Position numbers and translations under genes: made by a program. The notes beneath the pieces are model-generated. The model was not told where the DNA came from. It saw nothing but the letters and a program-made list of their open reading frames with translations, and searched no databases. A stretch of DNA of 64,000 bases, taken from assembly GCA_018268675.1 (NCBI GenBank), contig JAFDWB010000084.1:62001-126000 (forward strand). Reading direction: 5' to 3'. Position 1 is the first letter of the stretch. Each line of letters begins with the position of its first letter. The stretch comes from Actinomycetota bacterium. Its GTDB lineage: Bacteria > Actinomycetota > Thermoleophilia > Solirubrobacterales > 70-9. Positions 1-64,000 of this stretch are shown one piece after another.

Positions 1-2
1 GG

Positions 3-431
3 GCGCTCTCGGAAGCATTCACCACCCCGCTCGACCCCGAGGACATCTTCGAGCTCTCCCGCGGGCTGGACGAAATCGTCAACGAGGCGAAGAACCTGGT
101 GGCCGAGGCGGAAGCGATGTCGACGCCACCGGACCCGGCGATGGCGACGATGGCCGAGCAGCTCGCCACCGGCACGGTGCGGCTCGACGAGGCGCTGCGG
201 GCGTTCGCGGCCGGCAGGCGCGACGAGGCGACCGCGATCGCCGACCGGGCGGTCAAGGACCAGCGCCACGTCCAGCACGCCTACCGGGTCGCGATGTCGG
301 CGCTGGTCGAGAACGAAGACCTGCGCGAGGTGACCGCGCGGCGCGAGCTCTACCGCCGCCTGGCCCGCATGGGGGACGAACTCGTCCTCGTCGCAGAGCG
401 GATCTGGTACTCGGTCCTGAAGGAGGACTGA
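3..431 (+). CDS. PhoU-like DUF47 family protein (5' truncated by window edge)
   Basis: The reading frame is open from base 3, so the N-terminus lies outside the window. The visible ~142 residues are almost wholly helical and charged (ELSRGLDEIVNEAKNL near the start; RRELYRRLARMGDELV and IWYSVLKED at the end). This is the C-terminal half of the DUF47/PhoU-like fold that accompanies Pit-type inorganic phosphate transporters and is thought to regulate them from the cytoplasm. The family call rests on this pattern (DEIVNEA and VAERIWYSVLK), not on a search. A pit gene would be expected just upstream. An ATG at 99 is internal to the conserved helical region and is unlikely to be the start. Confidence 0.75.
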   Translation, partial: ALSEAFTTPLDPEDIFELSRGLDEIVNEAKNLVAEAEAMSTPPDPAMATMAEQLATGTVRLDEALRAFAAGRRDEATAIADRAVKDQRHVQHAYRVAMSALVENEDLREVTARRELYRRLARMGDELVLVAERIWYSVLKED

Positions 432-521
432 GCACCTGAGCCCGGGCATCGGCAGATCGCCGCAGGCCGGGCACGGCGAGATACGGATGTGGACGGGCGC
501 CGAGGCAGCGAGGATGCTCCC

Positions 522-1136
522 ATGCCCGCCCGCCTGCTCGTGCCCTTGGTGACGGTCGCCGCGCTCCTCGCGCTCGCCCCGGGAGCGGCCGCGGCGGGCG
601 CCTTCCGCCACGATCTCTCCCGGGTGAACGCGCACCTGCGGATCGCGATCGAATACGCACCGGAAGAGCTCGGCAAGACGGTGGCGAGCGCGGAAACCGT
701 CTGCGCGCTGGGCGAACGGGCCGCCGCGGCCGGAGATCCGGGCCAGGCCGCCGCGGACTGGATGGCGCTGGAGCAGCTCGTCGCCGAAGACGTCACCGAA
801 GCGTCACAGCGGATCGAGACCGCCTTCGCCAACGGCGACTCGGCCTTGCGCACCGGGCGCGAACGGGCCGAACTGGAATGGAGCGCGGCACCGTCGCGGC
901 TGCGGGCGCTGCGCCACGGGGTCGCCGAGACGCGCCGCGGGATCGCGACCATGCGCGCCGTCGTCGCCGGCCTCGCGACGCCGTTCGCGAGCTGGCGGGC
1001 GCACGAATGCGCGGCCGCGATCGCCGGGATCAAGGAAACGTTCGTCCCCGCCCCGTTCGCGTTGGAACTGATCAACAACGGCATGCTCCGGCTCTGGCGG
1101 CTCTCGATGCTGCCGCCCCTGGGCCCGAATGGATGA
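522..1136 (+). CDS. secreted helical protein of unknown function
   Basis: I choose the ATG at 522 because it places a clean signal peptide at the N-terminus (MPARLLVPLVTVAALLALAP, then AAAAG/AF); the GTG at 489 would add a charged leader. The mature ~175 residues are Ala/Arg/Glu-rich and predicted helical with no motif I recognise. It probably acts outside the membrane. Glu is encoded mainly by GAA (about 12 of 16), the codon choice shared by the other exported proteins here. The gene stands alone between a DUF47 gene and the convergent oxidoreductase. Function unknown. Confidence 0.6.
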   Translation: MPARLLVPLVTVAALLALAPGAAAAGAFRHDLSRVNAHLRIAIEYAPEELGKTVASAETVCALGERAAAAGDPGQAAADWMALEQLVAEDVTEASQRIETAFANGDSALRTGRERAELEWSAAPSRLRALRHGVAETRRGIATMRAVVAGLATPFASWRAHECAAAIAGIKETFVPAPFALELINNGMLRLWRLSMLPPLGPNG

Positions 1137-1163
1137 CGAAGGCCCGATCTCCGGGCCGCGATC

Positions 1164-2276
1164 TCAGGCGGCGACGCCGGCGAGGAAGTCGGTGAGGTAG
1201 CGGCCGACGATCTTGCCCCGGTCGGCTCCCCACGGGGGCGCCGCGGTCATCGTCGAGGTTTCGCCGTGGCCGCCCGCCAACCAGCCCTGCAGGTAGCGAG
1301 AGTCGCCGCCGGTCCAGAGGACGCCGCGCAGGACCGGGTCGAACTCGGCGGGCTCGATCGGGGCGCCGAGGCGGGCGGCGATCGCTTCCGCGACGACGTC
1401 GGCCTGCTGGGTCGCGAGCCCGCCCTGCTTGACCGGGAAGCTGGTGACGTCGCCCGCGGCGTAGAGGCAATCGCACTCGAGCACCTCGCAGTGGCGACCG
1501 ATCCGCACGAAGCCTTCGACGTCGTGGGGGACGCCGCGGATCCGCCGCCCCTCCAGCTTCGGCAGGCTGACGACCTTGTCGAAGGGGAGCGGCCCGGCGG
1601 GGACGGTCTCCAGGACGCCCTCCTCGAAGCGGACAGGGTGGGTGCCGCTGCGCACCTCGATGCGCCGCCCGGCGAGCAGCTCGGCCATCTCCTCGGCCAC
1701 CCCGCGGCCGAAGATCTGCAGCGGCGCGTCCTCGGGCGTGACCACGGTCAGCTCGGCATCGTCACCGGACCGCTCCAGCTCGGCACGGGTGAGCAGGGCG
1801 AGCTCGTAGAGGGGCAGCGCCCAGCTCTCGACCGTCGGCATCGTGAACGCGACCCGCCGGGTCCCGCCGCCGCGGATCTCCGCCATCACCTTGCCGACGT
1901 CGCGCTCCTCGGCGATGCCCCAGAAGGTGATCGCGCCGGGGACCGGCCACAGCAGCTTCGTCCCCGGGCAGACGACCAGGTCCCCGTAGGGAAGGGTCTC
2001 GCCGTCGTGCGTCACCGCCAGGCGGTTGGCGCGGTCCACCGAGGCGATGCTGTCGGCGCGGTAACGGGCGCCGGCCGCGGCGGCGAGGCGCTCGAGATCG
2101 TAGGTGGCGACGCGGGCGACGCCGTAGGGGACGCCGACCGCGTAGGGGCGGTAGACGAAGGTCGGGCGCGGCGAGCAGATCGTCACCTCGGCCTCCGCGC
2201 CCGCCAGGTCCCGCAGCGCCAGGGCGACCTCGAGCGCCGCCACGCCGCCGCCTGCGATCACTACTGACTCTTTCAT
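1164..2276 (-). CDS. FAD/NAD(P)-dependent oxidoreductase (sulfide:quinone reductase-like)
   Basis: A 370-residue flavoprotein starting at ATG 2276. The N-terminus VVIAGGGVAALEVALALRD is a Rossmann FAD-binding loop. The fold continues with a second dinucleotide region near VAFTMPTVESWALPLYELAL and ends with the CLYAAGDVTSFPVKQGG segment that contacts FAD in NDH-2/SQR-type enzymes. The PRPTFVYRPYAVGVPYG region resembles SQR/FCSD-like proteins. I do not see the paired redox cysteines of a true SQR, so substrate and acceptor are uncertain; a membrane quinone is plausible. Its start overlaps the end of the upstream site-2 protease gene by ATGA, indicating translational coupling. Confidence 0.8.
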   Translation of the reverse strand: MKESVVIAGGGVAALEVALALRDLAGAEAEVTICSPRPTFVYRPYAVGVPYGVARVATYDLERLAAAAGARYRADSIASVDRANRLAVTHDGETLPYGDLVVCPGTKLLWPVPGAITFWGIAEERDVGKVMAEIRGGGTRRVAFTMPTVESWALPLYELALLTRAELERSGDDAELTVVTPEDAPLQIFGRGVAEEMAELLAGRRIEVRSGTHPVRFEEGVLETVPAGPLPFDKVVSLPKLEGRRIRGVPHDVEGFVRIGRHCEVLECDCLYAAGDVTSFPVKQGGLATQQADVVAEAIAARLGAPIEPAEFDPVLRGVLWTGGDSRYLQGWLAGGHGETSTMTAAPPWGADRGKIVGRYLTDFLAGVAA

Positions 2277-3289
2277 CGGTGGGCCTTTCTCGTTCGGGGT
2301 TCCGGGGGGCGCCGCGGGGGGCTCACCGCCAGCTCGACGACGCGGGCGAACTCTTCGACGTCCTCCATCGAGATCAGCCCGATGCTGCCGTCGGCGCGCC
2401 GCACGACGGCGCGCCTCGCGCGCAGGAACGCGGGCCGCTCGACCAGCTCGGCAAGGTCGGTGTCCTCGTCGACAAGCAATTCGGGGTCGAGGTCCCGGAG
2501 CCGGCTCTCCACCTCGAGCGGGCCGCCCGGCACCGGGGTCGCGAGGCTGCCGGCGCGCCGCCCCGTGAGGTCGGCGCGGAAGCGGGTCGCCTGCTCTTCG
2601 GCTTTCGCCGCCCAGATCACGAACACCCCGATGATCGCGATCCAGAAGCCGGTCAGGTAGCCGGCCATCGCGCCGAAGATCCCGAGGGCGACGAGGGCCC
2701 AGCCGATCACCCGGCCGAGCCGCGCCGCGGTCACCGTCGCCTGGCGCAGGTCGCCGTCGTAGAGCCAGATCAAGGCCCGCGCGATCCGGCCGCCGTCGAG
2801 CGGGAACGCGGGCAGCAGGTTGAGCGCCAGGATCGCCACGTTGACGAAGATCAGGTAGTCGAGGAGCGCGTGGAGGGCGGCGGGCGAGGAGGCCGGGAGC
2901 GCGATGGCGAGCGCGGCGCAGACCATCGCGATGACGAGGGTGACCGCCGGCCCGGCGGCGGCGAAGGCGAGCTCGTCGGCGGCCCGGCTCGGCCGGCCCG
3001 ACATCCGCGCCACCCCACCCAGCAGCCAGAGGTCGATCTCCTCGATCTCGACGCCGCGCCGGCGCGCCACCAGCGCGTGGCCGAGCTCGTGGAGGAGAAC
3101 GCCGCCGAAGAGCAGCAGCGCGCTCGCCAGGCCGAGTCCGTAGGCGGCGAAGCCGGCGATCCCGTGGACTTCTTCGGGGTAGTAGCTCGCCCCCAGGGAC
3201 CAGGCGATCAGCGTCACGATCAGTACCCAGGCGGGCTGGACGCCGATCGGGATGCCGAAGAGACGGCCGAGGCGGATGCGGGTGGTCAC
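2273..3289 (-). CDS. site-2 protease family (M50) membrane metalloprotease
   Basis: A 338-residue polytopic membrane protein. The zinc-binding motif HELGHALVARR lies near residue 68 in an early transmembrane helix, and the second metal ligand is in NLLPAFPLDGGRI near residue 160, the classic order for SpoIVFB/Rip-type intramembrane proteases. The last ~90 residues (LRDLDPELLVDEDTDLAELV to GSIGLISMEDVEEF) look like a degraded CBS pair, as in the CBS-bearing M50 subgroup. The likely role is cleavage of a transmembrane or membrane-anchored regulator; the substrate is unknown. It is first in a two-gene minus-strand operon with the flavoprotein. Confidence 0.9.
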   Translation of the reverse strand: MTTRIRLGRLFGIPIGVQPAWVLIVTLIAWSLGASYYPEEVHGIAGFAAYGLGLASALLLFGGVLLHELGHALVARRRGVEIEEIDLWLLGGVARMSGRPSRAADELAFAAAGPAVTLVIAMVCAALAIALPASSPAALHALLDYLIFVNVAILALNLLPAFPLDGGRIARALIWLYDGDLRQATVTAARLGRVIGWALVALGIFGAMAGYLTGFWIAIIGVFVIWAAKAEEQATRFRADLTGRRAGSLATPVPGGPLEVESRLRDLDPELLVDEDTDLAELVERPAFLRARRAVVRRADGSIGLISMEDVEEFARVVELAVSPPRRPPEPRTRKAHR

Positions 3290-3398
3290 CGGGCGATCCT
3301 CCCGCCCCGGCCGGCCGGCGCCATCGGGGACGCACCGATCCGTCGCTGCGGCCTTCCCCGGATGCCGAGTGGGCGGAAGGGGCCTAGCTTGGCCGCCG

Positions 3399-4826
3399 AT
3401 GGCACGCCCGAAGTTCGTCCTCCTGCCCTCGCACCAGCTCGAGGCGTTCGCGCCGCTGCTCGGCGAGGCCGAGCACGCGCGGGTCCTGGCGGCCGCCCGC
3501 GACGCCCGCGAGCGCTTCGAGGGCAGGGCGATCTGGCACGTCAGCTCGACCCTCCGCGGCGGCGGCGTGGCCGAGATGCTGCGCTCGCTCCTGCCCTACG
3601 TGCGCGGGGCCGGCGTCGACACCAGGTGGGCGGTGCTGCGCGAGGACCCCGAGTTCTTCCGCCTCACCAAGCGCCTCCACAACAACCTGCACGAAGACCC
3701 GGGCGACGGCGGAGCCCTGGGGGCCGCCGAGCTGGCCGCCTACCGGGAGACGCTGCGGCGGAGCGCCCGCCACTTCGAGCGGCTGATCCACCGCGGCGAC
3801 GTCGTCTTCCTCCACGACCCCCAGACCGCGGGCCTGGCGCGGTACTTCATCGCCGGCGGGGCGACGGTGATCTGGCGCTGCCACATCGGTACCGACGATC
3901 CCGGCGACACCGCGCTCCGCGCCCAGCGCTTCCTGCAGCCCGACGTCGAGGCCGCGGACCTCTGCATCTTCTCCCGGCGGAGCCTCGCCTGGGCCGGGCT
4001 GGACCCCGATCGGTGCCGGGTGATGGCGCCGTCGATCGACCCCTTCTCGCCGAAGAACCAGGATCTCGACCCGGCCTGCGTGGCGGCGATCCTGGTCGCC
4101 GTCGGGCTCGCCGCCGACGGCGCCGAGGGGGCGCCCGGCTTCAGCCGCGCCGACGGCAGCCCCGGCCGGGTCGAGCGGCGCGCCGAGATCATCCAGGACG
4201 GGCCGATCCCGGTGGGCGCGAGGCTCGTCGCCCAGGTGTCACGCTGGGATCGGCTGAAGGATCCGGACGGGCTGGTCGAGTGCCTGGCCTCGGAGTTGGC
4301 GCCGGCGGACAACATCCACCTGCTCCTCGCCGGCCCGCAGGCCACGGCCGTCACCGACGACCCGGAGGGCGGGTTCGTCTGGTCGGAGGTCGGCGCGCAC
4401 CGCGCGGTCCTCCCGGCGCCGATCCGCCGGCGGATCCACCTGGCGGGCCTGCCGATGGTCGATCTCGACGAAAACGGCGCCGTGGTGAACGCGATCCAGC
4501 GACGCGCCGACATCGTCGTCCAGAAGAGCCTCGCCGAGGGGTTCGGCCTGACCGTGGTGGAGGCGATGTGGAAGCGGCGCCCGGTGATCGGCAGCCGGGT
4601 CGGCGGGATCGCCGAGCAGATCGTCGACGGCGAGAGCGGCCTCCTGGTCGACCCCCGCGACCCGCGCGCGTTGGCCCGGGCGATCCTCGCGCTGACGCGC
4701 GACCCCCGGCGAGCGGCGGAGCTCGGCGCCGCGGCGCACGACCGCGTCCGCCGCCGCTACCTCGGCGTCCTGCGGCTGGCCGAGTACGCCGACCTGCTGA
4801 CCGCGCTCGAGGCGACGGCGGCGTGA
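3399..4826 (+). CDS. TreT-like trehalose synthase / GT4 glycosyltransferase
   Basis: The ATG at 3399 gives a 475-residue GT-B glycosyltransferase. IWHVSSTLRGGGVAEMLRSL, WAVLREDPEFFRLTKRLHNN and VFLHDPQTAGLARYF match the N-domain of trehalose glycosyltransferring synthases (TreT), which join NDP-glucose and glucose. The C-domain has VSRWDRLKDPDGLVE, the donor-binding QKSLAEGFGLTVVEAMWKRRPVIGS and GESGLLVDPRD. The longer in-frame extension to 3252 lacks family similarity and was rejected. The stop overlaps the GTG of the next gene (GTGA), so the two are translationally coupled. With the OtsB-type phosphatase near 35 kb, this suggests trehalose as an osmolyte. The exact acceptor is inferred from family. 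Confidence 0.82.
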   Translation: MARPKFVLLPSHQLEAFAPLLGEAEHARVLAAARDARERFEGRAIWHVSSTLRGGGVAEMLRSLLPYVRGAGVDTRWAVLREDPEFFRLTKRLHNNLHEDPGDGGALGAAELAAYRETLRRSARHFERLIHRGDVVFLHDPQTAGLARYFIAGGATVIWRCHIGTDDPGDTALRAQRFLQPDVEAADLCIFSRRSLAWAGLDPDRCRVMAPSIDPFSPKNQDLDPACVAAILVAVGLAADGAEGAPGFSRADGSPGRVERRAEIIQDGPIPVGARLVAQVSRWDRLKDPDGLVECLASELAPADNIHLLLAGPQATAVTDDPEGGFVWSEVGAHRAVLPAPIRRRIHLAGLPMVDLDENGAVVNAIQRRADIVVQKSLAEGFGLTVVEAMWKRRPVIGSRVGGIAEQIVDGESGLLVDPRDPRALARAILALTRDPRRAAELGAAAHDRVRRRYLGVLRLAEYADLLTALEATAA

Positions 4827-6589
4827 GCTACCCGGCCTACCTCGCCGCCGACGTCGTCCTGCGGGACGGCTCGACCGTGTCGCTGCGCCCGGTGCGCGCC
4901 GCGGACGAGCCACTCCTGCTCGACTTCTTCCGCTCGCTCGACGAGCGCTCCCTCGCCTTCCGCTTCTTCACCGGTGCCCCCGATCTGGCGATGGTCGCGC
5001 GCGACCTCGCCGACGTCGACCAGCGGCAGCGCTTCGGACTCCTTGCCGTGCGCGGCGAGGAGCCCCACCCGGTCGGCCACGGGTTCTTCGCGGCGATCGA
5101 CGACGACACGGTCGAGATCGCCTTCGCCGTCAGCCCGGCGCTGCAGGGCCACGGCCTCGGCAGCCTCCTGCTCGCCCACCTGGCCGAGCGGGCGACCGAA
5201 GACGGGTTCACCAGGATGGTCGCCGACGTGCTGCCCGAGAACCACGCGATGGTCTCGATGTTCCGCCACAGCGGCTTTGCCACCGAGGTTCGCTCCGAAC
5301 CGGGGGCGCTGGTGGTCGAGATGCCGACCTCGGCCACGCCGGAGGCGATCGCCCGCTTCCAGGAACGCGACGCGATCGCGGCGCGGGCGGCAGTCGCGGC
5401 CTTCTTCGACCCCGGCGCGGTGACCGCGTTCGACGGCCCGCCCGCGGCGGCGCTCGCCTGGGCCGCCGGACCGGGTGCAGGCGGGACGGCGGTCGTCGTC
5501 CGCGGCGAGCCCGCGGAGTGGGATCGGATCGGCTCCGAGGCCGAGCGGGAGCTGCTCGCGACCTGCCGCCGCCACGGCACGAGGTTGGTCGGCCCGGCGT
5601 CCTTCGGGGTGCTCGACAACCGCCCGGGCCGGGTGCTCGACCTGACCCCGGCCGGCGCGCGCCCGCCGCGGGGCGGGGTCGGGATCGCGGCGCAGGGAGC
5701 GGCCGCCGGGGAGGCCCTGCTGGAGGGGGCGGTGCGGCGCCGGGTCGGCGTCTCGACCTTCGTCTCGCTCGGTGCCCGGGCCGACCTCACCGCCAACGAC
5801 CTGCTCGAGTACTGGGAGGAGGACCCGGCGACCACCGTGGCGCTGCTCCAGGTCGAGTCGTTCAGCGATCCGCGGCGCTTTGCCCGGGTCGCCCGCCGGG
5901 TCGGCGCGCGGCTGCCGATCGTCGTCGTCGCCGAGCGCGCCGCCGGCGAGTCCCCCGGACGCGACCTCTTCGACCAGGTCGGGGCGATCCGCGTCGCCGG
6001 GATCGACGCGGCGCTCGAGCGGGCCAAGGCGCTCGCCGATCGGCCCGGGTCCCCGCGACCGCGGCGCCGGCCGGCCGCCCCGGCGACCGTGGACGCCGCC
6101 CGCTCCGACGAAGCCGCGGCGATCATCGCCACGGCGCTGGCCGGCGGTGGCGGCGACCTCGACCCGGGTCCCTGCGCCCGGCTGCTCGACTGCTACGGGA
6201 TCGTCGTCGACGAGGCCTCGTTCCGAGCCGGGGAGGCGGTCCCGCTCCGGGTCAGGATCACCACCGACCCGCTCTTCGGGCCGGTCCTCCGCTGCGGCCC
6301 CGCCGGCGCGCCGATCGGCGGGCGGGCGGCGCGCCTCTGCCCGCTCGCCGAGGGCGACGCGGCGGCGCTCCTGCGCGGGCCGCTCGACGCGGCGCGGTCG
6401 CTCCCCGGCACCCGGGCCGCGGCCGAGCGGGCCGTGGAGGCGATCGCCGCGGTGGCGGCGCACGCGGAGGTCGCCGCGCTGGAGATCGACCCGCTGGTCG
6501 CGACCCCGGACGGCGCCGTCGCGAGCGGCTCCCGGATCCGCGTGCGGCGCCCGCCCGAGCGGCGTCCCTGGCCGCGGACCTGGGAGTAG
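4823..6589 (+). CDS. GNAT acetyltransferase fused to a degenerate acyl-CoA synthetase (ADP-forming)-like region
   Basis: 588 residues from GTG 4823. Residues ~1-170 form a GNAT domain (LRPVRAADEPLLLDFFRSL; acetyl-CoA loop VSPALQGHGLGSLLLAHLAE). The rest resembles the NDP-forming acyl-CoA synthetase part of Pat-type lysine acetyltransferases. It has a shortened CoA-binding/ligase section (ELLATCRRHGTRLVGPASFG; GVGIAAQGAAAGEALLEGA; FVSLGARADLTANDLLEYW) and a small ATP-grasp remnant. Full-length relatives are usually 800-900 residues, so much of the ligase and ATP-grasp has been lost and this part is probably regulatory or inactive. Likely a protein acetyltransferase sensing a metabolite; the target is unknown. 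Confidence 0.82.
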   Translation: MSYPAYLAADVVLRDGSTVSLRPVRAADEPLLLDFFRSLDERSLAFRFFTGAPDLAMVARDLADVDQRQRFGLLAVRGEEPHPVGHGFFAAIDDDTVEIAFAVSPALQGHGLGSLLLAHLAERATEDGFTRMVADVLPENHAMVSMFRHSGFATEVRSEPGALVVEMPTSATPEAIARFQERDAIAARAAVAAFFDPGAVTAFDGPPAAALAWAAGPGAGGTAVVVRGEPAEWDRIGSEAERELLATCRRHGTRLVGPASFGVLDNRPGRVLDLTPAGARPPRGGVGIAAQGAAAGEALLEGAVRRRVGVSTFVSLGARADLTANDLLEYWEEDPATTVALLQVESFSDPRRFARVARRVGARLPIVVVAERAAGESPGRDLFDQVGAIRVAGIDAALERAKALADRPGSPRPRRRPAAPATVDAARSDEAAAIIATALAGGGGDLDPGPCARLLDCYGIVVDEASFRAGEAVPLRVRITTDPLFGPVLRCGPAGAPIGGRAARLCPLAEGDAAALLRGPLDAARSLPGTRAAAERAVEAIAAVAAHAEVAALEIDPLVATPDGAVASGSRIRVRRPPERRPWPRTWE

Positions 6590-6600
6590 GCAGGCGGCCA

Positions 6601-6618
6601 CCACATCCGCGGATGTGG
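6601..6618. repeat. 18-bp perfect palindrome
   Basis: CCACATCCGCGGATGTGG lies between the stop of the acetyltransferase fusion and the GTG of the DUF779 gene, followed by GTTTGACC, a possible -35. It has no loop, so it is a better candidate for a dimeric regulator site than for a terminator. Confidence 0.4.
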
Positions 6619-6663
6619 GTTTGACCGCATGCGCGCCGGCCGCCGCGGCGGTTCGATGGAGCG

Positions 6664-7035
6664 GTGACGAACGCCGCCCTGATCAACGCCGAACGGACCG
6701 GCCGGATGGCCGCCCAGCGGGTCTGGGCGACCCCGGAGGCGGTCGACGCGATCGTCCGGCTGCGCAACCAGCTGGGGAGCTGCGTCCTCCGCCACGTCGC
6801 CGACGAGTCGGGGGCGCCGGAAGTGCGGCTCGTCCACGACCGCATCCCGCGGGGCCCCGACGACGTCGCGCTCGGCACGGTCGGCGGCGTCCTCTTCCTG
6901 ATCGACCGTGAACACGACGTCGCGCTCGGCTGCCCCGACTTCCAGGTCGACGTGACGCCGCCCCGGATCGACAACGACGCGACCGGGGTCCGCACCCAGT
7001 ACCACCTGGTCAGCCGGGCGGTCCACAGGCGCTGA
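6664..7035 (+). CDS. DUF779 family protein
   Basis: A 123-residue cytoplasmic protein from GTG 6664. RVWATPEAVDAIVRLRNQLG, then LGTVGGVLFLIDREHDVALG and the FQVDVTP segment, follow the order of DUF779 proteins, which often neighbour aldehyde dehydrogenase genes. The vicinal cysteine cluster usually present after the first helix is replaced here by RHVADESGAPEVRL, so a redox or metal role based on those cysteines would be lost. No aldehyde dehydrogenase lies next to it (one is at 53.7 kb). The family call is from pattern memory and is moderate. Confidence 0.55.
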   Translation: MTNAALINAERTGRMAAQRVWATPEAVDAIVRLRNQLGSCVLRHVADESGAPEVRLVHDRIPRGPDDVALGTVGGVLFLIDREHDVALGCPDFQVDVTPPRIDNDATGVRTQYHLVSRAVHRR

Positions 7036-7044
7036 GGGCGCCGT

Positions 7045-7689
7045 TCAGGCGTCGATCAGGTTGTGCTCGAGCGCGTAGCGGGTCAGCTCGGGACGGCTGG
7101 CGAGGCCGAGCTTCTGCTGGATGTGGGCGCGGTGGGTCTCGACCGTGCGGACGCTGAGGTCGAGCTGCTCGCCGATCTCCCGGTTGGTGTGGCCGAGCGC
7201 CATCAGGCGCAGGACGTCGGTCTCGCGCGGCGACAGGGTCTGGGGGCCGGGGTCGGGGGCGCGGGAGAGCCCGGCGGCGACGGCGGCGGGGACGTAGCGA
7301 TCGCCGGTCGCCGCCGCCCGCACGGCCTCGACCAGCTCCAGGTGGGCGGCGTCCTTGAAGAGGTAGCCGAGGGCGCCGTCGTCGAGGGCGCGGCGGGCGA
7401 GGCCGATGTCGCGTTCCATCGTGAGCAGGACGATCTGGGTGCCCGGGTGGGCCTCGCGCAGCCCGGCGACCGCGTCGACGCCGAGGCCGTCGGGCAGGTT
7501 GACGTCGAGGACCAGGACGTCGGGCGCGAGGTCGGCGACGGATTGCCGGGCACCCGCCACGTCGCTCGCCTCGCCGACCACCTCGAGGTCCGGCTGGGCC
7601 TCGAGGAGCGCCCGCAGTGCGCCGCGGACCACCGCGTGGTCGTCGGCGAGGACGACGCCGATCGTGCGCTCGGTCCCCGCGTCGGACAT
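7045..7689 (-). CDS. NarL/LuxR-type response regulator
   Basis: 214 residues. Receiver domain 1-125: acidic pair ADDHAVVRG, phosphoacceptor Asp in PDVLVLDVNLPDG, Thr in VLLTMERD and Lys in GYLFKDAAH. After a short linker comes a C-terminal LuxR helix-turn-helix (LSPRETDVLRLMALGHTNRE; LDLSVRTVETHRAHIQQKLG). Such proteins are phosphorylated by a sensor kinase and bind promoter DNA as dimers. No histidine kinase is in the window, so it is an orphan here. Its 5' side faces repeat locus 1. Confidence 0.93.
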   Translation of the reverse strand: MSDAGTERTIGVVLADDHAVVRGALRALLEAQPDLEVVGEASDVAGARQSVADLAPDVLVLDVNLPDGLGVDAVAGLREAHPGTQIVLLTMERDIGLARRALDDGALGYLFKDAAHLELVEAVRAAATGDRYVPAAVAAGLSRAPDPGPQTLSPRETDVLRLMALGHTNREIGEQLDLSVRTVETHRAHIQQKLGLASRPELTRYALEHNLIDA

Positions 7690-7737
7690 CCCGTCAGCCT
7701 AGAGGCTTGATCCCACGGCCGGGGAGGGACGGGCGAG

Positions 7738-8290
7738 GGTTCGGGGCCGGTGCGGCCGTCCGAGGTCCGTCCCGGGCGCCTCATGGGGGTCCTGGCAGGC
7801 TGTGACCCCCATGAGGCGCCCGGGACGTGAGGGGTGCGTGGGGAAGAGGGCACGGGTTCGTGACGAAGATGCCGGGAACGTCACACTTCCGTGCCATTTG
7901 AAGGCCGAGATCGGGGCCCCGGAGCTCGCTGCAGCGACAGGTGTCGTCCCGGCGACACCTGTCGCTGCAGCGTGTCCCGGACGTCTGAGGAAGGCGGGAG
8001 GAAGGGTGACGGACCTCCCCTTCCCCGGCCGACCCCGGTCAGCTGTTCTTTTTGCCGGACTGGTCGGCATAAAGAACAGCTGGACGGAGGGGCGTCCTCC
8101 TGGCGTCGGCGAGGTACCACTTCGATGACGGACCCGTGCCGGTCCCGTGACTCCCTCGCGACCCTTCCTCCTCTCCCCCCAGACCCGGCCGTCTCGGCCA
8201 CGGCCACAGCCCGCCAGGGTCGTGGCCGGGACGGCCGCGTCCCTTGTGCCCTCGGGCGCCAGCTTCAGGCCCGCGCCCCATCCCTTCCGA
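7738..8290 (+). repeat. composite hairpin repeat, locus 1 (modules A-D-B-C)
   Basis: This 835-bp stretch without an intact gene (7690-8524) holds a ~550-bp element with four hairpins. Module A has 24-bp perfect arms at 7768-7791 and 7804-7827 with a 12-nt loop CTGGCAGGCTGT. Module D has 20-bp perfect arms at 7927-7946 and 7953-7972 with loop TCCCGG. Module B is at 8041-8056/8066-8081 (AGCTGTTCTTTTTGCC, one mismatch). Module C is at 8187-8202/8221-8236 (GGCCGTCTCGGCCACG, one mismatch). The same order recurs at 53.1-53.65 kb and, inverted and without C, at 33.4-33.9 kb. None has a downstream T-run. No long frame with family similarity crosses it. Confidence 0.85.
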
Positions 8291-8312
8291 GGCCAGCGCC
8301 ATCTAGCCAGGC

Positions 8313-8465
8313 TCAGGCAGCGGCGGCCGAGCCCGGACGTCCAGGCTCGGGCAGACGCTCGAGCATCTCGGCGGGGAAGACCTTGCTCGCGTCCCAGATC
8401 TCCAGCGCGGCGACCACGAACCTTGCCGGGCCGTCGGAATCCAGGCGACGTCCCTGCGCCCGCTC
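8313..8465 (-). pseudogene. possible 3' gene remnant
   Basis: On the minus strand a frame reads RAQGRRLDSDGPARFVVAAL, then EIWDASKVFPAEMLERLPEP, and stops at 8313. It is open back to 8510 but has no ATG, GTG or TTG before the conserved-looking part. Its 5' end runs into the hairpin at 8468-8514. It looks like the C-terminal end of a decayed gene, with protein-like composition (WDASKVFPAEMLE). I do not recognise the family. Confidence 0.3.
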
Positions 8466-8467
8466 AA

Positions 8468-8514
8468 TTGAGGGCCGAAAACACCTCCTATATGGCAGGT
8501 TTTCGGCCCATCAA
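8468..8514. terminator. palindrome E1, candidate terminator after acnA
   Basis: Arms TTGAGGGCCGAAAAC and GTTTTCGGCCCATCAA flank a TATA-containing loop, 10 bp downstream of the aconitase stop. A second copy of the same arms lies at 46865-46915 between two convergent genes, so this is a repeated element probably serving as a terminator. Confidence 0.6.
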
Positions 8515-8524
8515 CATTTGACGG

Positions 8525-11338
<2,814 letters not shown>

Positions 11339-11387
11339 CGGGTGGAGCCTTTCGGGGGGAGGGACGGGAAGGTCGGGAGGGGCCGGC

Positions 11388-12191
11388 TCAACGCTTGTCC
11401 TTGGAGTGGCCCTCGGTGACCGCCTGGGCGGCCTTCTGGCCGACGCTGCCGCTCTGGACCCGGGCCGAGATCGACGGGCTGAGGAGGCCGGCGTGGGCGG
11501 CGACCCGGTCGAGCAACGGTGCGACGGCGACCTCGACGCGGTCGTCGGCGATCGCGCGGCGGACCGCGGCGGCGACCGCGTCGGGGGTGGTGGTGCCCAT
11601 CAGCGGCGGCAGCTTGCCGCCGGCGTCGGCGAACATCCCGGCGTCGCGGACGAAGCCCGGGGAGACGAGGGAGACGCCGATCCCGCGCGGGGCGAGGTCG
11701 GCGCGCAGGCCGAGCGCGAAGCCGCGCAGGCCGAACTTGGTCGCGTTGTAGACGGAGGTGCGGGGGCTCGCCGCCTTGCCGGACAGCGAGGAGACGAAGA
11801 CGAGGTGGCCGGAGCCGCGCTCGAGCATCTCCGGGAAGAGGGCGCGGGCGAGCAGCATCGGCGCCTCGAGGTTGACGCGCAGGGCGCGCTTCACCTCCTC
11901 GGCGGAGAACTCGGCGAGCCAGCCCGAGCCGGGGAGCCCGGCGTTGGCGACGAGGATGTCGACCCCCGCGGCCGCCGCGGCGAGCCGCTCCGCCTCACCA
12001 TCCTCGGCGAGGTCGGCGGCGACGACGCGGTGGTCGGCGCCGGGCAGGCGCTCGGCCAGCGCCAGCAGGTCCTCCTCGCGCCGCCCGCTGAGGACGAGCG
12101 TGGCGCCGGCGCCCGCCAGGCCCCGCGCGATCGCCCGCCCGAGGCCGCCGGTGGCCCCGGTGAGAAGTGCTGTGCGGCCGGCGATCTCCAT
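11388..12191 (-). CDS. short-chain dehydrogenase/reductase (SDR)
   Basis: 267 residues with a classical SDR layout: cofactor loop [20 protein letters not shown], the Arg in LSGRREED suggesting NADP(H), NAG at [11 protein letters not shown], catalytic Ser in [10 protein letters not shown] and YNATK (Tyr-x-x-x-Lys). The substrate cannot be read from sequence. The tail [20 protein letters not shown] is short and basic. It could be co-transcribed with acnA, 49 bp downstream, though the two have no obvious metabolic link. Confidence 0.88.
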
Positions 12192-12254
12192 TCCAAAACC
12201 TCAATCTACTAGCCGCGCGCCGACGGGCAGCGGCGCGATCCATTACTATGCCGC

Positions 12255-12400
12255 CGGTCCAGATGACCGAAACGCCGAGTCCTGCACGCCAACTGGCGGC
12301 GGGAGCGGGGGAACCACGTTTTCGGGGCTAACCCACGTCTTGTGGGGGCGCGGCTCTTTCAGCGCCAGCCCGACAGCTAACCCCGTAGGCCGACGAAGGA
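12255..12400 (+). promoter_or_regulatory. c-di-AMP riboswitch (ydaO/yuaA class)
   Basis: The region before the NlpC/P60 gene has the conserved pieces of this class in order: GCCGAGTCCTG near 12273, GGGGGAACC near 12306, GGGGCTAACCC, a variable hairpin (GGGCGCGGCTCTTTCAGCGCC-like), then GACAGCTAACCCCGTAGGC at about 12371-12389. In actinobacteria this riboswitch commonly precedes peptidoglycan hydrolase genes, and binding of c-di-AMP normally turns expression off. Boundaries are approximate. The start codon follows ~10 bp after an AAGGAG ribosome-binding site. Confidence 0.9.
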
Positions 12401-12407
12401 GATCGGT

Positions 12408-12983
12408 TTGCCGAAGCGTGGTTTCAGGAAGCGCGGTTTCAAGCTCAAAGCGGGCCTGCCGCTGTTCGTGGCGCTCGTCCTCGCCGCCGTCATGGCCCCG
12501 GGCGGCGCCGCGGCCGCCTGCCGGACCGGCGGCCTGACCCCCGCCGGGGTCGACATCTGCACCCCGACCGCGAAAGCGAGGCTGCTGGCGAGCGGCGAAC
12601 TGATCCCGCCGGCCTCCGCCCCGGCCCGGGTCAAGGCCGTGATCGCGGCGGCGAACAAGATCCGCACCAAGCCCTACATCTACGGCGGCGGCCACGCGAG
12701 CTTCAGCTCGGCCGGGTACGACTGCTCCGGCTCGGTCTCCTTCGCCCTGCACGGCGGTCGGTTCCTCGAAAGCCCGTTGCCGTCCGGCCCGCTGGAGAGC
12801 TGGGGCGAAGAAGGCGAAGGCCGCTGGATCACCGTCTACGCCAATGCCGGCCACGCCTACATGGTGGTCGCCGGGATCCGCTTCGACACCTCCGGCGACG
12901 CCGGCGGCGAAACCGGCCCCCGCTGGCACCCCGAACTCCTCACCAACGAAGGGTTCGTGGCGCGGCACCCCGTCGGTTTCTAG
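12408..12983 (+). CDS. secreted NlpC/P60-type peptidoglycan hydrolase
   Basis: 191 residues from a TTG start placed just after AAGGAGATCGG. A basic N-terminus and a hydrophobic core (LPLFVALVLAAVMAPGGAAA) form a signal peptide cleaved near residue 37. The catalytic module has GGGHASFSSAGYDCSGSVSF with nucleophile Cys106 and base His149 in YANAGHAYMVVAG, as in C40 peptidases cutting stem peptides. The domain is compact, with no SH3 or PASTA repeats. Control is by the adjacent c-di-AMP riboswitch, tying wall turnover to that nucleotide. Glu codons are almost all GAA. Confidence 0.88.
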   Translation: MPKRGFRKRGFKLKAGLPLFVALVLAAVMAPGGAAAACRTGGLTPAGVDICTPTAKARLLASGELIPPASAPARVKAVIAAANKIRTKPYIYGGGHASFSSAGYDCSGSVSFALHGGRFLESPLPSGPLESWGEEGEGRWITVYANAGHAYMVVAGIRFDTSGDAGGETGPRWHPELLTNEGFVARHPVGF

Positions 12984-13173
12984 CGCCGCCGGATTTCCCG
13001 CCTCTTAGCCGCCGCGGCGCACGGCCCACGGCGGCGACGTGCCCGGCGGGCGCCCCCGGAGGGGCCTGTGGGCGCGCCAGTACTCCGATCCGGCCAAAGC
13101 GCCGGGGACGATTTGTCCTGCGAACTTTGTCCCGCTCGGATAACTTCGCGGGATAGAGGGGCCTTCGGCTGAC

Positions 13174-14184
13174 ATCCGCCTCGCGGGGCTCACCAAGAGA
13201 TACGGTGACGTGACCGCGGTCGCCGGGATCGATCTCGAGATCCGGGCCGGCGAGTTCTTCACCATGCTCGGACCTTCCGGCTCGGGCAAGACGACGACGC
13301 TGCGGATGATCGCCGGGTTCGAGGACCCGACGTCCGGGACGATCGAGCTGGCCGGGGTCGACGTCGCCGGCCTCCCGCCCTACGAGCGCGCCGTCAACAC
13401 GGTCTTTCAGGACTACGCGCTCTTCCCCCACATGACCGTCGCCGACAACGTCGCCTACGGGCTGAAAGTGGCGAAGGTCGACAAGGCCGAGCGGGCACGG
13501 CGGCGCGACGAGGCGCTGGCGATGGTGCGGCTGCCCGGCTACGGCGACCGCAAGCCGGCCGAGCTCTCCGGCGGCCAGCGCCAGCGGGTGGCCCTGGCGC
13601 GGGCGATCGTCAACCGGCCGCGGGTGCTGCTGCTCGACGAGCCGCTCGGGGCGCTCGACCTGAAGCTGCGCGAGCAGATGCAGACCGAGCTGAAGTCGAT
13701 CCAGGGGGAGGTCGGGATCACCTTCGTCTACGTCACCCACGACCAGGACGAGGCGCTGACGATGAGCGACCGGATCGCGGTCTTCAACGACGGGCGGATC
13801 GAGCAGGTCTCGACCCCGGAAGACCTCTACGAGCACCCGGTGAACGAGTTCGTCGCCGACTTCGTCGGGGTGTCGAACATCCTCGAACGGGACGGGGAGC
13901 GGTTCACGGTCCGGCCGGAGAAGATCGAGGTGCTGGCGCCGGGGGCGACCGCCGACGGTCTCGTCACCGAGCGCGGCCGGGTCGCCGGGATCGCCTACGC
14001 CGGGGCCGTGACCCGGTACACGGTGACGCTCGACGCGGGGGGAAGCTTGCAGTTGGTCAGACAGAACGTGGGAGAGGCGCCGGGAGCGGCACCGACCGCG
14101 GGGGCGGAGGTCGTCGTGGGATGGCGGCCGGAGCACGCGGCGCGGGTCTCCGGTGCAACGAACAAGGAGGAGGTAGCACCATGA
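13174..14184 (+). CDS. potA: spermidine/putrescine-type ABC transporter ATPase (start uncertain, possibly non-AUG)
   Basis: ATPase of a polyamine-type importer. Walker [12 protein letters not shown]-loop [11 protein letters not shown], signature [15 protein letters not shown], Walker [12 protein letters not shown]-loop VTHDQDEAL, then a TOBE-like C-terminus. The frame is open back to a stop at 13141, and the conserved first strand ([16 protein letters not shown]) lies upstream of the first canonical start, GTG 13210. Starting at the GTG would remove that strand and the A-loop Tyr. No ATG/GTG/TTG lies in between; ATC 13174, 12 nt after AGAGGGG, or ATA 13153 are candidates. First of four genes; its stop overlaps potD (ATGA). 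Confidence 0.85.
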
Positions 14185-15392
14185 GGGGACACAAGGGAAG
14201 CCCGGCGCGAACGGCATGGTTCATCGTCGCGGGCCTGGTCGCGTTCATGCTCGTGTTGGCCGGCTGCGGGGGCGGCGGGTCGAGCTCGGGCGAAAGCTCC
14301 GGCGGTGGGGGCGGTGAAGAACTGCAGAAGCTCGGCAAGGGCGAGGGTGAACTGAACCTGATCTCCTGGGCGGGCTACGTCGAACCGGAATGGGTGAAGC
14401 CGTTCGAACAGGAATCGGGCTGCAAAGTCAACGACAAGGTCGCGGGCACCTCCGACGAAATGGTGAAACTGATGGAGACCGGGCAATACGACGGGGTCTC
14501 CGCCTCGGGCAACGCGACGGCGCGCCTCTGGGCGGCCCACGAAGTGGCCCCGGTCAACGTCTCCTTGGTCCCCAACTACAAGACCGTGTTCGCCGATCTC
14601 AAAGGCCAGCCGTACAACACCTTCGAAGGGAAGCCGTACGGGATCCCGCACGGCCGCGGCGCCAACCTGCTGATGTGGAACAAGAACGACGTCAAGCCGC
14701 CGCCGACCTCCTGGGAAGTGACGCTCAACCCGAAGGTCGCGGCCAAGTACAAGGGCCACATCAGCCAGTACGACGACCCGATGTCGATCGCCGAAGGCGC
14801 GATCTACCTGAAGGCCCACGAACCGAAGCTGGGGATCGAAAACCCCTACGAGCTGAACGAAGAACAGTTCAACGCGACGGTCGAACTGATGAAGGAACAG
14901 AAGCCCTTCGTCGGCGAATACTGGTCGAGCGCCGAACAGCAGATCGCCGGCTTCGCCAACGGGTCGAACCAGGTCGGGACGACCTGGCAGTACCAGTACT
15001 TCGCCCTCAAAGGTGAAAACGAACCGGTGGCGGCGAGCCCGGAGAGCCAGGGCTTCCTGCCGAGGGAGGGGGCGACGGGGTGGTCTGATACCTGGATGAT
15101 CAGCGTCCACGCCAAGCACCCCAACTGCATGTACATGTGGATGAACTACATCATCAGCCCGAAGGCGAACGCCGAGGTGGCCGAATACTTCGGTGAGGCG
15201 CCGGCCCAGGAACTGGCCTGCGAACACACCAAAAACCCGAACTTCTGCCACGAATACCACGCCGAAGAACCGGCGTTCTGGAAACGGGTCTACTACTGGG
15301 AGACGCCGCTCGCCGAATGCAGTGAAGGCGGCGAAACCAACTGTATGGACTACAACGCCTGGGTCCGGGCCTGGACCGAAATCAAAGGCTAG
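14181..15392 (+). CDS. potD: polyamine-type ABC transporter substrate-binding lipoprotein
   Basis: 403 residues. A basic/hydrophobic leader ends in the lipobox LVLAGC; Cys is followed by a Gly/Ser linker. The mature part has [55 protein letters not shown] and [20 protein letters not shown], the pattern of PotD/family-1 polyamine receptors. It captures the ligand outside the membrane and delivers it to PotB/PotC. An unusual ~50-residue Cys-containing C-terminal extension ([27 protein letters not shown]) may form disulfides. Strong ribosome-binding site AAGGAGGAGG. 33 of 41 Glu codons are GAA, against 2 of 27 in potA. Confidence 0.93.
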
Positions 15393-15432
15393 GCAGTAGT
15401 CCGGGTCGGTTCGAGGAGCTCGGGCGGTCGCG

Positions 15433-16323
15433 ATGGCGACTGACGCGGTCGTGGTGAAGAAGAGGTCGGCGGGCAGGCGGCTCGCCGGCCTCTTCTACGG
15501 CCGCCCGCGGCTCCAGATCGGGTCGCTGCTGGCGGCCCCGATGGCGTGGCTGGTGATCCTCTACATGGGGTCGCTGGTGGTCCTCCTGATCACCGCGTTC
15601 TGGACGGTGAACCCGCTCAGCGGCTCGGTGATCAAGGAATTCAGCCTCGTCAACTTCGAAGAACTGGTGAACGTCCCGGTCTACCGGGAGATCATCTGGC
15701 GGACGGTCCGCACGGCGGCGCTGGTGACGGTCACCGACGCGCTGATCGCCTTCCCGATCGCCTTCTACATGGCGAAGGTGGCGGGGCGGAAGACGAAGGC
15801 GGCCCTCGTCGTCGCGGTGCTGATGCCGCTCTGGGCGAGCTACCTCGTGAAGGTGATCGCCTGGCGGGCGATGCTGGCCGAACACGGGGTGATCAACTGG
15901 GCGCTCGCGCCGCTCGGCCTCCACGGCCCCGAAGGCGGGGTCACGGCGGTCTGGCTGACGATGAGCTACCTCTGGCTGCCGTACATGATCCTGCCGGTGT
16001 TTGCCGGGCTCGAGCGGATCCCGGACTCGCTGATCAGCGCCTCCGAGGACCTCGGCGCGCACCCGCTCACGACCTTCCGGCGGGTGATCCTGCCGCTCTC
16101 CTTCCCCGCCGTCGTGGCGGGATCGATCTTCACCTTCTCGCTTACGCTCGGCGACTACATCGCGCCGAAACTCGTCTCCAACGAACAGTTCATCGGCACC
16201 TCGATCTTCGACTCGATCACCAACAACCAGCCCTTCGCGGCGGCCTTCGCGCTGGTGCCGATCGTCGTCGTGATCGCCTACCTCGGCGTCGCCCGCAAGC
16301 TCGGCGCCTTCGAGCACGTCTGA
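15433..16323 (+). CDS. potB: polyamine-type ABC transporter permease
   Basis: 296 residues, six predicted membrane segments after a cytoplasmic N-terminus. The coupling (EAA) loop is RIPDSLISASEDLGAHPLTT, followed by FRRVILPLSFPAVVAGS, as in PotB-type permeases. LGDYIAPKLVSNEQFIG is typical of the last periplasmic loop. It pairs with PotC to form the channel driven by PotA. It lies 40 bp after potD and 13 bp before potC. Glu codons in predicted outside loops are mostly GAA; those in the EAA loop and C-terminus are GAG. Confidence 0.92.
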   Translation: MATDAVVVKKRSAGRRLAGLFYGRPRLQIGSLLAAPMAWLVILYMGSLVVLLITAFWTVNPLSGSVIKEFSLVNFEELVNVPVYREIIWRTVRTAALVTVTDALIAFPIAFYMAKVAGRKTKAALVVAVLMPLWASYLVKVIAWRAMLAEHGVINWALAPLGLHGPEGGVTAVWLTMSYLWLPYMILPVFAGLERIPDSLISASEDLGAHPLTTFRRVILPLSFPAVVAGSIFTFSLTLGDYIAPKLVSNEQFIGTSIFDSITNNQPFAAAFALVPIVVVIAYLGVARKLGAFEHV

Positions 16324-16336
16324 TGGAGCGCCGCCG

Positions 16337-17212
16337 GTGAGACTCTCCAAGCAGGCGAAGATCGTGCTGCGCTGCTGCGTCGGCCTGGTGCTGGCCTTCG
16401 TCTACATCCCGCTGCTGGTGATCGCGGTCGAGGCGTTCAACTCGAGCAAAATCCTCAAATGGCCGCCGCCGGGGTTCACCTTCAGCTGGTTCGGCAAGGC
16501 GTTTGAAAGCGAAAGCGCCCGCGAAGCGCTGATCACCTCGATCGAGGCGGGCGTGGTGGCGATGCTGATCGCGATCATCCTCGGCACCCTGATCTCCCTC
16601 GCGGTCGGCCGGCGCAAATTCTTCGGCCGCGAGACGATCTCCTTCCTGGTCGTCCTGCCGATCGCCCTGCCCGGGATCGTCACCGGCGTCGCCCTCTCCA
16701 ACACCTTCACCCAGGTGCTCGGGATCCCCCTCAGCCTGATGACGGTGATCATCGGCCACGCCACCTTCTGCATCGTCGTCGTCTACAACAACGTGGTGGC
16801 GCGCCTGCGCCGCACCTCGGGGTCCTTCGAAGAAGCCTCCGCCGACCTCGGCGCCGACACCTGGCAGACCTTCCGCTGGGTCACCTGGCCCTCCCTGCGC
16901 AGCGCCCTCGGCGCCGGCGCCCTGCTCGCCTTCGCCCTCTCCTTCGACGAGATCATCGTCACCACGTTCACGATCGGCGCGGGCGAAGAAACGCTCCCGA
17001 TCTGGATCTTCCGCAACCTCTTCCGCCCCAAAGAGCTGCCGATCGTCCCCGCCGTCGCCGTCATCCTGATCATCCTCTCGATCATCCCCGTCTACCTCGC
17101 CCACCGGCTCTCCACCGACGACGGCGGCCTCACCCCCGGGCGCGGCGCCGCCGCCCGCTCCACCGCCGCGCCCGCCGCGATCGCCGAGGCCGAGGCGACG
17201 GCCGCGCACTAG
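16337..17212 (+). CDS. potC: polyamine-type ABC transporter permease
   Basis: 291 residues starting at GTG 16337. Transmembrane segments include VLAFVYIPLLVIAVEAFN and MLIAIILGTLISLAVG. The EAA loop is TSGSFEEASADLGADTWQTF. The C-terminal tail after the last helix (GGLTPGRGAAARSTAAPAA) is Ala-rich and cytoplasmic. It is the second half of the heterodimeric channel and the last gene of the potABCD operon. The ligand is inferred from family; spermidine and putrescine are likeliest. Confidence 0.92.
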   Translation: MRLSKQAKIVLRCCVGLVLAFVYIPLLVIAVEAFNSSKILKWPPPGFTFSWFGKAFESESAREALITSIEAGVVAMLIAIILGTLISLAVGRRKFFGRETISFLVVLPIALPGIVTGVALSNTFTQVLGIPLSLMTVIIGHATFCIVVVYNNVVARLRRTSGSFEEASADLGADTWQTFRWVTWPSLRSALGAGALLAFALSFDEIIVTTFTIGAGEETLPIWIFRNLFRPKELPIVPAVAVILIILSIIPVYLAHRLSTDDGGLTPGRGAAARSTAAPAAIAEAEATAAH

Positions 17213-17297
17213 AGGGTCGTGTCGATTTCGGCCCGGCCGGATCGTCATCTGGGTAAAGCGGTGCAGAAGGCGCCGAACGACCCAGGAGGAGAAGGCG

Positions 17298-17876
17298 ATG
17301 TCCAAGAGCGTGCTCGATATGTCCGTATCCCTCGACGGTTTTGTCTGTGGACCGAACGAGACCCCCGACAACGGCCTCGGCGACAACGGCGGGCGACTGC
17401 ACTGGTGGTTCGGTCGCGGGGCCGAGAACGATCCCGACGGCATCAACGCCGGTGTGATCGACGACCTGATGGCGACCGGCGCGGTGGTCGCGGGCCGCGG
17501 CACGGTCGAACCGGCCGGCTGGTGGAAGGGCGATCACCACGACGGCGTCCCGATCTTCATCCTCACCCGCACCCGGACTCCTGCCGACGTCGAGCAGTGG
17601 CCGCTGATCACGGTCCTGGGCGACGTCACCGAGGCCATCACCCGCGCCAAGGAGGCGGCGGGCGATCGCGACGTCCTCGTCCACGGCGTCGGCGCCGCGG
17701 CGGCCGCCCTGTCGGCCGGCGTGCTCGACGAAGTGCAGCTCCACCTCGTTCCCACGATCCTCGGCGAAGGCCGCCGCCTCTTCGAAGGTATCGGCGCCGA
17801 GCCCCACGAGTTCGAGCTGACCAGGAACGTCGAAGGCCCCGGCGTGACCCACCTCCGCTACCGGGTCCTCGGCTAG
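17298..17876 (+). CDS. dihydrofolate reductase-family protein (RibD C-terminal domain-like)
   Basis: 192 residues. The start MSKSVLDMSVSLDGFVCGPN, the central MATGAVVAGRGTVEPAGWW and the end VQLHLVPTILGEGRRLFEGI are typical of the stand-alone RibD_C/YyaP-like reductase group. These are NADPH-dependent folds of uncertain substrate, rarely true DHFRs. An AGGAG site precedes ATG 17298. Its stop shares bases CTAG (17873-17876) with the stop of the convergent DUF559 gene, so the two 3' ends overlap fully. Confidence 0.85.
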   Translation: MSKSVLDMSVSLDGFVCGPNETPDNGLGDNGGRLHWWFGRGAENDPDGINAGVIDDLMATGAVVAGRGTVEPAGWWKGDHHDGVPIFILTRTRTPADVEQWPLITVLGDVTEAITRAKEAAGDRDVLVHGVGAAAAALSAGVLDEVQLHLVPTILGEGRRLFEGIGAEPHEFELTRNVEGPGVTHLRYRVLG

Positions 17877-18799
17877 CGAAGCAGGCGGGCGATCTCCTCC
17901 ACCGTCGCCTCCGGGCGGTCGCGCAGATCCTCCCAGCCGAGCCGCGGCAGGCGATAGCCGTCATCGGCGAGCGCGTGGTTGCGGTCACTGTCCCGGGCGC
18001 CTGCCGCCGGGTTGTCGTGGAAGCGCCCGCCATCGGTTTCGACCACCAGCTTCTGCGCTCGCCAGAGGAAGTCGACCTCGTAGACCCTTCCCGCGAGGCG
18101 CAGCTTCGCGTTGGTCTCCGGGATCGGCAGCGCGGCTTCGCTCAGTAGCGGCAGCAGCTTGGCCTCCATGCGGCTGCGGAGCTTGATCCCGGGGCGGTAG
18201 CGCCGCCAGGGTGCGAGCGCTCGCAACAGGCGCTTCGTGCCGCGGCGCCGCGGTCCGTCGAGGACGCGGTCGATCGCGACGACGTCGAGCAGCCCCGCCA
18301 CCGACGCCTGCTCGATGAGCCCGGAGACCCGGCGCGCGTCCAGGATCCCGGCGCAGTCGACGATCGTCCGCGCCGGGCTGGTGAGCGGAACGCCGTGGCG
18401 GCGCCAGATTTCGTCGCCCATCGGCGGCGGCACGAACCGCCTCCGCACCCCCGCGATCTTCCTCCCCGCTTCGACCGGAGCGATCACGTCGATTTCTCCC
18501 GGCTTCCACTCCCGCAGCCCGAGCAGCCAGGCCGCGGTCCCGTGCGAGACGACGCTCCCCCGCCCGCACGCCAGCGTCGCCGCGAACATCCGCGCGTGAA
18601 CGGTCAGATACCTGTGCCCGACGCTGTAAACGCCGTGGAACACCTGGTGCAATCGTCCCCTCTCGACCGCTTCAGAGATAGTCGAGTCCGCAATCCCGGC
18701 GTCGCGTAGCTGCCCGACCGTGATCACCCCGGCCTGTGACCCCGCAATCGCCGCGACCTTCGCCCACACCTCACGTTGGCTGTTCCTTTTGCCGACCAC
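17873..18799 (-). CDS. AbiEi-like winged helix + DUF559 nuclease-fold protein
   Basis: About 300 residues. The N-terminal ~90 residues (GVITVGQLRDAGIADSTISE, then LHQVFHGVYSVGH) match the AbiEi antitoxin N-terminal winged-helix/transcriptional-regulator-like domain. The C-terminus has YEVDFLWRAQKLVVETDGG and DDGYRLPRLGWEDL, the DUF559 region related to Vsr-type endonucleases (E-x-D-G core). Such proteins are numerous in this lineage and their role is unsettled. The GTG at 18799 lies inside palindrome B2, which would encode the first residues VGKRNS; GTG 18769 (just before WAKVAAI) is an alternative start free of it. No AbiEii toxin is adjacent. Confidence 0.75.
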   Translation of the reverse strand: MVGKRNSQREVWAKVAAIAGSQAGVITVGQLRDAGIADSTISEAVERGRLHQVFHGVYSVGHRYLTVHARMFAATLACGRGSVVSHGTAAWLLGLREWKPGEIDVIAPVEAGRKIAGVRRRFVPPPMGDEIWRRHGVPLTSPARTIVDCAGILDARRVSGLIEQASVAGLLDVVAIDRVLDGPRRRGTKRLLRALAPWRRYRPGIKLRSRMEAKLLPLLSEAALPIPETNAKLRLAGRVYEVDFLWRAQKLVVETDGGRFHDNPAAGARDSDRNHALADDGYRLPRLGWEDLRDRPEATVEEIARLLR

Positions 18800-18817
18800 T
18801 CCGGCATAAGGAACAGC
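18779..18817. repeat. solitary palindromic element B2
   Basis: Arms GCTGTTCCTTTTGCC (18779-18793) and GGCATAAGGAACAGC (18803-18817) differ at one position, the same T/T position that is mismatched in B1 and B5. It occurs without modules A, D or C, showing that B is an independent unit. It overlaps the annotated 5' end of the DUF559 gene. Confidence 0.8.
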
Positions 18818-18857
18818 TGGCGGGGGGTTCTCCCCCCTTGGGGGGCGCGGAGGGCGC

Positions 18858-20438
18858 TTAGAGCGGGATGTTGCCGTGCTTGCGCTTCGGCTGGGGGACG
18901 CGCTTGGACTGCAGCATGCGGAGGGCTTTGATCAGCTTCGGGCGCGTCTGCCGGGGCTCGATCACGTCGTCGATGTAGCCGCGCTCCGCCGCCGAGTAGG
19001 GGTTGGCGAAGTGGGCTTTGTAGTCGTCGATGAGTTTCTGGCGCCGCTCGTCGGGGGTCGGCGAAGTGGCGATGTCTTTGCGGTAGATGATGTTGACGGC
19101 GCCCTCGGGGCCCATCACCGCGACCTCGGCGGTCGGCCAGGCGTAGTTGAAGTCCGCCAGCATGTGCTTCGAGGCCATCACGTCGTAGGCGCCGCCGTAG
19201 GCCTTGCGGGTGACGACGGTGAGCTTGGGGACGGTCGCCTCGGTGTAGGCATACAGGAGCTTGGCGCCGTGGCGGATGATCCCGTTCCACTCCTGATCGG
19301 TCCCGGGCAGGAAGCCGGGGACGTCGGTGAAGGTCAGGATCGGGACGTTGTAGCAGTCGCAGGTGCGGACGAAGCGAGCCGCCTTCTCGGAGGCCTCGAT
19401 GTCAAGCACGCCGGCGAGAAACGCGGGCTGGTTCCCGACGACCCCGACCGGATGGCCGTCGAGGCGCGAGAAGCCGCAGATGATGTTCTTGGCGAAGTGC
19501 TCGTGGACCTCGAAGAACTCTTCGTCGTCGACGATCCGCTTGATCACCCCGCGCATGTCGTAGGGCTTCGACGGGTCGTCGGGGACGACCGTGTCGAGCT
19601 CCTCGTCTTCGCGCTCGGGGTCGTCGGACGGCTCGAAACGCGGCGGCAGCTCCAGATTGTTCGAGGGCAGGAAGCTCATCAGATAGCGCGCGTCTTCGAG
19701 GCAGCTCTCCTCGTCCTCGGAGGCGAAATGCGCGACCCCCGATTTCGAGTTGTGGCTCATCGCGCCGCCGAGCGCCTCGAACTCGACTTCCTCGCCGGTC
19801 ACCGTCTTGATCACTTCCGGGCCCGTGATGAACATGTGCGAGGTCTCTTTGACCATGAAGATGAAGTCGGTCATCGCCGGCGAGTAGACGGCCCCGCCCG
19901 CGCACGGCCCCATGATCAGGCTGATCTGCGGGATCACGCCGGAGCACCTGACGTTGCGGGCGAAGACGTCGCCGTAGGCGCCGAGCGAGACGACGCCCTC
20001 CTGGATCCGCGCCCCGCCAGAGTCGTTGATGCCGATCACCGGCGCCCCGACCTCGGCCGCGAGGTCCATCACCTTGCACATCTTCTCCGCCATCACCTCG
20101 CCGAGACTGCCACCGAAGACGGTGAAGTCCTGGGAGAAGACGAAGACGGTCCGCCCTTCGATCGTCCCGTGGCCGGTGACGACGGCGTCGCCCCAGGGAC
20201 GTTTCTTCTGCATCTCGAAGTCGTAGGTCCGGTGGCGGACGAAGGTGTCGAGCTCCTCGAAGGAGCCGGGGTCGAGGAGCAGGTCGATCCGCTCGCGCGC
20301 GGTCAGCTTGCCGCGGGCGTGCTGCTTCTCGACCGCTTCCACGGAGGCCGAGTGGATCGCCGCCTCGCGCAGTTCGCGCAGGTAGGCGAGCTTCTCCTCG
20401 TGGGTGACCGGGTTTTTCTCGCGGATATCGGGCGACAT
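18858..20438 (-). CDS. pccB: acyl-CoA carboxylase beta subunit (carboxyltransferase, PccB type)
   Basis: 526 residues, full length for PccB/AccD5-type carboxyltransferases, which move CO2 from biotin to propionyl- or acetyl-CoA. Landmarks: [20 protein letters not shown] near residue 45, [38 protein letters not shown] (first oxyanion hole), [20 protein letters not shown], and [20 protein letters not shown] in the C-half. The biotin carboxylase partner is not in the window. It follows the mutase and small-ORF operon on the same strand but is separated by a hairpin at 20488, so it may have its own promoter. Confidence 0.95.
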
Positions 20439-20486
20439 ACGGGAGGCCAGAGATGGCGCGCGGCGATTCTATGGGGCGCGGAAAAC

Positions 20487-20512
20487 AAAAGGCCCGCCGA
20501 GGCGGGCCTTTG
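20487..20512. terminator. bidirectional-type hairpin terminator
   Basis: AAAGGCCCGCC, loop GA, GGCGGGCCTTT, with A-rich and T-rich flanks on both sides. It follows the small ORF at 20533 on the minus strand and precedes pccB. Confidence 0.75.
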
Positions 20513-20532
20513 TTGTCGCTTTGGTGGAAGTT

Positions 20533-20742
20533 TCAGCTGAAAGGGCGGCGCTGCGGTTCCGCGAGGCGGTCCAGGAACGCCTCCAGATCGGCCTGCTCGA
20601 GGCCGGTAGCCTCCTCGGCGCGGACGCTGACCCGCGTGCCGAAGCCCTTTTCCGCCATCGTCACCTCGACGCCTTCGACCGCGGCGAGCAGCTCGGCGAG
20701 CTCGGGCTCGGACTTCATCAGAGTTCGCGACGCCTCGATCAT
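20533..20742 (-). CDS. small conserved-looking protein in the mutase operon
   Basis: 69 residues from ATG 20742, helix-rich with an internal repeat-like acidic pattern (SEPELAELLAAVEGVEVTMA, then GFGTRVSVRAEEATGLEQAD). It ends RRPFS just before the terminator at 20511. It lies 80 bp after the mutase subunit on the same strand, the position where short acyl-CoA carboxylase-associated (epsilon-like) proteins occur, but I do not see the usual epsilon motif. Cytoplasmic, function unknown. Confidence 0.5.
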   Translation of the reverse strand: MIEASRTLMKSEPELAELLAAVEGVEVTMAEKGFGTRVSVRAEEATGLEQADLEAFLDRLAEPQRRPFS

Positions 20743-20822
20743 CGACCCCCGATTTCGGCCGCGAGGCGAGGGTTCCTGCCCCCGCCCTGGCCTGGGCGAA
20801 ATCCCCCAACGGCGCCTAGCCT

Positions 20823-22466
20823 CTAGAAGAACGCGCCGCCCTTGTATTCGCCGAAGACGTCGCGCATCGCGCCGCAGACCTCGCCGATCGAGGCTTCGGC
20901 GGCGAGGGCGGAGCGGATCGGATGCAGGAGGTTGCCCTCGCCGCGGGCGACGTCGCGCAGCGACTCGAGCCGCGCCTCGACCGCCGCTTGGTCGCGCCGC
21001 TCCTTGAAGGCCTTCAGCCGCGCCAGCTGGCGCTGCTCGGACTCCGGGTCCACCTTGAGGATGTCGACGTCGTCGACCTGCTCGGTGACGAATTTGTTGA
21101 CGCCGACGATGATGTCCTGACCGGAGCGGTAGCGCTCGTGGTAGCTGTGCGCGGACTCCTCGATCTCGCGCTGCATGAACTCCAGCGCCTCGACCGAGCC
21201 GCCGAGCTCTTCGACCTTGCCCATCAGCTCCCAGGAGCGCGCCTCGATCTCGTCGGTCAGCGACTCGATGAAGTAGGAGCCCGCGAACGGATCGACCGTG
21301 TCGGCGACCCCCGACTCGTAGGCCAGCACCTGCTGGGTGCGCAGCGCGATCCGGGCCGAGCGCTCGGTCGGCAGTGCCAGCGCCTCGTCGAAGCCGTTGG
21401 TGTGGAGCGACTGGGTGCCGCCGGCGACCGCGGCGAAGCCCTGCAGCGCCACCCGCACAATGTTCACCTCCGGCTGCTGCGCCTGCAAGGTCACACCGCC
21501 GGTCTGCGTGTGGAACCGGATCTGCATCGATTTCGGGTTCTGGGCGCCGAACCGCTCGGCGACGATCTGCGCCCACATCCGCCGCACCGCGCGGAACTTG
21601 GCGATCTCCTGGAACACGTTGTTGTGACAGTTGAAGAAGAACGCGAGCCGCGGCGCGAACTCGTCGATCGCGAGGCCCCGCTCGAGCGCCGCCTCGACGT
21701 AGGCGATCGCGTTGGACAGGGTGAAGGCCACCTCCTGCACGGCCGAGCAGCCCTTCTCGCGGATGTGGTATCCGGAGATCGAGATCGTGTTCCATTTCGG
21801 CACGTTCTCGCGGCAGTACTCGAAGATGTCGGTGGTCAGCCGCATCGTCGGCGCCGGCGGGAAGATGTAGTTGCCGCGCGCCATGTACTCCTTCAGCACG
21901 TCGTTCTGGACGGTGCCGCGCAGCTTCTCCGACGGCACGCCCTGCTCCTCGCCGACCAGCTCGTAGAGCAGCAGCAGACAGGCGGCGGGGGCGTTGATCG
22001 TCATCGAGGTGGAGACGCCGTCGAGCGGGATCCCCTCGAAGCAGATCCGCATGTCCTCGATCGTGTCGATCGGCACCCCGGTCCGCCCCACCTCGCCGTA
22101 ACAGAGCGGATCGTCGGAGTCACGGCCCAGCTGGGTCGGCAGGTCGAAGGCCATCGAGAGGCCGGTCGACCCGTTCTCGATCAGGTACCGGTACCGCTCG
22201 TTGGTGTCCTCGGGGGAGGCGAAGCCGGCGTACTGGCGCATCGTCCAGAGCCGGTCGCGGTACATCCCCTCGTGGATGCCGCGGGTGAAGGGCGGCGCGC
22301 CGGGCGCGCCGAGGCGCTCCTCGAGGCCGGGCGCGACGTCCCCCTCCTCGTAGAGGGCCTTGATCTCGATGCCGGAGTCGGTGAAGACCCGCTCGTCGTC
22401 GGGCCCGACCAGCGGCGCGATCGTGCGGTGCGCCTCCTCGGCGGAGCTGTCAGGGGTGGTCGCCAT
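20823..22466 (-). CDS. methylmalonyl-CoA mutase family large subunit (no B12 domain)
   Basis: 547 residues from ATG 22464-22466; the upstream in-frame extension has no family similarity. It is the substrate-binding TIM barrel of acyl-CoA mutases: [99 protein letters not shown] and [15 protein letters not shown]. The C-terminal cobalamin-binding domain is absent, so a separate small subunit must exist elsewhere. The Tyr that abuts B12 in classical methylmalonyl-CoA mutase (GYDSD) is Arg here (GRDSD), placing it in a distinct actinobacterial clade whose substrate is uncertain. Neighbouring pccB supports a C3/C4 CoA pathway. Confidence 0.85.
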
Positions 22467-22611
22467 CCCGCAAGGATATTGAGAGACCGCAACCAGCGGC
22501 CGGCCAAGGGGTTGTTGGGTTCGGTAACCGCTAATAGGCTGCCAACCAATCAACTTGCCGTAAGTCGCCAAGGGCACAGCAGGGGGCGGCACACGCAATT
22601 GGAGGAACTAC

Positions 22612-23931
22612 ATGTCTGAATCGTCCCGGCTCGGCAGGGCCAGGGGAAGAGCGCTGCCGGCCGCATTCTTGGCCGCGGCGCTGGTCGCGATGCTCGCGCT
22701 TGCGCCGCTCGCCTCCGCCGCCACGCCAAATCCGATCGCGAGCGGCAGCACGACGCTCACCATCAACGGTGGCTTCAACAACCAGCTCAAGAAGGCCGGC
22801 ATCAAGCTCGCCGCGATCAAGCCGGCCAAGCTCAAAGGCACCAAGGCGACCTTCACGGTCACCGGCGGTGAAATCGAAGCGACCAACGGCCTCGGCACGA
22901 TCGCCCAGGGCGGCGGCCTGAAGCTGACCTGGGGCAAGAAGTCGGCCCCGGTGAAGGGCCTCGAACTGAACACCAAGGCCAAGTCCCTGAGCGCCACCGT
23001 GGGCGGCAAGAAGGTGAAGCTGGCGACGCTCTCCGGCGTCAAGTCGGCGCGCCTCGGCTTCGGCAACAGCATCACGACGGCGAACGTCAAGCTGACCAAG
23101 GCCGGCGCCAACGCGCTGAACCAGAAGCTGACCCCGCCCCCGACCAAGACCAAGGTCAAGAAGAACGGCAAGACCGTGACCAAGGTCGTGAAGACGATGC
23201 CGCCGTTCAAGGCGAACACGGTGCTCGGCAAGACCAACACCCAGGTCGAACCGAAGACCGACAACGTCCTGCCGACCGGCACGATGACCTACAACGGCGA
23301 CCCGACCCTGCTGGGCAAGCTCAAAGACGTCGGCGTCGAAGTCCAGACGATCAGCCCGACGACGCAGAGCGGGACCACGTTCAGCTCCGCGATCAGCGGC
23401 GGCACGATCTCGCCCCTCGGGACCAGCGGCCAGGTCAACAGCAGCGGCGGCCTGAAGCTGGTGCAGAAGATCGAAGGCGGCCCGACCACCACGATCACGC
23501 TCGCCGCGATCGGCGTCGACCTCGGGCAGAAGACGGCGGGCGTCGAAGTGATCGGCGAATCGAACGCCGAAACGGAAGGCAAAAAACCGCTGAACCTCGG
23601 CAACCTCGGGCGCAGCTCGATCGCCGACCTGACGATCACCAGCCTCACCCCGAACCCGGCGACGCGCACCGTGGCGGTCAACGCCACCGCGACGATCCAG
23701 GCAGTGGCCGCCGAAGTTCTGAACGGCTTCGTGAAGGTCTACGAGGGCGCCTATGCCGTGGGCGCGGCGCAGGCCATCGAGGCGAAAATCAAAAACCACG
23801 AACTTCCGGAACTGAAACCGGAAGAAATCAAGGCGATGGCCGAAAAAGCCGCTGCCGAAAGAGTGGCGAACGACCAGATCAAGTCGGGCGAATCGCTCGG
23901 CTCGTTCTCCTTCACCGCGACCGGCGAATAG
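22612..23931 (+). CDS. secreted two-repeat beta-rich surface protein
   Basis: 439 residues. A signal peptide (AFLAAALVAMLALAPLASAA) is followed by two diverged ~150-residue repeats, each starting with an LKKAG/LKDVG segment and containing a GGLKL strand (TIAQGGGLKLTWGKK and VNSSGGLKLVQKIEG). This architecture is frequent among exported proteins of this lineage and is distantly HtaA-like in feel, but no heme-binding motif is evident. A charged C-terminal stretch (KAMAEKAAAERVANDQ) follows. Good ribosome-binding site GGAGG before ATG 22612. About 20 of 22 Glu codons are GAA. It ends at a strong terminator. Function unknown, probably structural or wall-associated. Confidence 0.7.
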   Translation: MSESSRLGRARGRALPAAFLAAALVAMLALAPLASAATPNPIASGSTTLTINGGFNNQLKKAGIKLAAIKPAKLKGTKATFTVTGGEIEATNGLGTIAQGGGLKLTWGKKSAPVKGLELNTKAKSLSATVGGKKVKLATLSGVKSARLGFGNSITTANVKLTKAGANALNQKLTPPPTKTKVKKNGKTVTKVVKTMPPFKANTVLGKTNTQVEPKTDNVLPTGTMTYNGDPTLLGKLKDVGVEVQTISPTTQSGTTFSSAISGGTISPLGTSGQVNSSGGLKLVQKIEGGPTTTITLAAIGVDLGQKTAGVEVIGESNAETEGKKPLNLGNLGRSSIADLTITSLTPNPATRTVAVNATATIQAVAAEVLNGFVKVYEGAYAVGAAQAIEAKIKNHELPELKPEEIKAMAEKAAAERVANDQIKSGESLGSFSFTATGE

Positions 23932-23952
23932 CCCGGGCGCAGAGGATTCGGG

Positions 23953-23980
23953 AAAGGGCGGCCTCCGGGCCGCCCTTTTT
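23953..23980 (+). terminator. Rho-independent terminator
   Basis: AAAGGGCGGCC / GGCCGCCCTTT stem with a short loop and a terminal run of T, 21 bp after the stop of the secreted repeat protein. Confidence 0.85.
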
Positions 23981-24012
23981 CGTGGGTGCGTGCCCCGTGG
24001 GCGGGCGGCCGC

Positions 24013-24960
<948 letters not shown>

Positions 24961-25150
24961 CGGCGCCGATGCTACCTGCTCGCGCCGGATGGGCCCGGCG
25001 CCACGACGCCGCGTGATTCGTTCTCTCCAAATTGCACGAGTTTCCCGCCGAACGCCGCGCATCAGGGGGGAGAAGACGCCGCCCCCCGGCGCTTACGTGA
25101 AAGTGTTCGATGCAGCGAATTAAATAGAGCGGACGGGGAGAATCGAACTA

Positions 25151-26551
25151 GTGGGTCCGAGCAGGGACACGGGGCGCGCGAGCGCCCCGATCGACGTGGA
25201 GTCGAGGGAGGGCGGCGGGTCGCCGATCGACGCGGGGGCGCGGCGGCGCGCCGCGGTCGAGACCTTCGCCCAGCAGGAGGCGTCGCTGCGGCGCGCCGCG
25301 CTGCGCTACTCGATCTGCGCCGACGACGCCGAAGACGCGCTGCAGCGCGGGCTCGAGATCCTTCTCACCAAGGCGCCGTCCGGCGACGCCCGCGAGCTCG
25401 TCCGCTGGACCCACACCGTGGTCAAGCACGAGGCGCTCGCGGTGCGCGCCGAGCGCGAGCGACTCCTCGCCGGGCCCGCCGCCGCGACCACCGAGCCGGG
25501 CCGCGAGGACTGGGTCGCGATGCTGCCCGCAGAGGTCGCCGGGCCGGCCGAGCGGGCCGAGCGCCACGAGGCGATCGAGCGCAGCCGCGAGGCCCTGGCG
25601 ACGCTGAAGGCGCCCGAGCTGCGTGCCCTCGGTCTCCTCGCCGAGGGCTACTCCTACCGCGAGATCGCCGCGATCACGGGGTTCTCGACGCGGAAGGTGA
25701 ACCGTTCGGTCGCCGAGGGGCGGGAGCGCTTCCGCCGCTTCCTGCTCCGCCGCGAGGGCGGCGCCCGCTGCGCCGAGCTGGCGCCCGTCCTCTCCGCCTT
25801 CGCCGACGGTGAGGCTGCGGCGACCGACGTCGCCACGCTGCGCGACCACCTGCGGACCTGCGGCCACTGCCGGCGGACGCTGCGCGCCTACCGCGCCGTG
25901 CCCGGGGCCGCCGCGGCGCTCCTCCCCGTTCTGCCGCCGCCCCGCGGCGCGCTCGTCGGCCGCCTCCACGACGCCTACGCCGCCGTCGCGACCCGGCTCG
26001 GCGGCGGCGGGTCGGGCGCCTCGGACTCGACCCTCGGCGGGCTGGCGGCGGCAGGCGGCACGCGCGGCGCCGGGATGGCGGCGCTCGCCAAGGTGCTGGC
26101 GATCTGCGCCGGGACCGTCGGCGGGGCCGCCTGCTTGGCGACCGGGATCGTTCCGGCGCCGCTGCTCGACGCGCCCGAGCGCCAGGCTCCGGCCCACCGG
26201 GTCGCCCACCACCGCGCCCGACCCACGGCGCAGGACGCGGTGGTCGCCCCGACCACCACCTACGAACCGGCGCCGCCCACCGCCACCGAAGTCGAAGCGG
26301 AACCGCAGCCAGAGGAAACGGGGGCGCCGTCCCACGCCGCCGAGAAGAAGGCCCGGGAAGCCGAAGAACAGCGGGCCGCGGCGAGCGTCCCGCCGGCGAG
26401 CGAAAGCGGCGCGGTCGAATACACCGAACCGGCGCCGGTGGAAGCGGCGAGCCCGAGCTCGACCTCCTCGGCCGCGAGCTCGGGTGGCGGCGCGGGTGGC
26501 TCGACCGGCGGCGCGGCGGGCGGCAACGCCGCCGGGGAGTTCGGGCCATGA
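25151..26551 (+). CDS. ECF sigma-like factor fused to a membrane zinc-finger anti-sigma factor
   Basis: 466 residues from GTG 25151. Residues ~35-200 look like ECF sigma regions 2 and 4 (ALRYSICADDAEDALQRGLE; LLAEGYSYREIAAITGFSTR). Residues ~225-245 carry a ZAS-type motif (RDHLRTCGHCRRTLR). A transmembrane helix lies near 310-335 (LAKVLAICAGTVGGAACLAT). The outside part is Pro/Ala/Glu-rich and Ser/Gly-rich with no fold. Joining activator and inhibitor in one membrane chain implies release by proteolysis or conformational change. Glu codons are GAG before the helix (25 of 26) and GAA after it (12 of 16). Its stop overlaps the next gene (ATGA). Confidence 0.82.
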   Translation: MGPSRDTGRASAPIDVESREGGGSPIDAGARRRAAVETFAQQEASLRRAALRYSICADDAEDALQRGLEILLTKAPSGDARELVRWTHTVVKHEALAVRAERERLLAGPAAATTEPGREDWVAMLPAEVAGPAERAERHEAIERSREALATLKAPELRALGLLAEGYSYREIAAITGFSTRKVNRSVAEGRERFRRFLLRREGGARCAELAPVLSAFADGEAAATDVATLRDHLRTCGHCRRTLRAYRAVPGAAAALLPVLPPPRGALVGRLHDAYAAVATRLGGGGSGASDSTLGGLAAAGGTRGAGMAALAKVLAICAGTVGGAACLATGIVPAPLLDAPERQAPAHRVAHHRARPTAQDAVVAPTTTYEPAPPTATEVEAEPQPEETGAPSHAAEKKAREAEEQRAAASVPPASESGAVEYTEPAPVEAASPSSTSSAASSGGGAGGSTGGAAGGNAAGEFGP

Positions 26552-28650
26552 GGCGCCGCGTGCGCGCCACCGCGGCCGGCGCGCCCTGCCGCCCGGCCGC
26601 CTGGCTCGCGACGGCCCTGGTCGCGCTCGCGCTCGCCGCCGGTGCCCTACCGTCCCCTGCCGCGGGCTCCGACGGCTACTACCTGACCGGGCTCCACGTC
26701 GTCGGCGGCGACGTCTGGCACGCCGACAACTGGTTCCGGGTGGAGTGGGACCCCAACCCGCCCGGCACCAGCCCGGGGTCGGTCGTCGAATACGAAGTCG
26801 GCGGCCCGAACGGGGAGCTCATCCCCGGCCCGGTGGAATCGGTGGCGAACCCCTGGAACGTGGCGGTCGTCTCGGTCCCGCCCGTGCCCGGCGTCTACCG
26901 CTTCCAGGCGCGCAACTGGAAGGGCCCGACAAACTTCGGCCCCGACGCGCTCGGCCCCAAGGCCTCGGTGCCGCTCTACTTCGACGACGCGCGCCCGGCC
27001 GCGGTCTCGATCACCGCCCCCGCCTGGGTGGCCGCCGGCGCGCCGGTCCCGATCCGCATCGGCCGCCCCGGCGCGCTGCCGGTCTCCGGGATCGCCGGGT
27101 ACGCGGTCTCGATCGACGGCGCCGCGGCCGGCTCCCCGTGCGCCAGGCGCGAGCGCTGCGCTCCCGGCGAGGTCGACCTCGCGGGCGGGATCGGCGACGA
27201 CGCGCTCTCGCTGCCCGCGCCGCCGGAAGGCATCGGCTACGTCCACGCGGTCGCCGTGTCGGGGTCGGGGATGAGCTCGGCGCCGACCGCGACCGCCCCG
27301 ATCGGGGTCGACGGCACGCCGCCGCAGGTGCGGCTCGAAGGGGCGCCTGAGGGCTGGGCGGCGGGCCCGGTGCGGCTGACGGCGCTCGCCCTCGACCCGC
27401 TGTCCGGGATGGCCGCGGCGGGGCCGGGCGGCCCGGTGACCGCGATCGGGATCGAGGGCGACGCGCCGCGGGTGGCACCCGGCGGCGCCGCGTCGCTCAC
27501 CGTGGCCGGCGAGGGCTCCCACCGCGTCACCTTCTGGGCGCGGGACGCCGTCGGCAACGCGGGCGACGGCAGCCTCGCCTTCGCGCGGCCGGGGACGGCG
27601 ACCGTCCGCATCGACGAAAGCGGGCCGACCGTGCGCTTCGCCGCCCGCGATCCGGCCGACCCGGAGCGGATCGAGGCGACGGTCGCCGATTCCCTCTCCG
27701 GGCCCGCCGCCGACCGCGGCGCGATCGAGATCCGCCCGGTCGGCAGCCCGGGTCGCTTCCAGCCGTTGCCAACCGACGTGAGGCGGGGGCGGCTCGTCGC
27801 CCGCTGGAGCTCCGACGACTTCCCCCGCGGGCCTTACGAATTTCGCGCCGTCGGCTACGACGCGGCGGGGAACGCGACGGCCTCGACCGCGGGCGCCGAC
27901 GGTCCGGCACTCGTCCTCCGCAACCCGGTCAAGCGCGAGGCACGGCTCGCCTTCGGCTTCGGCGCGGCGAAGCTGGTGTTCCAGCGCTGCACGCGCGCCG
28001 ACGGCGGGCGCCGCTGCCGGCGGACCGTGATCCGGCCGTTCGCGCGCCGACCGGAGAGCCGCTCCGTCCCCTGCTGCCACGCCGCGCTGGTCGGCGGGCG
28101 CCTCACGGACGCGGGCGGGCATCCGCTGGCCGGGCAGCCGGTCGACGTCGTCGAGTCCTTCGCCCGCGGCGCCCGCCAGGGGACGCGGGCGACCACCGTC
28201 GCCACCGACGCCCGCGGACGGTTCCGGGCCTGGCTCGAGCCCGGGCCGAGCCGGCGGGTGAGCGCCGGGTTCGCGGGCACCGCCCGCCTCACCCGCGCCG
28301 GCGGGCGGCGGCTGCGACTGCGGGTCCGCGCCGGGGTGCGCCTGCGGGTGTCGAGCGCGCACGCGCGGGTCGGCGGCGCGCCGATCGTCTTCGGCGGGCG
28401 CGTCGTCCACCCGGAAGCGCGGATCCCGCCGACCGGCCTGCCGGTGCGGCTCGAGTTCCGGCTGGCGGGCATGGCCTGGTCGGAGTTCCGCACCCTGCAG
28501 ACCGACAGCGCCGGGCGCTTCAGCTACCCGTACTCGTTCAGCGACGACGACAGCGCCGGGGTCCGCTTCCTCTTCCGCGCCTCCGTCCCCGCGACCGGTG
28601 GCTGGGCGTATGCCCCGGCGACCTCGCGGCCGGTGGCGGTGACGGGCTGA
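26548..28650 (+). CDS. large secreted Ig-like/carboxypeptidase-regulatory-like protein
   Basis: 700 residues with an N-terminal signal (AWLATALVALALAAGALPSP). Several beta-sandwich-like units follow: DGTPPQVRLEGAPEGW, ESGPTVRFAARDPADPERIE and FRAVGYDAAGNATAS are typical of bacterial Ig-like repeats. The later LVGGRLTDAGGHPLAGQPVD and TDARGRFRAWLEPGPSRRV resemble carboxypeptidase-regulatory (transthyretin-like) repeats. No anchor is visible. It is translationally coupled (ATGA) to the sigma/anti-sigma fusion, so it may be its output or its extracellular partner. GAA is used in about a third of Glu codons, intermediate between cytosolic and exported genes. Confidence 0.75.
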   Translation: MRRRVRATAAGAPCRPAAWLATALVALALAAGALPSPAAGSDGYYLTGLHVVGGDVWHADNWFRVEWDPNPPGTSPGSVVEYEVGGPNGELIPGPVESVANPWNVAVVSVPPVPGVYRFQARNWKGPTNFGPDALGPKASVPLYFDDARPAAVSITAPAWVAAGAPVPIRIGRPGALPVSGIAGYAVSIDGAAAGSPCARRERCAPGEVDLAGGIGDDALSLPAPPEGIGYVHAVAVSGSGMSSAPTATAPIGVDGTPPQVRLEGAPEGWAAGPVRLTALALDPLSGMAAAGPGGPVTAIGIEGDAPRVAPGGAASLTVAGEGSHRVTFWARDAVGNAGDGSLAFARPGTATVRIDESGPTVRFAARDPADPERIEATVADSLSGPAADRGAIEIRPVGSPGRFQPLPTDVRRGRLVARWSSDDFPRGPYEFRAVGYDAAGNATASTAGADGPALVLRNPVKREARLAFGFGAAKLVFQRCTRADGGRRCRRTVIRPFARRPESRSVPCCHAALVGGRLTDAGGHPLAGQPVDVVESFARGARQGTRATTVATDARGRFRAWLEPGPSRRVSAGFAGTARLTRAGGRRLRLRVRAGVRLRVSSAHARVGGAPIVFGGRVVHPEARIPPTGLPVRLEFRLAGMAWSEFRTLQTDSAGRFSYPYSFSDDDSAGVRFLFRASVPATGGWAYAPATSRPVAVTG

Positions 28651-28686
28651 TGCGCGCCGCGACGCGGGGCGGGCGCGGCGAAAAAA

Positions 28687-28714
28687 AGGCCGCCCCGGGA
28701 GCCCGGGACGGCCT
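28687..28714 (-). terminator. hairpin terminator of the Lys/Ala-rich gene
   Basis: On the minus strand AGGCCG...CGGCCT forms a GC stem followed by seven T (the A-run at 28681-28687 on the plus strand), 27 bp past the stop at 28741. It could also serve the plus-strand gene weakly. Confidence 0.7.
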
Positions 28715-28740
28715 GCGCTGCTTCGGGTGGCGTGGAGGAC

Positions 28741-29235
28741 CTAGCGGAGCGCGGCGAGCTGGTCGGAGACCTGCTTCACCCGGCGCTCGACCTCGTCACG
28801 GCTGGTCTTGATCGTCGAGGTCGCGGTCGAGGCCACGGCCTGCTGGCGCTTGCGGACGTCGCGCTCGACCCGGGTGCGGGTCTTCCGCGCCTCGGTGGTG
28901 GCGCGTTTGCGGGCGGTGGTGCCGCGGCGTTCGGTGCGCTTCGCCGCGTTCTCGATCTTGCGGCGGTAGGCCCTCAGCTCTTTTTCGGCCTTGGTGCGGC
29001 TCGTCCACGGCTCGACGATGTCGCCCACCTTGTCGCTCACCGAGAGCACCGCGCCGACCGGGAAGTCGACGGCGGACTCGAGGATCGCCTGCGCCTGGGT
29101 CTTCTCCGCGGCGGGCGCCTTGGCCGTGGCTTTTTTCGGCGCGTCCGCGTTCTTGGCGGTCGTTTTCTTCGCTTGGGCCGTGGCTTTTTTGGCCTCGGTC
29201 TTCGATTTGCTGCTGTTGCTGCTCTGCGTTGCCAT
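28741..29235 (-). CDS. Lys/Ala-rich histone H1-like / coiled-coil protein
   Basis: 164 residues from ATG 29235 (GAGGGG site upstream). Residues 1-50 are a Lys/Ala/Thr tail (KKATAQAKKTTAKNADAPKK, KKATAKAPAAEK) like histone H1-type bacterial proteins. Residues 50-164 are a long, highly charged helix (KAEKELRAYRRKIENAAKRT; VERDVRKRQQAVASTATS) likely to form a coiled coil. DNA or polyanion binding is the probable activity; a phasin-like or HBHA-like surface role is an alternative. Two LexA-type boxes lie 55-85 bp upstream, so SOS control is predicted. A terminator follows. Confidence 0.65.
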   Translation of the reverse strand: MATQSSNSSKSKTEAKKATAQAKKTTAKNADAPKKATAKAPAAEKTQAQAILESAVDFPVGAVLSVSDKVGDIVEPWTSRTKAEKELRAYRRKIENAAKRTERRGTTARKRATTEARKTRTRVERDVRKRQQAVASTATSTIKTSRDEVERRVKQVSDQLAALR

Positions 29236-29288
29236 GAAGACGTACCCCTCTGGTTTCGGTCGGATGGCTCGGGCGGGGCCGAGTCTAA

Positions 29289-29302
29289 CGAACATATGTT
29301 CC
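29289..29302. promoter_or_regulatory. LexA (SOS) box 1
   Basis: CGAACATATGTTCC fits the Gram-positive/actinobacterial SOS box GAAC-N4-GTTC exactly and is a perfect 12-bp palindrome at its core (29290-29301). It lies upstream of the Lys/Ala-rich gene. Confidence 0.75.
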
Positions 29303-29305
29303 TTA

Positions 29306-29319
29306 CGAACACACGTTCT
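29306..29319. promoter_or_regulatory. LexA (SOS) box 2
   Basis: CGAACACACGTTCT, a second GAAC-N4-GTTC site, is spaced 17 bp from the first (start to start), about 1.6 helical turns. Tandem boxes usually give tight LexA repression. Confidence 0.72.
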
Positions 29320-29340
29320 TAAACATCGGTACGCCTTTGG

Positions 29341-30162
29341 TTACACGGCCGACTGGGCGGCGCGGACGGCGGCGAGCGCCGCGTCGTCGCGAGCCGCGGC
29401 CATCGGGAAGCGGGCGTCGAGGTCGAGCGGGGTCGCCTCGAGCGGACCGTCGCCGAAGGCGACCGCGCCGCCCGCCTCGCGGACGATCAGCTGCGCGGCG
29501 GCGGCGTCGACCGAGCGGCAGGGGCGCAGGCTGAAGAAGGCGTCGAAGCGGCCGGCGGCGACGTAGGCGGCGGTGATCGCGATCGAGCCGACCACCCGGA
29601 GGCGGTAGGCGTTGCCGGAGAGGGAGCGCAGGGCGGGGACGGTCCAGGCGGGCTCCGCCGACTCGAGCCCGACCACCTCCAGCCGCCCGTTGCCGACCGC
29701 GACCCGGGCGGCCGTCCCGCCCACCGAGGCGCCGCCGCCGCGCGTCGCCACGAACTCCTCCTCGGCGCCGAAGTCGTGGACGAAGCCGAAGCGCACGTCG
29801 GCCATCGAGTCGCCGTCGGCGACCGCGATGCTGAGGCTGTGGGAGGGGATCGTGCGCCGCGCGTTCAGCGATCCGTCGATCGGGTCGACCACCACCCGCG
29901 CCGGGCCGCCGGCGCCGAAGGCGACCTCGCCGCGCTCCTCCGAGACCGCGACGAACGACGCCCCTTCCTCCGCCAGGCGCTCGAGCTCGGCGAACACCTC
30001 GTCCTCCGCCCGGCGGTCGATCACCAGCGTCCGGTCGCCGCCCTCGCCGACCCCCTCGTACACGGTCCGTTCCTCGCTGCTGACCACCTCGGCGAAGATG
30101 CGCCGCTGCGCCGCGACGATGCGGCGACAGATTCCCGGCCAGTCGGCGTCGAAGATGTCCAC
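29341..30162 (-). CDS. inositol monophosphatase family protein
   Basis: 273 residues from GTG 30162. Metal and phosphate motifs are present: SEERGEVAFG (first acidic pair, normally EE), VVDPIDGSLNARRTIPSHS (DPIDGT-like) and FSLRPCRSVDAAAAQLIVRE (the normal W-D-x-A-A replaced by S-V-D-A-A-A). Family members hydrolyse inositol phosphate, fructose-1,6-bisphosphate or PAP with Mg2+. The N-terminal helix layout resembles archaeal-type IMP/FBPase proteins. Which substrate it uses is unknown. Longer starts run into the hairpin at 30242 and were not chosen. It precedes the SOS-boxed gene on the same strand. Confidence 0.85.
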   Translation of the reverse strand: MDIFDADWPGICRRIVAAQRRIFAEVVSSEERTVYEGVGEGGDRTLVIDRRAEDEVFAELERLAEEGASFVAVSEERGEVAFGAGGPARVVVDPIDGSLNARRTIPSHSLSIAVADGDSMADVRFGFVHDFGAEEEFVATRGGGASVGGTAARVAVGNGRLEVVGLESAEPAWTVPALRSLSGNAYRLRVVGSIAITAAYVAAGRFDAFFSLRPCRSVDAAAAQLIVREAGGAVAFGDGPLEATPLDLDARFPMAAARDDAALAAVRAAQSAV

Positions 30163-30241
30163 GGCCCCGGACTCTACGTGGTCGATTCCACGACTCCCTG
30201 GGCCGGCCGGCGCCTCGCGGCGTGCGCGCAGGTCCTCGGTC

Positions 30242-30282
30242 AGTTCGCACTTCCCCGCGCTATCCGCGGGTTTCTGCGAACT
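30242..30282. repeat. hairpin (AGTTCGCA ... TGCGAACT)
   Basis: Nested inverted repeat: outer arms AGTTCGCA (30242-30249) and TGCGAACT (30275-30282), inner CCCGCG / CGCGGG. It lies between the divergent phosphatase and helicase genes, 22 bp from a second hairpin. No T-run. Confidence 0.65.
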
Positions 30283-30303
30283 CACCGGACCACCAGGGCC
30301 ACG

Positions 30304-30344
30304 GCTGAAGCATTTTGGTCGTCGGGGCACCAAAATGCTTCAGC
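30304..30344. repeat. hairpin with 16-bp perfect arms
   Basis: GCTGAAGCATTTTGGT (30304-30319), 9-nt loop, ACCAAAATGCTTCAGC (30329-30344). It is AT-richer than its surroundings. Sited between divergent genes, so it is not a terminator for either; it may be a regulatory site or a dispersed palindrome. Confidence 0.7.
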
Positions 30345-30439
30345 GGGTGATCGGGCCGTCGGGCGGCAGCCGGCCGACTTCCGAATCGGCCACGCGATCG
30401 CCGGTCGGGCCAGGCCATTGGTCGCGCTAGCTTTGGGCG

Positions 30440-33403
30440 ATGCGCCAGAGCGACCTGACAGCAGACGGGGAAGCGGACACGCCGCGGCGCGAAGCCGCGC
30501 TCGCCGCGGCGCCCTTGCTGGTGCTCGGCGCCGCCGGGACCGGCAAGAGCGAGCTGCTGGCGCGGCGGCTGGCCGGCCTTGCGGCGGCCGGCACCCCGGC
30601 GGGGCGGGTGCTCGTGATCGGCGCCCGGCGCGCCACCGCGCGGCGGCTGCGCGACCGCTGCGAGGCGCTGCTCGAGGGCCCTTACGAGGAGCTCTGGGTC
30701 GCCTGCTGGGAGGAGATCGGCGAGCGGCTGCTGCGCGAGCACGCCGAGGCGGCCGGCCTCGACCCCTTCTTCGACGTGCTCGGGCGGGCGGAGCGGCTCG
30801 CGGTCCTCCTCGAGCGCCTCGACTCGCTGCCGCTGCGGCGCCACGAGATCCGCGGCAACCCGGCGGGGCTGCTGGCGCGCCTGCTGGCGCGGATCGACAC
30901 GCTGAAGGCGGAACGGATCGGGCCGACCACGTTGGCCGAGATGGCGGAGCGCGAGGTCGAAGAGGCGGGCGACGAGGCGGCGCACGAGTCGGCCCGGCGG
31001 GAGATCGAGTTCGCCGAGCTCTACACCGCCCACGACCGGATCCTGGCCGAGTCGGGGAGCCTCGACCGCGGCGACGTCTTCCTCGCCCTCGACTGCCTGC
31101 TGGTCGAACGGCCCGACGTGCGGGCGGCCCTGGCGGAGCGCTTCGCCGAGGTGATCGTCGACGAGCTGGAGGAGTCGACGCCGGCCCAGCGGGCGCTGTT
31201 CGAGGGGCTTGCCGGGGAGAACCCGCGCCAGGTCTTCGCGCTGGAGGCCGACGCCGAGGGCAGCGCCGACCCCGCGCTCGAGGCCTGGTACCGCGACCTC
31301 CACCCCGGCGGCGACGCGATCGTGCTCGAGCGCCGCTTCCGCGAGCCCCGCCTGCGCTTCTGGAAGTGCGCCAACGAGCGGGCGCAGGCACAGGCGACGG
31401 CGCGCGAGGTCGAGCACCTACTCGCGGGAGGCGCCAGGGCCGACGGCATCTGCGTGCTGCTCGCCGACCCGACCCGCGAGGGCGGCGCGATCGCCGCGGC
31501 GATGGAGGAGCGCGGCATCCCCTTCCACCTCGCCGGGCCGACCGCGCTCTTCCAGCGGGCCGAGGTGCGCGACGCGATCGCCTGGCTGCGCGTCCTCGCC
31601 GATCCCGACGACTCCGCCGCCGCCGCCCGCGCGCTGACCCGCCCGCCGGTCGAGCTGCGCCCCGGCGACCTCGCGCGCCTCACCACGATCGCCCGCCGGC
31701 GCAAGCTCGACATGGTCGCGGGCTGCGAGGCGGCGCTCGACAGCCCCCAGTTCCAGCCCGAGGCGCGGGAGCGCATCCAGACCTTCCTGAAGCTCTACGG
31801 CAACGCCGCGGCGGCGATGGAGGAGCGGCGGGCCGACGTCTTCGTGCGGCGGCTGATCGAGGCGGTCGGGCTGCGCCGCCAGCGCCTCTTCGCCGCCCAG
31901 CCGGAGGTCGCTGAGCGCCTGCTCGGGCTCTCCCGGCTGGCCGAGCTGGCGACCGCCTGGGCGCGGCGCGAGCCGCACGGGTCGACCCGCGGCTTCGTCG
32001 CCTACCTCGCCGCGGTCGCCGAGGCGGGGGTCGAGCCGACCGGCGGCGAGGAGCCGCCCGCGCCGGGCGCGGTGGTCGGGCTGGCGCTGGGCGCGGTGAA
32101 GGGGCTCGGGTTCGACCACGTCTTCGCGCTCGGGCTCGAGGCCGAGGCGGAGTGGGGCCGGATCGGCTGGCCCGCGCGCGCCGAGATGGTGCTCTCGCGC
32201 GTCGCCGGCGGCGAGGCGGGGGCGCCCGCCCGTGCCTACGCCGAGGCCCTCGCGGCGTCCCCGGACGCGGTCGAGGAGGAGCACGGGGAGGAGCTCTTCG
32301 GCCCCGCCGAGGGCCTCCACGCGACCTACCGCAGCGTGCGCGAGCAGGTGCTCGAGGCGAGCTGGCGGGCGGGGCGGGAGCTCTCGGAGCCGCGCCTCGA
32401 CACGGCGATCGACGTCAATCGCGCGATCGCCCGCTACCTGGAGCTGCTGAAGCTGGCGGCGCTCGCCCAGCGGCCCGGCGAGGAGGGTACGGCGGAGGCG
32501 ATCGAGGCGGTCAACGGGTTGCTGCGCCAGGTGGCGACGCCGGAGCAGCAGGCGGAGCTCGACGCCTCCTCGCTCGACGCCTACCTGCTCGACTCCGAGC
32601 GCGAGCGCGGCCGGCGCCTGCAGCTGATCGCGGCGCGCGAGGAGCCCTCGCTGGAGGCCTTCCTGCCGCGCCGCGGCGACGGCCGGCTCAGCCTCTCCGC
32701 CTCCGACCTCACGCTCTACCTCACCTGCCCGCTGAAGTACAAGTTCGCCCGCGTCTTCGGCATCCCGCAGGAGCCGACGATCAACCAGCGCTTCGGCATC
32801 CTCATGCACAACGTCCTCGAACGGTTCCACAAGGAGCCGCCCGAGGCCGGGGACGAGCTGCGGACGCTGAACCGGCTCTTCGAGGCGGGCTGGCGGCGCG
32901 GCGGCTTCGGCACCTCCGACGACGAGATGCAGTACCGCGACCGCGGCCGCGAGGCGCTCCGCCTCTACTGGGAGCGGGAACGCGTCTCGGAGTCCGAGCC
33001 GGTCTGGCTGGAGCGCAAGTTCGACTTCAAGGTCGCCGACCACCACGTGCGCGGCCGCGTCGACCGCGTCGACCGCCTCCCCGACGGCGGCTACGAGCTG
33101 ATCGACTACAAGACCGGCGAACGCAAGACCGAAGCCGAGCTCGACTCCGACCTCCAGCTCGCCCTCTACCGCCTGGCCGCCCGCGAGGCCTGGGACATCG
33201 AGGCCGCCTTCGCCTCCTACGACTACGTCCTCGACGCCGAGAAGGTCGCCGCCCCGACCAAGCCCGACGACGCCGAGCGGGTCGAGCGCACCGTCGTCAC
33301 CGTCGGCGAGGGCGTCCTCTCCCAGGACTTCGAGCCCCGCCCCTCCCCGAGCGTCTGCTCGTGGTGCGACTACCGCCTGGTGTGCCCGGCGGCGGAAAGC
33401 TAG
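30440..33403 (+). CDS. UvrD/AddB-like ATP-dependent helicase-nuclease with Fe-S cluster
   Basis: 987 residues. Walker A LVLGAAGTGKSELLARRLAG near residue 35; SF1-type motifs follow, including VKGLGFDHVFALGLE (motif V-like). The Walker B region reads EVIVDELEESTPAQ instead of the usual DEFQD, so the ATPase may be altered. The C-terminal RecB-type PD-(D/E)xK nuclease has RVDRVDRLPDGGYELIDYKT. Cysteines in YLTCPLKYKF and in CSWCDYRLVCP form the AddB-like 4Fe-4S staple. It probably acts in double-strand break processing, like the Adn/Add subunits. A partner helicase is not in the window. Start ATG 30440. Confidence 0.88.
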   Translation: MRQSDLTADGEADTPRREAALAAAPLLVLGAAGTGKSELLARRLAGLAAAGTPAGRVLVIGARRATARRLRDRCEALLEGPYEELWVACWEEIGERLLREHAEAAGLDPFFDVLGRAERLAVLLERLDSLPLRRHEIRGNPAGLLARLLARIDTLKAERIGPTTLAEMAEREVEEAGDEAAHESARREIEFAELYTAHDRILAESGSLDRGDVFLALDCLLVERPDVRAALAERFAEVIVDELEESTPAQRALFEGLAGENPRQVFALEADAEGSADPALEAWYRDLHPGGDAIVLERRFREPRLRFWKCANERAQAQATAREVEHLLAGGARADGICVLLADPTREGGAIAAAMEERGIPFHLAGPTALFQRAEVRDAIAWLRVLADPDDSAAAARALTRPPVELRPGDLARLTTIARRRKLDMVAGCEAALDSPQFQPEARERIQTFLKLYGNAAAAMEERRADVFVRRLIEAVGLRRQRLFAAQPEVAERLLGLSRLAELATAWARREPHGSTRGFVAYLAAVAEAGVEPTGGEEPPAPGAVVGLALGAVKGLGFDHVFALGLEAEAEWGRIGWPARAEMVLSRVAGGEAGAPARAYAEALAASPDAVEEEHGEELFGPAEGLHATYRSVREQVLEASWRAGRELSEPRLDTAIDVNRAIARYLELLKLAALAQRPGEEGTAEAIEAVNGLLRQVATPEQQAELDASSLDAYLLDSERERGRRLQLIAAREEPSLEAFLPRRGDGRLSLSASDLTLYLTCPLKYKFARVFGIPQEPTINQRFGILMHNVLERFHKEPPEAGDELRTLNRLFEAGWRRGGFGTSDDEMQYRDRGREALRLYWERERVSESEPVWLERKFDFKVADHHVRGRVDRVDRLPDGGYELIDYKTGERKTEAELDSDLQLALYRLAAREAWDIEAAFASYDYVLDAEKVAAPTKPDDAERVERTVVTVGEGVLSQDFEPRPSPSVCSWCDYRLVCPAAES

Positions 33404-33429
33404 GACGGCGGCGCGTCGACGGGAGTGCG

Positions 33430-33910
33430 GCGGAGAGGGATGCGGCCGGTGCCGGCTGGCGCCCGATGGGGAAGGGCCGCGAGGGGGTGACGGGAGCGTC
33501 ACGGGACCGTCACCGAAGGCGGACTTCGTCCTCGCCCGAAGGGCGCCCTCCGTCCAGCTGTTCCTTATGCCGGTATATCGGCCATAAGGAACAGCGGGAC
33601 GCGGTCAGCCGGGGACAGCTGGGGTCGGTCACCCTTTCTCCCGTCTTCCTCAACCACTTGGAGCGCACTGCAGTGATTGGGGTCGCTATGACGACCTAAA
33701 TCGTTGCAGCGCGTCCTGGGGACTCGGTCCGGGGCCTCCCGGGCGCCCCTCTCGCAAGGGACGGTCACGGAAGTCCGACTTCGTGCCGTCCCTGTGCGTC
33801 TCCCCGACGCACCCCTCACGTCCTGGGCGTCTCATGGGGGTCACAGCCTGCCAGGACCGCCATGAGACGCCCACGGCGCACCTCGGACGGCACGCCCGGG
33901 CCTCGAACCC
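33430..33910 (-). repeat. composite hairpin repeat, locus 2 (inverted, modules A-D-B)
   Basis: The 527-bp gap between the helicase and PAC2 genes is filled by an inverted copy of the composite repeat. Module A: 33819-33842 and 33855-33878 around the complement of the same 12-nt loop. Module D: 33665-33685 and 33692-33712, a diverged stem with a 6-nt loop. Module B: GCTGTTCCTTATG (33557-33569) with CATAAGGAACAGC (33583-33595). Module C is missing. Relative to locus 1, A has two C-G to T-A pair changes in both arms, i.e. pairing is kept while sequence moves. Confidence 0.85.
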
Positions 33911-33930
33911 CGCCGCCGTCCCTCCCCGCC

Positions 33931-34809
33931 CTAATTCGACTCCGACCCGCCGCCCCGCTGCCGCAGGAAGCGCTGGAACTCGCGGGCGAGGGAGTCGGCG
34001 GAGGGGAGCTCGTCGGGCTCGTCGGCGAGCATGTCGACCTGTTCGGCCTCGATCCGTTCGACCAGCTCTTCGATCTCCGGGTTGGCGGCGACGGCGCGGC
34101 CGATCTGCTCCTCGTAGTCGGTCGTTTCCTCTTCCAGCTCGGAGGCCTCGACCGCGATCCCGGTCATCCCTTCGAGCCGGCGCAGCAGCGCCAGCGCCGC
34201 CTTCGGGTTGGGGACCGCGGCGACGTAGTGCGGGACGGCCGCCCAGAGGGAGGCGGAGTCGATGCCGGTCTGCCGGCAGAGGTCGTGGACGACGCCGACG
34301 ATCCCGGTTGGCCCCTCGTAGTTGGAGCGCTCGAGGTCGAGTTGGTCGACCAGCTCCGGCGAGGAGGCGAGGCCGGTGATCGGCACCGGCAACGTGTGGG
34401 AGACCTCGGCGATCAGCGAGCCGAGCGAGACCAGGAGCTCGACCTCGAGCGCGTCGGCGGCGGTCGCCACGGTCTCGGCGAAGGTGCGCCACTTGAGGTT
34501 CGGCTCGGTGCCGTCGAGGAGGACCAGGTCGCGGTCGGCGCTCGGCACCCGCACGGCGATGAAGTTGTTCTCCGGCCACTCGATCCGCCGCGCCTCGCCG
34601 CCTGCCATCGTGATCGTCGGCCGGGTCGCCTGGAAGTCGAAGAACTCCTCGGCGTCGATCGACGCCACCAGCTCGGCGTCGAGCGAGTTGCCGATCGCCG
34701 CGAGCGCGGTCGAGGCGGCCGCGGCGGCGTCGTTCCAGCCGCGGAACGCGCAGACCATGATCGGGGAGCGGAGCTTCGGCAGGTCGGCCTCCCAGCGCAG
34801 AGAATCCAC
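33931..34809 (-). CDS. PAC2 family protein (proteasome-assembly-chaperone-like)
   Basis: 292 residues from GTG 34809. RSPIMVCAFRGWNDAAAAAS at the N-terminus, LLVSLGSLIAEVSHTLPVPI in the middle and GIVGVVHDLCRQTGIDSASL with LWAAVPHYVAAVPNPKAALA follow the PAC2/DUF75 pattern. Actinobacterial members are cytoplasmic and often occur in species with a 20S proteasome, but function is not firmly established. The C-terminal ~60 residues are acidic (EEQIGRAVAANPEIEELVER). A single gene beside repeat locus 2. Confidence 0.88.
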   Translation of the reverse strand: MDSLRWEADLPKLRSPIMVCAFRGWNDAAAAASTALAAIGNSLDAELVASIDAEEFFDFQATRPTITMAGGEARRIEWPENNFIAVRVPSADRDLVLLDGTEPNLKWRTFAETVATAADALEVELLVSLGSLIAEVSHTLPVPITGLASSPELVDQLDLERSNYEGPTGIVGVVHDLCRQTGIDSASLWAAVPHYVAAVPNPKAALALLRRLEGMTGIAVEASELEEETTDYEEQIGRAVAANPEIEELVERIEAEQVDMLADEPDELPSADSLAREFQRFLRQRGGGSESN

Positions 34810-34907
34810 AGGGTCAGCGTAGAGGATGGTGTCGCCGGCGCGGGGAGGGAGGGCGCGATCGACGGGCCGCCGCGTTTAAATCCCCCGTGCCGCGATACTA
34901 GGGCCGG

Positions 34908-35726
34908 ATGCCGGGTGAATCCCAGACCACGACGGCGGCTTGGCGGGGGCTGCTGGAGCCGTTGCGCGCCGAACCGGCGAGGGCGGCGATCCTCACCGAC
35001 TTCGACGGCACGCTGGCGCCGATCGTCGAGCGCGCCGACGAGGCGGCGCTGCCAGGCGGGGCGCGCGAGGTGCTGGCGCGGCTGATCGATCGCTACGCGA
35101 TGGTGGGCGCGGTGTCGGGGCGACGCGCCGCCGACGTGCGGGCGCGGATCGGCCTCGACGGGATCGCCTACGCCGGCAACCACGGGCTGGAACTGCTGCT
35201 GCCGGGCGAGAGCGAGCCGGTGCCCGACCCCTCGGTGGGCGAGCGCGAGGGCGACGCGGCGGGCTTCGTCGGCTCGCTCGACCTGGGCCGATGCGAGGAG
35301 GCCGGGTTGCGGGTCGAAGACAAGGGACCGATCCAGGCGCTCCACTGGCGCGGCGCCCCCGACGAGGGGCGCGCCGAGGCAAGCGCGCGTGAGATCGCCG
35401 TCGAGGCGGGGCGGGCGGGGCTCGAACCGCACTGGGGGCGCAAGGTGCTGGAGCTGCGCCCGGTCGGCGGTGGCGGCAAGGATGCCGCGGTCGCCTCGCT
35501 GCTCGCCGAGGACGGCGTCGACCGCGTCGTCTTCGCCGGGGACGACCGCACCGACGTCGACGCCTTCCGCCGCCTCGAGGAGCTGCGCGAGGCGGGCGAC
35601 CTGACCGCCGCGGTCCGCGTCGGCGTCGTCTCCGCCGAGGGCCCGCCGGAAATCGCCGAGGAGTCCGACGTCACCGTCGCGGGCCCGGCGGGCTGGCTCG
35701 AGATCCTCACCTGGCTCGCGGAGTAG
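34908..35726 (+). CDS. otsB: trehalose-6-phosphate phosphatase
   Basis: 272 residues, HAD superfamily. Motif I AAILTDFDGTLAPIVE (nucleophile and acid/base Asp), motif II VGAVSGRRAADVRA, then NHGLELL typical of trehalose-phosphatases, and motif III/IV VVFAGDDRTDVDAFRRL. Removes phosphate from trehalose-6-P. OtsA is not in the window; the TreT-like enzyme at 3.4 kb offers an alternative route to trehalose. The membrane protein gene follows after 2 bp, so they are likely co-transcribed. Confidence 0.92.
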   Translation: MPGESQTTTAAWRGLLEPLRAEPARAAILTDFDGTLAPIVERADEAALPGGAREVLARLIDRYAMVGAVSGRRAADVRARIGLDGIAYAGNHGLELLLPGESEPVPDPSVGEREGDAAGFVGSLDLGRCEEAGLRVEDKGPIQALHWRGAPDEGRAEASAREIAVEAGRAGLEPHWGRKVLELRPVGGGGKDAAVASLLAEDGVDRVVFAGDDRTDVDAFRRLEELREAGDLTAAVRVGVVSAEGPPEIAEESDVTVAGPAGWLEILTWLAE

Positions 35727-35728
35727 CC

Positions 35729-36244
35729 GTGCCCTACACCGACCTGCTGCGCGCGACCGTCTTCCTCACCGGCGCCGAGGCGACCGCGCTCGGGGCGATC
35801 AGCGCGATCGCGGTGGGCGGCGAACCGAGCTCCACCACCGTCATCGTGGCCCTCGCCTGGTGGCTGATCTCGCTCATCCTCGGCACCTGGCTGGGCCGCC
35901 CGGAGCGCGCCCGCGAGGACATGCGCGACCCTCTCGCCCGCGCCCGCACCGCCACCTCGCTCCCCTCCGAGCCCCCCGCCCGGATCGCCCTCCAGCGCCT
36001 CTGGCCGATCGCCCTCACCGCCCTCGTCGCCGGCGGCCTCGGCCTCTTCTTCCCCGGCGTCGCGATCATCGGCACCGGCTACGCCCTGATCGTCTCCCTC
36101 GCCTGGCACACCCGCGAGGCCGCCGTGCAGGCGATCGAGGAGCGCGACGGGGTCCGCTTCTTCGTCGTCCCGAGCAGCGCCTTCCGCCCGATCGAGCTGG
36201 TCCGCACCCCGGGCCTGCGGAGCGACCGCCTGCACGCGACGTGA
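35729..36244 (+). CDS. four-helix membrane protein of unknown function
   Basis: 171 residues from GTG 35729. Hydrophobic segments: EATALGAISAIAVGG, IVALAWWLISLILGTWLG, WPIALTALVAGGLGLFF and VAIIGTGYALIVSLAWH, with a positively charged loop (RPERAREDMRDPLARARTAT) between pairs. The C-terminal cytoplasmic tail has EERDGVRFFVVPSSAFRPIE, seen in small actinobacterial membrane proteins. I do not know its role. It is coupled to otsB. Its TGA stop forms the first bases of the convergent palindrome at 36241. Confidence 0.6.
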   Translation: MPYTDLLRATVFLTGAEATALGAISAIAVGGEPSSTTVIVALAWWLISLILGTWLGRPERAREDMRDPLARARTATSLPSEPPARIALQRLWPIALTALVAGGLGLFFPGVAIIGTGYALIVSLAWHTREAAVQAIEERDGVRFFVVPSSAFRPIELVRTPGLRSDRLHAT

Positions 36245-36291
36245 GCGTCTGCATTTACCCCTCGTGGGCGGGGGTAGATGCAGACGCTCAC
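36241..36291. terminator. bidirectional palindrome between convergent genes
   Basis: 21-nt arms (36241-36261 and 36271-36291; GTGAGCGTCTGCAT core, one G-T wobble) with a 9-nt loop. Each arm contains the TGA stop of the gene it terminates: the membrane protein on the left, polX on the right. Confidence 0.75.
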
Positions 36292-38018
36292 CCCTTCAAC
36301 AGCTTCTTGAACTCCGACCAGGTGCGGGTGTTGGCGACGTCGGCCTTGGTCAGCCAGGCGCGGCGGGCGGTGGCGATGGCGTAGGCCATGTTGTCGAGGG
36401 TGTCGACGCCGTGGGCGTCGGTGTTGAGGACGATGCGGACGCCGGCGTCGGCGGCGAGGCGGGCGTGGCGGTCGGAGAGGTCGCGGCGGTTGGGGTTGCC
36501 GTTGATCTCGATCATCGTGCCGGTGCGGGCGGCGGCCGCGGCGACCGCCTCGACGTCGATCCCGTAGGGCTCGCGGCGGGTGATCAGGCGGCCGGTGAGG
36601 TGGCCGATGCAGTCGACGCCGGGGTCTTCGATCGCGGCGACGACGCGGGCGGTCATGTCCTTTTCGGACACGTTGAAGGAGGTGTGGACGCTGGCGACGA
36701 CCCAGTCGAGCTCGGCGACCAGGTCGGCGGGATAGTCGAGCGAGCCGTCGAGGCCGATGTTGATCTCCGAGCCGACCAGGAGGCGGAAGCGGCGGCTGCC
36801 GTGCTCCTCGTTCCAGGCCCGCACCTCCTCGATCCGGCGCCGCAGGGCGTCGGGCTGGACGTCGTCGCCGAAGCCGTGGCTCGCCGAGTGGTCGGTGATC
36901 GCCATGTAGGAATAGCCGCGGGCGCGGCCCGCCCCGGCCATCTCGGCAAGGGTGTTGCGGCCGTCGGAGAGGGTGGTGTGGGCGTGGAGGTCCCCGCGCA
37001 CGTCGCCGAGCTCGACCAACGCCGGCAGCTTCCCCTCACGCGCCGCCCGCAACTCGCCGCGTCCCTCGCGGAGCTCCGGCACGATGAACTCGTAGCCGAG
37101 CCGCGCGTAGACCTCGTGCTCGGTCTCGCAGAGGGTCACCTCGTCGGTCGCGGTGTCGGTGATGCCGTGCTCGGAGACCGAGAGGCCGCGCTTCACCGCG
37201 TCCTCGCGCAGCTCGATGTTGTGGGCCTGGGAGCCGGTGAAGTGCTGGAGCAGGTTGCCGAACTCGGCGGGCGGGACGATCCGCAGGTCGACCGAGACGC
37301 CGTTGTGGGTCTGCGCGCGGACGCCGTTCGCCCCCGGTTTGCCCGCGGCGGCGATCAGCGGGTGGCCGGCGAGGTGCGCGGCGAGCGCCCGGGGCTCCTC
37401 CGCGGTCGCGATCAGGTCGATGTCCTTGCAGGTCTCGGCCCAGCGGCGGACCGAGCCCGCCACCTCGACCCGGAGCGCGCCGGGGTGCTCGCGGAGCGCC
37501 GCGGCGAGCTCCTCGGCGATCGGCCGCACGGTCGAGAGCAGCAGCCGTCCCGGCCCCTCCCCCGGCTGCCCCAGGCGCTCGAGCGAGGCGAGCACGTTCT
37601 CCTCGACCTTCGCCCCAAGCCCTTTGACGTGGCGGATCTTCTCTTCCTCGGCCGCCTTCTTCAGGTCCTCCAGCGAGGCGACCTGCAGCTCCTCCCAGAG
37701 CCGGCGCGCCGTTTTCGGTCCCACCCCGGGGACTCGCGTGACTTCGACCAGGGTCGGCGGAAATTTCGCCTTCAGCTTCACCGCGGCGGGGATCTCGCCG
37801 GTCTCGAGGAGGGCGTCGATCTTTTCGGCGAGCGTCTTGCCGACGCCGGGGATCTCGGTCGCGCGCCCGGCCCGCGCCAGGTCCTCCACCGAAACCGGGC
37901 TTTCGCGGATCGCCTTGCCGGCGGTGGAGTAGGCGAGAACGCGGTATTTGACCGCGCCGTCGAGCTCGTAGAGGACCCCGAGTTCCTCCAGCGCAGCAGC
38001 GATCTCGGCGTTGGTCAC
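36288..38018 (-). CDS. polX: DNA polymerase/3'-5' exonuclease PolX
   Basis: 576 residues, the usual bacterial PolX length. Helix-hairpin-helix repeats (LARAGRATEIPGVGKTLAEK; VTRVPGVGPKTARRLWEELQ), nucleotidyltransferase fingers (RVEVAGSVRRWAETCKDIDL, where CKDIDLIATAEE carries the metal Asp pair), and a C-terminal PHP exonuclease (GDLHAHTTLSDGRNTLAEMA, ITDHSASHG, DCIGHLTGRLITRREPYGID). It acts in base-excision and gap repair. Start GTG 38018; the stop lies inside the convergent palindrome. Confidence 0.95.
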   Translation of the reverse strand: MTNAEIAAALEELGVLYELDGAVKYRVLAYSTAGKAIRESPVSVEDLARAGRATEIPGVGKTLAEKIDALLETGEIPAAVKLKAKFPPTLVEVTRVPGVGPKTARRLWEELQVASLEDLKKAAEEEKIRHVKGLGAKVEENVLASLERLGQPGEGPGRLLLSTVRPIAEELAAALREHPGALRVEVAGSVRRWAETCKDIDLIATAEEPRALAAHLAGHPLIAAAGKPGANGVRAQTHNGVSVDLRIVPPAEFGNLLQHFTGSQAHNIELREDAVKRGLSVSEHGITDTATDEVTLCETEHEVYARLGYEFIVPELREGRGELRAAREGKLPALVELGDVRGDLHAHTTLSDGRNTLAEMAGAGRARGYSYMAITDHSASHGFGDDVQPDALRRRIEEVRAWNEEHGSRRFRLLVGSEINIGLDGSLDYPADLVAELDWVVASVHTSFNVSEKDMTARVVAAIEDPGVDCIGHLTGRLITRREPYGIDVEAVAAAAARTGTMIEINGNPNRRDLSDRHARLAADAGVRIVLNTDAHGVDTLDNMAYAIATARRAWLTKADVANTRTWSEFKKLLKG

Positions 38019-38111
38019 CGCCCAAAACTAGCGGTCCGGATGGCCGCCTCGGGCTCCAATCTCACGCTTATCTCGCTTTAGTCGGGGGTTAATCAACCAG
38101 GAATACCATCC

Positions 38112-38891
38112 GTGCCGATGAGCGAGCAGAACAGAGGACCCGCCTGGCTGGTGCTGCCGACCTACAACGAGGCCGACAACATCGAACCGTTCGTCGCCGC
38201 GGCGCGCTCCAACCTGCCCGCCGACGCGCGGATCCTGATCGTCGACGACGGCTCGCCCGACGGCACCGGCGAGCGCGCCGACCGGCTCGCCGAACGCCAC
38301 GCCAATGTCAGCGTCCTGCACCGGCGCGAGAAGGAAGGGCTCGGGCCCGCCTACGTCGCCGGGTTCCGGCGGGCGCTCGCCTCCGGGGCCGGGTTGATCC
38401 TCGAGATGGACGCCGACTTCTCCCACGACCCGGCCTACCTGCCGCGCCTGATCGAGGCCTCGCGGCGGGCCGACCTGGTGATCGGCTCGCGCTACGTCGA
38501 GGGCGGCGGGGTGAGCGACTGGGGTCCGCTGCGGCGCCTGATCAGCCGCGGCGGCAGCACCTACTCGCGCTTCGTGCTCGGGATCGGGGTCCAGGACCTG
38601 ACCGGCGGCTTCAAGTGCTTCCGCCGCGAGGTGCTGGAGGCGATCGACCTCGACGCGATCGAGCTGCGCGGCTACGCCTTCCAGATCGAGATGACCTACC
38701 GGGCGATCCAGCTCGGCTTCAGCGTCGTCGAGGTGCCGATCGTCTTCCGCGACCGCCGCGCCGGTCAGTCGAAGATGGACAGCTCGATCGTCGCCGAGGC
38801 GATCTTCGCCGTGCCGCGCCTGCGCTTCGGCTCCCACCAGGTGGAGCGCGCCGAGCGCCCGCGCGAAGAGCCGACCGTCGAAAAAGCCTGA
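38112..38891 (+). CDS. polyprenol-phosphate mannosyltransferase (DPM1/Ppm1-like, GT2)
   Basis: About 258 residues, from GTG 38112 or ATG 38118. GT2 fold: LVLPTYNEADNIEPFVAAAR, IVDDGSPDGTGERADRL, DXD-containing ILEMDADFSHDPAYLPRLIE, ADLVIGSRYVEGGGVSDWG and VQDLTGGFKCFRREVLE are nearly diagnostic for dolichol/polyprenol-phosphate-mannose synthases. It makes the lipid-linked mannose donor for wall glycans and protein O-mannosylation. No fused acyltransferase domain as in mycobacterial Ppm1. Single gene. Confidence 0.93.
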   Translation: MPMSEQNRGPAWLVLPTYNEADNIEPFVAAARSNLPADARILIVDDGSPDGTGERADRLAERHANVSVLHRREKEGLGPAYVAGFRRALASGAGLILEMDADFSHDPAYLPRLIEASRRADLVIGSRYVEGGGVSDWGPLRRLISRGGSTYSRFVLGIGVQDLTGGFKCFRREVLEAIDLDAIELRGYAFQIEMTYRAIQLGFSVVEVPIVFRDRRAGQSKMDSSIVAEAIFAVPRLRFGSHQVERAERPREEPTVEKA

Positions 38892-38977
38892 CGGCGCCCG
38901 CGGACCGGCCGGGGCCGAACGCGCGCAGTTTCCTGATGGTGGTGCTTCGCCTCTCCCCGCCGGGGTAGGGATTAGCC

Positions 38978-39006
38978 TTTGGGCCCCTTCAGACCGGCGC
39001 TATACT
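38978..39006 (+). promoter_or_regulatory. candidate vegetative promoter of the thioredoxin gene
   Basis: TTTGGG (38978-38983), a 17-bp spacer, then TATACT (39001-39006), a close match to the -10 consensus in otherwise GC-rich DNA, 46 bp before the GTG start. Confidence 0.5.
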
Positions 39007-39052
39007 TTTTGAAGTATTGAGCTTCTAAACGCGACTCGGGAGAGCGATCACC

Positions 39053-39379
39053 GTGAGTGGAAACCTGGCCGACGTAACCGACGCCACCTTCAAATCTGAC
39101 GTCCTCGACTCAGAGGGGGCCGTGCTGGTCGACTTCTGGGCGCCCTGGTGCGGCCCCTGCCGCGTCGTCCACCCCGTCCTCGAGGAGATCGACTCCGAGC
39201 GCGAGGACCTCACCGTCCTCAGCCTCAACGTCGACGAGAACCAGCAGACGGCGGCGCAGTACGAAGTCCTCTCGATCCCGACGATGATCCTCTTCAAGGA
39301 CGGCCAGATGACGAAGAAAATCGTCGGCGCGATGCCGAAGCGCCGCCTCGAGGCCGAACTGGAGCCGGCGCTCGCCTAG
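39053..39379 (+). CDS. trxA: thioredoxin
   Basis: 108 residues from GTG 39053. The active site is VDFWAPWCGPCRVVHPVLEE (WCGPC); the cis-Pro loop is VLSIPTMILFKDG; the end is VGAMPKRRLEAELEPAL. It is a cytoplasmic disulfide reductase. No thioredoxin reductase is adjacent. The small tautomerase gene starts 18 bp downstream, so the two may share a transcript. Confidence 0.95.
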   Translation: MSGNLADVTDATFKSDVLDSEGAVLVDFWAPWCGPCRVVHPVLEEIDSEREDLTVLSLNVDENQQTAAQYEVLSIPTMILFKDGQMTKKIVGAMPKRRLEAELEPALA

Positions 39380-39397
39380 CGGCGGCGCCCCCTCCTC

Positions 39398-39577
39398 ATG
39401 CCTTTCGTCGAGGTCCACTGGTACGAGGGCCGCTCGGACGAGCAGAAGGCCGAGATCGCCAGACGCATCGAGCAGGCGCTGGTCGAGGTGGCCGGCGTCG
39501 TCCCCGACCACTGCTGGATCAAGTTCTCCGACTCCTCGAAAACCGACTTCCTGATCAACCCGACGGGGGAAGCTTGA
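39398..39577 (+). CDS. 4-oxalocrotonate tautomerase family mini-protein
   Basis: A 59-residue frame starting MPFVEVHWYEGRSDEQKAEI, so the catalytic Pro1 is exposed after Met removal. RSDEQKAEIARRIEQALVEV forms the family's helix and the end (WIKFSDSSKTDFLI) the beta hairpin. Length matches 4-OT subunits, which work as hexamers or dimers on enol/keto substrates. It overlaps the convergent reading frame on the minus strand by 23 bp. Likely missed by size cut-offs. Confidence 0.72.
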   Translation: MPFVEVHWYEGRSDEQKAEIARRIEQALVEVAGVVPDHCWIKFSDSSKTDFLINPTGEA

Positions 39578-39758
39578 AGCGCTCCGCGACATCGTCGAGC
39601 AGGCGCGGTTCTTCCCGCGGGTAGCGAAGGCTGACCGCAACGGGCCGCTCGCCCGTGAACGCGACATCACAGAACATCGCCTCGTCGATCAACACCCCGC
39701 GATCCCAGTGATCGACCTCGTCGAGCTTTCCATCAGGATCGAATCTTTTTCCGAACAA
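39555..39758 (-). pseudogene. possible gene remnant or short hypothetical
   Basis: A minus-strand frame of 67 residues from TTG 39758 (GKRFDPDGKLDEVDHWDRGV; FTGERPVAVSLRYPREEPRL). It is open a further ~30 bp upstream without a start. Composition looks protein-like, but the start is poor and it overlaps the tautomerase 3' end. It could be the tail of a gene cut off at the acyltransferase side. Family unknown. Confidence 0.3.
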
Positions 39759-39802
39759 ATTGGCGACAGCGGATTCGGCTTCCTCAGCGGTTCACCTACT
39801 CG

Positions 39803-41884
39803 CTACAAAAGCCCGTCTTCGCGGAGATCGCTTTCGAGCATCGGCTCGAGGGTGCGGGCGAAGGTGGCGGTGAGGTGGTCTTTGTCGCGGTAGGTGAGCG
39901 CGTTGCCGATCACGGCGCGGCAGACTTCGCCGGGGCAGATGTCGGCGATGAAGCTGACGAGGTGGGTGTTGGGGGTGCTTTCGGCGGCGCGGACGTCGTA
40001 TTCGCGGTCCCATTCGCGGTGGCGGCGGAAGGCGCAGCGGGCGAGGTGCTGGATGTCTTCGGAGACGCAGCTGGGGACGTCGCCGGAGGCGGTCGGGTTG
40101 TCGCGGATCACCACCGTGCGGGGGCCGGCCGCCTGAATGCGGCGCAGCGTCCGCTTGTACCCCGCTTCCATCGCTGCCGCCGCCCCGTCCTCCTTCAGTT
40201 CTTCGCCGTGCGGACCGTACGGGGTGTATTCGGTGTCCCCGCTCATCAGGACGGTCACTGATTTGCCCCCCTGTTCGATCCGCTCGAGCGCCGACTGGCG
40301 CCACACGTCGCACTGTGAGTACTCGCGGTCTTCGACCATGCTGCGCACTTCGATTTCCTCCGGCGGGCATTCGGCCTTGGTCAGGACGATCAATCGCCAG
40401 TGGAGGTTTTCGGCCAGTTCGTCGACGGTCGGGAAGTACTGCATCGCGTGCGAGTCGCCGAACAGGATCAGGGTGCGTTCACCGTGCGGGTCACCGTAGA
40501 GGCACTTGTTCGAGTTGGTCCCTTCGATCCCGACCATGCAGCCTTCGTAGTAGCTGCGCCCGCGGTCGGCGCGGGCCTTCAGCGGGTTCGGCCGCAGGGC
40601 CACCGCGGTTTCCTGCGGGGTCGGCTGTTCGGGCAGGGCGGCGGCGCCCGGGACCTGGGAGAGCTTCGCCGTCGGCACCGTCGTCTGCGCCGCCCCGAGC
40701 GCGATCCCGACGCCGACCGCGACCACGGTACAGGCGAGGCCGAGGGCGATCGCCCGGTTCGGCAGCCGCCGCAGGGCGGGCGCGCGGCGGACCGGGTCCT
40801 CGATCAGCGTGTGGGTCAGCTGGGTCGGGACCCACGAGGCGGCGACCGCGGCGAGCCCGGCGACGACCGAGAGGCGCGGTCCCCAGATCGCGGCGGCGAA
40901 GACGATGAACGGCCAGTGCCAGAGGTACCACGAGTAGGAGATGCGGCCGACATAACGGACCGGCGCCAGCGAGAGGACACCGCCCGCCCCGGCACGGACC
41001 CCGGTGACGCCGCCGGCGCTCGCGGCGAGCGCCGTGCCGGAGAGGATCAACGCCGCGGCGCCGAGCGTCGGCACCAGGGCGGCGGTCCCCGGGAAGCTCG
41101 TCTGCGCGGTGAAGGCGAGGCTCGCGTAGACGATCGCCGCGACCCCTGCCCAGCCGAGCGCGACCGCGCCGAGCCGCGGCAGCCGCACCGCCCCGAGCAG
41201 CGCCAGCGCCGCGCCGAGGCCGAGCTCCCAGGCGCGCCCGAAGGTCGAGAAGTAGGCGAACGCGGGCTTCTCGCCGGTCAGGACGATGCCGTAGGCGAGC
41301 GAGCCGGCGAAGATCAGCGCCAGCACGACCCAGAGCACCGGGCGGACCGGGCGGCCGCGCCGCCGCCAGAGCCAGGTCGCGAGCAGCATCAGCCCCGGCC
41401 AGACGAGGTAGAACTGCTCCTCGATCGCCAGCGACCAGAGGTGGAGGACCGGGCTCGGTTCGAGCCCCTGGGCGAAATAGTCGACCGACTGGGCGGCGAA
41501 ATGCCAGTTGGCGACGTAGAGCGCGGAGCTGACGATGTCCCCGGCGACTTCGGTGTTGCGCAGCGGCGAGAGCAGCAGCATCGAGAGCACGCCGACCGCG
41601 GCCAGCAGCACCGCCGAGAGCGGCAGCAGGCGTTTCGCGCGGCGGGCGTAGAAGCCGCGCAGGGAGATCGTCCCGGAGCGGTCGAGCTCCCCCACCAGCA
41701 GGCGGGTGATCAGGAAGCCGGAGATGACGAAGAAGACGTCGACGCCGACGTAGCCGCCCGCCAGGAACGGCACCCCGGCGTGGCAGAGCAGCACGGCGAC
41801 GATCGCCACCGCCCGCAGCCCCTCGATGTCGGGGCGGAAGCGGCGGCCCGCCTCGGCTTCGTCAGGGCTTTTTCTTGGTTCCAT
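39803..41884 (-). CDS. OafA/YrhL-type membrane acyltransferase with SGNH domain
   Basis: 693 residues. Residues ~1-390 are a ten-helix acyltransferase-3 domain (FRPDIEGLRAVAIVAVLLCH, LAIEEQFYLVWPGLMLLATW, ISYSWYLWHWPFIVFAAAIW). The C-terminal extracytoplasmic part is SGNH-like: LILFGDSHAMQYFPTV holds the nucleophile Ser and DKDHLTATFARTLE the Asp-x-x-His. It O-acylates envelope glycans. Glu codons are 4 GAA of 12 in the membrane half but 23 of 28 in the SGNH half. It overlaps the esterase gene by 23 bp, forming an operon with it and ileS. Confidence 0.9.
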   Translation of the reverse strand: MEPRKSPDEAEAGRRFRPDIEGLRAVAIVAVLLCHAGVPFLAGGYVGVDVFFVISGFLITRLLVGELDRSGTISLRGFYARRAKRLLPLSAVLLAAVGVLSMLLLSPLRNTEVAGDIVSSALYVANWHFAAQSVDYFAQGLEPSPVLHLWSLAIEEQFYLVWPGLMLLATWLWRRRGRPVRPVLWVVLALIFAGSLAYGIVLTGEKPAFAYFSTFGRAWELGLGAALALLGAVRLPRLGAVALGWAGVAAIVYASLAFTAQTSFPGTAALVPTLGAAALILSGTALAASAGGVTGVRAGAGGVLSLAPVRYVGRISYSWYLWHWPFIVFAAAIWGPRLSVVAGLAAVAASWVPTQLTHTLIEDPVRRAPALRRLPNRAIALGLACTVVAVGVGIALGAAQTTVPTAKLSQVPGAAALPEQPTPQETAVALRPNPLKARADRGRSYYEGCMVGIEGTNSNKCLYGDPHGERTLILFGDSHAMQYFPTVDELAENLHWRLIVLTKAECPPEEIEVRSMVEDREYSQCDVWRQSALERIEQGGKSVTVLMSGDTEYTPYGPHGEELKEDGAAAAMEAGYKRTLRRIQAAGPRTVVIRDNPTASGDVPSCVSEDIQHLARCAFRRHREWDREYDVRAAESTPNTHLVSFIADICPGEVCRAVIGNALTYRDKDHLTATFARTLEPMLESDLREDGLL

Positions 41885-42698
41885 TGCTTATCTTGCGCGC
41901 CGCGCTCATCTTCCGCGCCGCGATCCGCGCCAGCCAGTGCATCGCGCGGGTGACCAGGAAGGGGCGCATGCGGTCGGTCGTGTGGCCGCCTGCCACCATC
42001 CACAGCTTCACCTGCGGGGAGCTGGCGGCGAACGTTTCGTTCATCGACGGCGGGACGACGTTGTCGGCGCGGCCCTGGATCACCAAGAGCGGCGCGAGCT
42101 CGGGGCGGAGCGCCGGCGAGAGCCGTTCGCGGGCGGCTTCGCTCATGCCCAGCGAGGTCCAGTATTCGGGCCCGTACGTCAGGGTCGGCCAATCCCAGGC
42201 GGCGAGGTCGGAGACCGGCGCCTTGGCGACCGCCGCCGAGACGAGTTCCTGGCCGGCGAGGAGCGACACCAGGGTGCCGCCGGCCGAGCTCCCGTAGGCG
42301 TAGACGCGGTCGAGCCCGTACCGCTGGCGCAGGCGGCGGGCTTCGGCGCGGACCCGTTCGACCGCCGCGGGGAGGTTGTCGAGCGGGTAGCTGACGTAGT
42401 GGGGGACGAAGCCGGCGGCGATCGCGCGTTCCCGCGTCAGCGGTTCGAAGGTCGGGTCGTCGTAGAGGAAGGAGCCGCCGTGGACGAGCAAGAGCTGCGG
42501 GCGTTCGATCGGGCCGACGACGCCGCCCGCGCCTTCTTCGCCACCCGCTTCTTCGCCGTAGCCCCCTTCGGTCGGGGGCGTTTCCGGCGGGGGGGCTCCG
42601 GGAGCGCCGGCTTCGACGGCGGCGAGCGCCGCGCCCGGGCAGGCGAGGAACAGGCAGAGCGCCGCGAACAGGGCCGCGACGTGGCGCGCGCGCCTCAA
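41862..42698 (-). CDS. secreted alpha/beta-hydrolase (esterase)
   Basis: 278 residues from TTG 42698, overlapping the ileS stop (TTGA). Signal peptide FAALCLFLACPGAALAA is followed by a Pro/Glu/Gly linker (PPTEGGYGEEAGGEEGAGG). Hydrolase core: oxyanion loop LLLVHGGSFLYDD, nucleophile elbow YAYGSSAGGTLVSLL, acid in VIQGRADNVVPPS and His in VAGGHTTDRMRPF, as in BD-FAE/peptidase S9-like esterases. It likely removes acyl groups from envelope polymers, complementing the adjacent acyltransferase. The basic C-terminus (ARKMSAARKISNGTKKKP) is encoded in the overlap. Confidence 0.85.
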   Translation of the reverse strand: MRRARHVAALFAALCLFLACPGAALAAVEAGAPGAPPPETPPTEGGYGEEAGGEEGAGGVVGPIERPQLLLVHGGSFLYDDPTFEPLTRERAIAAGFVPHYVSYPLDNLPAAVERVRAEARRLRQRYGLDRVYAYGSSAGGTLVSLLAGQELVSAAVAKAPVSDLAAWDWPTLTYGPEYWTSLGMSEAARERLSPALRPELAPLLVIQGRADNVVPPSMNETFAASSPQVKLWMVAGGHTTDRMRPFLVTRAMHWLARIAARKMSAARKISNGTKKKP

Positions 42699-45600
42699 AC
42701 CGCGCGGACCGAGATCCGCAGCTCGCGGCCGTCGATCGTGGTCGTCGTCGCGGTGCCGGCGTCGCCGTAGAGCGGGTCCTCGGGGCGGGCGGGCGCCGAC
42801 GGCGCCCCGTCGCCGGCGATGCTCGTCGCCAGGGTCTCCCCCGCGATGTAGGCCTCGTGCTCGCGGGCGACGTCGAGCAGCTCCGCGTCACCGGCGAGGT
42901 CGAGGTCGATCCGGTCGGTGATCTCGAGGCCCGCGTTCTTGCGCGCGTCCTGGACGGCGCGGACGATCTCGCGGGCGAGGCCCTCGCGGCGGAGCTCCTC
43001 GTCGATCTCCAGCTGCAGGGCGACCGCATGGCCTGCCTCGGCCTCCACCTCGTAGCCCTCGAGCGGCGCCAGCGCCAGGGTGAGGTCCTCGGCGTCGAGC
43101 GTGTGGTCGGAGCCGTCGATCGCGATCCCGACCGCGCCGCCTTCGGCGAGGGTCGCGGCGACCCGGCTCGCGTCGAGCGCCGCCACCGCGGCCGCGACCT
43201 GCGGCATGCGCTTGCCGAAGCGCGGCCCGAGCGTGCGGTAGTTCGGCTTCACCGTGTAGGAGACGAGCTCGCCCTCCTCGGCGACGAAGTCGAGCTCCTT
43301 CACGTTGAGCTCGCTCGTGACCAGATCGGCGAGCGCCTCGATCGCCGCCCGCTCGTCCTCGTTGGCGACGATCACGGCGCGGCGCAGCGGCTGGCGCACT
43401 TTCACCTTTCCGGCGGAGCGCGCCGCGTGGCCGAGGCGGACGGTGCGCTGCACGGCGGCCATCCCGGCTTCGAGGTCAGGGTCGAGGAGCGCCCCGTCGA
43501 CCTCCGGGAAGCTCGCCAGGTGGACCGAGTCGGGCGCGTCGCCGAACTCGCCCGCGGCGCCGCCCTGGAGGTTGCGGTAGATCTCGTCGGCGAGGAACGG
43601 GGTGAAGGGGGCGAGCAGCTTGGCGCTCTCGAGCAGGCAGGCGCGGAGCGTCGCGAAGGCCGCCCGGTCGCCGTCCCAGAAGCGCCGCCGCGAGAGCCGC
43701 ACATACCAGTTGGAGAGCTCCTCGACGAAGTCGGCGATCGCCCGCCCGGCGGTCGTGCAGTCGAAGTCGTCCATGCGCTCGCGCACGGTCGCGACCGTCG
43801 CCTGGAGGCGCGAGAGCGCCCAGCGGTCGAGGTCGGTCAGCTCCGGCTGTTCCTTATGGTCGCCAGGCGACCATAAGGAACAGCCGGCGGGGTCGATGCC
43901 CTCGGTCGCGTTCGCGTAGAGCACCCAGAACGAGTAGGTGTTCCAGAGGGTCAGCATGAACTGGCGGACCGACTCGCCGACCGTCTCCAGCGAGAAGCGG
44001 TACCCGGCCCAGGGCTGCTGGGTGGTCAGGTAGTACCAGCGGAAGGCGTCGGCGCCGTGGGCGGCCAGCACGTCCCAGGGGTCGACCACGTTGCCGCGGC
44101 TCTTCGACATCTTCTGCCCGTCGGGGTCGAGGATCAGCCCGAGGCAGACGCAGTTCTTGAAGCTCGACCGGTCGAAGAGGAGGGTCGACTCGGCGAGCAG
44201 GGTGTAGAACCAGCCGCGGGTCTGGTCCTGGGCCTCGCAGATGTAGTCGGCCGGGAAGCGCGCGGCGAACTCCTCCCGCCCCTCGAAGGGATAGTGGAAC
44301 TGCGCGAAGGGCATCGCGCCGCTGTCGTACCAGGTGTCGATCACCGAATCGACCCGGTGCATGTTCTCCCCGCACTCCGCGCAGCGGACGGTGACCTCAT
44401 CGATGTAGGGACGGTGCAGGTCGTCCGGAACTTCGCCGCCGGAGCGCTCGCGCAGCTCCTCCACCGAGCCGGCGCAGAAGCGCTCCTCACAGCCCTCGCC
44501 GGAGCAGACCCAGATCGGCAGCGGCGTCCCCCAGTAGCGGTCGCGGGAGAGCGCCCAGTCGACGTTGTTCTCCAGCCATTTGCCGAAGCGGCCGTGCTTG
44601 ACGTGTTCGGGGTGCCAGTTGATCGTCTCGTTGTTGGCGAGCAACTCCTCGCGCGCCGCCGAGGTGGCGACGTACCAGCTCGACTTGGCGTAGTAGAGGA
44701 GCGGCGTCCCACAGCGCCAGCAGTGCGGGTAGGCGTGCTCGTAGACCTGCTCGCGGAAGAGCAGCCCCCGGCGGTCGAGGTCGTCGATGAGGCGGCGCGT
44801 CGTCTCACTTCCCTTTACGAACTCGCCGGCGAAGCCGATGACTCGGTCGCCGAAGCGGCCTTCGAGCGTCACCGGGTTGTAGAGCGAGGTCCGCACCGTG
44901 GGGTCGAAGATGCCCGCGGCGGCGCCCGCCACGTAGTCGTCTTCGCCGAACGCCGGCGCGATGTGGACGAGGCCGGTGCCGTCCTCGGTGGTGACGAAGT
45001 CCCCGGCGATCACCGGGAAGGCGCCCCGCTTGCGGTCGCCGAGGTCGAAGATCGGACCCTCGTAGGTGAGGTCGAGGAGGTCCGATCCGGGCATCTCGGC
45101 GAGGACCTCGGCATCCTCCCCGAGCACCCGCCCAACCAGGTCCCGGGCGACCACGTACACGTTGCCGTCGAGGCGGGCGCGCGCGTAGGTGACGGAGGGA
45201 TTCACGGCGACGGCACCGTTGCCGGGGAGCGTCCAGGGCGTCGTCGTCCAGATCAGCAGGTACTCGTCGCCGGCGCCGGAGAGCGGGAACCGCACGTAGA
45301 TCGAGGGGTCCTTGACGTCCTCGTAGCCCTGCGCGACCTCGTGCGAGGAGAGCGCCGTACCGCAGCGCGGGCAGTAGGGAACGACCTTGTGACCCTCGTA
45401 GAGGCGGCCCTTGTCCCACAGCTGGCGCAGCGACCACCAGACCGACTCGATGTAGCGGTCCTCCAGGGTGACGTAGGGGTCGTCGAGGTCGACCCAGAAG
45501 CCGATCCGCTCGGTCAGCCGGTTCCACTCCTCGACGTACTCGAAGACCGACTCGCGGCAGCGTTGGTTGAACTCGGCGATCCCGAACTCCTCGATCTCCT

Positions 45601-45922
45601 GCTTGGAGGAGATGCCGAGCTGGCGTTCGACCTCGAGCTCTACCGGCAGCCCGTGGCAGTCCCACCCCGCTTTGCGAGGCACCAGGTACCCGCACATGGT
45701 GCGGTAGCGCGGGTAGATGTCCTTGAAGACGCGGGCGAGGACGTGGTGGGAGCCGGGACGGCCGTTGGCGGTCGGCGGGCCCTCGTAGAAGCTCCAGATC
45801 GGCGCGTCGGCGCGCTCGGCGAGGGTGCGGGCGAAGAGGTCCTGCTCGCGCCAGCGCTCGAGCACGCGCTGCTCGAGCTCGGGGAAGGACTGCTTCGGGT
45901 CGACGGGGGCGAAGCCGGACAT
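42695..45922 (-). CDS. ileS: isoleucyl-tRNA synthetase, IleRS2 type with GSHH signature
   Basis: 1075 residues from ATG 45922. IWSFYEGPPTANGRPGSHHV places GSHH at residues 57-60 where class I enzymes normally have HxGH; KMSKS is at 604-608; AGWDCHGLPVELEVE and DSVIDTWYDSGAMPFAQFHY are IleRS landmarks. CAEC and C-x-x-C zinc knuckles occur near residues 385 and 520. The C-terminal half (LEITDRIDLDLAGD) is of the eukaryote-like IleRS2 group, which is naturally mupirocin tolerant. A 45-bp perfect palindrome (43843-43887) adds ~15 in-frame residues near 679-693, between the catalytic and anticodon domains. First gene of an operon with the esterase and acyltransferase. Confidence 0.96.
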   Translation of the reverse strand: MSGFAPVDPKQSFPELEQRVLERWREQDLFARTLAERADAPIWSFYEGPPTANGRPGSHHVLARVFKDIYPRYRTMCGYLVPRKAGWDCHGLPVELEVERQLGISSKQEIEEFGIAEFNQRCRESVFEYVEEWNRLTERIGFWVDLDDPYVTLEDRYIESVWWSLRQLWDKGRLYEGHKVVPYCPRCGTALSSHEVAQGYEDVKDPSIYVRFPLSGAGDEYLLIWTTTPWTLPGNGAVAVNPSVTYARARLDGNVYVVARDLVGRVLGEDAEVLAEMPGSDLLDLTYEGPIFDLGDRKRGAFPVIAGDFVTTEDGTGLVHIAPAFGEDDYVAGAAAGIFDPTVRTSLYNPVTLEGRFGDRVIGFAGEFVKGSETTRRLIDDLDRRGLLFREQVYEHAYPHCWRCGTPLLYYAKSSWYVATSAAREELLANNETINWHPEHVKHGRFGKWLENNVDWALSRDRYWGTPLPIWVCSGEGCEERFCAGSVEELRERSGGEVPDDLHRPYIDEVTVRCAECGENMHRVDSVIDTWYDSGAMPFAQFHYPFEGREEFAARFPADYICEAQDQTRGWFYTLLAESTLLFDRSSFKNCVCLGLILDPDGQKMSKSRGNVVDPWDVLAAHGADAFRWYYLTTQQPWAGYRFSLETVGESVRQFMLTLWNTYSFWVLYANATEGIDPAGCSLWSPGDHKEQPELTDLDRWALSRLQATVATVRERMDDFDCTTAGRAIADFVEELSNWYVRLSRRRFWDGDRAAFATLRACLLESAKLLAPFTPFLADEIYRNLQGGAAGEFGDAPDSVHLASFPEVDGALLDPDLEAGMAAVQRTVRLGHAARSAGKVKVRQPLRRAVIVANEDERAAIEALADLVTSELNVKELDFVAEEGELVSYTVKPNYRTLGPRFGKRMPQVAAAVAALDASRVAATLAEGGAVGIAIDGSDHTLDAEDLTLALAPLEGYEVEAEAGHAVALQLEIDEELRREGLAREIVRAVQDARKNAGLEITDRIDLDLAGDAELLDVAREHEAYIAGETLATSIAGDGAPSAPARPEDPLYGDAGTATTTTIDGRELRISVRAV
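43843..43887. repeat. palindromic element B4 inserted in frame within ileS
   Basis: 22-bp perfect arms (43843-43864 and 43866-43887) around one base, with the B core CTGTTCCTTATGG. Length 45 bp, exactly 15 codons, keeping the ileS frame. On the coding strand it reads GCSLWSPGDHKEQP and introduces TTA, a very rare Leu codon in such DNA. Same family as B1, B2, B3 and B5. Confidence 0.9.
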
Positions 45923-46027
45923 GACGGCGGATTGTAGGAGCGGGGCGGTGCCGCGCCCCGAAGCGGCACACAACTGGGTCGCTTCCGTGCGCGACGCGCC
46001 GGCTCCGCGGCCAATATGGTTACACCG

Positions 46028-46870
46028 ATGCCTGCATTCGATCTGAACGGCAAGGTGGCGCTGGTGACCGGTGCGGCGCGGGGGATCGGCTACGAGACCG
46101 CGCGCCAGATGCAGATGCGGGGCGCCTCGGTGGCGGTCCTCGACCTCGATCCCGCCCAGGCGGCAGAGGCGGCCGAGCGGATCGGCGCGCGGGCGATCGG
46201 GATCGGCGCCGACGTCACCGACCAGGGGGCGATGATGGCGGCGGTCGCCGAGGTGGTCGAGCGGTTCGGCGGCCTCGACTGCGCGGTCGCCAACGCCGGG
46301 ATCGCCCAGAAGCAGATGGCGACCGTCTACGGGATGTCGGGTGAGGAATGGGAACGGGTGCTGGAGGTCGATCTGCTCGGCGTCTTCCGCACGGTGCGCG
46401 CGGCGCTCCCCCAGATCATCGAGCGCCGCGGCCACATCGGCCTCGTCTCCTCCGTCTACGCCTTCGCCAACGGCATGGGCAACAGCCCCTACGCGGTGGC
46501 CAAGCCTGGGGTCGAGAGCCTGGGACGCTCCCTGCGGGTGGAGCTCGCCCCGCACGGCGCCTCGGCCACCGTCGCCTACTTCGGCTGGGTCGACACGACG
46601 ATGGTCAAGGACGCCCTCTCCCAACCCGACGCCCAGAAGCTGAACGAGGGCATCCCCGCCTTCCTGATGAAGCGGATCCAGCCCGACGAGGCGGCGGCCG
46701 CGTTCGTCCGCGGGATCGAAGACCGGGCGCCGCGCGTCTTCGCGCCGAAGTGGTGGCGCTACGTGAGCGCCCTACGCGGGATCGTCAACCCGCTGATCGA
46801 CCGGCGCCAGGAGCGCGACGCCCGCACCCAGGCCCTGCTGCGCGACATCGACGACCGCGCCTCCCGTTGA
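46028..46870 (+). CDS. short-chain dehydrogenase/reductase
   Basis: 280 residues from ATG 46028 (an in-frame ATG at 46016 would add four residues). LNGKVALVTGAARGIGYETA, LDLDPAQ (Asp after beta-2 suggests NAD), VANAGIAQKQ, GLVSSVYAFANG with SPYAVAKPGVE (catalytic Ser, Tyr, Lys). The C-terminus (VFAPKWWRYVSALRGIVNPL) is typical of actinobacterial SDRs that act on lipid-like substrates. It diverges from ileS and converges on the FAD-oxidase gene. Confidence 0.88.
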   Translation: MPAFDLNGKVALVTGAARGIGYETARQMQMRGASVAVLDLDPAQAAEAAERIGARAIGIGADVTDQGAMMAAVAEVVERFGGLDCAVANAGIAQKQMATVYGMSGEEWERVLEVDLLGVFRTVRAALPQIIERRGHIGLVSSVYAFANGMGNSPYAVAKPGVESLGRSLRVELAPHGASATVAYFGWVDTTMVKDALSQPDAQKLNEGIPAFLMKRIQPDEAAAAFVRGIEDRAPRVFAPKWWRYVSALRGIVNPLIDRRQERDARTQALLRDIDDRASR

Positions 46871-46915
46871 TGGGCCGAAAACCGCTCATATAGAGCGGTT
46901 TTCGGCCCATCAACG
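46865..46915. terminator. palindrome E2, bidirectional terminator
   Basis: 23-bp perfect arms (46865-46887, 46893-46915; core GATGGGCCGAAAACCGCTC) with an ATATA loop. It fits exactly between two convergent stop codons; the SDR stop TGA (46868-46870) is within the left arm. Same family as E1 at 8468. Confidence 0.8.
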
Positions 46916-49804
46916 TCAGCGGGTGGCGCGGTCGAGGGCGTTGACGACCGACTCGTAGGGGCGGCCCGTGGCGCGCGACATGGCGATCTCGCAGGTGCGG
47001 TTGGCGGAGAGGTAGACGTCGAAGCGGCGGGTCGAGAGCTCGCCTGCCTCGGCACGCGTCGCGGCGGCGGTCAGCTCGGGGTGGGTGATGCCACGGTCGC
47101 CGGCGAAGCCGCAGCAGGTCGCGGTCGGGGGCAGGTAGACGTCGTCGGCGAGCGCCGCGGCGAGGGCGCGGAGGCGCGCGGAGTCGCCCTGGCGGTTCGT
47201 GGCGCAGGTCGGGTGGATCGCCGCCGCGCCGACCTTGCGACGGATGTCGAGCGCGGGCAGCAGGCGGTCATGCGCCCAGGCGACCGCGTCGAGGATCTGG
47301 AGCGTGGCCAGACGCGCGGCGTTCGCCTCGGTCAGGGTCCCCTCTCCCGGCTCGGCGATCGTGCCGGTGCAGGAGGCGGCGTCGACGACGATCGGCAGCG
47401 CCCCCTCGCCGCTCCACCCCCAGAGGCGCTCGACCAGCTCGTTCGCCTTGTGCGCGCGCGCGGCGTCGAAGCCTTTCGAGCTCCAGGGCAGCCCGCAGCA
47501 GCTCCCCGCCACGTCGCCCGGGATCCAGACCGACAGCCCCGCGCGCGCCGACACCGAGACGAGCGCCTCCACCGGCCCGCCGCCGAAGATCCGATTCGTG
47601 CACGAGGGCACGTAGACCGCCGCGGCACCCTCCCCGACGCTTGTTACCCCACGGGTAACAAGCGTCGGGGAGTTCGTCGCCGGCAGGCGTCCCGCGGCGG
47701 GGCCGGGGAGGGCGCGACCCCTGCGGGTGCGGCGGGCGGCCGGGGCGGCGAGCCGCAGCGCCGCTCGCGAGGCCGCCTCGACCGCGCCCCAGCGCTTCGC
47801 CGCGGTCAGCGCCGCGCGCTCCGCCGCCGCGGTGTGGCGAGCCGCGCGCAGCTCCTTCACCAGGGCCCCGGTGTCGATCCCGACCGGGCAGGCGAGCCGG
47901 CAGCTGCCGTCGGCGGCGCAGGTGTCGAGCGCCTCGTACCCGAGCTCCTCCAGCAGCGCCCGCTGCACCGCCGAGCCGCGCGGCTGGCGGGCGATCTCGC
48001 GCCGCAGCACGATCCGCTGGCGCGGCGTCGTGGTCAGGTCGCGGCTCGGGCAGACCGGCTCGCAGAAGCCGCACTCGACGCACGTCGTCGCCGTCTCCTC
48101 GATCGGCGGCGTCGTCTTCAGGTCGCGCAGGTGCGCGGTGGGGTCGCGGCTCAGGATCACGCCGGGCGAGAGCACCCGATCGGGATCGGCGAGGCGCTTC
48201 ACCCGCCACATCAGCGCGGTCGCCTTCGCCCCCCACTCGCGCTCGACGTAGGGGGCCATGTTCACGCCGGTCCCATGCTCGGCCTTCAGCGAGCCGTCGT
48301 ACTTGTCGACGATCAGGGCGACCAGCGCCTCCATGAAGTCCTCGTAGCGCTCGATGTCCCGGGGCTCGGAGAAATCCGGGGTGAGCATGAAGTGGAGGTT
48401 CCCGGCCGAGGCGTGCCCGGCGACGCCCGGCAGGAAGCCGTGCTCGATCAGGAGCGGCTGCAGGTCCGCGGCGCACTCGGCGATCCGGGCCGGCGGCACG
48501 CAGACGTCCTCGAGGATCAGCGCCGTGCCCGGTCGGCGCAGGCGCCCGACCAGCCCCAGCAGGCCCTCGCGCACCCGCCAGGCCGTCTCGATCTCCGCCG
48601 GGTCGCGGGTGAAGGCGATCGGGCGGATCGTCTCGTGGCCGGCGAGCACCTCGATCCCGGTCGCCACCTGCGCCGCGAGCTCCTCCTCGGTCGCGCCGCC
48701 GTACTCGACCAGGAGTGCCGCCGAGGTGGGGTCGAGCTCCTTCCACTCCTGAGGCGCGCCGACCATGTTCCAGGCGGCGGTGATCAGCGCGGGCGCGACC
48801 ATCAGCTCGACCGCGGTGGCGCCGCTCGCGACCAGTTCGCCGACCGGGGCGACGGCGCGGTCGATGTCCGGGAAGTGGACCCAGGAGACGGTCGTCAGCG
48901 GCGGCAGCGGCACGGTCTCGAAGACGACCTCGGAGATGTAGGCGAGCGTCCCCTCCGAGCCGACCAGCAGGCGGCGGAAGATCTCCAGCGACTCCTCGGC
49001 GTCGAGGAAGGCGCAGAGGCGGTAACCCGTCGTGTTCTTGATCTCGAACTTGCGGCGGATGCGGGCGACGAGCGCCTCGTCGGCGCGGATCTCGTCGCGG
49101 ATCGCCGCCAGGCCCGCGGCGAGCTCCGGCTCGGCCGCCGCGAACTCGGCGCCGGCGCCCGGCGCGGCGGTGTCGATCCGCGTCCCCGAAGGGAGGACGA
49201 AGGTGAGCGAGCGGACGGTCGAGTAGGAGTCCTTGGTGACCCCGCAGCGCATCCCGCCCGAGTTGTTGGCGACGACGCCGCCGACCGTGGCGACGTCGGT
49301 GCTGGCCGGGTCGGGGCCGAGGCGGCGGCCGAGCGGCGCGAGCACCCGGTTGGCGTGACCGAGGATCGCGCCGGTGCCGACCCGCGCGGCGCCGCCCTCG
49401 TCCTCCACCGCGATGCCGCCGAAGTGGCGGCGCACGTCGACCAGGATGCCGTCGGTCTGGCCCTGGCCGTTCAGGCTGGTGCCGCCGGCGCGGAAGGTGA
49501 CCGGGACGCCGCGCTCGCGGCCGAAGGCGAGGACCTTGGCGACGTCGCCGACCTCCTTCGCCATCACCACCGCGCGCGGGAAGCGGCGGTAGGGGCTCGC
49601 GTCGGAGGCGTAGCGGACGAGGTCGCCGGGGCGGGCGAGGACGCGGTCGGCGCCGAGCAGGTCCTCCAGCTCCCCGCGCAGCGGCTGGGCGACGCCGGCG
49701 GCGAGCGCTTCGGGGGCGCGGTCGGGCGCCGGGTCGCGGGTCGGCGGGGCGAGCGCCGCCGGGCCGCGGTCGAACAGCGAGGGGAGCTTCCTGGTGCCGG
49801 ACAC
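46916..49804 (-). CDS. FAD-linked 2-hydroxyacid dehydrogenase with ferredoxin and CCG domains
   Basis: 962 residues from GTG 49804. Residues ~50-270: FAD-PCMH domain (VTFRAGGTSLNGQGQTDGIL; GPDPASTDVATVGGVVANNS). To ~560: substrate-binding FAD-oxidase C domain (GVAGHASAGNLHFMLTPDFS; DGSLKAEHGTGVNMAPYVER). Then two ferredoxin motifs, CVECGFCEPVCPS and CAADGSCRLACPVG. The last ~230 residues hold the heterodisulfide-reductase-like CCG repeats (CTNRIFGG, GSCCGLPW, TCCGFAGD). Similar to D-lactate/D-2-hydroxyglutarate dehydrogenases passing electrons to quinone. A 43-bp palindrome lies in the linker (residues ~711-725). It is 4 bp after the decarboxylase gene. Confidence 0.93.
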   Translation of the reverse strand: MSGTRKLPSLFDRGPAALAPPTRDPAPDRAPEALAAGVAQPLRGELEDLLGADRVLARPGDLVRYASDASPYRRFPRAVVMAKEVGDVAKVLAFGRERGVPVTFRAGGTSLNGQGQTDGILVDVRRHFGGIAVEDEGGAARVGTGAILGHANRVLAPLGRRLGPDPASTDVATVGGVVANNSGGMRCGVTKDSYSTVRSLTFVLPSGTRIDTAAPGAGAEFAAAEPELAAGLAAIRDEIRADEALVARIRRKFEIKNTTGYRLCAFLDAEESLEIFRRLLVGSEGTLAYISEVVFETVPLPPLTTVSWVHFPDIDRAVAPVGELVASGATAVELMVAPALITAAWNMVGAPQEWKELDPTSAALLVEYGGATEEELAAQVATGIEVLAGHETIRPIAFTRDPAEIETAWRVREGLLGLVGRLRRPGTALILEDVCVPPARIAECAADLQPLLIEHGFLPGVAGHASAGNLHFMLTPDFSEPRDIERYEDFMEALVALIVDKYDGSLKAEHGTGVNMAPYVEREWGAKATALMWRVKRLADPDRVLSPGVILSRDPTAHLRDLKTTPPIEETATTCVECGFCEPVCPSRDLTTTPRQRIVLRREIARQPRGSAVQRALLEELGYEALDTCAADGSCRLACPVGIDTGALVKELRAARHTAAAERAALTAAKRWGAVEAASRAALRLAAPAARRTRRGRALPGPAAGRLPATNSPTLVTRGVTSVGEGAAAVYVPSCTNRIFGGGPVEALVSVSARAGLSVWIPGDVAGSCCGLPWSSKGFDAARAHKANELVERLWGWSGEGALPIVVDAASCTGTIAEPGEGTLTEANAARLATLQILDAVAWAHDRLLPALDIRRKVGAAAIHPTCATNRQGDSARLRALAAALADDVYLPPTATCCGFAGDRGITHPELTAAATRAEAGELSTRRFDVYLSANRTCEIAMSRATGRPYESVVNALDRATR
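47630..47672. repeat. 43-bp palindrome within the FAD-dehydrogenase reading frame
   Basis: 20-bp perfect arms 47630-47649 and 47653-47672 (CCGACGCTTGTTACCC core) with a 3-nt loop, encoding NSPTLVTRGVTSVGE in the linker before the first CCG motif. AT-richer than its surroundings and unlike the neighbouring Ala/Arg-rich linker. Confidence 0.8.
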
Positions 49805-49808
49805 GGCA

Positions 49809-51407
49809 CTAGAAGAGTGACATTCCCGGCGCGACCGGGACTTCGACCAGCTCCGGGCGCGGCGAGGCGAGCGCCGCGGCGAGGGCGCCGGCGACCTCGT
49901 CCCGATCGGCGGCGTACGCGGTGTTGACGCCGTATCCCGCGGCGACCGCGGCGACGTCGAGCCGCGGCAGGTCGAGGCCGGGCGCGCCGGTGATCTGCGC
50001 GACCTCGGCGAACCACTTGAGGATCGCGTACTCCTCGTTGCGGAGGACCAGGAAGGTGACCGGGACGTCGTGGGCGACGGCGCTCCAGAAGCCGGTGATC
50101 GCGTACTGCGCGGAACCCTCGCCGAGCACGCAGACGACCGGACGGTCGGGCTCGGCCATCTGCACCCCGATCGCCGCCGCGAGGCCGAAGCCGAGGCCGC
50201 CGCCGGCGCTGAAGTAGTAGGAGCCGGGGCGCGAGAGCCGCAACTGGTTGCGCAGGGCGAGGGTCGAGGAGGGGGACTCGAGGACGACGATCGCGTCCTC
50301 GGGGAGGACCTCGCGGAGGGCGCCGTGGACGGTGGAGGCGTCCAGCGGGTCGGTGAGCGGGAGGTCGCCCGGGCCGGGGTTCGGCTCGGGCGCCGGGCGG
50401 TCGGACTCGGGGACGGCCTCCAGCAGCGCCGCCAGCGTGAGGCCGACGTCGGCGACGATCGCGTCGCCCATCGGCGCGCGGACCGCCTCGTCGGGGTCGG
50501 AGGTGATCGCGACGAGGCGAGCGCCCTCGGGCAGCAGCGGCCCGGGGATGTAGGGGTAGTACGGGAAGACCGAGCTGCCGACGACGAGGATCAGGTCGTG
50601 GCCCGCGAGCGTCTGGCCGATCGGGCCGATCGCGGGCGGCAGGACGCCGCGGAAGTTCGGGTGGTCCTCGGGGAAGCCGAGGCGGGCGCCGCCGGTCGCG
50701 GGCGAGGCCCAGACCGGGAGGTGCTGGCGCTCGGCGAGGGCGATGGCGCTCTCCCAGCCGCCCGCGGGGTCGATGTCGGGGCCGGCGACGAGGACCGGGT
50801 TGCGGGCCGCGTCGAGCTCCGCGGCGAGCGCGGCGACGGCGGCCGGGTCGGCGACGGCGCGACCGCTCACCTTACGGGTGATCGTGTGGCGGGCGTCGGC
50901 GGCGTCGACCTCGGCATCCCAGTCGTCCATCGGCAGGCTGACGAAGACCGGCCCGCGCGGCGCCAGCCGGGCGAGGTGGGCGCCGTGCGCGAGCGCCAGC
51001 GGCACGTCCTCGGCGCGCGGCGGCTCGTAGCTCCACTTGACCAGCGGGTGCGGCATGCGGGTCGCGTCGCGGTTGGTCAGGTTCGCCTGCATGGTGATCT
51101 GGGCGCGCGCCTGCTGGCCCGCGGTGATCAGGAGCGGCGAGTGGTTGGCCTGGGCGCCCGCGATCGCCCCCATCGCGTTGCCGACCCCCGGCGCGGTGTG
51201 CAGGTTCACCACGGTGGTCCGGCCCGAGGCCTGCGCGAACCCGTCCGCCATGCCCACCACCACGGCCTCCTGCAACCCGAGCACGTAACGGAAGTCACTC
51301 GGGAAGTCACGAAGCATCGGCAACTCGGTCGACCCCGGGTTGCCGAAGATCGTCGTCATCCCCTGCTGCCGGAACAGGTCGAAGGTCGCCTCGCGAACGG
51401 TCGGCAT
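49809..51407 (-). CDS. benzoylformate decarboxylase-like ThDP enzyme
   Basis: 532 residues from ATG 51407. IFGNPGSTELPMLRDFPSDF carries the Ser of benzoylformate decarboxylase; LQEAVVVGMADGFAQASGRT has the cofactor Glu; NLHTAPGVGNAMGAIAGAQ has the active-site His. The ThDP-binding region reads VVCVLGEGSAQYAITGFWSA (GDG altered to GEG), then LRNEEYAILKWF. It decarboxylates 2-oxo acids to aldehydes. The FAD dehydrogenase follows after 4 bp, suggesting hydroxyacid to oxoacid to aldehyde flow. A palindromic operator lies 20 bp upstream of the start. Confidence 0.9.
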   Translation of the reverse strand: MPTVREATFDLFRQQGMTTIFGNPGSTELPMLRDFPSDFRYVLGLQEAVVVGMADGFAQASGRTTVVNLHTAPGVGNAMGAIAGAQANHSPLLITAGQQARAQITMQANLTNRDATRMPHPLVKWSYEPPRAEDVPLALAHGAHLARLAPRGPVFVSLPMDDWDAEVDAADARHTITRKVSGRAVADPAAVAALAAELDAARNPVLVAGPDIDPAGGWESAIALAERQHLPVWASPATGGARLGFPEDHPNFRGVLPPAIGPIGQTLAGHDLILVVGSSVFPYYPYIPGPLLPEGARLVAITSDPDEAVRAPMGDAIVADVGLTLAALLEAVPESDRPAPEPNPGPGDLPLTDPLDASTVHGALREVLPEDAIVVLESPSSTLALRNQLRLSRPGSYYFSAGGGLGFGLAAAIGVQMAEPDRPVVCVLGEGSAQYAITGFWSAVAHDVPVTFLVLRNEEYAILKWFAEVAQITGAPGLDLPRLDVAAVAAGYGVNTAYAADRDEVAGALAAALASPRPELVEVPVAPGMSLF

Positions 51408-51426
51408 CGCCGCCAGCCTACTCGTA

Positions 51427-51440
51427 ACACCGATCGGTGT
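51427..51440. promoter_or_regulatory. TetR-type operator palindrome
   Basis: ACACCGATCGGTGT is a perfect 14-bp palindrome 19 bp upstream of the decarboxylase ATG, where it would block transcription. The form resembles TetR/AcrR family sites. No tetR gene is in the window. Confidence 0.6.
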
Positions 51441-51499
51441 AATGCTGGCCGATAAGTTGCAAATCTTACGAGCCAGCCCATGGGCCCGATGAGAACCGG

Positions 51500-51625
51500 G
51501 TGAGGGATCAATTGCTGAGATCACACCCACCGCTCGCCCCGCGCCTCGTCGGCCTGGCGCTCGTCTGCGTGGGCCTCTTCAGCCTCGCGACGATCGTCGG
51601 TCTCGTCGCCAACGGCCTGGCCTGA
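51500..51625 (+). CDS. 41-residue single-pass membrane peptide
   Basis: From GTG 51500: MRDQLLRSHPPLAPRLVGLA followed by LVCVGLFSLATIVGLVANGL, a basic/polar N-terminus and one hydrophobic helix. It lies between the decarboxylase operator and fumC. A candidate small membrane protein; no family recognised. The ribosome-binding site is weak, so confidence is moderate. Confidence 0.4.
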   Translation: MRDQLLRSHPPLAPRLVGLALVCVGLFSLATIVGLVANGLA

Positions 51626-51731
51626 GCCGGCTGCCCGCATGTGACGGCCCCGGCCCGCCTGCGCGCAATACGCTTGGTCTCCCCCATTCGGACTTCACGA
51701 ATCTCCCCACAGACACGACGGAGGCAGAAAC

Positions 51732-53072
51732 TTGAGCGTTGACGCAGAGACCCCCTCGGGCGAGCAGCTCTGGGGTGGCGAGACCACCAAAGCGGTCGAC
51801 AACTTCCCGGTTTCCGGCGAGCGGGTGCCGGTTCCCGTGGTGCGCTGGCTGGGCCGGATCAAGTCGGCGGCGGCGGAAGCCAATGCCGGGCTGGGCAAGC
51901 TGGACGGTGAGCTGGCGGAGCGGATCGCGGCGGCGGGCACGGCGGTCGCCGAGGGCAAGTACGACGACCAGTTTCCGATCGACGTGTTCCAGACCGGTTC
52001 GGGCACGTCGTCGAACATGAACGCCAACGAGGTGATCGCCAACCTTGCGGGCGAGGGCGCCCACCCCAACGACCACGTGAACATGGGGCAGTCGTCCAAC
52101 GACGTCTTCCCGAGCGCGGTGCACCTGGCGGCGCTCGACGAGGTGACGCACGACCTGCTGCCCGCAATGGGCGCGCTCGAGGACGCTCTCGCGGCGAAGT
52201 CGCGCGAGTTCCGTGACATCGTCAAGGCGGGGCGCACGCATCTGATGGACGCGGTGCCGGTCACCCTCGGCCAGGAGTTCGGCGGCTACGCGGCGCAGGT
52301 GCGGCTCGCCGTGCAGCGGGTCGAGGCGACGCTGCGGCGGGTCGGCCAGATCCCGCTCGGCGGTACCGCGACCGGCACCGGCCTCAACACCCACCCCGAG
52401 TTCGCCGCCAAGGTGCGGGAGAAGCTCGCGGCCGACACCGGCCTCGAGATCTCGGCGCCGCTCGACCCGTTCGAGGCGCAGGGCAACCGCGACGCGCTCG
52501 TGGAGCTGTCCGGAGCGCTCAAGGTCTACGCGGTCTCGCTCAACAAGATCGCCAACGACCTGGCGCTGATGGGCTCCGGCCCGCGGGCGGGGCTCGCCGA
52601 GCTGCGCCTGCCGGAGCTGCAGAAGGGCTCCTCGATCATGCCGGGCAAGGTCAACCCGGTCATCCCCGAGGTCGTGATCCAGGTCGCCGCCCAGGTGATC
52701 GGCAACGACTCGGCGATCACGATCGGCGGCATGCAGGGACAGTTCGAGCTGAACGTGCGGGTGCCGCTGATCGCCCGCAACCTGCTCGGCTCGATCAAGC
52801 TGCTGGCGAGCGCCTCCCGCCTCCTGAACGAGAAGTGCGTGGCGGGCGTCGAGGCCAACGAGGAGATGACCGAGCGCCACGCCGAGGCCACCCTCGCCAC
52901 GGCGACCGCCCTCAACCCGCACATTGGCTACGACGCCGCGGCCGCCATCGTCAAGGACGCCGCCGACTCAGGCCGCCCGCTGCGCGAGGTCGCGCTGGAG
53001 CATGGTGTCTCGGCGGAGACGCTGGACGAGGCTCTCGACCACCACAAGATGGCGCGGCCGCACGAGCAGTAG
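51732..53072 (+). CDS. fumC: class II fumarate hydratase
   Basis: 446 residues from TTG 51732. Signature GSSIMPGKVNPVIPE, with FQTGSGTSSNMNANEVIANL, HVNMGQSSNDVFPSAVHLAA and KAGRTHLMDAVPVTLGQEFG (catalytic His). It is the iron-free tetrameric enzyme hydrating fumarate to malate. Length is slightly short of the usual 460. It stands alone; repeat locus 3 begins 25 bp after the stop and may act as its 3' end. Confidence 0.96.
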   Translation: MSVDAETPSGEQLWGGETTKAVDNFPVSGERVPVPVVRWLGRIKSAAAEANAGLGKLDGELAERIAAAGTAVAEGKYDDQFPIDVFQTGSGTSSNMNANEVIANLAGEGAHPNDHVNMGQSSNDVFPSAVHLAALDEVTHDLLPAMGALEDALAAKSREFRDIVKAGRTHLMDAVPVTLGQEFGGYAAQVRLAVQRVEATLRRVGQIPLGGTATGTGLNTHPEFAAKVREKLAADTGLEISAPLDPFEAQGNRDALVELSGALKVYAVSLNKIANDLALMGSGPRAGLAELRLPELQKGSSIMPGKVNPVIPEVVIQVAAQVIGNDSAITIGGMQGQFELNVRVPLIARNLLGSIKLLASASRLLNEKCVAGVEANEEMTERHAEATLATATALNPHIGYDAAAAIVKDAADSGRPLREVALEHGVSAETLDEALDHHKMARPHEQ

Positions 53073-53097
53073 GCGGCGCCTGGGGCGGCGGAGGCGA

Positions 53098-53652
53098 AGG
53101 TTCGGGGCGCGGGCGGCCGTCCGAGATGCGTCCCGGGCGCCTCATGGGGGTCCTGGCAGGCTGTGACCCCCATGAGGCGCCCGGGACGTGAGGGGTTCGT
53201 GGGGAGTTGCACAGGGATGGTGCGAAGTCGGACTTCCGTGATGGTCCCGTGGGGAAAGGAGGCCTCGGACCGCTGTGACGGGGCGCCCGTGGAGCCTTAC
53301 TCGCGTATAGAACGAGTTTCTCTCCACAGCAACGTCCTGACCAATCGGGAGGCATAAGGAACCGCGACGGACCTCCCCTCTCTCCCGCCCCTGACCCCGT
53401 CCACCTGTTCCTTTTGGTCGCCTGGGCGCCATAAGGAACAGCTGGACGGGGGGCGTCCTCCTGACGCGGACGAGGTCCGACTTCGGTGATGGAGCCGTGA
53501 CGCTCCCGTGCCATCCCCCGTCACTCCCCGTGCCCCTTCCTCTTCCCTCGGGCCCGGCCGTCTCGGCCACGGCCACAGCCCGCCAGGGTCGTGGACGAGA
53601 CGGCCCGTCCCTTGTGCTTCGGGCGCCAGCTTGAGGGACCCCGTCCCTTCCA
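53098..53652 (+). repeat. composite hairpin repeat, locus 3 (modules A-D-B-C)
   Basis: This 599-bp gene-free interval (53073-53671) is a near-copy of locus 1 in the same orientation. Module A: 53129-53152/53165-53188, arms and loop identical to locus 1. The D position holds a different hairpin (GTGGAG 53289-53294 with CTCCAC 53322-53327; inner ACTCG/CGAGT). A half-B remnant GGCATAAGGAACC lies at 53351. Module B: CTGTTCCTTTTGG (53405-53417) with CCATAAGGAACAG (53429-53441). Module C: 53556-53571/53590-53605. Short shared motifs such as GAAGTCGGACTTCCGTGA link the modules. Confidence 0.85.
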
Positions 53653-53671
53653 AGCAGTGCGCCACGCCCCG

Positions 53672-55117
53672 CTACCCCTGGAGCGTGACGAACCTCTCCT
53701 CGGTCAGCTCGTAGACCGCGAACGCCGGGCCCTCTCTCGTGTTCCCGGAGTCCTTCACGCCGCCGTAGGGCATCTGATCCGCCCGGAAGGACGGCACTTC
53801 GTTGACCATGATGCCGCCGAACTCGAGGGTCTTGCCCGCCTCGATCGCGCGGCCGAGGTCGCGGGTGAAGACGCCCGCCTGGAGGCCGAACTTCGAGTCG
53901 TTCGCCATCGCCAGGCCTTCGGAGAAGTCGTCGAAGGTGTCGATCGTGGCGACCGGGCCAAAAACCTCCTCGGTCCAGACCCTGGTGGATTTCGGGGCGC
54001 CGCGGAGGAGGGTCGGCGCCAGGCAGCGGCCCTCGTCGACCAGCTCGCCGCCGGTGACCAGCTCGGCGCCCGCGGCCACGGCCTCGTCGATCCACTCCTT
54101 CACCCGGTCGCGGTCGGCGGGGGTGATCAGCGGGCCGACGTCGGTCGCCGGGTCGAGCGGGTCGCCGATCACCAGGCCGCCGACGTTCTCCGCCAGGCGC
54201 TCGGTGAAGCGGTCGGCGATCGCCGAGTGCAGGAGGATCCGCTGGATCGAGATGCACACCTGGCCGGCGTGGGCGAAGGCGGCGACCTGGGTCTTGTCCG
54301 CGGCCGCCTCCCAGTCGCCGTCGTCGTGGACGATCAGCGGCGCGTTGGAGCCGAGCTCCAGGTTCACCTTCTTGTGCGGCGCGCGCGAGCGGATCCCCCA
54401 GCCGACCGGCGCCGAACCGGTGAAGGTGATCGCGCCGACCAGCGGGTGCTCGACGATCGCGTTGCCGACTTCCGACCCCGGGCCGGGCACCACGTTCAGC
54501 CAGCCCTCCGGCAGGCCTGCCTCGTTCAGGATCTCGACCAGCTTGATCGCCGTGATCGGCGTCTGCCCGGCGGGCTTCAGCACCACCGCGTTACCCGCCG
54601 CGATCGCCGGACCGAGCTTGTGCGCGACGAGGTTCAGCGGGAAGTTGAAGGGTGAGATCGCGCCGACCACCCCGTAGGGCACCCGCAGCATCACGCCGAC
54701 CTTGCCGACCCCGCCGCTCGAGGCCTCCATCGGCACCGTGCCGCCGGTCAGCTTGCGCGCCTCGACCGCGCTGAAGGTCAGCGTGTCGACGCAGCGGGTC
54801 GCCTCGACCGTCGCCGTCTTCAGCGGCTTGCCCGCCTCGGCGGCGATCGTCCGCGCCAGGTCCTCGACCCGCTCGCGCACCAGGGCGGCGGCGCGGTCGA
54901 GCACCGCGGCCCGCTCGTGTTGCGGGAAGTCGGCGGTCTCGAAGGCCCGGTGGGCGGCCTCGATCGCGCGCCGCGCGAGCGCCTCGTCGGCCTGCGCGAC
55001 CCGGCCGACGACGGTGCCGTCGTAGGGGCTGAGCACGTCCTGCCAGCCGACCCCCTCGCTCCACTCGCCCGCGACGAGGAGCCTGTGGTCGGTGGGTTTC
55101 ACCGTCTGCGTTGCCAA
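53672..55117 (-). CDS. aldehyde dehydrogenase (NAD(P)-dependent)
   Basis: 481 residues from TTG 55117. Catalytic Cys in FAHAGQVCISIQRIL, general-base Glu in KVNLELGSNAPLIV, Asn in ISPFNFPLNLVAHK, and the GGVKDSGNTREGPAFAVYEL C-terminal motif shared with lactaldehyde/phosphonoacetaldehyde and GapN-like groups. It oxidises aldehydes to acids. It may take the product of the decarboxylase at 50 kb, but the genes are not adjacent, so this is a guess. Downstream lies repeat locus 3. Confidence 0.92.
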   Translation of the reverse strand: MATQTVKPTDHRLLVAGEWSEGVGWQDVLSPYDGTVVGRVAQADEALARRAIEAAHRAFETADFPQHERAAVLDRAAALVRERVEDLARTIAAEAGKPLKTATVEATRCVDTLTFSAVEARKLTGGTVPMEASSGGVGKVGVMLRVPYGVVGAISPFNFPLNLVAHKLGPAIAAGNAVVLKPAGQTPITAIKLVEILNEAGLPEGWLNVVPGPGSEVGNAIVEHPLVGAITFTGSAPVGWGIRSRAPHKKVNLELGSNAPLIVHDDGDWEAAADKTQVAAFAHAGQVCISIQRILLHSAIADRFTERLAENVGGLVIGDPLDPATDVGPLITPADRDRVKEWIDEAVAAGAELVTGGELVDEGRCLAPTLLRGAPKSTRVWTEEVFGPVATIDTFDDFSEGLAMANDSKFGLQAGVFTRDLGRAIEAGKTLEFGGIMVNEVPSFRADQMPYGGVKDSGNTREGPAFAVYELTEERFVTLQG

Positions 55118-55214
55118 CTTCCGACCTCCTCGATCCTTCTCTCGCGTTCAACCGAACCGGACCTGTCCAGCGTAGCGCCGGCCGGAACTCCGCCCCGCCG
55201 TCTCTGTTGATGAG

Positions 55215-56375
55215 ATGCACGCCGTGCTCCTCCCCCACCCGATGCGCGCGCTCCGCCGCCACCCCATCCCGTTCGCCCTCGCGCTGCTCGCGGCGCTCGC
55301 CTGCGCCTGCGGGGCGCTCGCCGCGACCGCCCGCGCCCAGGTCAGCTGGGTCATCCACGGGCACGGCTTCGGCCACGGGGTCGGGATGAGCGCCTATGGC
55401 GCCTACGGCTACGCGCTCCACGGCAAGGGCTACAAGTTCATCCTCGGCCACTACTACCCGGGGACCGCGCTGGGGACGCTGAGCGGCCCGCACGTCGTCC
55501 GCGTCCTCCTCGAAACCGCCCCCGGCGACATCACCTTCACCGAAGCGACCGGCGCCTGCGGGGTGGCGCTCGAACCGACCAGCACCTACCAGGCGCACCG
55601 GCTCGGCAACACGGTCGTGCTGCGGAGCTCCGCGGGCAAGCCGCTGAAACGCTGCGGCGGCACGCTTCGCGCGGCCGGCGCCGGCGGGATCATCGGCATC
55701 GGCGGCCTCGGGCGCTACCGCGGCGCGCTCGAAGTCGTCCCGACCGGCGCGAGCCGGCTGAACGTCGTCAACGCGCTCGCCCTCGACCAGTACGTGAAAG
55801 GCGTGATCCCGAACGAGTCGCCGCCCTCCTGGCCGATGGCGGAGCTGAAGGCGCAGGCGGTGGCCTCGCGGTCCTTCGCGCTCACCGGCGGGGTCGGCGG
55901 CGACGGCTTCGAACTGTACGCGGACACCCGCAGCCAGGTCTACAAAGGGCTCGAATCGGAGTACACGACCTCCGACGAAGCCGCCGAACAGACCGCGGGG
56001 CAGGTGCTGATGTACGAAGGGAATGTCGCCGAGACGCTCTTCTCCGCCTGCTCGGGGGGCAAAACCGAGAGCATGCAGAACGTCTTCGGCACCGCGATCC
56101 CGTACCTGGTCGGCGTCCCCGACCCCTACGACAGCCTCTGCCCGCTGCACGAATGGACGCTCAACTTCAGCGGCCCGGAAATCAGCGCCAAGCTCGCCGG
56201 GCTGCTCCAGGGGCGGCTGAAGCAGGTGGCGATCACGAAGACCGGCTACTCGCCGCGGATCATCGAAGCCAAGCTCTACGGGACCGGCGGCGTGACCACG
56301 GTGACCGGGGAACAACTCGAGATCGCGCTGGGCGGATACTCCACCTGGATGACCTTCGAAAAGGTGGTCAAGTGA
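55215..56375 (+). CDS. secreted SpoIID/LytB-domain protein
   Basis: About 386 residues; ATG 55215 or, giving a tidier signal peptide, ATG 55242. Leader LALLAALACACGALAATARA, then IHGHGFGHGVGMSAYGAYGY, NALALDQYVKGVIPNESPPS, MAELKAQAVASRSFAL and LFSACSGGKTESMQNVFG, the SpoIID core (lytic transglycosylase-like wall remodelling in sporulating Firmicutes; a wall role in actinobacteria). No choline- or wall-binding repeats. About 14 of 20 Glu codons are GAA. Its stop overlaps the next gene (GTGA). Confidence 0.87.
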   Translation: MHAVLLPHPMRALRRHPIPFALALLAALACACGALAATARAQVSWVIHGHGFGHGVGMSAYGAYGYALHGKGYKFILGHYYPGTALGTLSGPHVVRVLLETAPGDITFTEATGACGVALEPTSTYQAHRLGNTVVLRSSAGKPLKRCGGTLRAAGAGGIIGIGGLGRYRGALEVVPTGASRLNVVNALALDQYVKGVIPNESPPSWPMAELKAQAVASRSFALTGGVGGDGFELYADTRSQVYKGLESEYTTSDEAAEQTAGQVLMYEGNVAETLFSACSGGKTESMQNVFGTAIPYLVGVPDPYDSLCPLHEWTLNFSGPEISAKLAGLLQGRLKQVAITKTGYSPRIIEAKLYGTGGVTTVTGEQLEIALGGYSTWMTFEKVVK

Positions 56376-56953
56376 GGATCTTCCTCGCCGGGGCGAGCGG
56401 GGTGATCGGCGTGCGGCTGACGCCGATGCTGGTCGGCGCGGGACACCAGGTGGCAGGGACGACGCGCTCGGCGGCGAAGGCCGGGCTCCTGCGCGACCTC
56501 GGCGCCGAGCCGGTCGTGGTCGACGTCTACGACGCGGCGGCGCTGCGCGACGCGGTCGTCGCCTTCGCCCCCGACCTGGTCATGCACCAGCTGACCGACC
56601 TGCCCGACGACCCGAGCGAGATCGAAGCGCGGCGGGCCGACAACCGGCGGATGCGCGAAGAGGGGACCGCCAACCTGATCGCCGCCGCGGCGGCCGCCGG
56701 CGCCGGCCGCTTCGTCGCCCAGAGCGTCGCCTGGGTCCCCCTCGGCGGCGCCGCCAGCCGCGAAACCCACGAGTCTCGGGTCCTCGCCTTCGACGGCGTC
56801 GGCGTCGTCCTCCGCTACGGCCAGTTCTACGGCCCCGACACCTACTACGAGCACACGATCCCCGACCCACCGCGGATCGAGATCACGGATGCCGCCCGCC
56901 GCACCGCCCAGCTCCTCAACTCCCCCACCGGCATCATCGAGATCATCGAGTAG
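56372..56953 (+). CDS. NAD(P)-dependent epimerase-like short protein
   Basis: 193 residues from GTG 56372. MRIFLAGASGVIGVRLTPML is an extended-SDR cofactor loop; FVAQSVAWVPLGG supplies a Ser but the usual Tyr-x-x-x-Lys is not visible, and the protein is about 100 residues shorter than typical epimerases. VVLRYGQFYGPDTYYEHTIP matches the atypical NAD(P)H-binding group. Catalysis is doubtful; it may be a binding protein. Coupled to the SpoIID gene. Confidence 0.78.
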   Translation: MRIFLAGASGVIGVRLTPMLVGAGHQVAGTTRSAAKAGLLRDLGAEPVVVDVYDAAALRDAVVAFAPDLVMHQLTDLPDDPSEIEARRADNRRMREEGTANLIAAAAAAGAGRFVAQSVAWVPLGGAASRETHESRVLAFDGVGVVLRYGQFYGPDTYYEHTIPDPPRIEITDAARRTAQLLNSPTGIIEIIE

Positions 56954-56980
56954 GCCCGTGGAGCAGCGCGCCCGTGATGC

Positions 56981-57044
56981 GGGGGCGGGGATGACCCTGA
57001 GCGAACCTCCCGCAGTTCGTGAGCGAAGGGTCATCCCCGCCCCC
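56981..57044. terminator. palindrome between convergent epimerase and ychF genes
   Basis: 18-bp perfect arms (GGGGGCGGGGATGACCCT 56981-56998; 57027-57044) with an inner GCGAAC / GTTCGT inverted repeat. Likely bidirectional terminator or dispersed palindrome; no T-run. Confidence 0.6.
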
Positions 57045-57064
57045 GCCCCGCAACGCCGTCCCTT

Positions 57065-58138
57065 TCAGACGCGAATGGTGATGACGTCCCCGTCGCGGAC
57101 CAGGTAGTCCCGCCCCTCGACCCGCAGCAGCCCTTTGTCCCGCGCCGCCACGTAGCCGCCGCACTCCACCAGCTCGGCCCAGCCGATCGCCTCGGCTTTG
57201 ATGAACGCTTCCATGATCTCCGTGTGGATCGTGCCCGCAGCCTCGAGTGCGGTGGCGCCGCGGTGGAGGGGGCGCGCGACCGCCTCCTTGTCCTCACCCG
57301 CGGTGAAGAACGTGATCAGCTCGAGCAGGTCGTAGGCGGCGCGGACGAGGCGCGCGAGGCCGGAGCCCTCGACCCCGTAGGACTCGCGCATCTCCGCCGC
57401 TTCCTCGGGGTCGAGCTCGGCCAGCTCGCCCTCGATCCGGGCGCTCACCGCGACCGCCCCCGCGTCCACCGACCGGGCGTGCGCGGCGACCCCCTCGGGC
57501 ACCTCGGTCGTCTCCTCGTCGACGTTGGCGACGTAGAGGATCGGCTTCGTGGTCAGCGCGCCGAGGTTGCGGACCGCGTCGGGCGCCGCCTCGGGCACCG
57601 GCACCGAGCGCGCCGGCCGGCCCGCCGCCAGCGCCTCTTTCACGGCCTCCAGCCACTCGCCTTCGGCGATCGCCGCCTTGTCGCCCGCCTTCGCCTGCTT
57701 GCCGACCCGCGGGATGCGGCGCTCGACCTGCTCGTAGTCGGCGAGGATCAGCTCGGTCTCGATCGTCTCGATGTCGGCGATCGGGTCGACGCGCCCGTCG
57801 GGGTGGACGACGCCCGCGTCCTCGTGGCAGCGGACGACGTGGCAGATCGCGTCGGTCTCGCGGATCGAGGCGAGGAACTGGTTGCCGAGCCCCTCCCCTT
57901 CGCTGGCGCCCTTGACCAGGCCGGCGATGTCGTGGAAGTCGATCGTTGCCGGGACGAGCTCCGAGCTTCGCACCGTCTTGGCGACCGCCTCGAGCCGCTC
58001 GTCGGGCACCTGGGCGACGGCGACGTTCGGCTCGATCGTCGTGAACGGGTAGTTGCCGATCTGCGCGCCCCCCGAGGTGAGCGCGTTGAAGAGGGTCGAC
58101 TTGCCCGCGTTCGGCAGTCCGACGATGCCGACCTTCAT
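57065..58138 (-). CDS. ychF: redox-regulated ATPase YchF (Obg family)
   Basis: 357 residues from ATG 58138. Walker A VGIVGLPNAGKSTLFNALTS, switch region NYPFTTIEPNVAVAQVPDER, Walker B-like TIDFHDIAGLVKGASEGEGL, and the C-terminal TGS domain LLELITFFTAGEDKEAVARP to VRDGDVITIRV. The base-specificity motif is altered to ATP preference as in all YchF. Ribosome-associated, universal. It overlaps the upstream PAP2 gene by ATGA. Confidence 0.96.
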   Translation of the reverse strand: MKVGIVGLPNAGKSTLFNALTSGGAQIGNYPFTTIEPNVAVAQVPDERLEAVAKTVRSSELVPATIDFHDIAGLVKGASEGEGLGNQFLASIRETDAICHVVRCHEDAGVVHPDGRVDPIADIETIETELILADYEQVERRIPRVGKQAKAGDKAAIAEGEWLEAVKEALAAGRPARSVPVPEAAPDAVRNLGALTTKPILYVANVDEETTEVPEGVAAHARSVDAGAVAVSARIEGELAELDPEEAAEMRESYGVEGSGLARLVRAAYDLLELITFFTAGEDKEAVARPLHRGATALEAAGTIHTEIMEAFIKAEAIGWAELVECGGYVAARDKGLLRVEGRDYLVRDGDVITIRV

Positions 58139-58707
58139 CGCGGCGCCTCCGCGGTCGGCGCGGGCCCGGGCGACTCCTGCGGGGCGGGCGCTTTCGGCGG
58201 CAGCCGCTCCTCCGGGCGCGGCAGCGGCACCACGAGCCCGACCAGCGTCCCCAGCACCACCCCGGCGGCGACGTCGGAGGGGTAGTGCATCCCCAGGTAG
58301 GGACGCCCGGCGGCGAGCGCGGTGGCGGGGACGAAGGCGAGCGCGGCGCGGCGGTCGACCCGAGTCATCGCGGTGGCGACGGCGAAGGCGGAGGTCGAGT
58401 GCGCGGAGGGGAAGCTGAGCGAGCTCGGCGCCCCGCCCAGCGGCGGCAGGCCCTTCAGCACCGGGCGTGGCCGCCGCGCCACCAGCTTCACCCCGTAGTT
58501 CAGCCCGATCGCCGCCGGACCGAGCGCCGCGCAGGTGGCCCAGGCGGCGCGGCGCGGCCGGTCGGCGGCAGCCAGCGCGGCCCCCGCTACGAGCCATCCC
58601 GCCCCATTGTTCCCCGCCTTGCCGAGCAGCTTGGCGGCGCGCTCGAGCGCAGGCGTGTGCCCGCGGGTCCGCATAAATCGCAGCAGCTTCAGGTCGAGGT
58701 GACGCAT
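58135..58707 (-). CDS. PAP2-family membrane phosphatase
   Basis: 190 residues. Motifs KLVARRPRP, SLSFPSAHSTSAFAVA and GMHYPSDVAAGVVLG are the three PAP2 signatures (PSGH is PSAH here). Several membrane helices surround them. Family members dephosphorylate lipids such as undecaprenyl pyrophosphate or phosphatidic acid at the outer face. The C-terminus is a Pro-rich tail (PKAPAPQESPGPAPTAEAPR). Coupled to ychF by a 4-bp overlap. Confidence 0.88.
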   Translation of the reverse strand: MRHLDLKLLRFMRTRGHTPALERAAKLLGKAGNNGAGWLVAGAALAAADRPRRAAWATCAALGPAAIGLNYGVKLVARRPRPVLKGLPPLGGAPSSLSFPSAHSTSAFAVATAMTRVDRRAALAFVPATALAAGRPYLGMHYPSDVAAGVVLGTLVGLVVPLPRPEERLPPKAPAPQESPGPAPTAEAPR

Positions 58708-58760
58708 CGGCGGCGGAGGATAACCATCAGCCGGGGTCCCGCCCCGCTCACCACCCCCGC

Positions 58761-60416
58761 CTACTTGAATTCGAAGCTCGCCAGGTCCTGGCCGAAGCTC
58801 GGCGTGAAGACGACGTTTTCCAGGTTGATCGCGCTGGAGACGAAGGTCGAGGCGGTGCTCGTCCCGTACGGGGCCATCGGCGCCTGTTCCATGAATTCCT
58901 TGTCGAGCTGCGCGTAGCCCGCTTCCTGCTGGGGCCCGAGCGGTTCTTCGCCGAGTTCGGCGATCTTCTTGCTCAGGGCCGGGTCGGCGAAGCGGCTGAG
59001 GTTGGTGCCGTTGGTCGGCGCGATCGATTCTTCGGCCAAGAGCGGCTGGAAGAAGCCGTTCGGGCTCGGGTATTCGAGGAACCAGTTCGCCCAGCCGGTA
59101 TCGAGTTCCGGGGTGGAGCTGTTGGTGATCACGGTGAAGTAGTTGTCGGGCGAGAGGACCTTCATGTTCACCTTGAAGCCGAGTTCTTCTAGCACCCCGC
59201 CGTAGTAGGTGCCGGCGGCCTTGGAGGGTTCTTCGCTGTCGGTCCAGACGGCGATTTCCTTGGTGCTGGGGTGCGCTTCGGCGATCAGTTCTTTCGCCTT
59301 CTTCAGGTCGTGCGGGTAGAGGTTGATCTTCGCGTAGCCCGGCATCCCCGGCGGCAGGATCTGCTGGCCGGCTTCGAGGCGCCCCGAGTAGATCCGTTCC
59401 AGCGCCGCCGGGTCGATCGCGTAGTTGACCGCCTGGCGAACCTTGACGTCGTCGAACGGCGCCTGCCGCGTGTTCATCCAGAAGAAGTAGTTGCTGAAGG
59501 TGGGCTCGACCCGGAACTGGGTGCCGCCGTATTTGGCGAGGACCGACTGGTAGCGGTCGGGCGGCAGTTCGTTGCCCATCCAGTCGATCTTGCCCGCTTC
59601 GACTTCGTTCACCTCGGTCTGCGGGTTGCGCAGCACCTGGATCTTGATCTTGTCGACGTGGCCGGAGGGCAGCTGCGGCATCAGCCTGCCGTTGTTCTTC
59701 GCCCACTGCGGGTTGCGTTCGTATTCCCAGCCGCGGCCGGGCTGGGAGGAGGTGATGACGTAGGGGCCGGTGGCGGGCGGCGGGTTGGCGGAGAGGTCTT
59801 CGACCGGGGTCTTGGCCGGCAGCAGGGCGACGTAGGGGAGCGCCAGCTCGCTGGTGAAGCTGCCGTCGGGGGCGGTCAGGTGGATCGTGATCTGCCCCGT
59901 CTTGTCGTCGGTTTCGATCCCCGGGATGCCGCCCTTTTTCGTCTTCATGAAATGGGGCGCGCCGACGATCCCTTCGTAGAACGGGGAGCCGCCGGAGTTG
60001 AGGGCGAAGACGCGTTCCAGCGCGTGGGTGAAGTCGCTCGCGACCACCGGTTCGCCGTTCGAGTACCGCAGGCCCTTCCGCAGGGTCAGGGCGTAGGTCT
60101 TGCCGCCGTCACTCACCTTGGGGAGCGCCGTCGCCAGGCCGGGGATCACCTTGCCGCCCGCCTGACCGCTTTCGTGGGCGTAGGTGAGCAGCGGGATGTA
60201 GGTGTCGTAGGTGGCGTTCCAGCCTTCCAGGGTGTGGGACAGGGCCGGGTCGAGATAGTCGGGGAAGGCGGCGTAGGCGCCGATCAGGGTGCCGCCTTCG
60301 TGGCCGCCGGAAGTGCTCGAGGAGGAGCCCGAGGAGCTCCCGCCCCCGCAGGCGACGAGGGTGAGCGCCGCGAGCGCGGCCGCCGCGGCGAGGAGCGTCG
60401 ACTTTCTGAGGTCCAT
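58761..60416 (-). CDS. oligopeptide/dipeptide-type ABC substrate-binding lipoprotein
   Basis: 551 residues. Lipobox LTLVAC followed by a Gly/Ser linker; mature start GGTLIGAYAAFPDYLDPALS. SBP family 5 features: GLATALPKVSDGGKTYALTL, RKGLRYSNGEPVVASDFTHA, VRQAVNYAIDPAALERIYSG and GWANWFLEYPSPNGFFQPLL. It binds peptides or similar ligands outside the membrane. No permease or ATPase genes adjoin, so it is an orphan receptor here. Glu codons are predominantly GAA. Confidence 0.92.
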   Translation of the reverse strand: MDLRKSTLLAAAAALAALTLVACGGGSSSGSSSSTSGGHEGGTLIGAYAAFPDYLDPALSHTLEGWNATYDTYIPLLTYAHESGQAGGKVIPGLATALPKVSDGGKTYALTLRKGLRYSNGEPVVASDFTHALERVFALNSGGSPFYEGIVGAPHFMKTKKGGIPGIETDDKTGQITIHLTAPDGSFTSELALPYVALLPAKTPVEDLSANPPPATGPYVITSSQPGRGWEYERNPQWAKNNGRLMPQLPSGHVDKIKIQVLRNPQTEVNEVEAGKIDWMGNELPPDRYQSVLAKYGGTQFRVEPTFSNYFFWMNTRQAPFDDVKVRQAVNYAIDPAALERIYSGRLEAGQQILPPGMPGYAKINLYPHDLKKAKELIAEAHPSTKEIAVWTDSEEPSKAAGTYYGGVLEELGFKVNMKVLSPDNYFTVITNSSTPELDTGWANWFLEYPSPNGFFQPLLAEESIAPTNGTNLSRFADPALSKKIAELGEEPLGPQQEAGYAQLDKEFMEQAPMAPYGTSTASTFVSSAINLENVVFTPSFGQDLASFEFK

Positions 60417-60449
60417 CTAGGCGCCCTTCGACAGAAGGGGGCGGAACCT

Positions 60450-61124
60450 TTAGCTCTGTGGCGAAGCGCCCGTCGGCTCCTCGCCGAACGCGGTCGCCCC
60501 CGGCGCCGAGCGCGCCGCCTGGGCGGGGCCGAGCCGCTCGCTGATCTCGGCGCGGATCCGTCCCACCAGCTCGACCGTCGCGTGGCAGAGGCGATCGAGG
60601 TCTTCGGCCAGGGTCTGGCGTCCCAGCAGGCTGACGCAGAGCGTCCCTTCGACGTACTCGAAGGCGAACCCCTTCGGCGCCTGTTCGATCAGGAAGATGA
60701 CGAAGGCGGGCGAGAAGAGCTCGTGGAACCAGATGTCGTCGCGCTGCGGTGCCGCGTAGACGCGGTAGCAGCTGTCGAATTCCGCGCTCCCGAGGTCGAT
60801 GCTCTTGTCGCCGCCGATCAGCGCCCGCGCGGCGCGCCCGAGCAGGTGCTCGTCCTCGACCCGGTGGCAGAACATCCAGGGGACGAAGCGCTTGGCCTTC
60901 GGCACGTGGGTGACGGCAATCGTGAAGTGACCCCCGTCGCGATCGATCAGCGCGATCTTCGCTTCCACGTATTTGGAGAGCCAACCGCCCGCCAGCGCGT
61001 CGACCGAGTGCACCTCGCCCTCCGCCAGCAGCGGCGTCGTGCGGGCCAGGTGGACGCCGTCTTCGAGCGTCAACCCGTGCGCGGTCGCCCAGTTGGCCAG
61101 CCCTTCGACGTCCCCGTTGCTCAT
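60450..61124 (-). CDS. conserved hypothetical cytoplasmic protein
   Basis: 224 residues from ATG 61124. No signal peptide or helix. Features include NWATAHGLTLEDGVHLARTT, FVPWMFCHRVEDEHLLGRAA, FDSCYRVYAAPQRDDIWFHE and FAFEYVEGTLCVSLLGRQTL. This reads like a structured alpha/beta domain seen as a lineage-specific protein in this group, but I cannot name a family. GAG dominates its Glu codons, in line with a cytosolic location. It precedes the ABC receptor on the same strand. Confidence 0.6.
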   Translation of the reverse strand: MSNGDVEGLANWATAHGLTLEDGVHLARTTPLLAEGEVHSVDALAGGWLSKYVEAKIALIDRDGGHFTIAVTHVPKAKRFVPWMFCHRVEDEHLLGRAARALIGGDKSIDLGSAEFDSCYRVYAAPQRDDIWFHELFSPAFVIFLIEQAPKGFAFEYVEGTLCVSLLGRQTLAEDLDRLCHATVELVGRIRAEISERLGPAQAARSAPGATAFGEEPTGASPQS

Positions 61125-61155
61125 GTCATCCGTATTTCAGCCGATAATCGCCCCG

Positions 61156-61572
61156 ATGGCGAGCCACACGCCGGTCAGACATGCCGGGCGCGAGATCATG
61201 GCGGTGGTGTGCGCCTCCTCGCGCACCCACTACCACCTGCGCCGCCGCATCCTCGTCATCCTCGGCGCGACCGCCGTCTTCGCCGCGATCTGCACCGTCG
61301 TCGTCTATCTCACCGAGCACGGCGCCTACCACACCCAGATCCACTCCGTCTTCGACGCCTTCCTCTTCTCCACCTCGCAGCTCCTCACCGGCTCCTCGGT
61401 CGCCAACCCGGCCTCGAACCTCGGCAAGGTCCTGGAGCTCGTCTTCGACCTCTGGGCGATCACCGTGGTCGCCTCCCTGGCCGGCTCCTTCGGCGCCTTC
61501 TTCCACGCCCGCGGCAAAGAGCTGAACGAGGAGATGGAGCGCGCCGAGCACGCCCTCCACCGCGAGGCCTGA
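61156..61572 (+). CDS. two-helix ion-channel-like protein with altered filter
   Basis: 138 residues from ATG 61156. A first helix (ILVILGATAVFAAICTVVVY), a pore-helix-like FDAFLFSTSQLLTGSSVANP, and a second helix (LELVFDLWAITVVASLAGSF) match the 2TM pore module of K+ channels, but the TVGYG filter is replaced by LLTGSS. A cytoplasmic charged tail (GKELNEEMERAEHALHR) may oligomerise. It may be a non-selective or non-conducting relative. Confidence 0.6.
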   Translation: MASHTPVRHAGREIMAVVCASSRTHYHLRRRILVILGATAVFAAICTVVVYLTEHGAYHTQIHSVFDAFLFSTSQLLTGSSVANPASNLGKVLELVFDLWAITVVASLAGSFGAFFHARGKELNEEMERAEHALHREA

Positions 61573-61602
61573 CCGACGACGGAACCGGCCTACGATCCGG
61601 AG

Positions 61603-61740
61603 GTGCCCACCGCCCTGGGACAACGGCTCCTGCTGCACCAGCTCTTCGGGCGCGGGGTCCTCGTCTTGGTCGCGATCGTGGTGATCATCCTCCTGATCCG
61701 CTTCGGCCCCGCGATGCTCCGCTGGTGGCGGCAGCGGTAG
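61603..61740 (+). CDS. 45-residue single-pass membrane peptide
   Basis: From GTG 61603 with GGAG immediately upstream. MPTALGQRLLLHQLFGRGVL, then VLVAIVVIILLIRFGP and a basic end AMLRWWRQR. One transmembrane helix, function unknown. It lies 30 bp after the channel-like gene and could be co-transcribed. Confidence 0.5.
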   Translation: MPTALGQRLLLHQLFGRGVLVLVAIVVIILLIRFGPAMLRWWRQR

Positions 61741-61813
61741 CTGGAGGTTGGTTTCGGGGGCCCGGGAAGCCGGCGGCCGGGGCAGCTCGGACGGCCGCCC
61801 GTCCCGCCGACCC

Positions 61814-62116
61814 CTACGCCCGGCGGTCGGCGAAGGCCCCGGCCGCCCCGGCGGCGACCGCGGTGACGGTGAGGACCGCGGGCCAGGCGCCGATCCGTCT
61901 GGCCAGCGGGTGGGAGGCGCCGAAGGCGCCCGCGTAGGTGGCGACGAGGCCGGCCGCCAGGCCGGGGCCGCCGACCATGTTCCAGCGCCGCGCCGCCCTG
62001 GTGCCGCAGATGGCGAGGACGAGCCCGCCGAGCTCCCGCCGGCCGCTGAACCGGGCCACCGCGTAGCCGCCGACGAGGCCCGTCGCGACCATCGCCGAGG
62101 TGGGAGGCGTCGGCAT
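61814..62116 (-). CDS. small membrane protein
   Basis: 100 residues from ATG 62116. Ala/Gly-rich with about three hydrophobic segments (AMVATGLVGGYAVARFSG; GGLVLAICGTRAARRW; WPAVLTVTAVAAGAAGAFAD). Resembles small actinobacterial integral membrane proteins of unknown role. Divergent from the HD-domain gene, 39 bp between starts. Confidence 0.6.
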   Translation of the reverse strand: MPTPPTSAMVATGLVGGYAVARFSGRRELGGLVLAICGTRAARRWNMVGGPGLAAGLVATYAGAFGASHPLARRIGAWPAVLTVTAVAAGAAGAFADRRA

Positions 62117-62155
62117 CTCGCCATCCTCGCAGAACCGGAGCGCTAGCCTGGGCCG

Positions 62156-62758
62156 ATGCCCGCGCCGAGCCGCGACGAAGCCTGGGAGCTCTTCTGCGAG
62201 TGGACCGAGTCCGAGTCCCTGCGCCGGCACGTGCTCGGGGTCGAAGCGGCGATGCGCGCCTACGCCGAGCGCTACGGCGAGGACGAGGAACTGTGGGCGG
62301 CGACCGGCATCCTCCACGACCTCGACTACGAGCGGCACCCGGACCTCGAGACCGGACACCCGCGCGTCGCGATCGCCCTCTTCGAGGAGCGGGGCTACCC
62401 GCCGGAGCTGATCGACGCGGTCGCCGGGCATGCGCCCTACCTCGGGGTGCCGCGCGAGTCGCGGCTGTCGCGGACGCTCTTCGCGGTCGACGAGCTGACC
62501 GGGTTCGTCGCCGCGGTGGCGCTGGTCCGGCCGACCGGGATCGCCGGCATGACCCCCAAGTCGGTGAAGAAGAAGATGAAGCAGCCGAGCTTCGCCGCCG
62601 CGGTCAGCCGGGACGACATGCGGGACGGCGCCGCCGAGCTCGGCGAGGACTTCGACGCCCACCTCGCCTTCGTGATCGCGGCGCTCGAGGCGCGGGCCGC
62701 CGAGCTCGGCCTGACCGGTGAAGGCGCGCCGACCGATGGCGCCGCCGCCGGGGCATAG
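62156..62758 (+). CDS. HD-domain hydrolase
   Basis: 200 residues. LRRHVLGVEAAMRAYAERYG (first His), AATGILHDLDYERHPDLETG (HD pair) and AVAGHAPYLGVPRESRLSRT follow the HD phosphohydrolase metal-site order. VDELTGFVAAVALVRP is typical of the HDIG-like group annotated as metal-dependent phosphohydrolases; the substrate is unknown, possibly nucleotides. The Ala-rich C-terminus (GEGAPTDGAAAGA) is poorly conserved. Confidence 0.85.
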   Translation: MPAPSRDEAWELFCEWTESESLRRHVLGVEAAMRAYAERYGEDEELWAATGILHDLDYERHPDLETGHPRVAIALFEERGYPPELIDAVAGHAPYLGVPRESRLSRTLFAVDELTGFVAAVALVRPTGIAGMTPKSVKKKMKQPSFAAAVSRDDMRDGAAELGEDFDAHLAFVIAALEARAAELGLTGEGAPTDGAAAGA

Positions 62759-62767
62759 GATCACGGC

Positions 62768-63004
62768 GTGGCCCTCTACAACATCACCGTTCGCGCCCAG
62801 TTCACCGAGCGCACGATCGACCAGCTCACCGAGGCCGGCGTCTACTTCATCCAGGGAGCCGTGGACGAGGAAGGCACGAGCCGCCGCCGTCACCACCTGC
62901 GCGTGCAGGCCGACAACTGCGACGACGCGGTGGAACGCGCCCGCAAGGATGTCGAAGACGCGGGCGGCGACGGCACGTTCGTCGACTGCGGCGGCCCCGT
63001 CTAG
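62768..63004 (+). CDS. small hypothetical protein
   Basis: 78 residues from GTG 62768, 9 bp after the HD gene. LYNITVRAQFTERTIDQLTE and CDDAVERARKDVEDAGGDGT suggest a compact alpha/beta fold (strand-helix-strand-helix, ferredoxin-like). No motif identifies a function. Likely co-transcribed with the HD gene. Confidence 0.6.
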   Translation: MALYNITVRAQFTERTIDQLTEAGVYFIQGAVDEEGTSRRRHHLRVQADNCDDAVERARKDVEDAGGDGTFVDCGGPV

Positions 63005-63076
63005 CGCCGCGCAACCCCGCGTGCGTCGCGCCCCGGCTCGGCGCATCGGCTTGACCCGGCGTGGGTTAATAGGTGC

Positions 63077-63655
63077 ATGGCCTTCCGCCGACCCGGTCGC
63101 CGTGCGCTGATCGCCACCCTGACGGTGATCGCCGCGCTGCTGCCGGTCTCCTCGATCGCCGCCGTCTCGGCGCTCGGCGACGCGCCCGCGGGCGGCGGCA
63201 ACAGCGGCGCGGGCCCGGCGATCGTCGGCTTCTCCCCCCACCGGGGGCCGATCGGCGGCGGCACGGTCGTCCACATCAGCGGCGGTGGCTTCATCGACGT
63301 GACCGGAGTCTCCTTCGGCGCCCACAAGGCGCGCTCCTACAAGGTCAGATCGGACAACGTGATCGACGCGGTGGCGCCGCGGGTGCCGCACGGGGGGAAG
63401 GTCCGCATCCACGTCGCGGCCTCGGGCGGGGCCGCGGGCAGCAACGCGTCCTTCGCCTTCGTCGGCTGCCACGTCCCGAGGCTGAAGCACGACCGGGTCG
63501 GCGAGGCGCGCCGCGCGCTCGCCGCGGCCGGCTGTGCGGTCGGCCAGATCAGTCGGGTGCGGGGCGCCCACGGGCCGCTGCGGGTGATCGCGGTCAACCC
63601 ACACCCCGGCACCTGGCTCGAACCAGGCGCGTCGGTGCGCCTGCGCGTGCGCTGA
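63077..63655 (+). CDS. secreted IPT/TIG + PASTA-like protein
   Basis: 192 residues. Signal LIATLTVIAALLPVSSIAAV; an IPT/TIG domain (IVGFSPHRGPIGGGTVVHIS; FGAHKARSYKVRSDNVIDAV); then a PASTA-like half (CHVPRLKHDRVGEARRALAA, GCAVGQISRVR, VNPHPGTWLEPGASVRL). IPT domains bind partner proteins; PASTA binds peptidoglycan stems. Probably a wall-associated protein; no anchor is visible. Confidence 0.8.
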   Translation: MAFRRPGRRALIATLTVIAALLPVSSIAAVSALGDAPAGGGNSGAGPAIVGFSPHRGPIGGGTVVHISGGGFIDVTGVSFGAHKARSYKVRSDNVIDAVAPRVPHGGKVRIHVAASGGAAGSNASFAFVGCHVPRLKHDRVGEARRALAAAGCAVGQISRVRGAHGPLRVIAVNPHPGTWLEPGASVRLRVR

Positions 63656-63808
63656 GCGCGCCCCTCCGTGCGCCGTCCGGCGCCCGAGGAATGGATGAGG
63701 ACCGCTGTTTGGTGCCCGGTGGACCGGGTACGGGGCGTCGGAGGAGAGACCTCGGCCCCTGCCGCGGCGCGGCAGGCGGATGACTCCCGTCAGAAGGAGG
63801 CCTTACCC

Positions 63809-63883
63809 GTGACCATCGTCTGGATCCTCATCGTCATCATCCTCGTCCTGCTCGTGATCGGGCTCGCCCGGCGGGTGCTCTGA
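63809..63883 (+). CDS. 24-residue membrane micro-protein
   Basis: From GTG 63809, 8 bp after AAGGAGG, a near-perfect ribosome-binding site. MTIVWILIVIILVLLVIGLA is a single hydrophobic helix ending RRVL. The next gene starts 5 bp later. The strong site and pairing argue that it is real, a DUF6131-like mini-protein. Confidence 0.6.
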   Translation: MTIVWILIVIILVLLVIGLARRVL

Positions 63884-63888
63884 GCCCG

Positions 63889-64000
63889 ATGACCTTCGCG
63901 GGCAGCCTCTTCCTGATCGCCGTCGGCGCGATCCTGCGGTTCGCCACGCACATCCACCTGGAAGGAATCGACCTGCAGACCGTCGGGGTCATCCTGATGA
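63889..64000 (+). CDS. DUF6458-like small membrane protein (3' truncated by window edge)
   Basis: From ATG 63889: MTFAGSLFLIAVGAILRFAT, then HIHLEGIDLQTVGVILM and on past the window. The pattern SLFLIAVGAIL...GIDLQTVGVILM is characteristic of a small two-helix actinobacterial membrane family (DUF6458 type). Role unknown. It follows the micro-protein and is probably co-transcribed. Confidence 0.7.
   Translation, partial: MTFAGSLFLIAVGAILRFATHIHLEGIDLQTVGVILM

What the first reader, a model, noticed from the sequence alone, without database searches (positions are those of the whole stretch)
25151..26551. Glu codon choice tracks protein export, switching within one gene at the membrane helix
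By hand count, the sigma/anti-sigma fusion uses GAA in 1 of 26 Glu codons before its transmembrane helix and in 12 of 16 after it. potA (cytosolic) has 2 of 27, its partner potD (lipoprotein) 33 of 41. The secreted protein at 22.6 kb has about 20 of 22. The acyltransferase has 4 of 12 in the membrane half and 23 of 28 in the outside SGNH half. Even PotB outside loops favour GAA while its EAA loop uses GAG. This suggests selection on translation rate, internal Shine-Dalgarno-like GAGG avoidance, or mRNA features during export. I know of no described case.
Basis: seen in the sequence. Interest (0 to 1): 0.88.

Follow-up and report, generated by a model that had tools for sequence, protein, structure and literature searches.

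The report
Glutamate codon sorted by membrane side
In one group of uncultured bacteria, the two supposedly interchangeable codons for glutamate are sorted by whether that part of the protein ends up inside or outside the cell, and every genome tested that shows this carries an odd replacement transfer RNA for one of the two codons, which suggests that the two codons are no longer equivalent there.

Summary
In 1.75 Mb of this genome GAA makes up 13.7% of Glu codons in cytosolic proteins and about 69% in the outside parts of signal-peptide proteins. Every other synonymous choice is flat. The switch falls at the membrane boundary, inside single genes and in both directions (FtsH and a histidine kinase switch back to GAG). 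Neighbouring codons, composition and local GC do not explain it. The lead is a tRNA. In this genus and a sister genus the ordinary tRNA-Glu(UUC) is not found; the only UUC tRNA is an odd 96-nt molecule with a tRNA-Arg-like body and a covarying D-loop hairpin. Genomes with it that could be tested show the sorting; relatives without it do not. In exported proteins GAA and GAG sites are conserved as if they were different residues (kappa 0.6; at most 0.3 for other synonymous pairs). GAA still reads as an acidic, Glu-like residue. Most likely the odd tRNA makes GAA a less dependable Glu codon. What it delivers is unproven.

The parts
25151..26551 (+). sigma/anti-sigma-like fusion: GAA 1/26 before, 12/16 after the helix
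26093..26152 (+). its predicted transmembrane helix (aa 315-334), the point of the switch
   Evidence: hydropathy
13210..14184 (+). PotA-like ATPase, cytosolic: GAA 2, GAG 25
   Evidence: homologues
14181..15392 (+). PotD-like lipoprotein, outside: GAA 33, GAG 8; Asp 2.2%, Glu 10.2%
22669..23931 (+). secreted protein (start may be 22612): GAA 19, GAG 2
39803..41809 (-). membrane acyltransferase with outer SGNH-like half: GAA 2/8 up to the last helix, 23/28 after it
41862..42698 (-). signal-peptide protein: GAA 17, GAG 1
55215..56375 (+). signal-peptide protein: GAA 14, GAG 6
58761..60416 (-). oligopeptide-type substrate-binding lipoprotein: GAA 34, GAG 3
42695..45922 (-). large cytosolic protein next to 41862-42698, contrast: GAA 8, GAG 86
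26560..28650 (+). apparent secreted protein that does not follow the rule: GAA 8, GAG 16

Best explanation
In this lineage GAA and GAG have stopped being equivalent. The ordinary tRNA-Glu(UUC) has been lost and GAA is read by an odd tRNA(UUC), with a tRNA-Arg-like body and a hairpin in the D-loop, that lacks most of the usual Glu identity elements; GAG is read by an ordinary tRNA-Glu(CUC). The residue put in at GAA is acidic and Glu-like but less dependable than the one at GAG, probably through mixed charging or misreading. Selection then sorts the codons residue by residue: GAG for functional Glu and for domains that fold in the cytosol, GAA at tolerant positions outside the membrane, where it has also taken the place of many Asp. 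Shown here: the sorting, its restriction to Glu, the tRNA replacement, their joint occurrence in the genomes tested, and GAG at the catalytic sites examined. Inferred: that the odd tRNA is the only GAA reader, that its product differs, and why GAA is favoured outside.
For: Sorting at residue level and Glu only. Odd tRNA in 11/12 genomes of the genus and 3/3 of a sister genus, never with a canonical tRNA-Glu(UUC), which most other genera of the family keep. Sorting present in G000, G150, pooled genus loci and L104/G206, all with the odd tRNA; absent in G162, G169, G183 and named genomes without it. Odd tRNA structure supported by covariation. Paralogue codon identity kappa 0.6, 0/500 shuffles. 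Catalytic Glu GAG 8/8 in four exported glycosidases (p = 4e-6) and 40/40 in cytosolic motifs against 84/128 elsewhere. Product Glu-like and acidic.
Against: Low fidelity alone does not explain why GAA rises to 0.7-0.8 outside against strong GC pressure. GAA is accepted at some highly conserved structural Glu, inside and outside, and in exported conserved columns GAA is not clearly depleted (21 GAA, 7 GAG). Charging of the odd tRNA is unknown. The sister genus could not be sampled for the effect.
Confidence: 0.5

Rival explanations
1. GAA is plain, accurate Glu. The odd tRNA only changes decoding speed or makes GAA reading regulated (for example by envelope state), and exported segments have gathered GAA for that reason.
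For: GAA sites match Glu in homologues and behave as acidic. Codon-level selection could also pull Asp to GAA.
Against: The boundary is sharp and at the residue, including short outer loops and cytosolic parts after a helix. Catalytic Glu in GAA-rich exported genes is GAG. Coherence of GAA/GAG between paralogues.
Confidence: 0.25
2. The odd tRNA carries a non-standard acidic residue close to Glu, useful outside the membrane and unable to replace catalytic Glu.
For: GAA and GAG behave as different residues in exported proteins. GAA has replaced both Asp and Glu outside. The tRNA lacks most Glu identity elements.
Against: No partner enzyme lies next to the tRNA. In the cytosol GAA and GAG exchange almost freely. 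No chemical evidence.
Confidence: 0.13
3. Export-coupled translation: a ribosome at the membrane prefers GAA (rate, local tRNA pool, pausing).
For: The effect concerns exported segments, and lipoproteins show it most (0.80).
Against: GAA rises before the signal leaves the tunnel and falls in cytosolic parts made by docked ribosomes. The effect is clade-limited and tied to a tRNA.
Confidence: 0.04
4. GAA has been reassigned outright to another of the twenty amino acids.
For: A strange tRNA has replaced the normal one (42, 87).
Against: Alignment columns and exchange patterns point to Glu, and none of the other amino acids exchanges with GAA at self level.
Confidence: 0.03
5. Artefact of amino-acid context, local GC, transfer or contamination.
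For: Composition near the codon does predict GAA to some degree (AUC 0.68).
Against: Adjusted log-odds of 2.26 out of 2.62 remain. All other codons are flat. Adjacent genes differ. It recurs in other genomes of the genus.
Confidence: 0.02

Closest known systems
Ambiguous CUG decoding in Candida and related yeasts (discussed in PMC8629427)
   Same: A deviant tRNA serves one sense codon, and the codon moves away from positions where ambiguity would harm.
   Different: There the residues are Ser and Leu, shown by experiment. Here the codon keeps a Glu-like meaning, is sorted by membrane side, and ambiguity is not shown.
Bacterial sense-codon reassignments found by Codetta (PMC8629427)
   Same: A lineage-limited tRNA change together with a shift in codon use.
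   Different: Those are Arg codons that changed amino acid. In the full text GAA occurs once and neither glutamate nor Solirubrobacter occurs. Here the meaning stays Glu-like.
tRNAs with non-canonical structures (review PMC7609411)
   Same: A natural tRNA with an unusual arm.
   Different: No tRNA-Glu variant appears in the main text of that review; here the extra hairpin sits inside the D-loop of a UUC tRNA.
Selection for translational accuracy at conserved sites (general knowledge)
   Same: The more accurate codon is kept at critical sites.
   Different: Much stronger, limited to Glu, and split by membrane side.
Codon effects in secretion: rare codons near the start of secreted genes (PMC2833160) and pauses after signal sequences
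   Same: A link between codon choice and export.
   Different: Those act at gene starts or through slow codons in general. Here one codon pair is affected along the whole outside segment.

Membership tests
Canonical bacterial tRNA-Glu(UUC) | Anticodon UUC followed by A37 | tested here: met
   Loop CTTTCAA invariant
Canonical bacterial tRNA-Glu(UUC) | U11-A24, U13-G22 and no residue 47 (determinants in PMC9976931) | tested here: not met
   D-stem GCTC/GAGC, five-base variable loop AGGTC
Canonical bacterial tRNA-Glu(UUC) | Charged with Glu by GluRS | not testable with these tools
   Needs biochemistry
Sense-codon reassignment | Codon aligns to another amino acid in homologues | tested here: not met
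   Glu best at cytosolic GAA (200 against 93 for Asp); exported Glu 37 against Asp 31, weak; exchange tests
Ambiguous sense codon | Codon avoided at catalytic positions | tested here: met
   8/8 and 40/40 GAG
Ambiguous sense codon | Two residues found at the codon in proteins | not testable with these tools
   Needs mass spectrometry
Export-coupled pausing or docking | Codon change lags the helix by the length of the ribosome tunnel | tested here: not met
   Switch within 5-15 codons
Internal Shine-Dalgarno avoidance | GAG avoided chiefly before G | tested here: not met
   Exported GAA 0.71 before G, 0.69 before A, 0.74 before T, 0.60 before C

The most novel reading that the evidence does not exclude
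GAA in this lineage specifies, wholly or as a set mixture, a residue chemically distinct from the Glu of GAG, brought by the D-loop-hairpin tRNA and used mainly outside the membrane: a genetic code whose use is divided by cell compartment.
Probability: 0.2. Interest if true: 0.98.

Novelty: categorically new. Interest (0 to 1): 0.93.

Why it matters
Synonymous codons are assumed to give the same protein. Here one pair is sorted by the side of the membrane and by function, in a clade whose tRNA for one of the two codons has been replaced. It is a natural case in which codon choice can predict topology and active sites. It gives a defined tRNA and a with/without set of sister genera in which the origin of new codon meanings could be tested directly. 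I found no described case in the open-access papers searched.

Tried and rejected
Codon and composition context: real but minor. GAGG avoidance: the bias does not depend on the following base. Gene-level or mRNA-targeting signals: contradicted by within-gene switches in both directions. Full reassignment: alignment and exchange tests. A neutral product: charge-neighbour test. Tat substrates as a test of final location: too few and mixed (multicopper oxidase 11/17 GAA, Dyp-type peroxidase 3/22). GluRS changes: only scattered substitutions, L to M at alignment residue 61 in both odd-tRNA genera being the neatest. Neighbours of the tRNA: a short-chain dehydrogenase in several genomes, no charging enzyme. 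ARAGORN mislabels most copies of the odd tRNA (Pro, Thr or no type), so annotation would hide it.

Full report
The window lies at G000:C82:62001-126000 of a 4.2 Mb draft genome (95 contigs, 97% complete; the window is 72% GC). I fetched 1.75 Mb of it and called 1538 genes with a codon model in which GAA and GAG were one symbol, so gene calling could not create the effect. Membrane helices and signal peptides were predicted by hydropathy and the positive-inside rule.

Genome-wide, GAA is 3230 of 23655 Glu codons in proteins without a helix and 2321 of 3390 in the outside parts of signal-peptide proteins. With genes resampled the 95% ranges are 0.125-0.148 and 0.62-0.75. Lys AAA (0.15 and 0.19), Gln CAA (0.05 and 0.06), Asp GAT (0.09 and 0.11) and every four-fold box hardly move. 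Allowing for both neighbouring codons and the composition of +/-8 residues leaves log-odds of 2.26 out of 2.62. The apparent exceptions are mostly prediction errors. Low-GAA 'signal' proteins include ATP synthase b, RmuC and dehydrogenases whose Rossmann fold looks like a signal. High-GAA 'cytosolic' proteins are mostly lipoproteins or secreted proteins with a miscalled start (identities judged from sequence, not searched).

The choice follows the final side of the residue, not the state of the ribosome. FtsH has GAA 6/8 in its outer loop and 4/53 in its cytosolic part; a histidine kinase has 5/7 and 4/21; several membrane acyltransferases switch the other way. GAA is 0.21 in the n-region of signal peptides (8 of 38), 0.74-0.79 at 10-20 codons after the hydrophobic helix, and stays near 0.7 to the end. 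At that point the signal is still in the ribosome tunnel (about 30-40 residues, general knowledge). In polytopic proteins with the clearest topology, outer loops have 0.57 and inner loops 0.25; part of the blur is my simple topology prediction.

The effect is limited to one clade. In 80 named loci around potA homologues it is absent from Streptomyces, Pseudomonas, Chloroflexi, other actinobacteria and most Thermoleophilia, and present in one, L104, a Solirubrobacterales genome. It is present in a second genome of the same genus, G150 (cytosolic 0.147, exported 56/83), and absent from other genera of the family: G162 7/109, G169 14/84, G183 43/152 against a cytosolic 0.26. Pooled short loci agree.

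Looking for tRNA-Glu turned up the likely cause. G000:C40:12115-12210 (L268:1501-1596, outside the window) encodes a 96-nt tRNA with anticodon UUC, best matched by tRNA-Arg(ACG) of the same genome once its extra hairpin is removed. The hairpin sits in the D-loop. In ten distinct sequences all 28 pairs hold in every sequence, with seven changed on both sides, three of them in the hairpin. It lies beside the same type of dehydrogenase gene in the genus and in a sister genus. A pattern search over 61 genomes shows it in 11 of 12 genomes of the genus (the twelfth is 78% complete) and in all three of the sister genus, never with a canonical tRNA-Glu(UUC); about 18 of 22 other genomes of the family show the canonical type (read by eye from the matched strings, and such a pattern could miss a very divergent tRNA). 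Ordinary tRNA-Glu(CUC) was found in all six genomes examined. L104 was a blind test: the sorting was seen first, and its genome then proved to hold a full-length odd tRNA, while seven genomes without the sorting had only partial, tRNA-Arg-like hits. The odd tRNA lacks U11-A24, U13-G22 and the missing residue 47, which are major Glu determinants in E. coli (PMC9976931), and has C2-G71. Who charges it is therefore open.

What does GAA mean? It is not another of the twenty amino acids. Columns aligned to cytosolic GAA fit Glu best by 106 nats. Where exported homologues have Glu, this genome has GAA 0.23 and GAG 0.09. Exported GAA attracts Lys/Arg and avoids Asp/Glu at +/-3 and 4, as an acid does. 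Yet GAA and GAG are not interchangeable. Among exported paralogues at 35% identity, where other synonymous pairs are nearly random (kappa at most 0.30), Glu codons agree with kappa 0.6; shuffling within genes gives 156 +/- 7 matches against 196 observed, 0 of 500 as high. In the cytosol the Glu kappa is 0.06. PotD of G000 and L104 agree at 11 of 11 shared Glu. The sites kept as GAG outside are functional ones: both catalytic Glu of four glycosidases (8/8, other Glu 60 GAA to 12 GAG, p = 4e-6), the YEEI motif of two sugar-dehydrogenase-like proteins, the Glu after WCxxC in two thioredoxin-like proteins, and the GDEIGxH motif of two deacetylase-like proteins (families recognised from motifs). 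Inside, Walker B, aldehyde dehydrogenase and HExxH Glu are GAG 40/40 (about 0.003 by chance at the genome's own GAA rate), while other genomes use GAA there in 44 of 128. The catalytic motifs were chosen by me from known families, so these tests are targeted rather than exhaustive.

Exported proteins have also changed in composition. Asp is 3.9% against 7.2% in family controls, and GAA makes up 4.4% of codons. PotD has 2.2% Asp and 10.2% Glu, where 70 homologues average 6.5% and 4.5%; cytosolic PotA is ordinary. Genes with the highest GAA share have the least Asp (rho -0.55). Columns that are mostly Asp in close PotD homologues are here Asn 8, GAA 6 and Asp only 4. So tolerant acidic positions outside have moved to GAA from Asp as well as from GAG.

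The simplest account is that after the tRNA replacement GAA became a less dependable Glu codon, so that cytosolic and catalytic positions keep GAG. That explains avoidance but not why GAA is favoured outside. Faster, cheaper or regulated decoding, or a useful altered residue, remain possible. No expression, charging or proteome data were available, and the sister genus could not be sampled for the effect.

Noticed in passing
G154:C40:57624, G156:C176:21865 and 31552, G151:C208:16990, G159:C170:5557; G000:C82:342239-342285: Partial copies of the 3' half of the odd tRNA, often identical over 42-53 bases, which look like attachment sites of integrating elements; the copy on C82 of this genome is diverged (83%).
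   Followed up: no
G000:C15:2890-5305 (L011): A lipoprotein (GAA 13, GAG 30) next to a Tat-signal, Dyp-peroxidase-like protein (3/19 after residue 40), perhaps an EfeOB iron-uptake pair, keeps GAG although exported; it may be a recent import.
   Followed up: partly
exported proteins of G000, for example window 14181-15392: Asp is roughly halved in exported proteins relative to relatives, replaced by Asn, GAA, Ser and Thr, while cytosolic Asp is unchanged.
   Followed up: partly
window 26560-28650: A clearly signal-bearing large protein with GAA 8, GAG 16, an exception directly downstream of the sigma/anti-sigma gene.
   Followed up: no
G000:C93:118648-122586: A phage tape-measure-like gene with GAA 69, GAG 32 but also raised AAA (22 of 71), so probably foreign codon use rather than the export effect.
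   Followed up: no
genus of G000: The second, short GluRS-like gene (perhaps GluQ-RS) seen in several sister genera is missing in this genus, but also in some genera without the odd tRNA.
   Followed up: no
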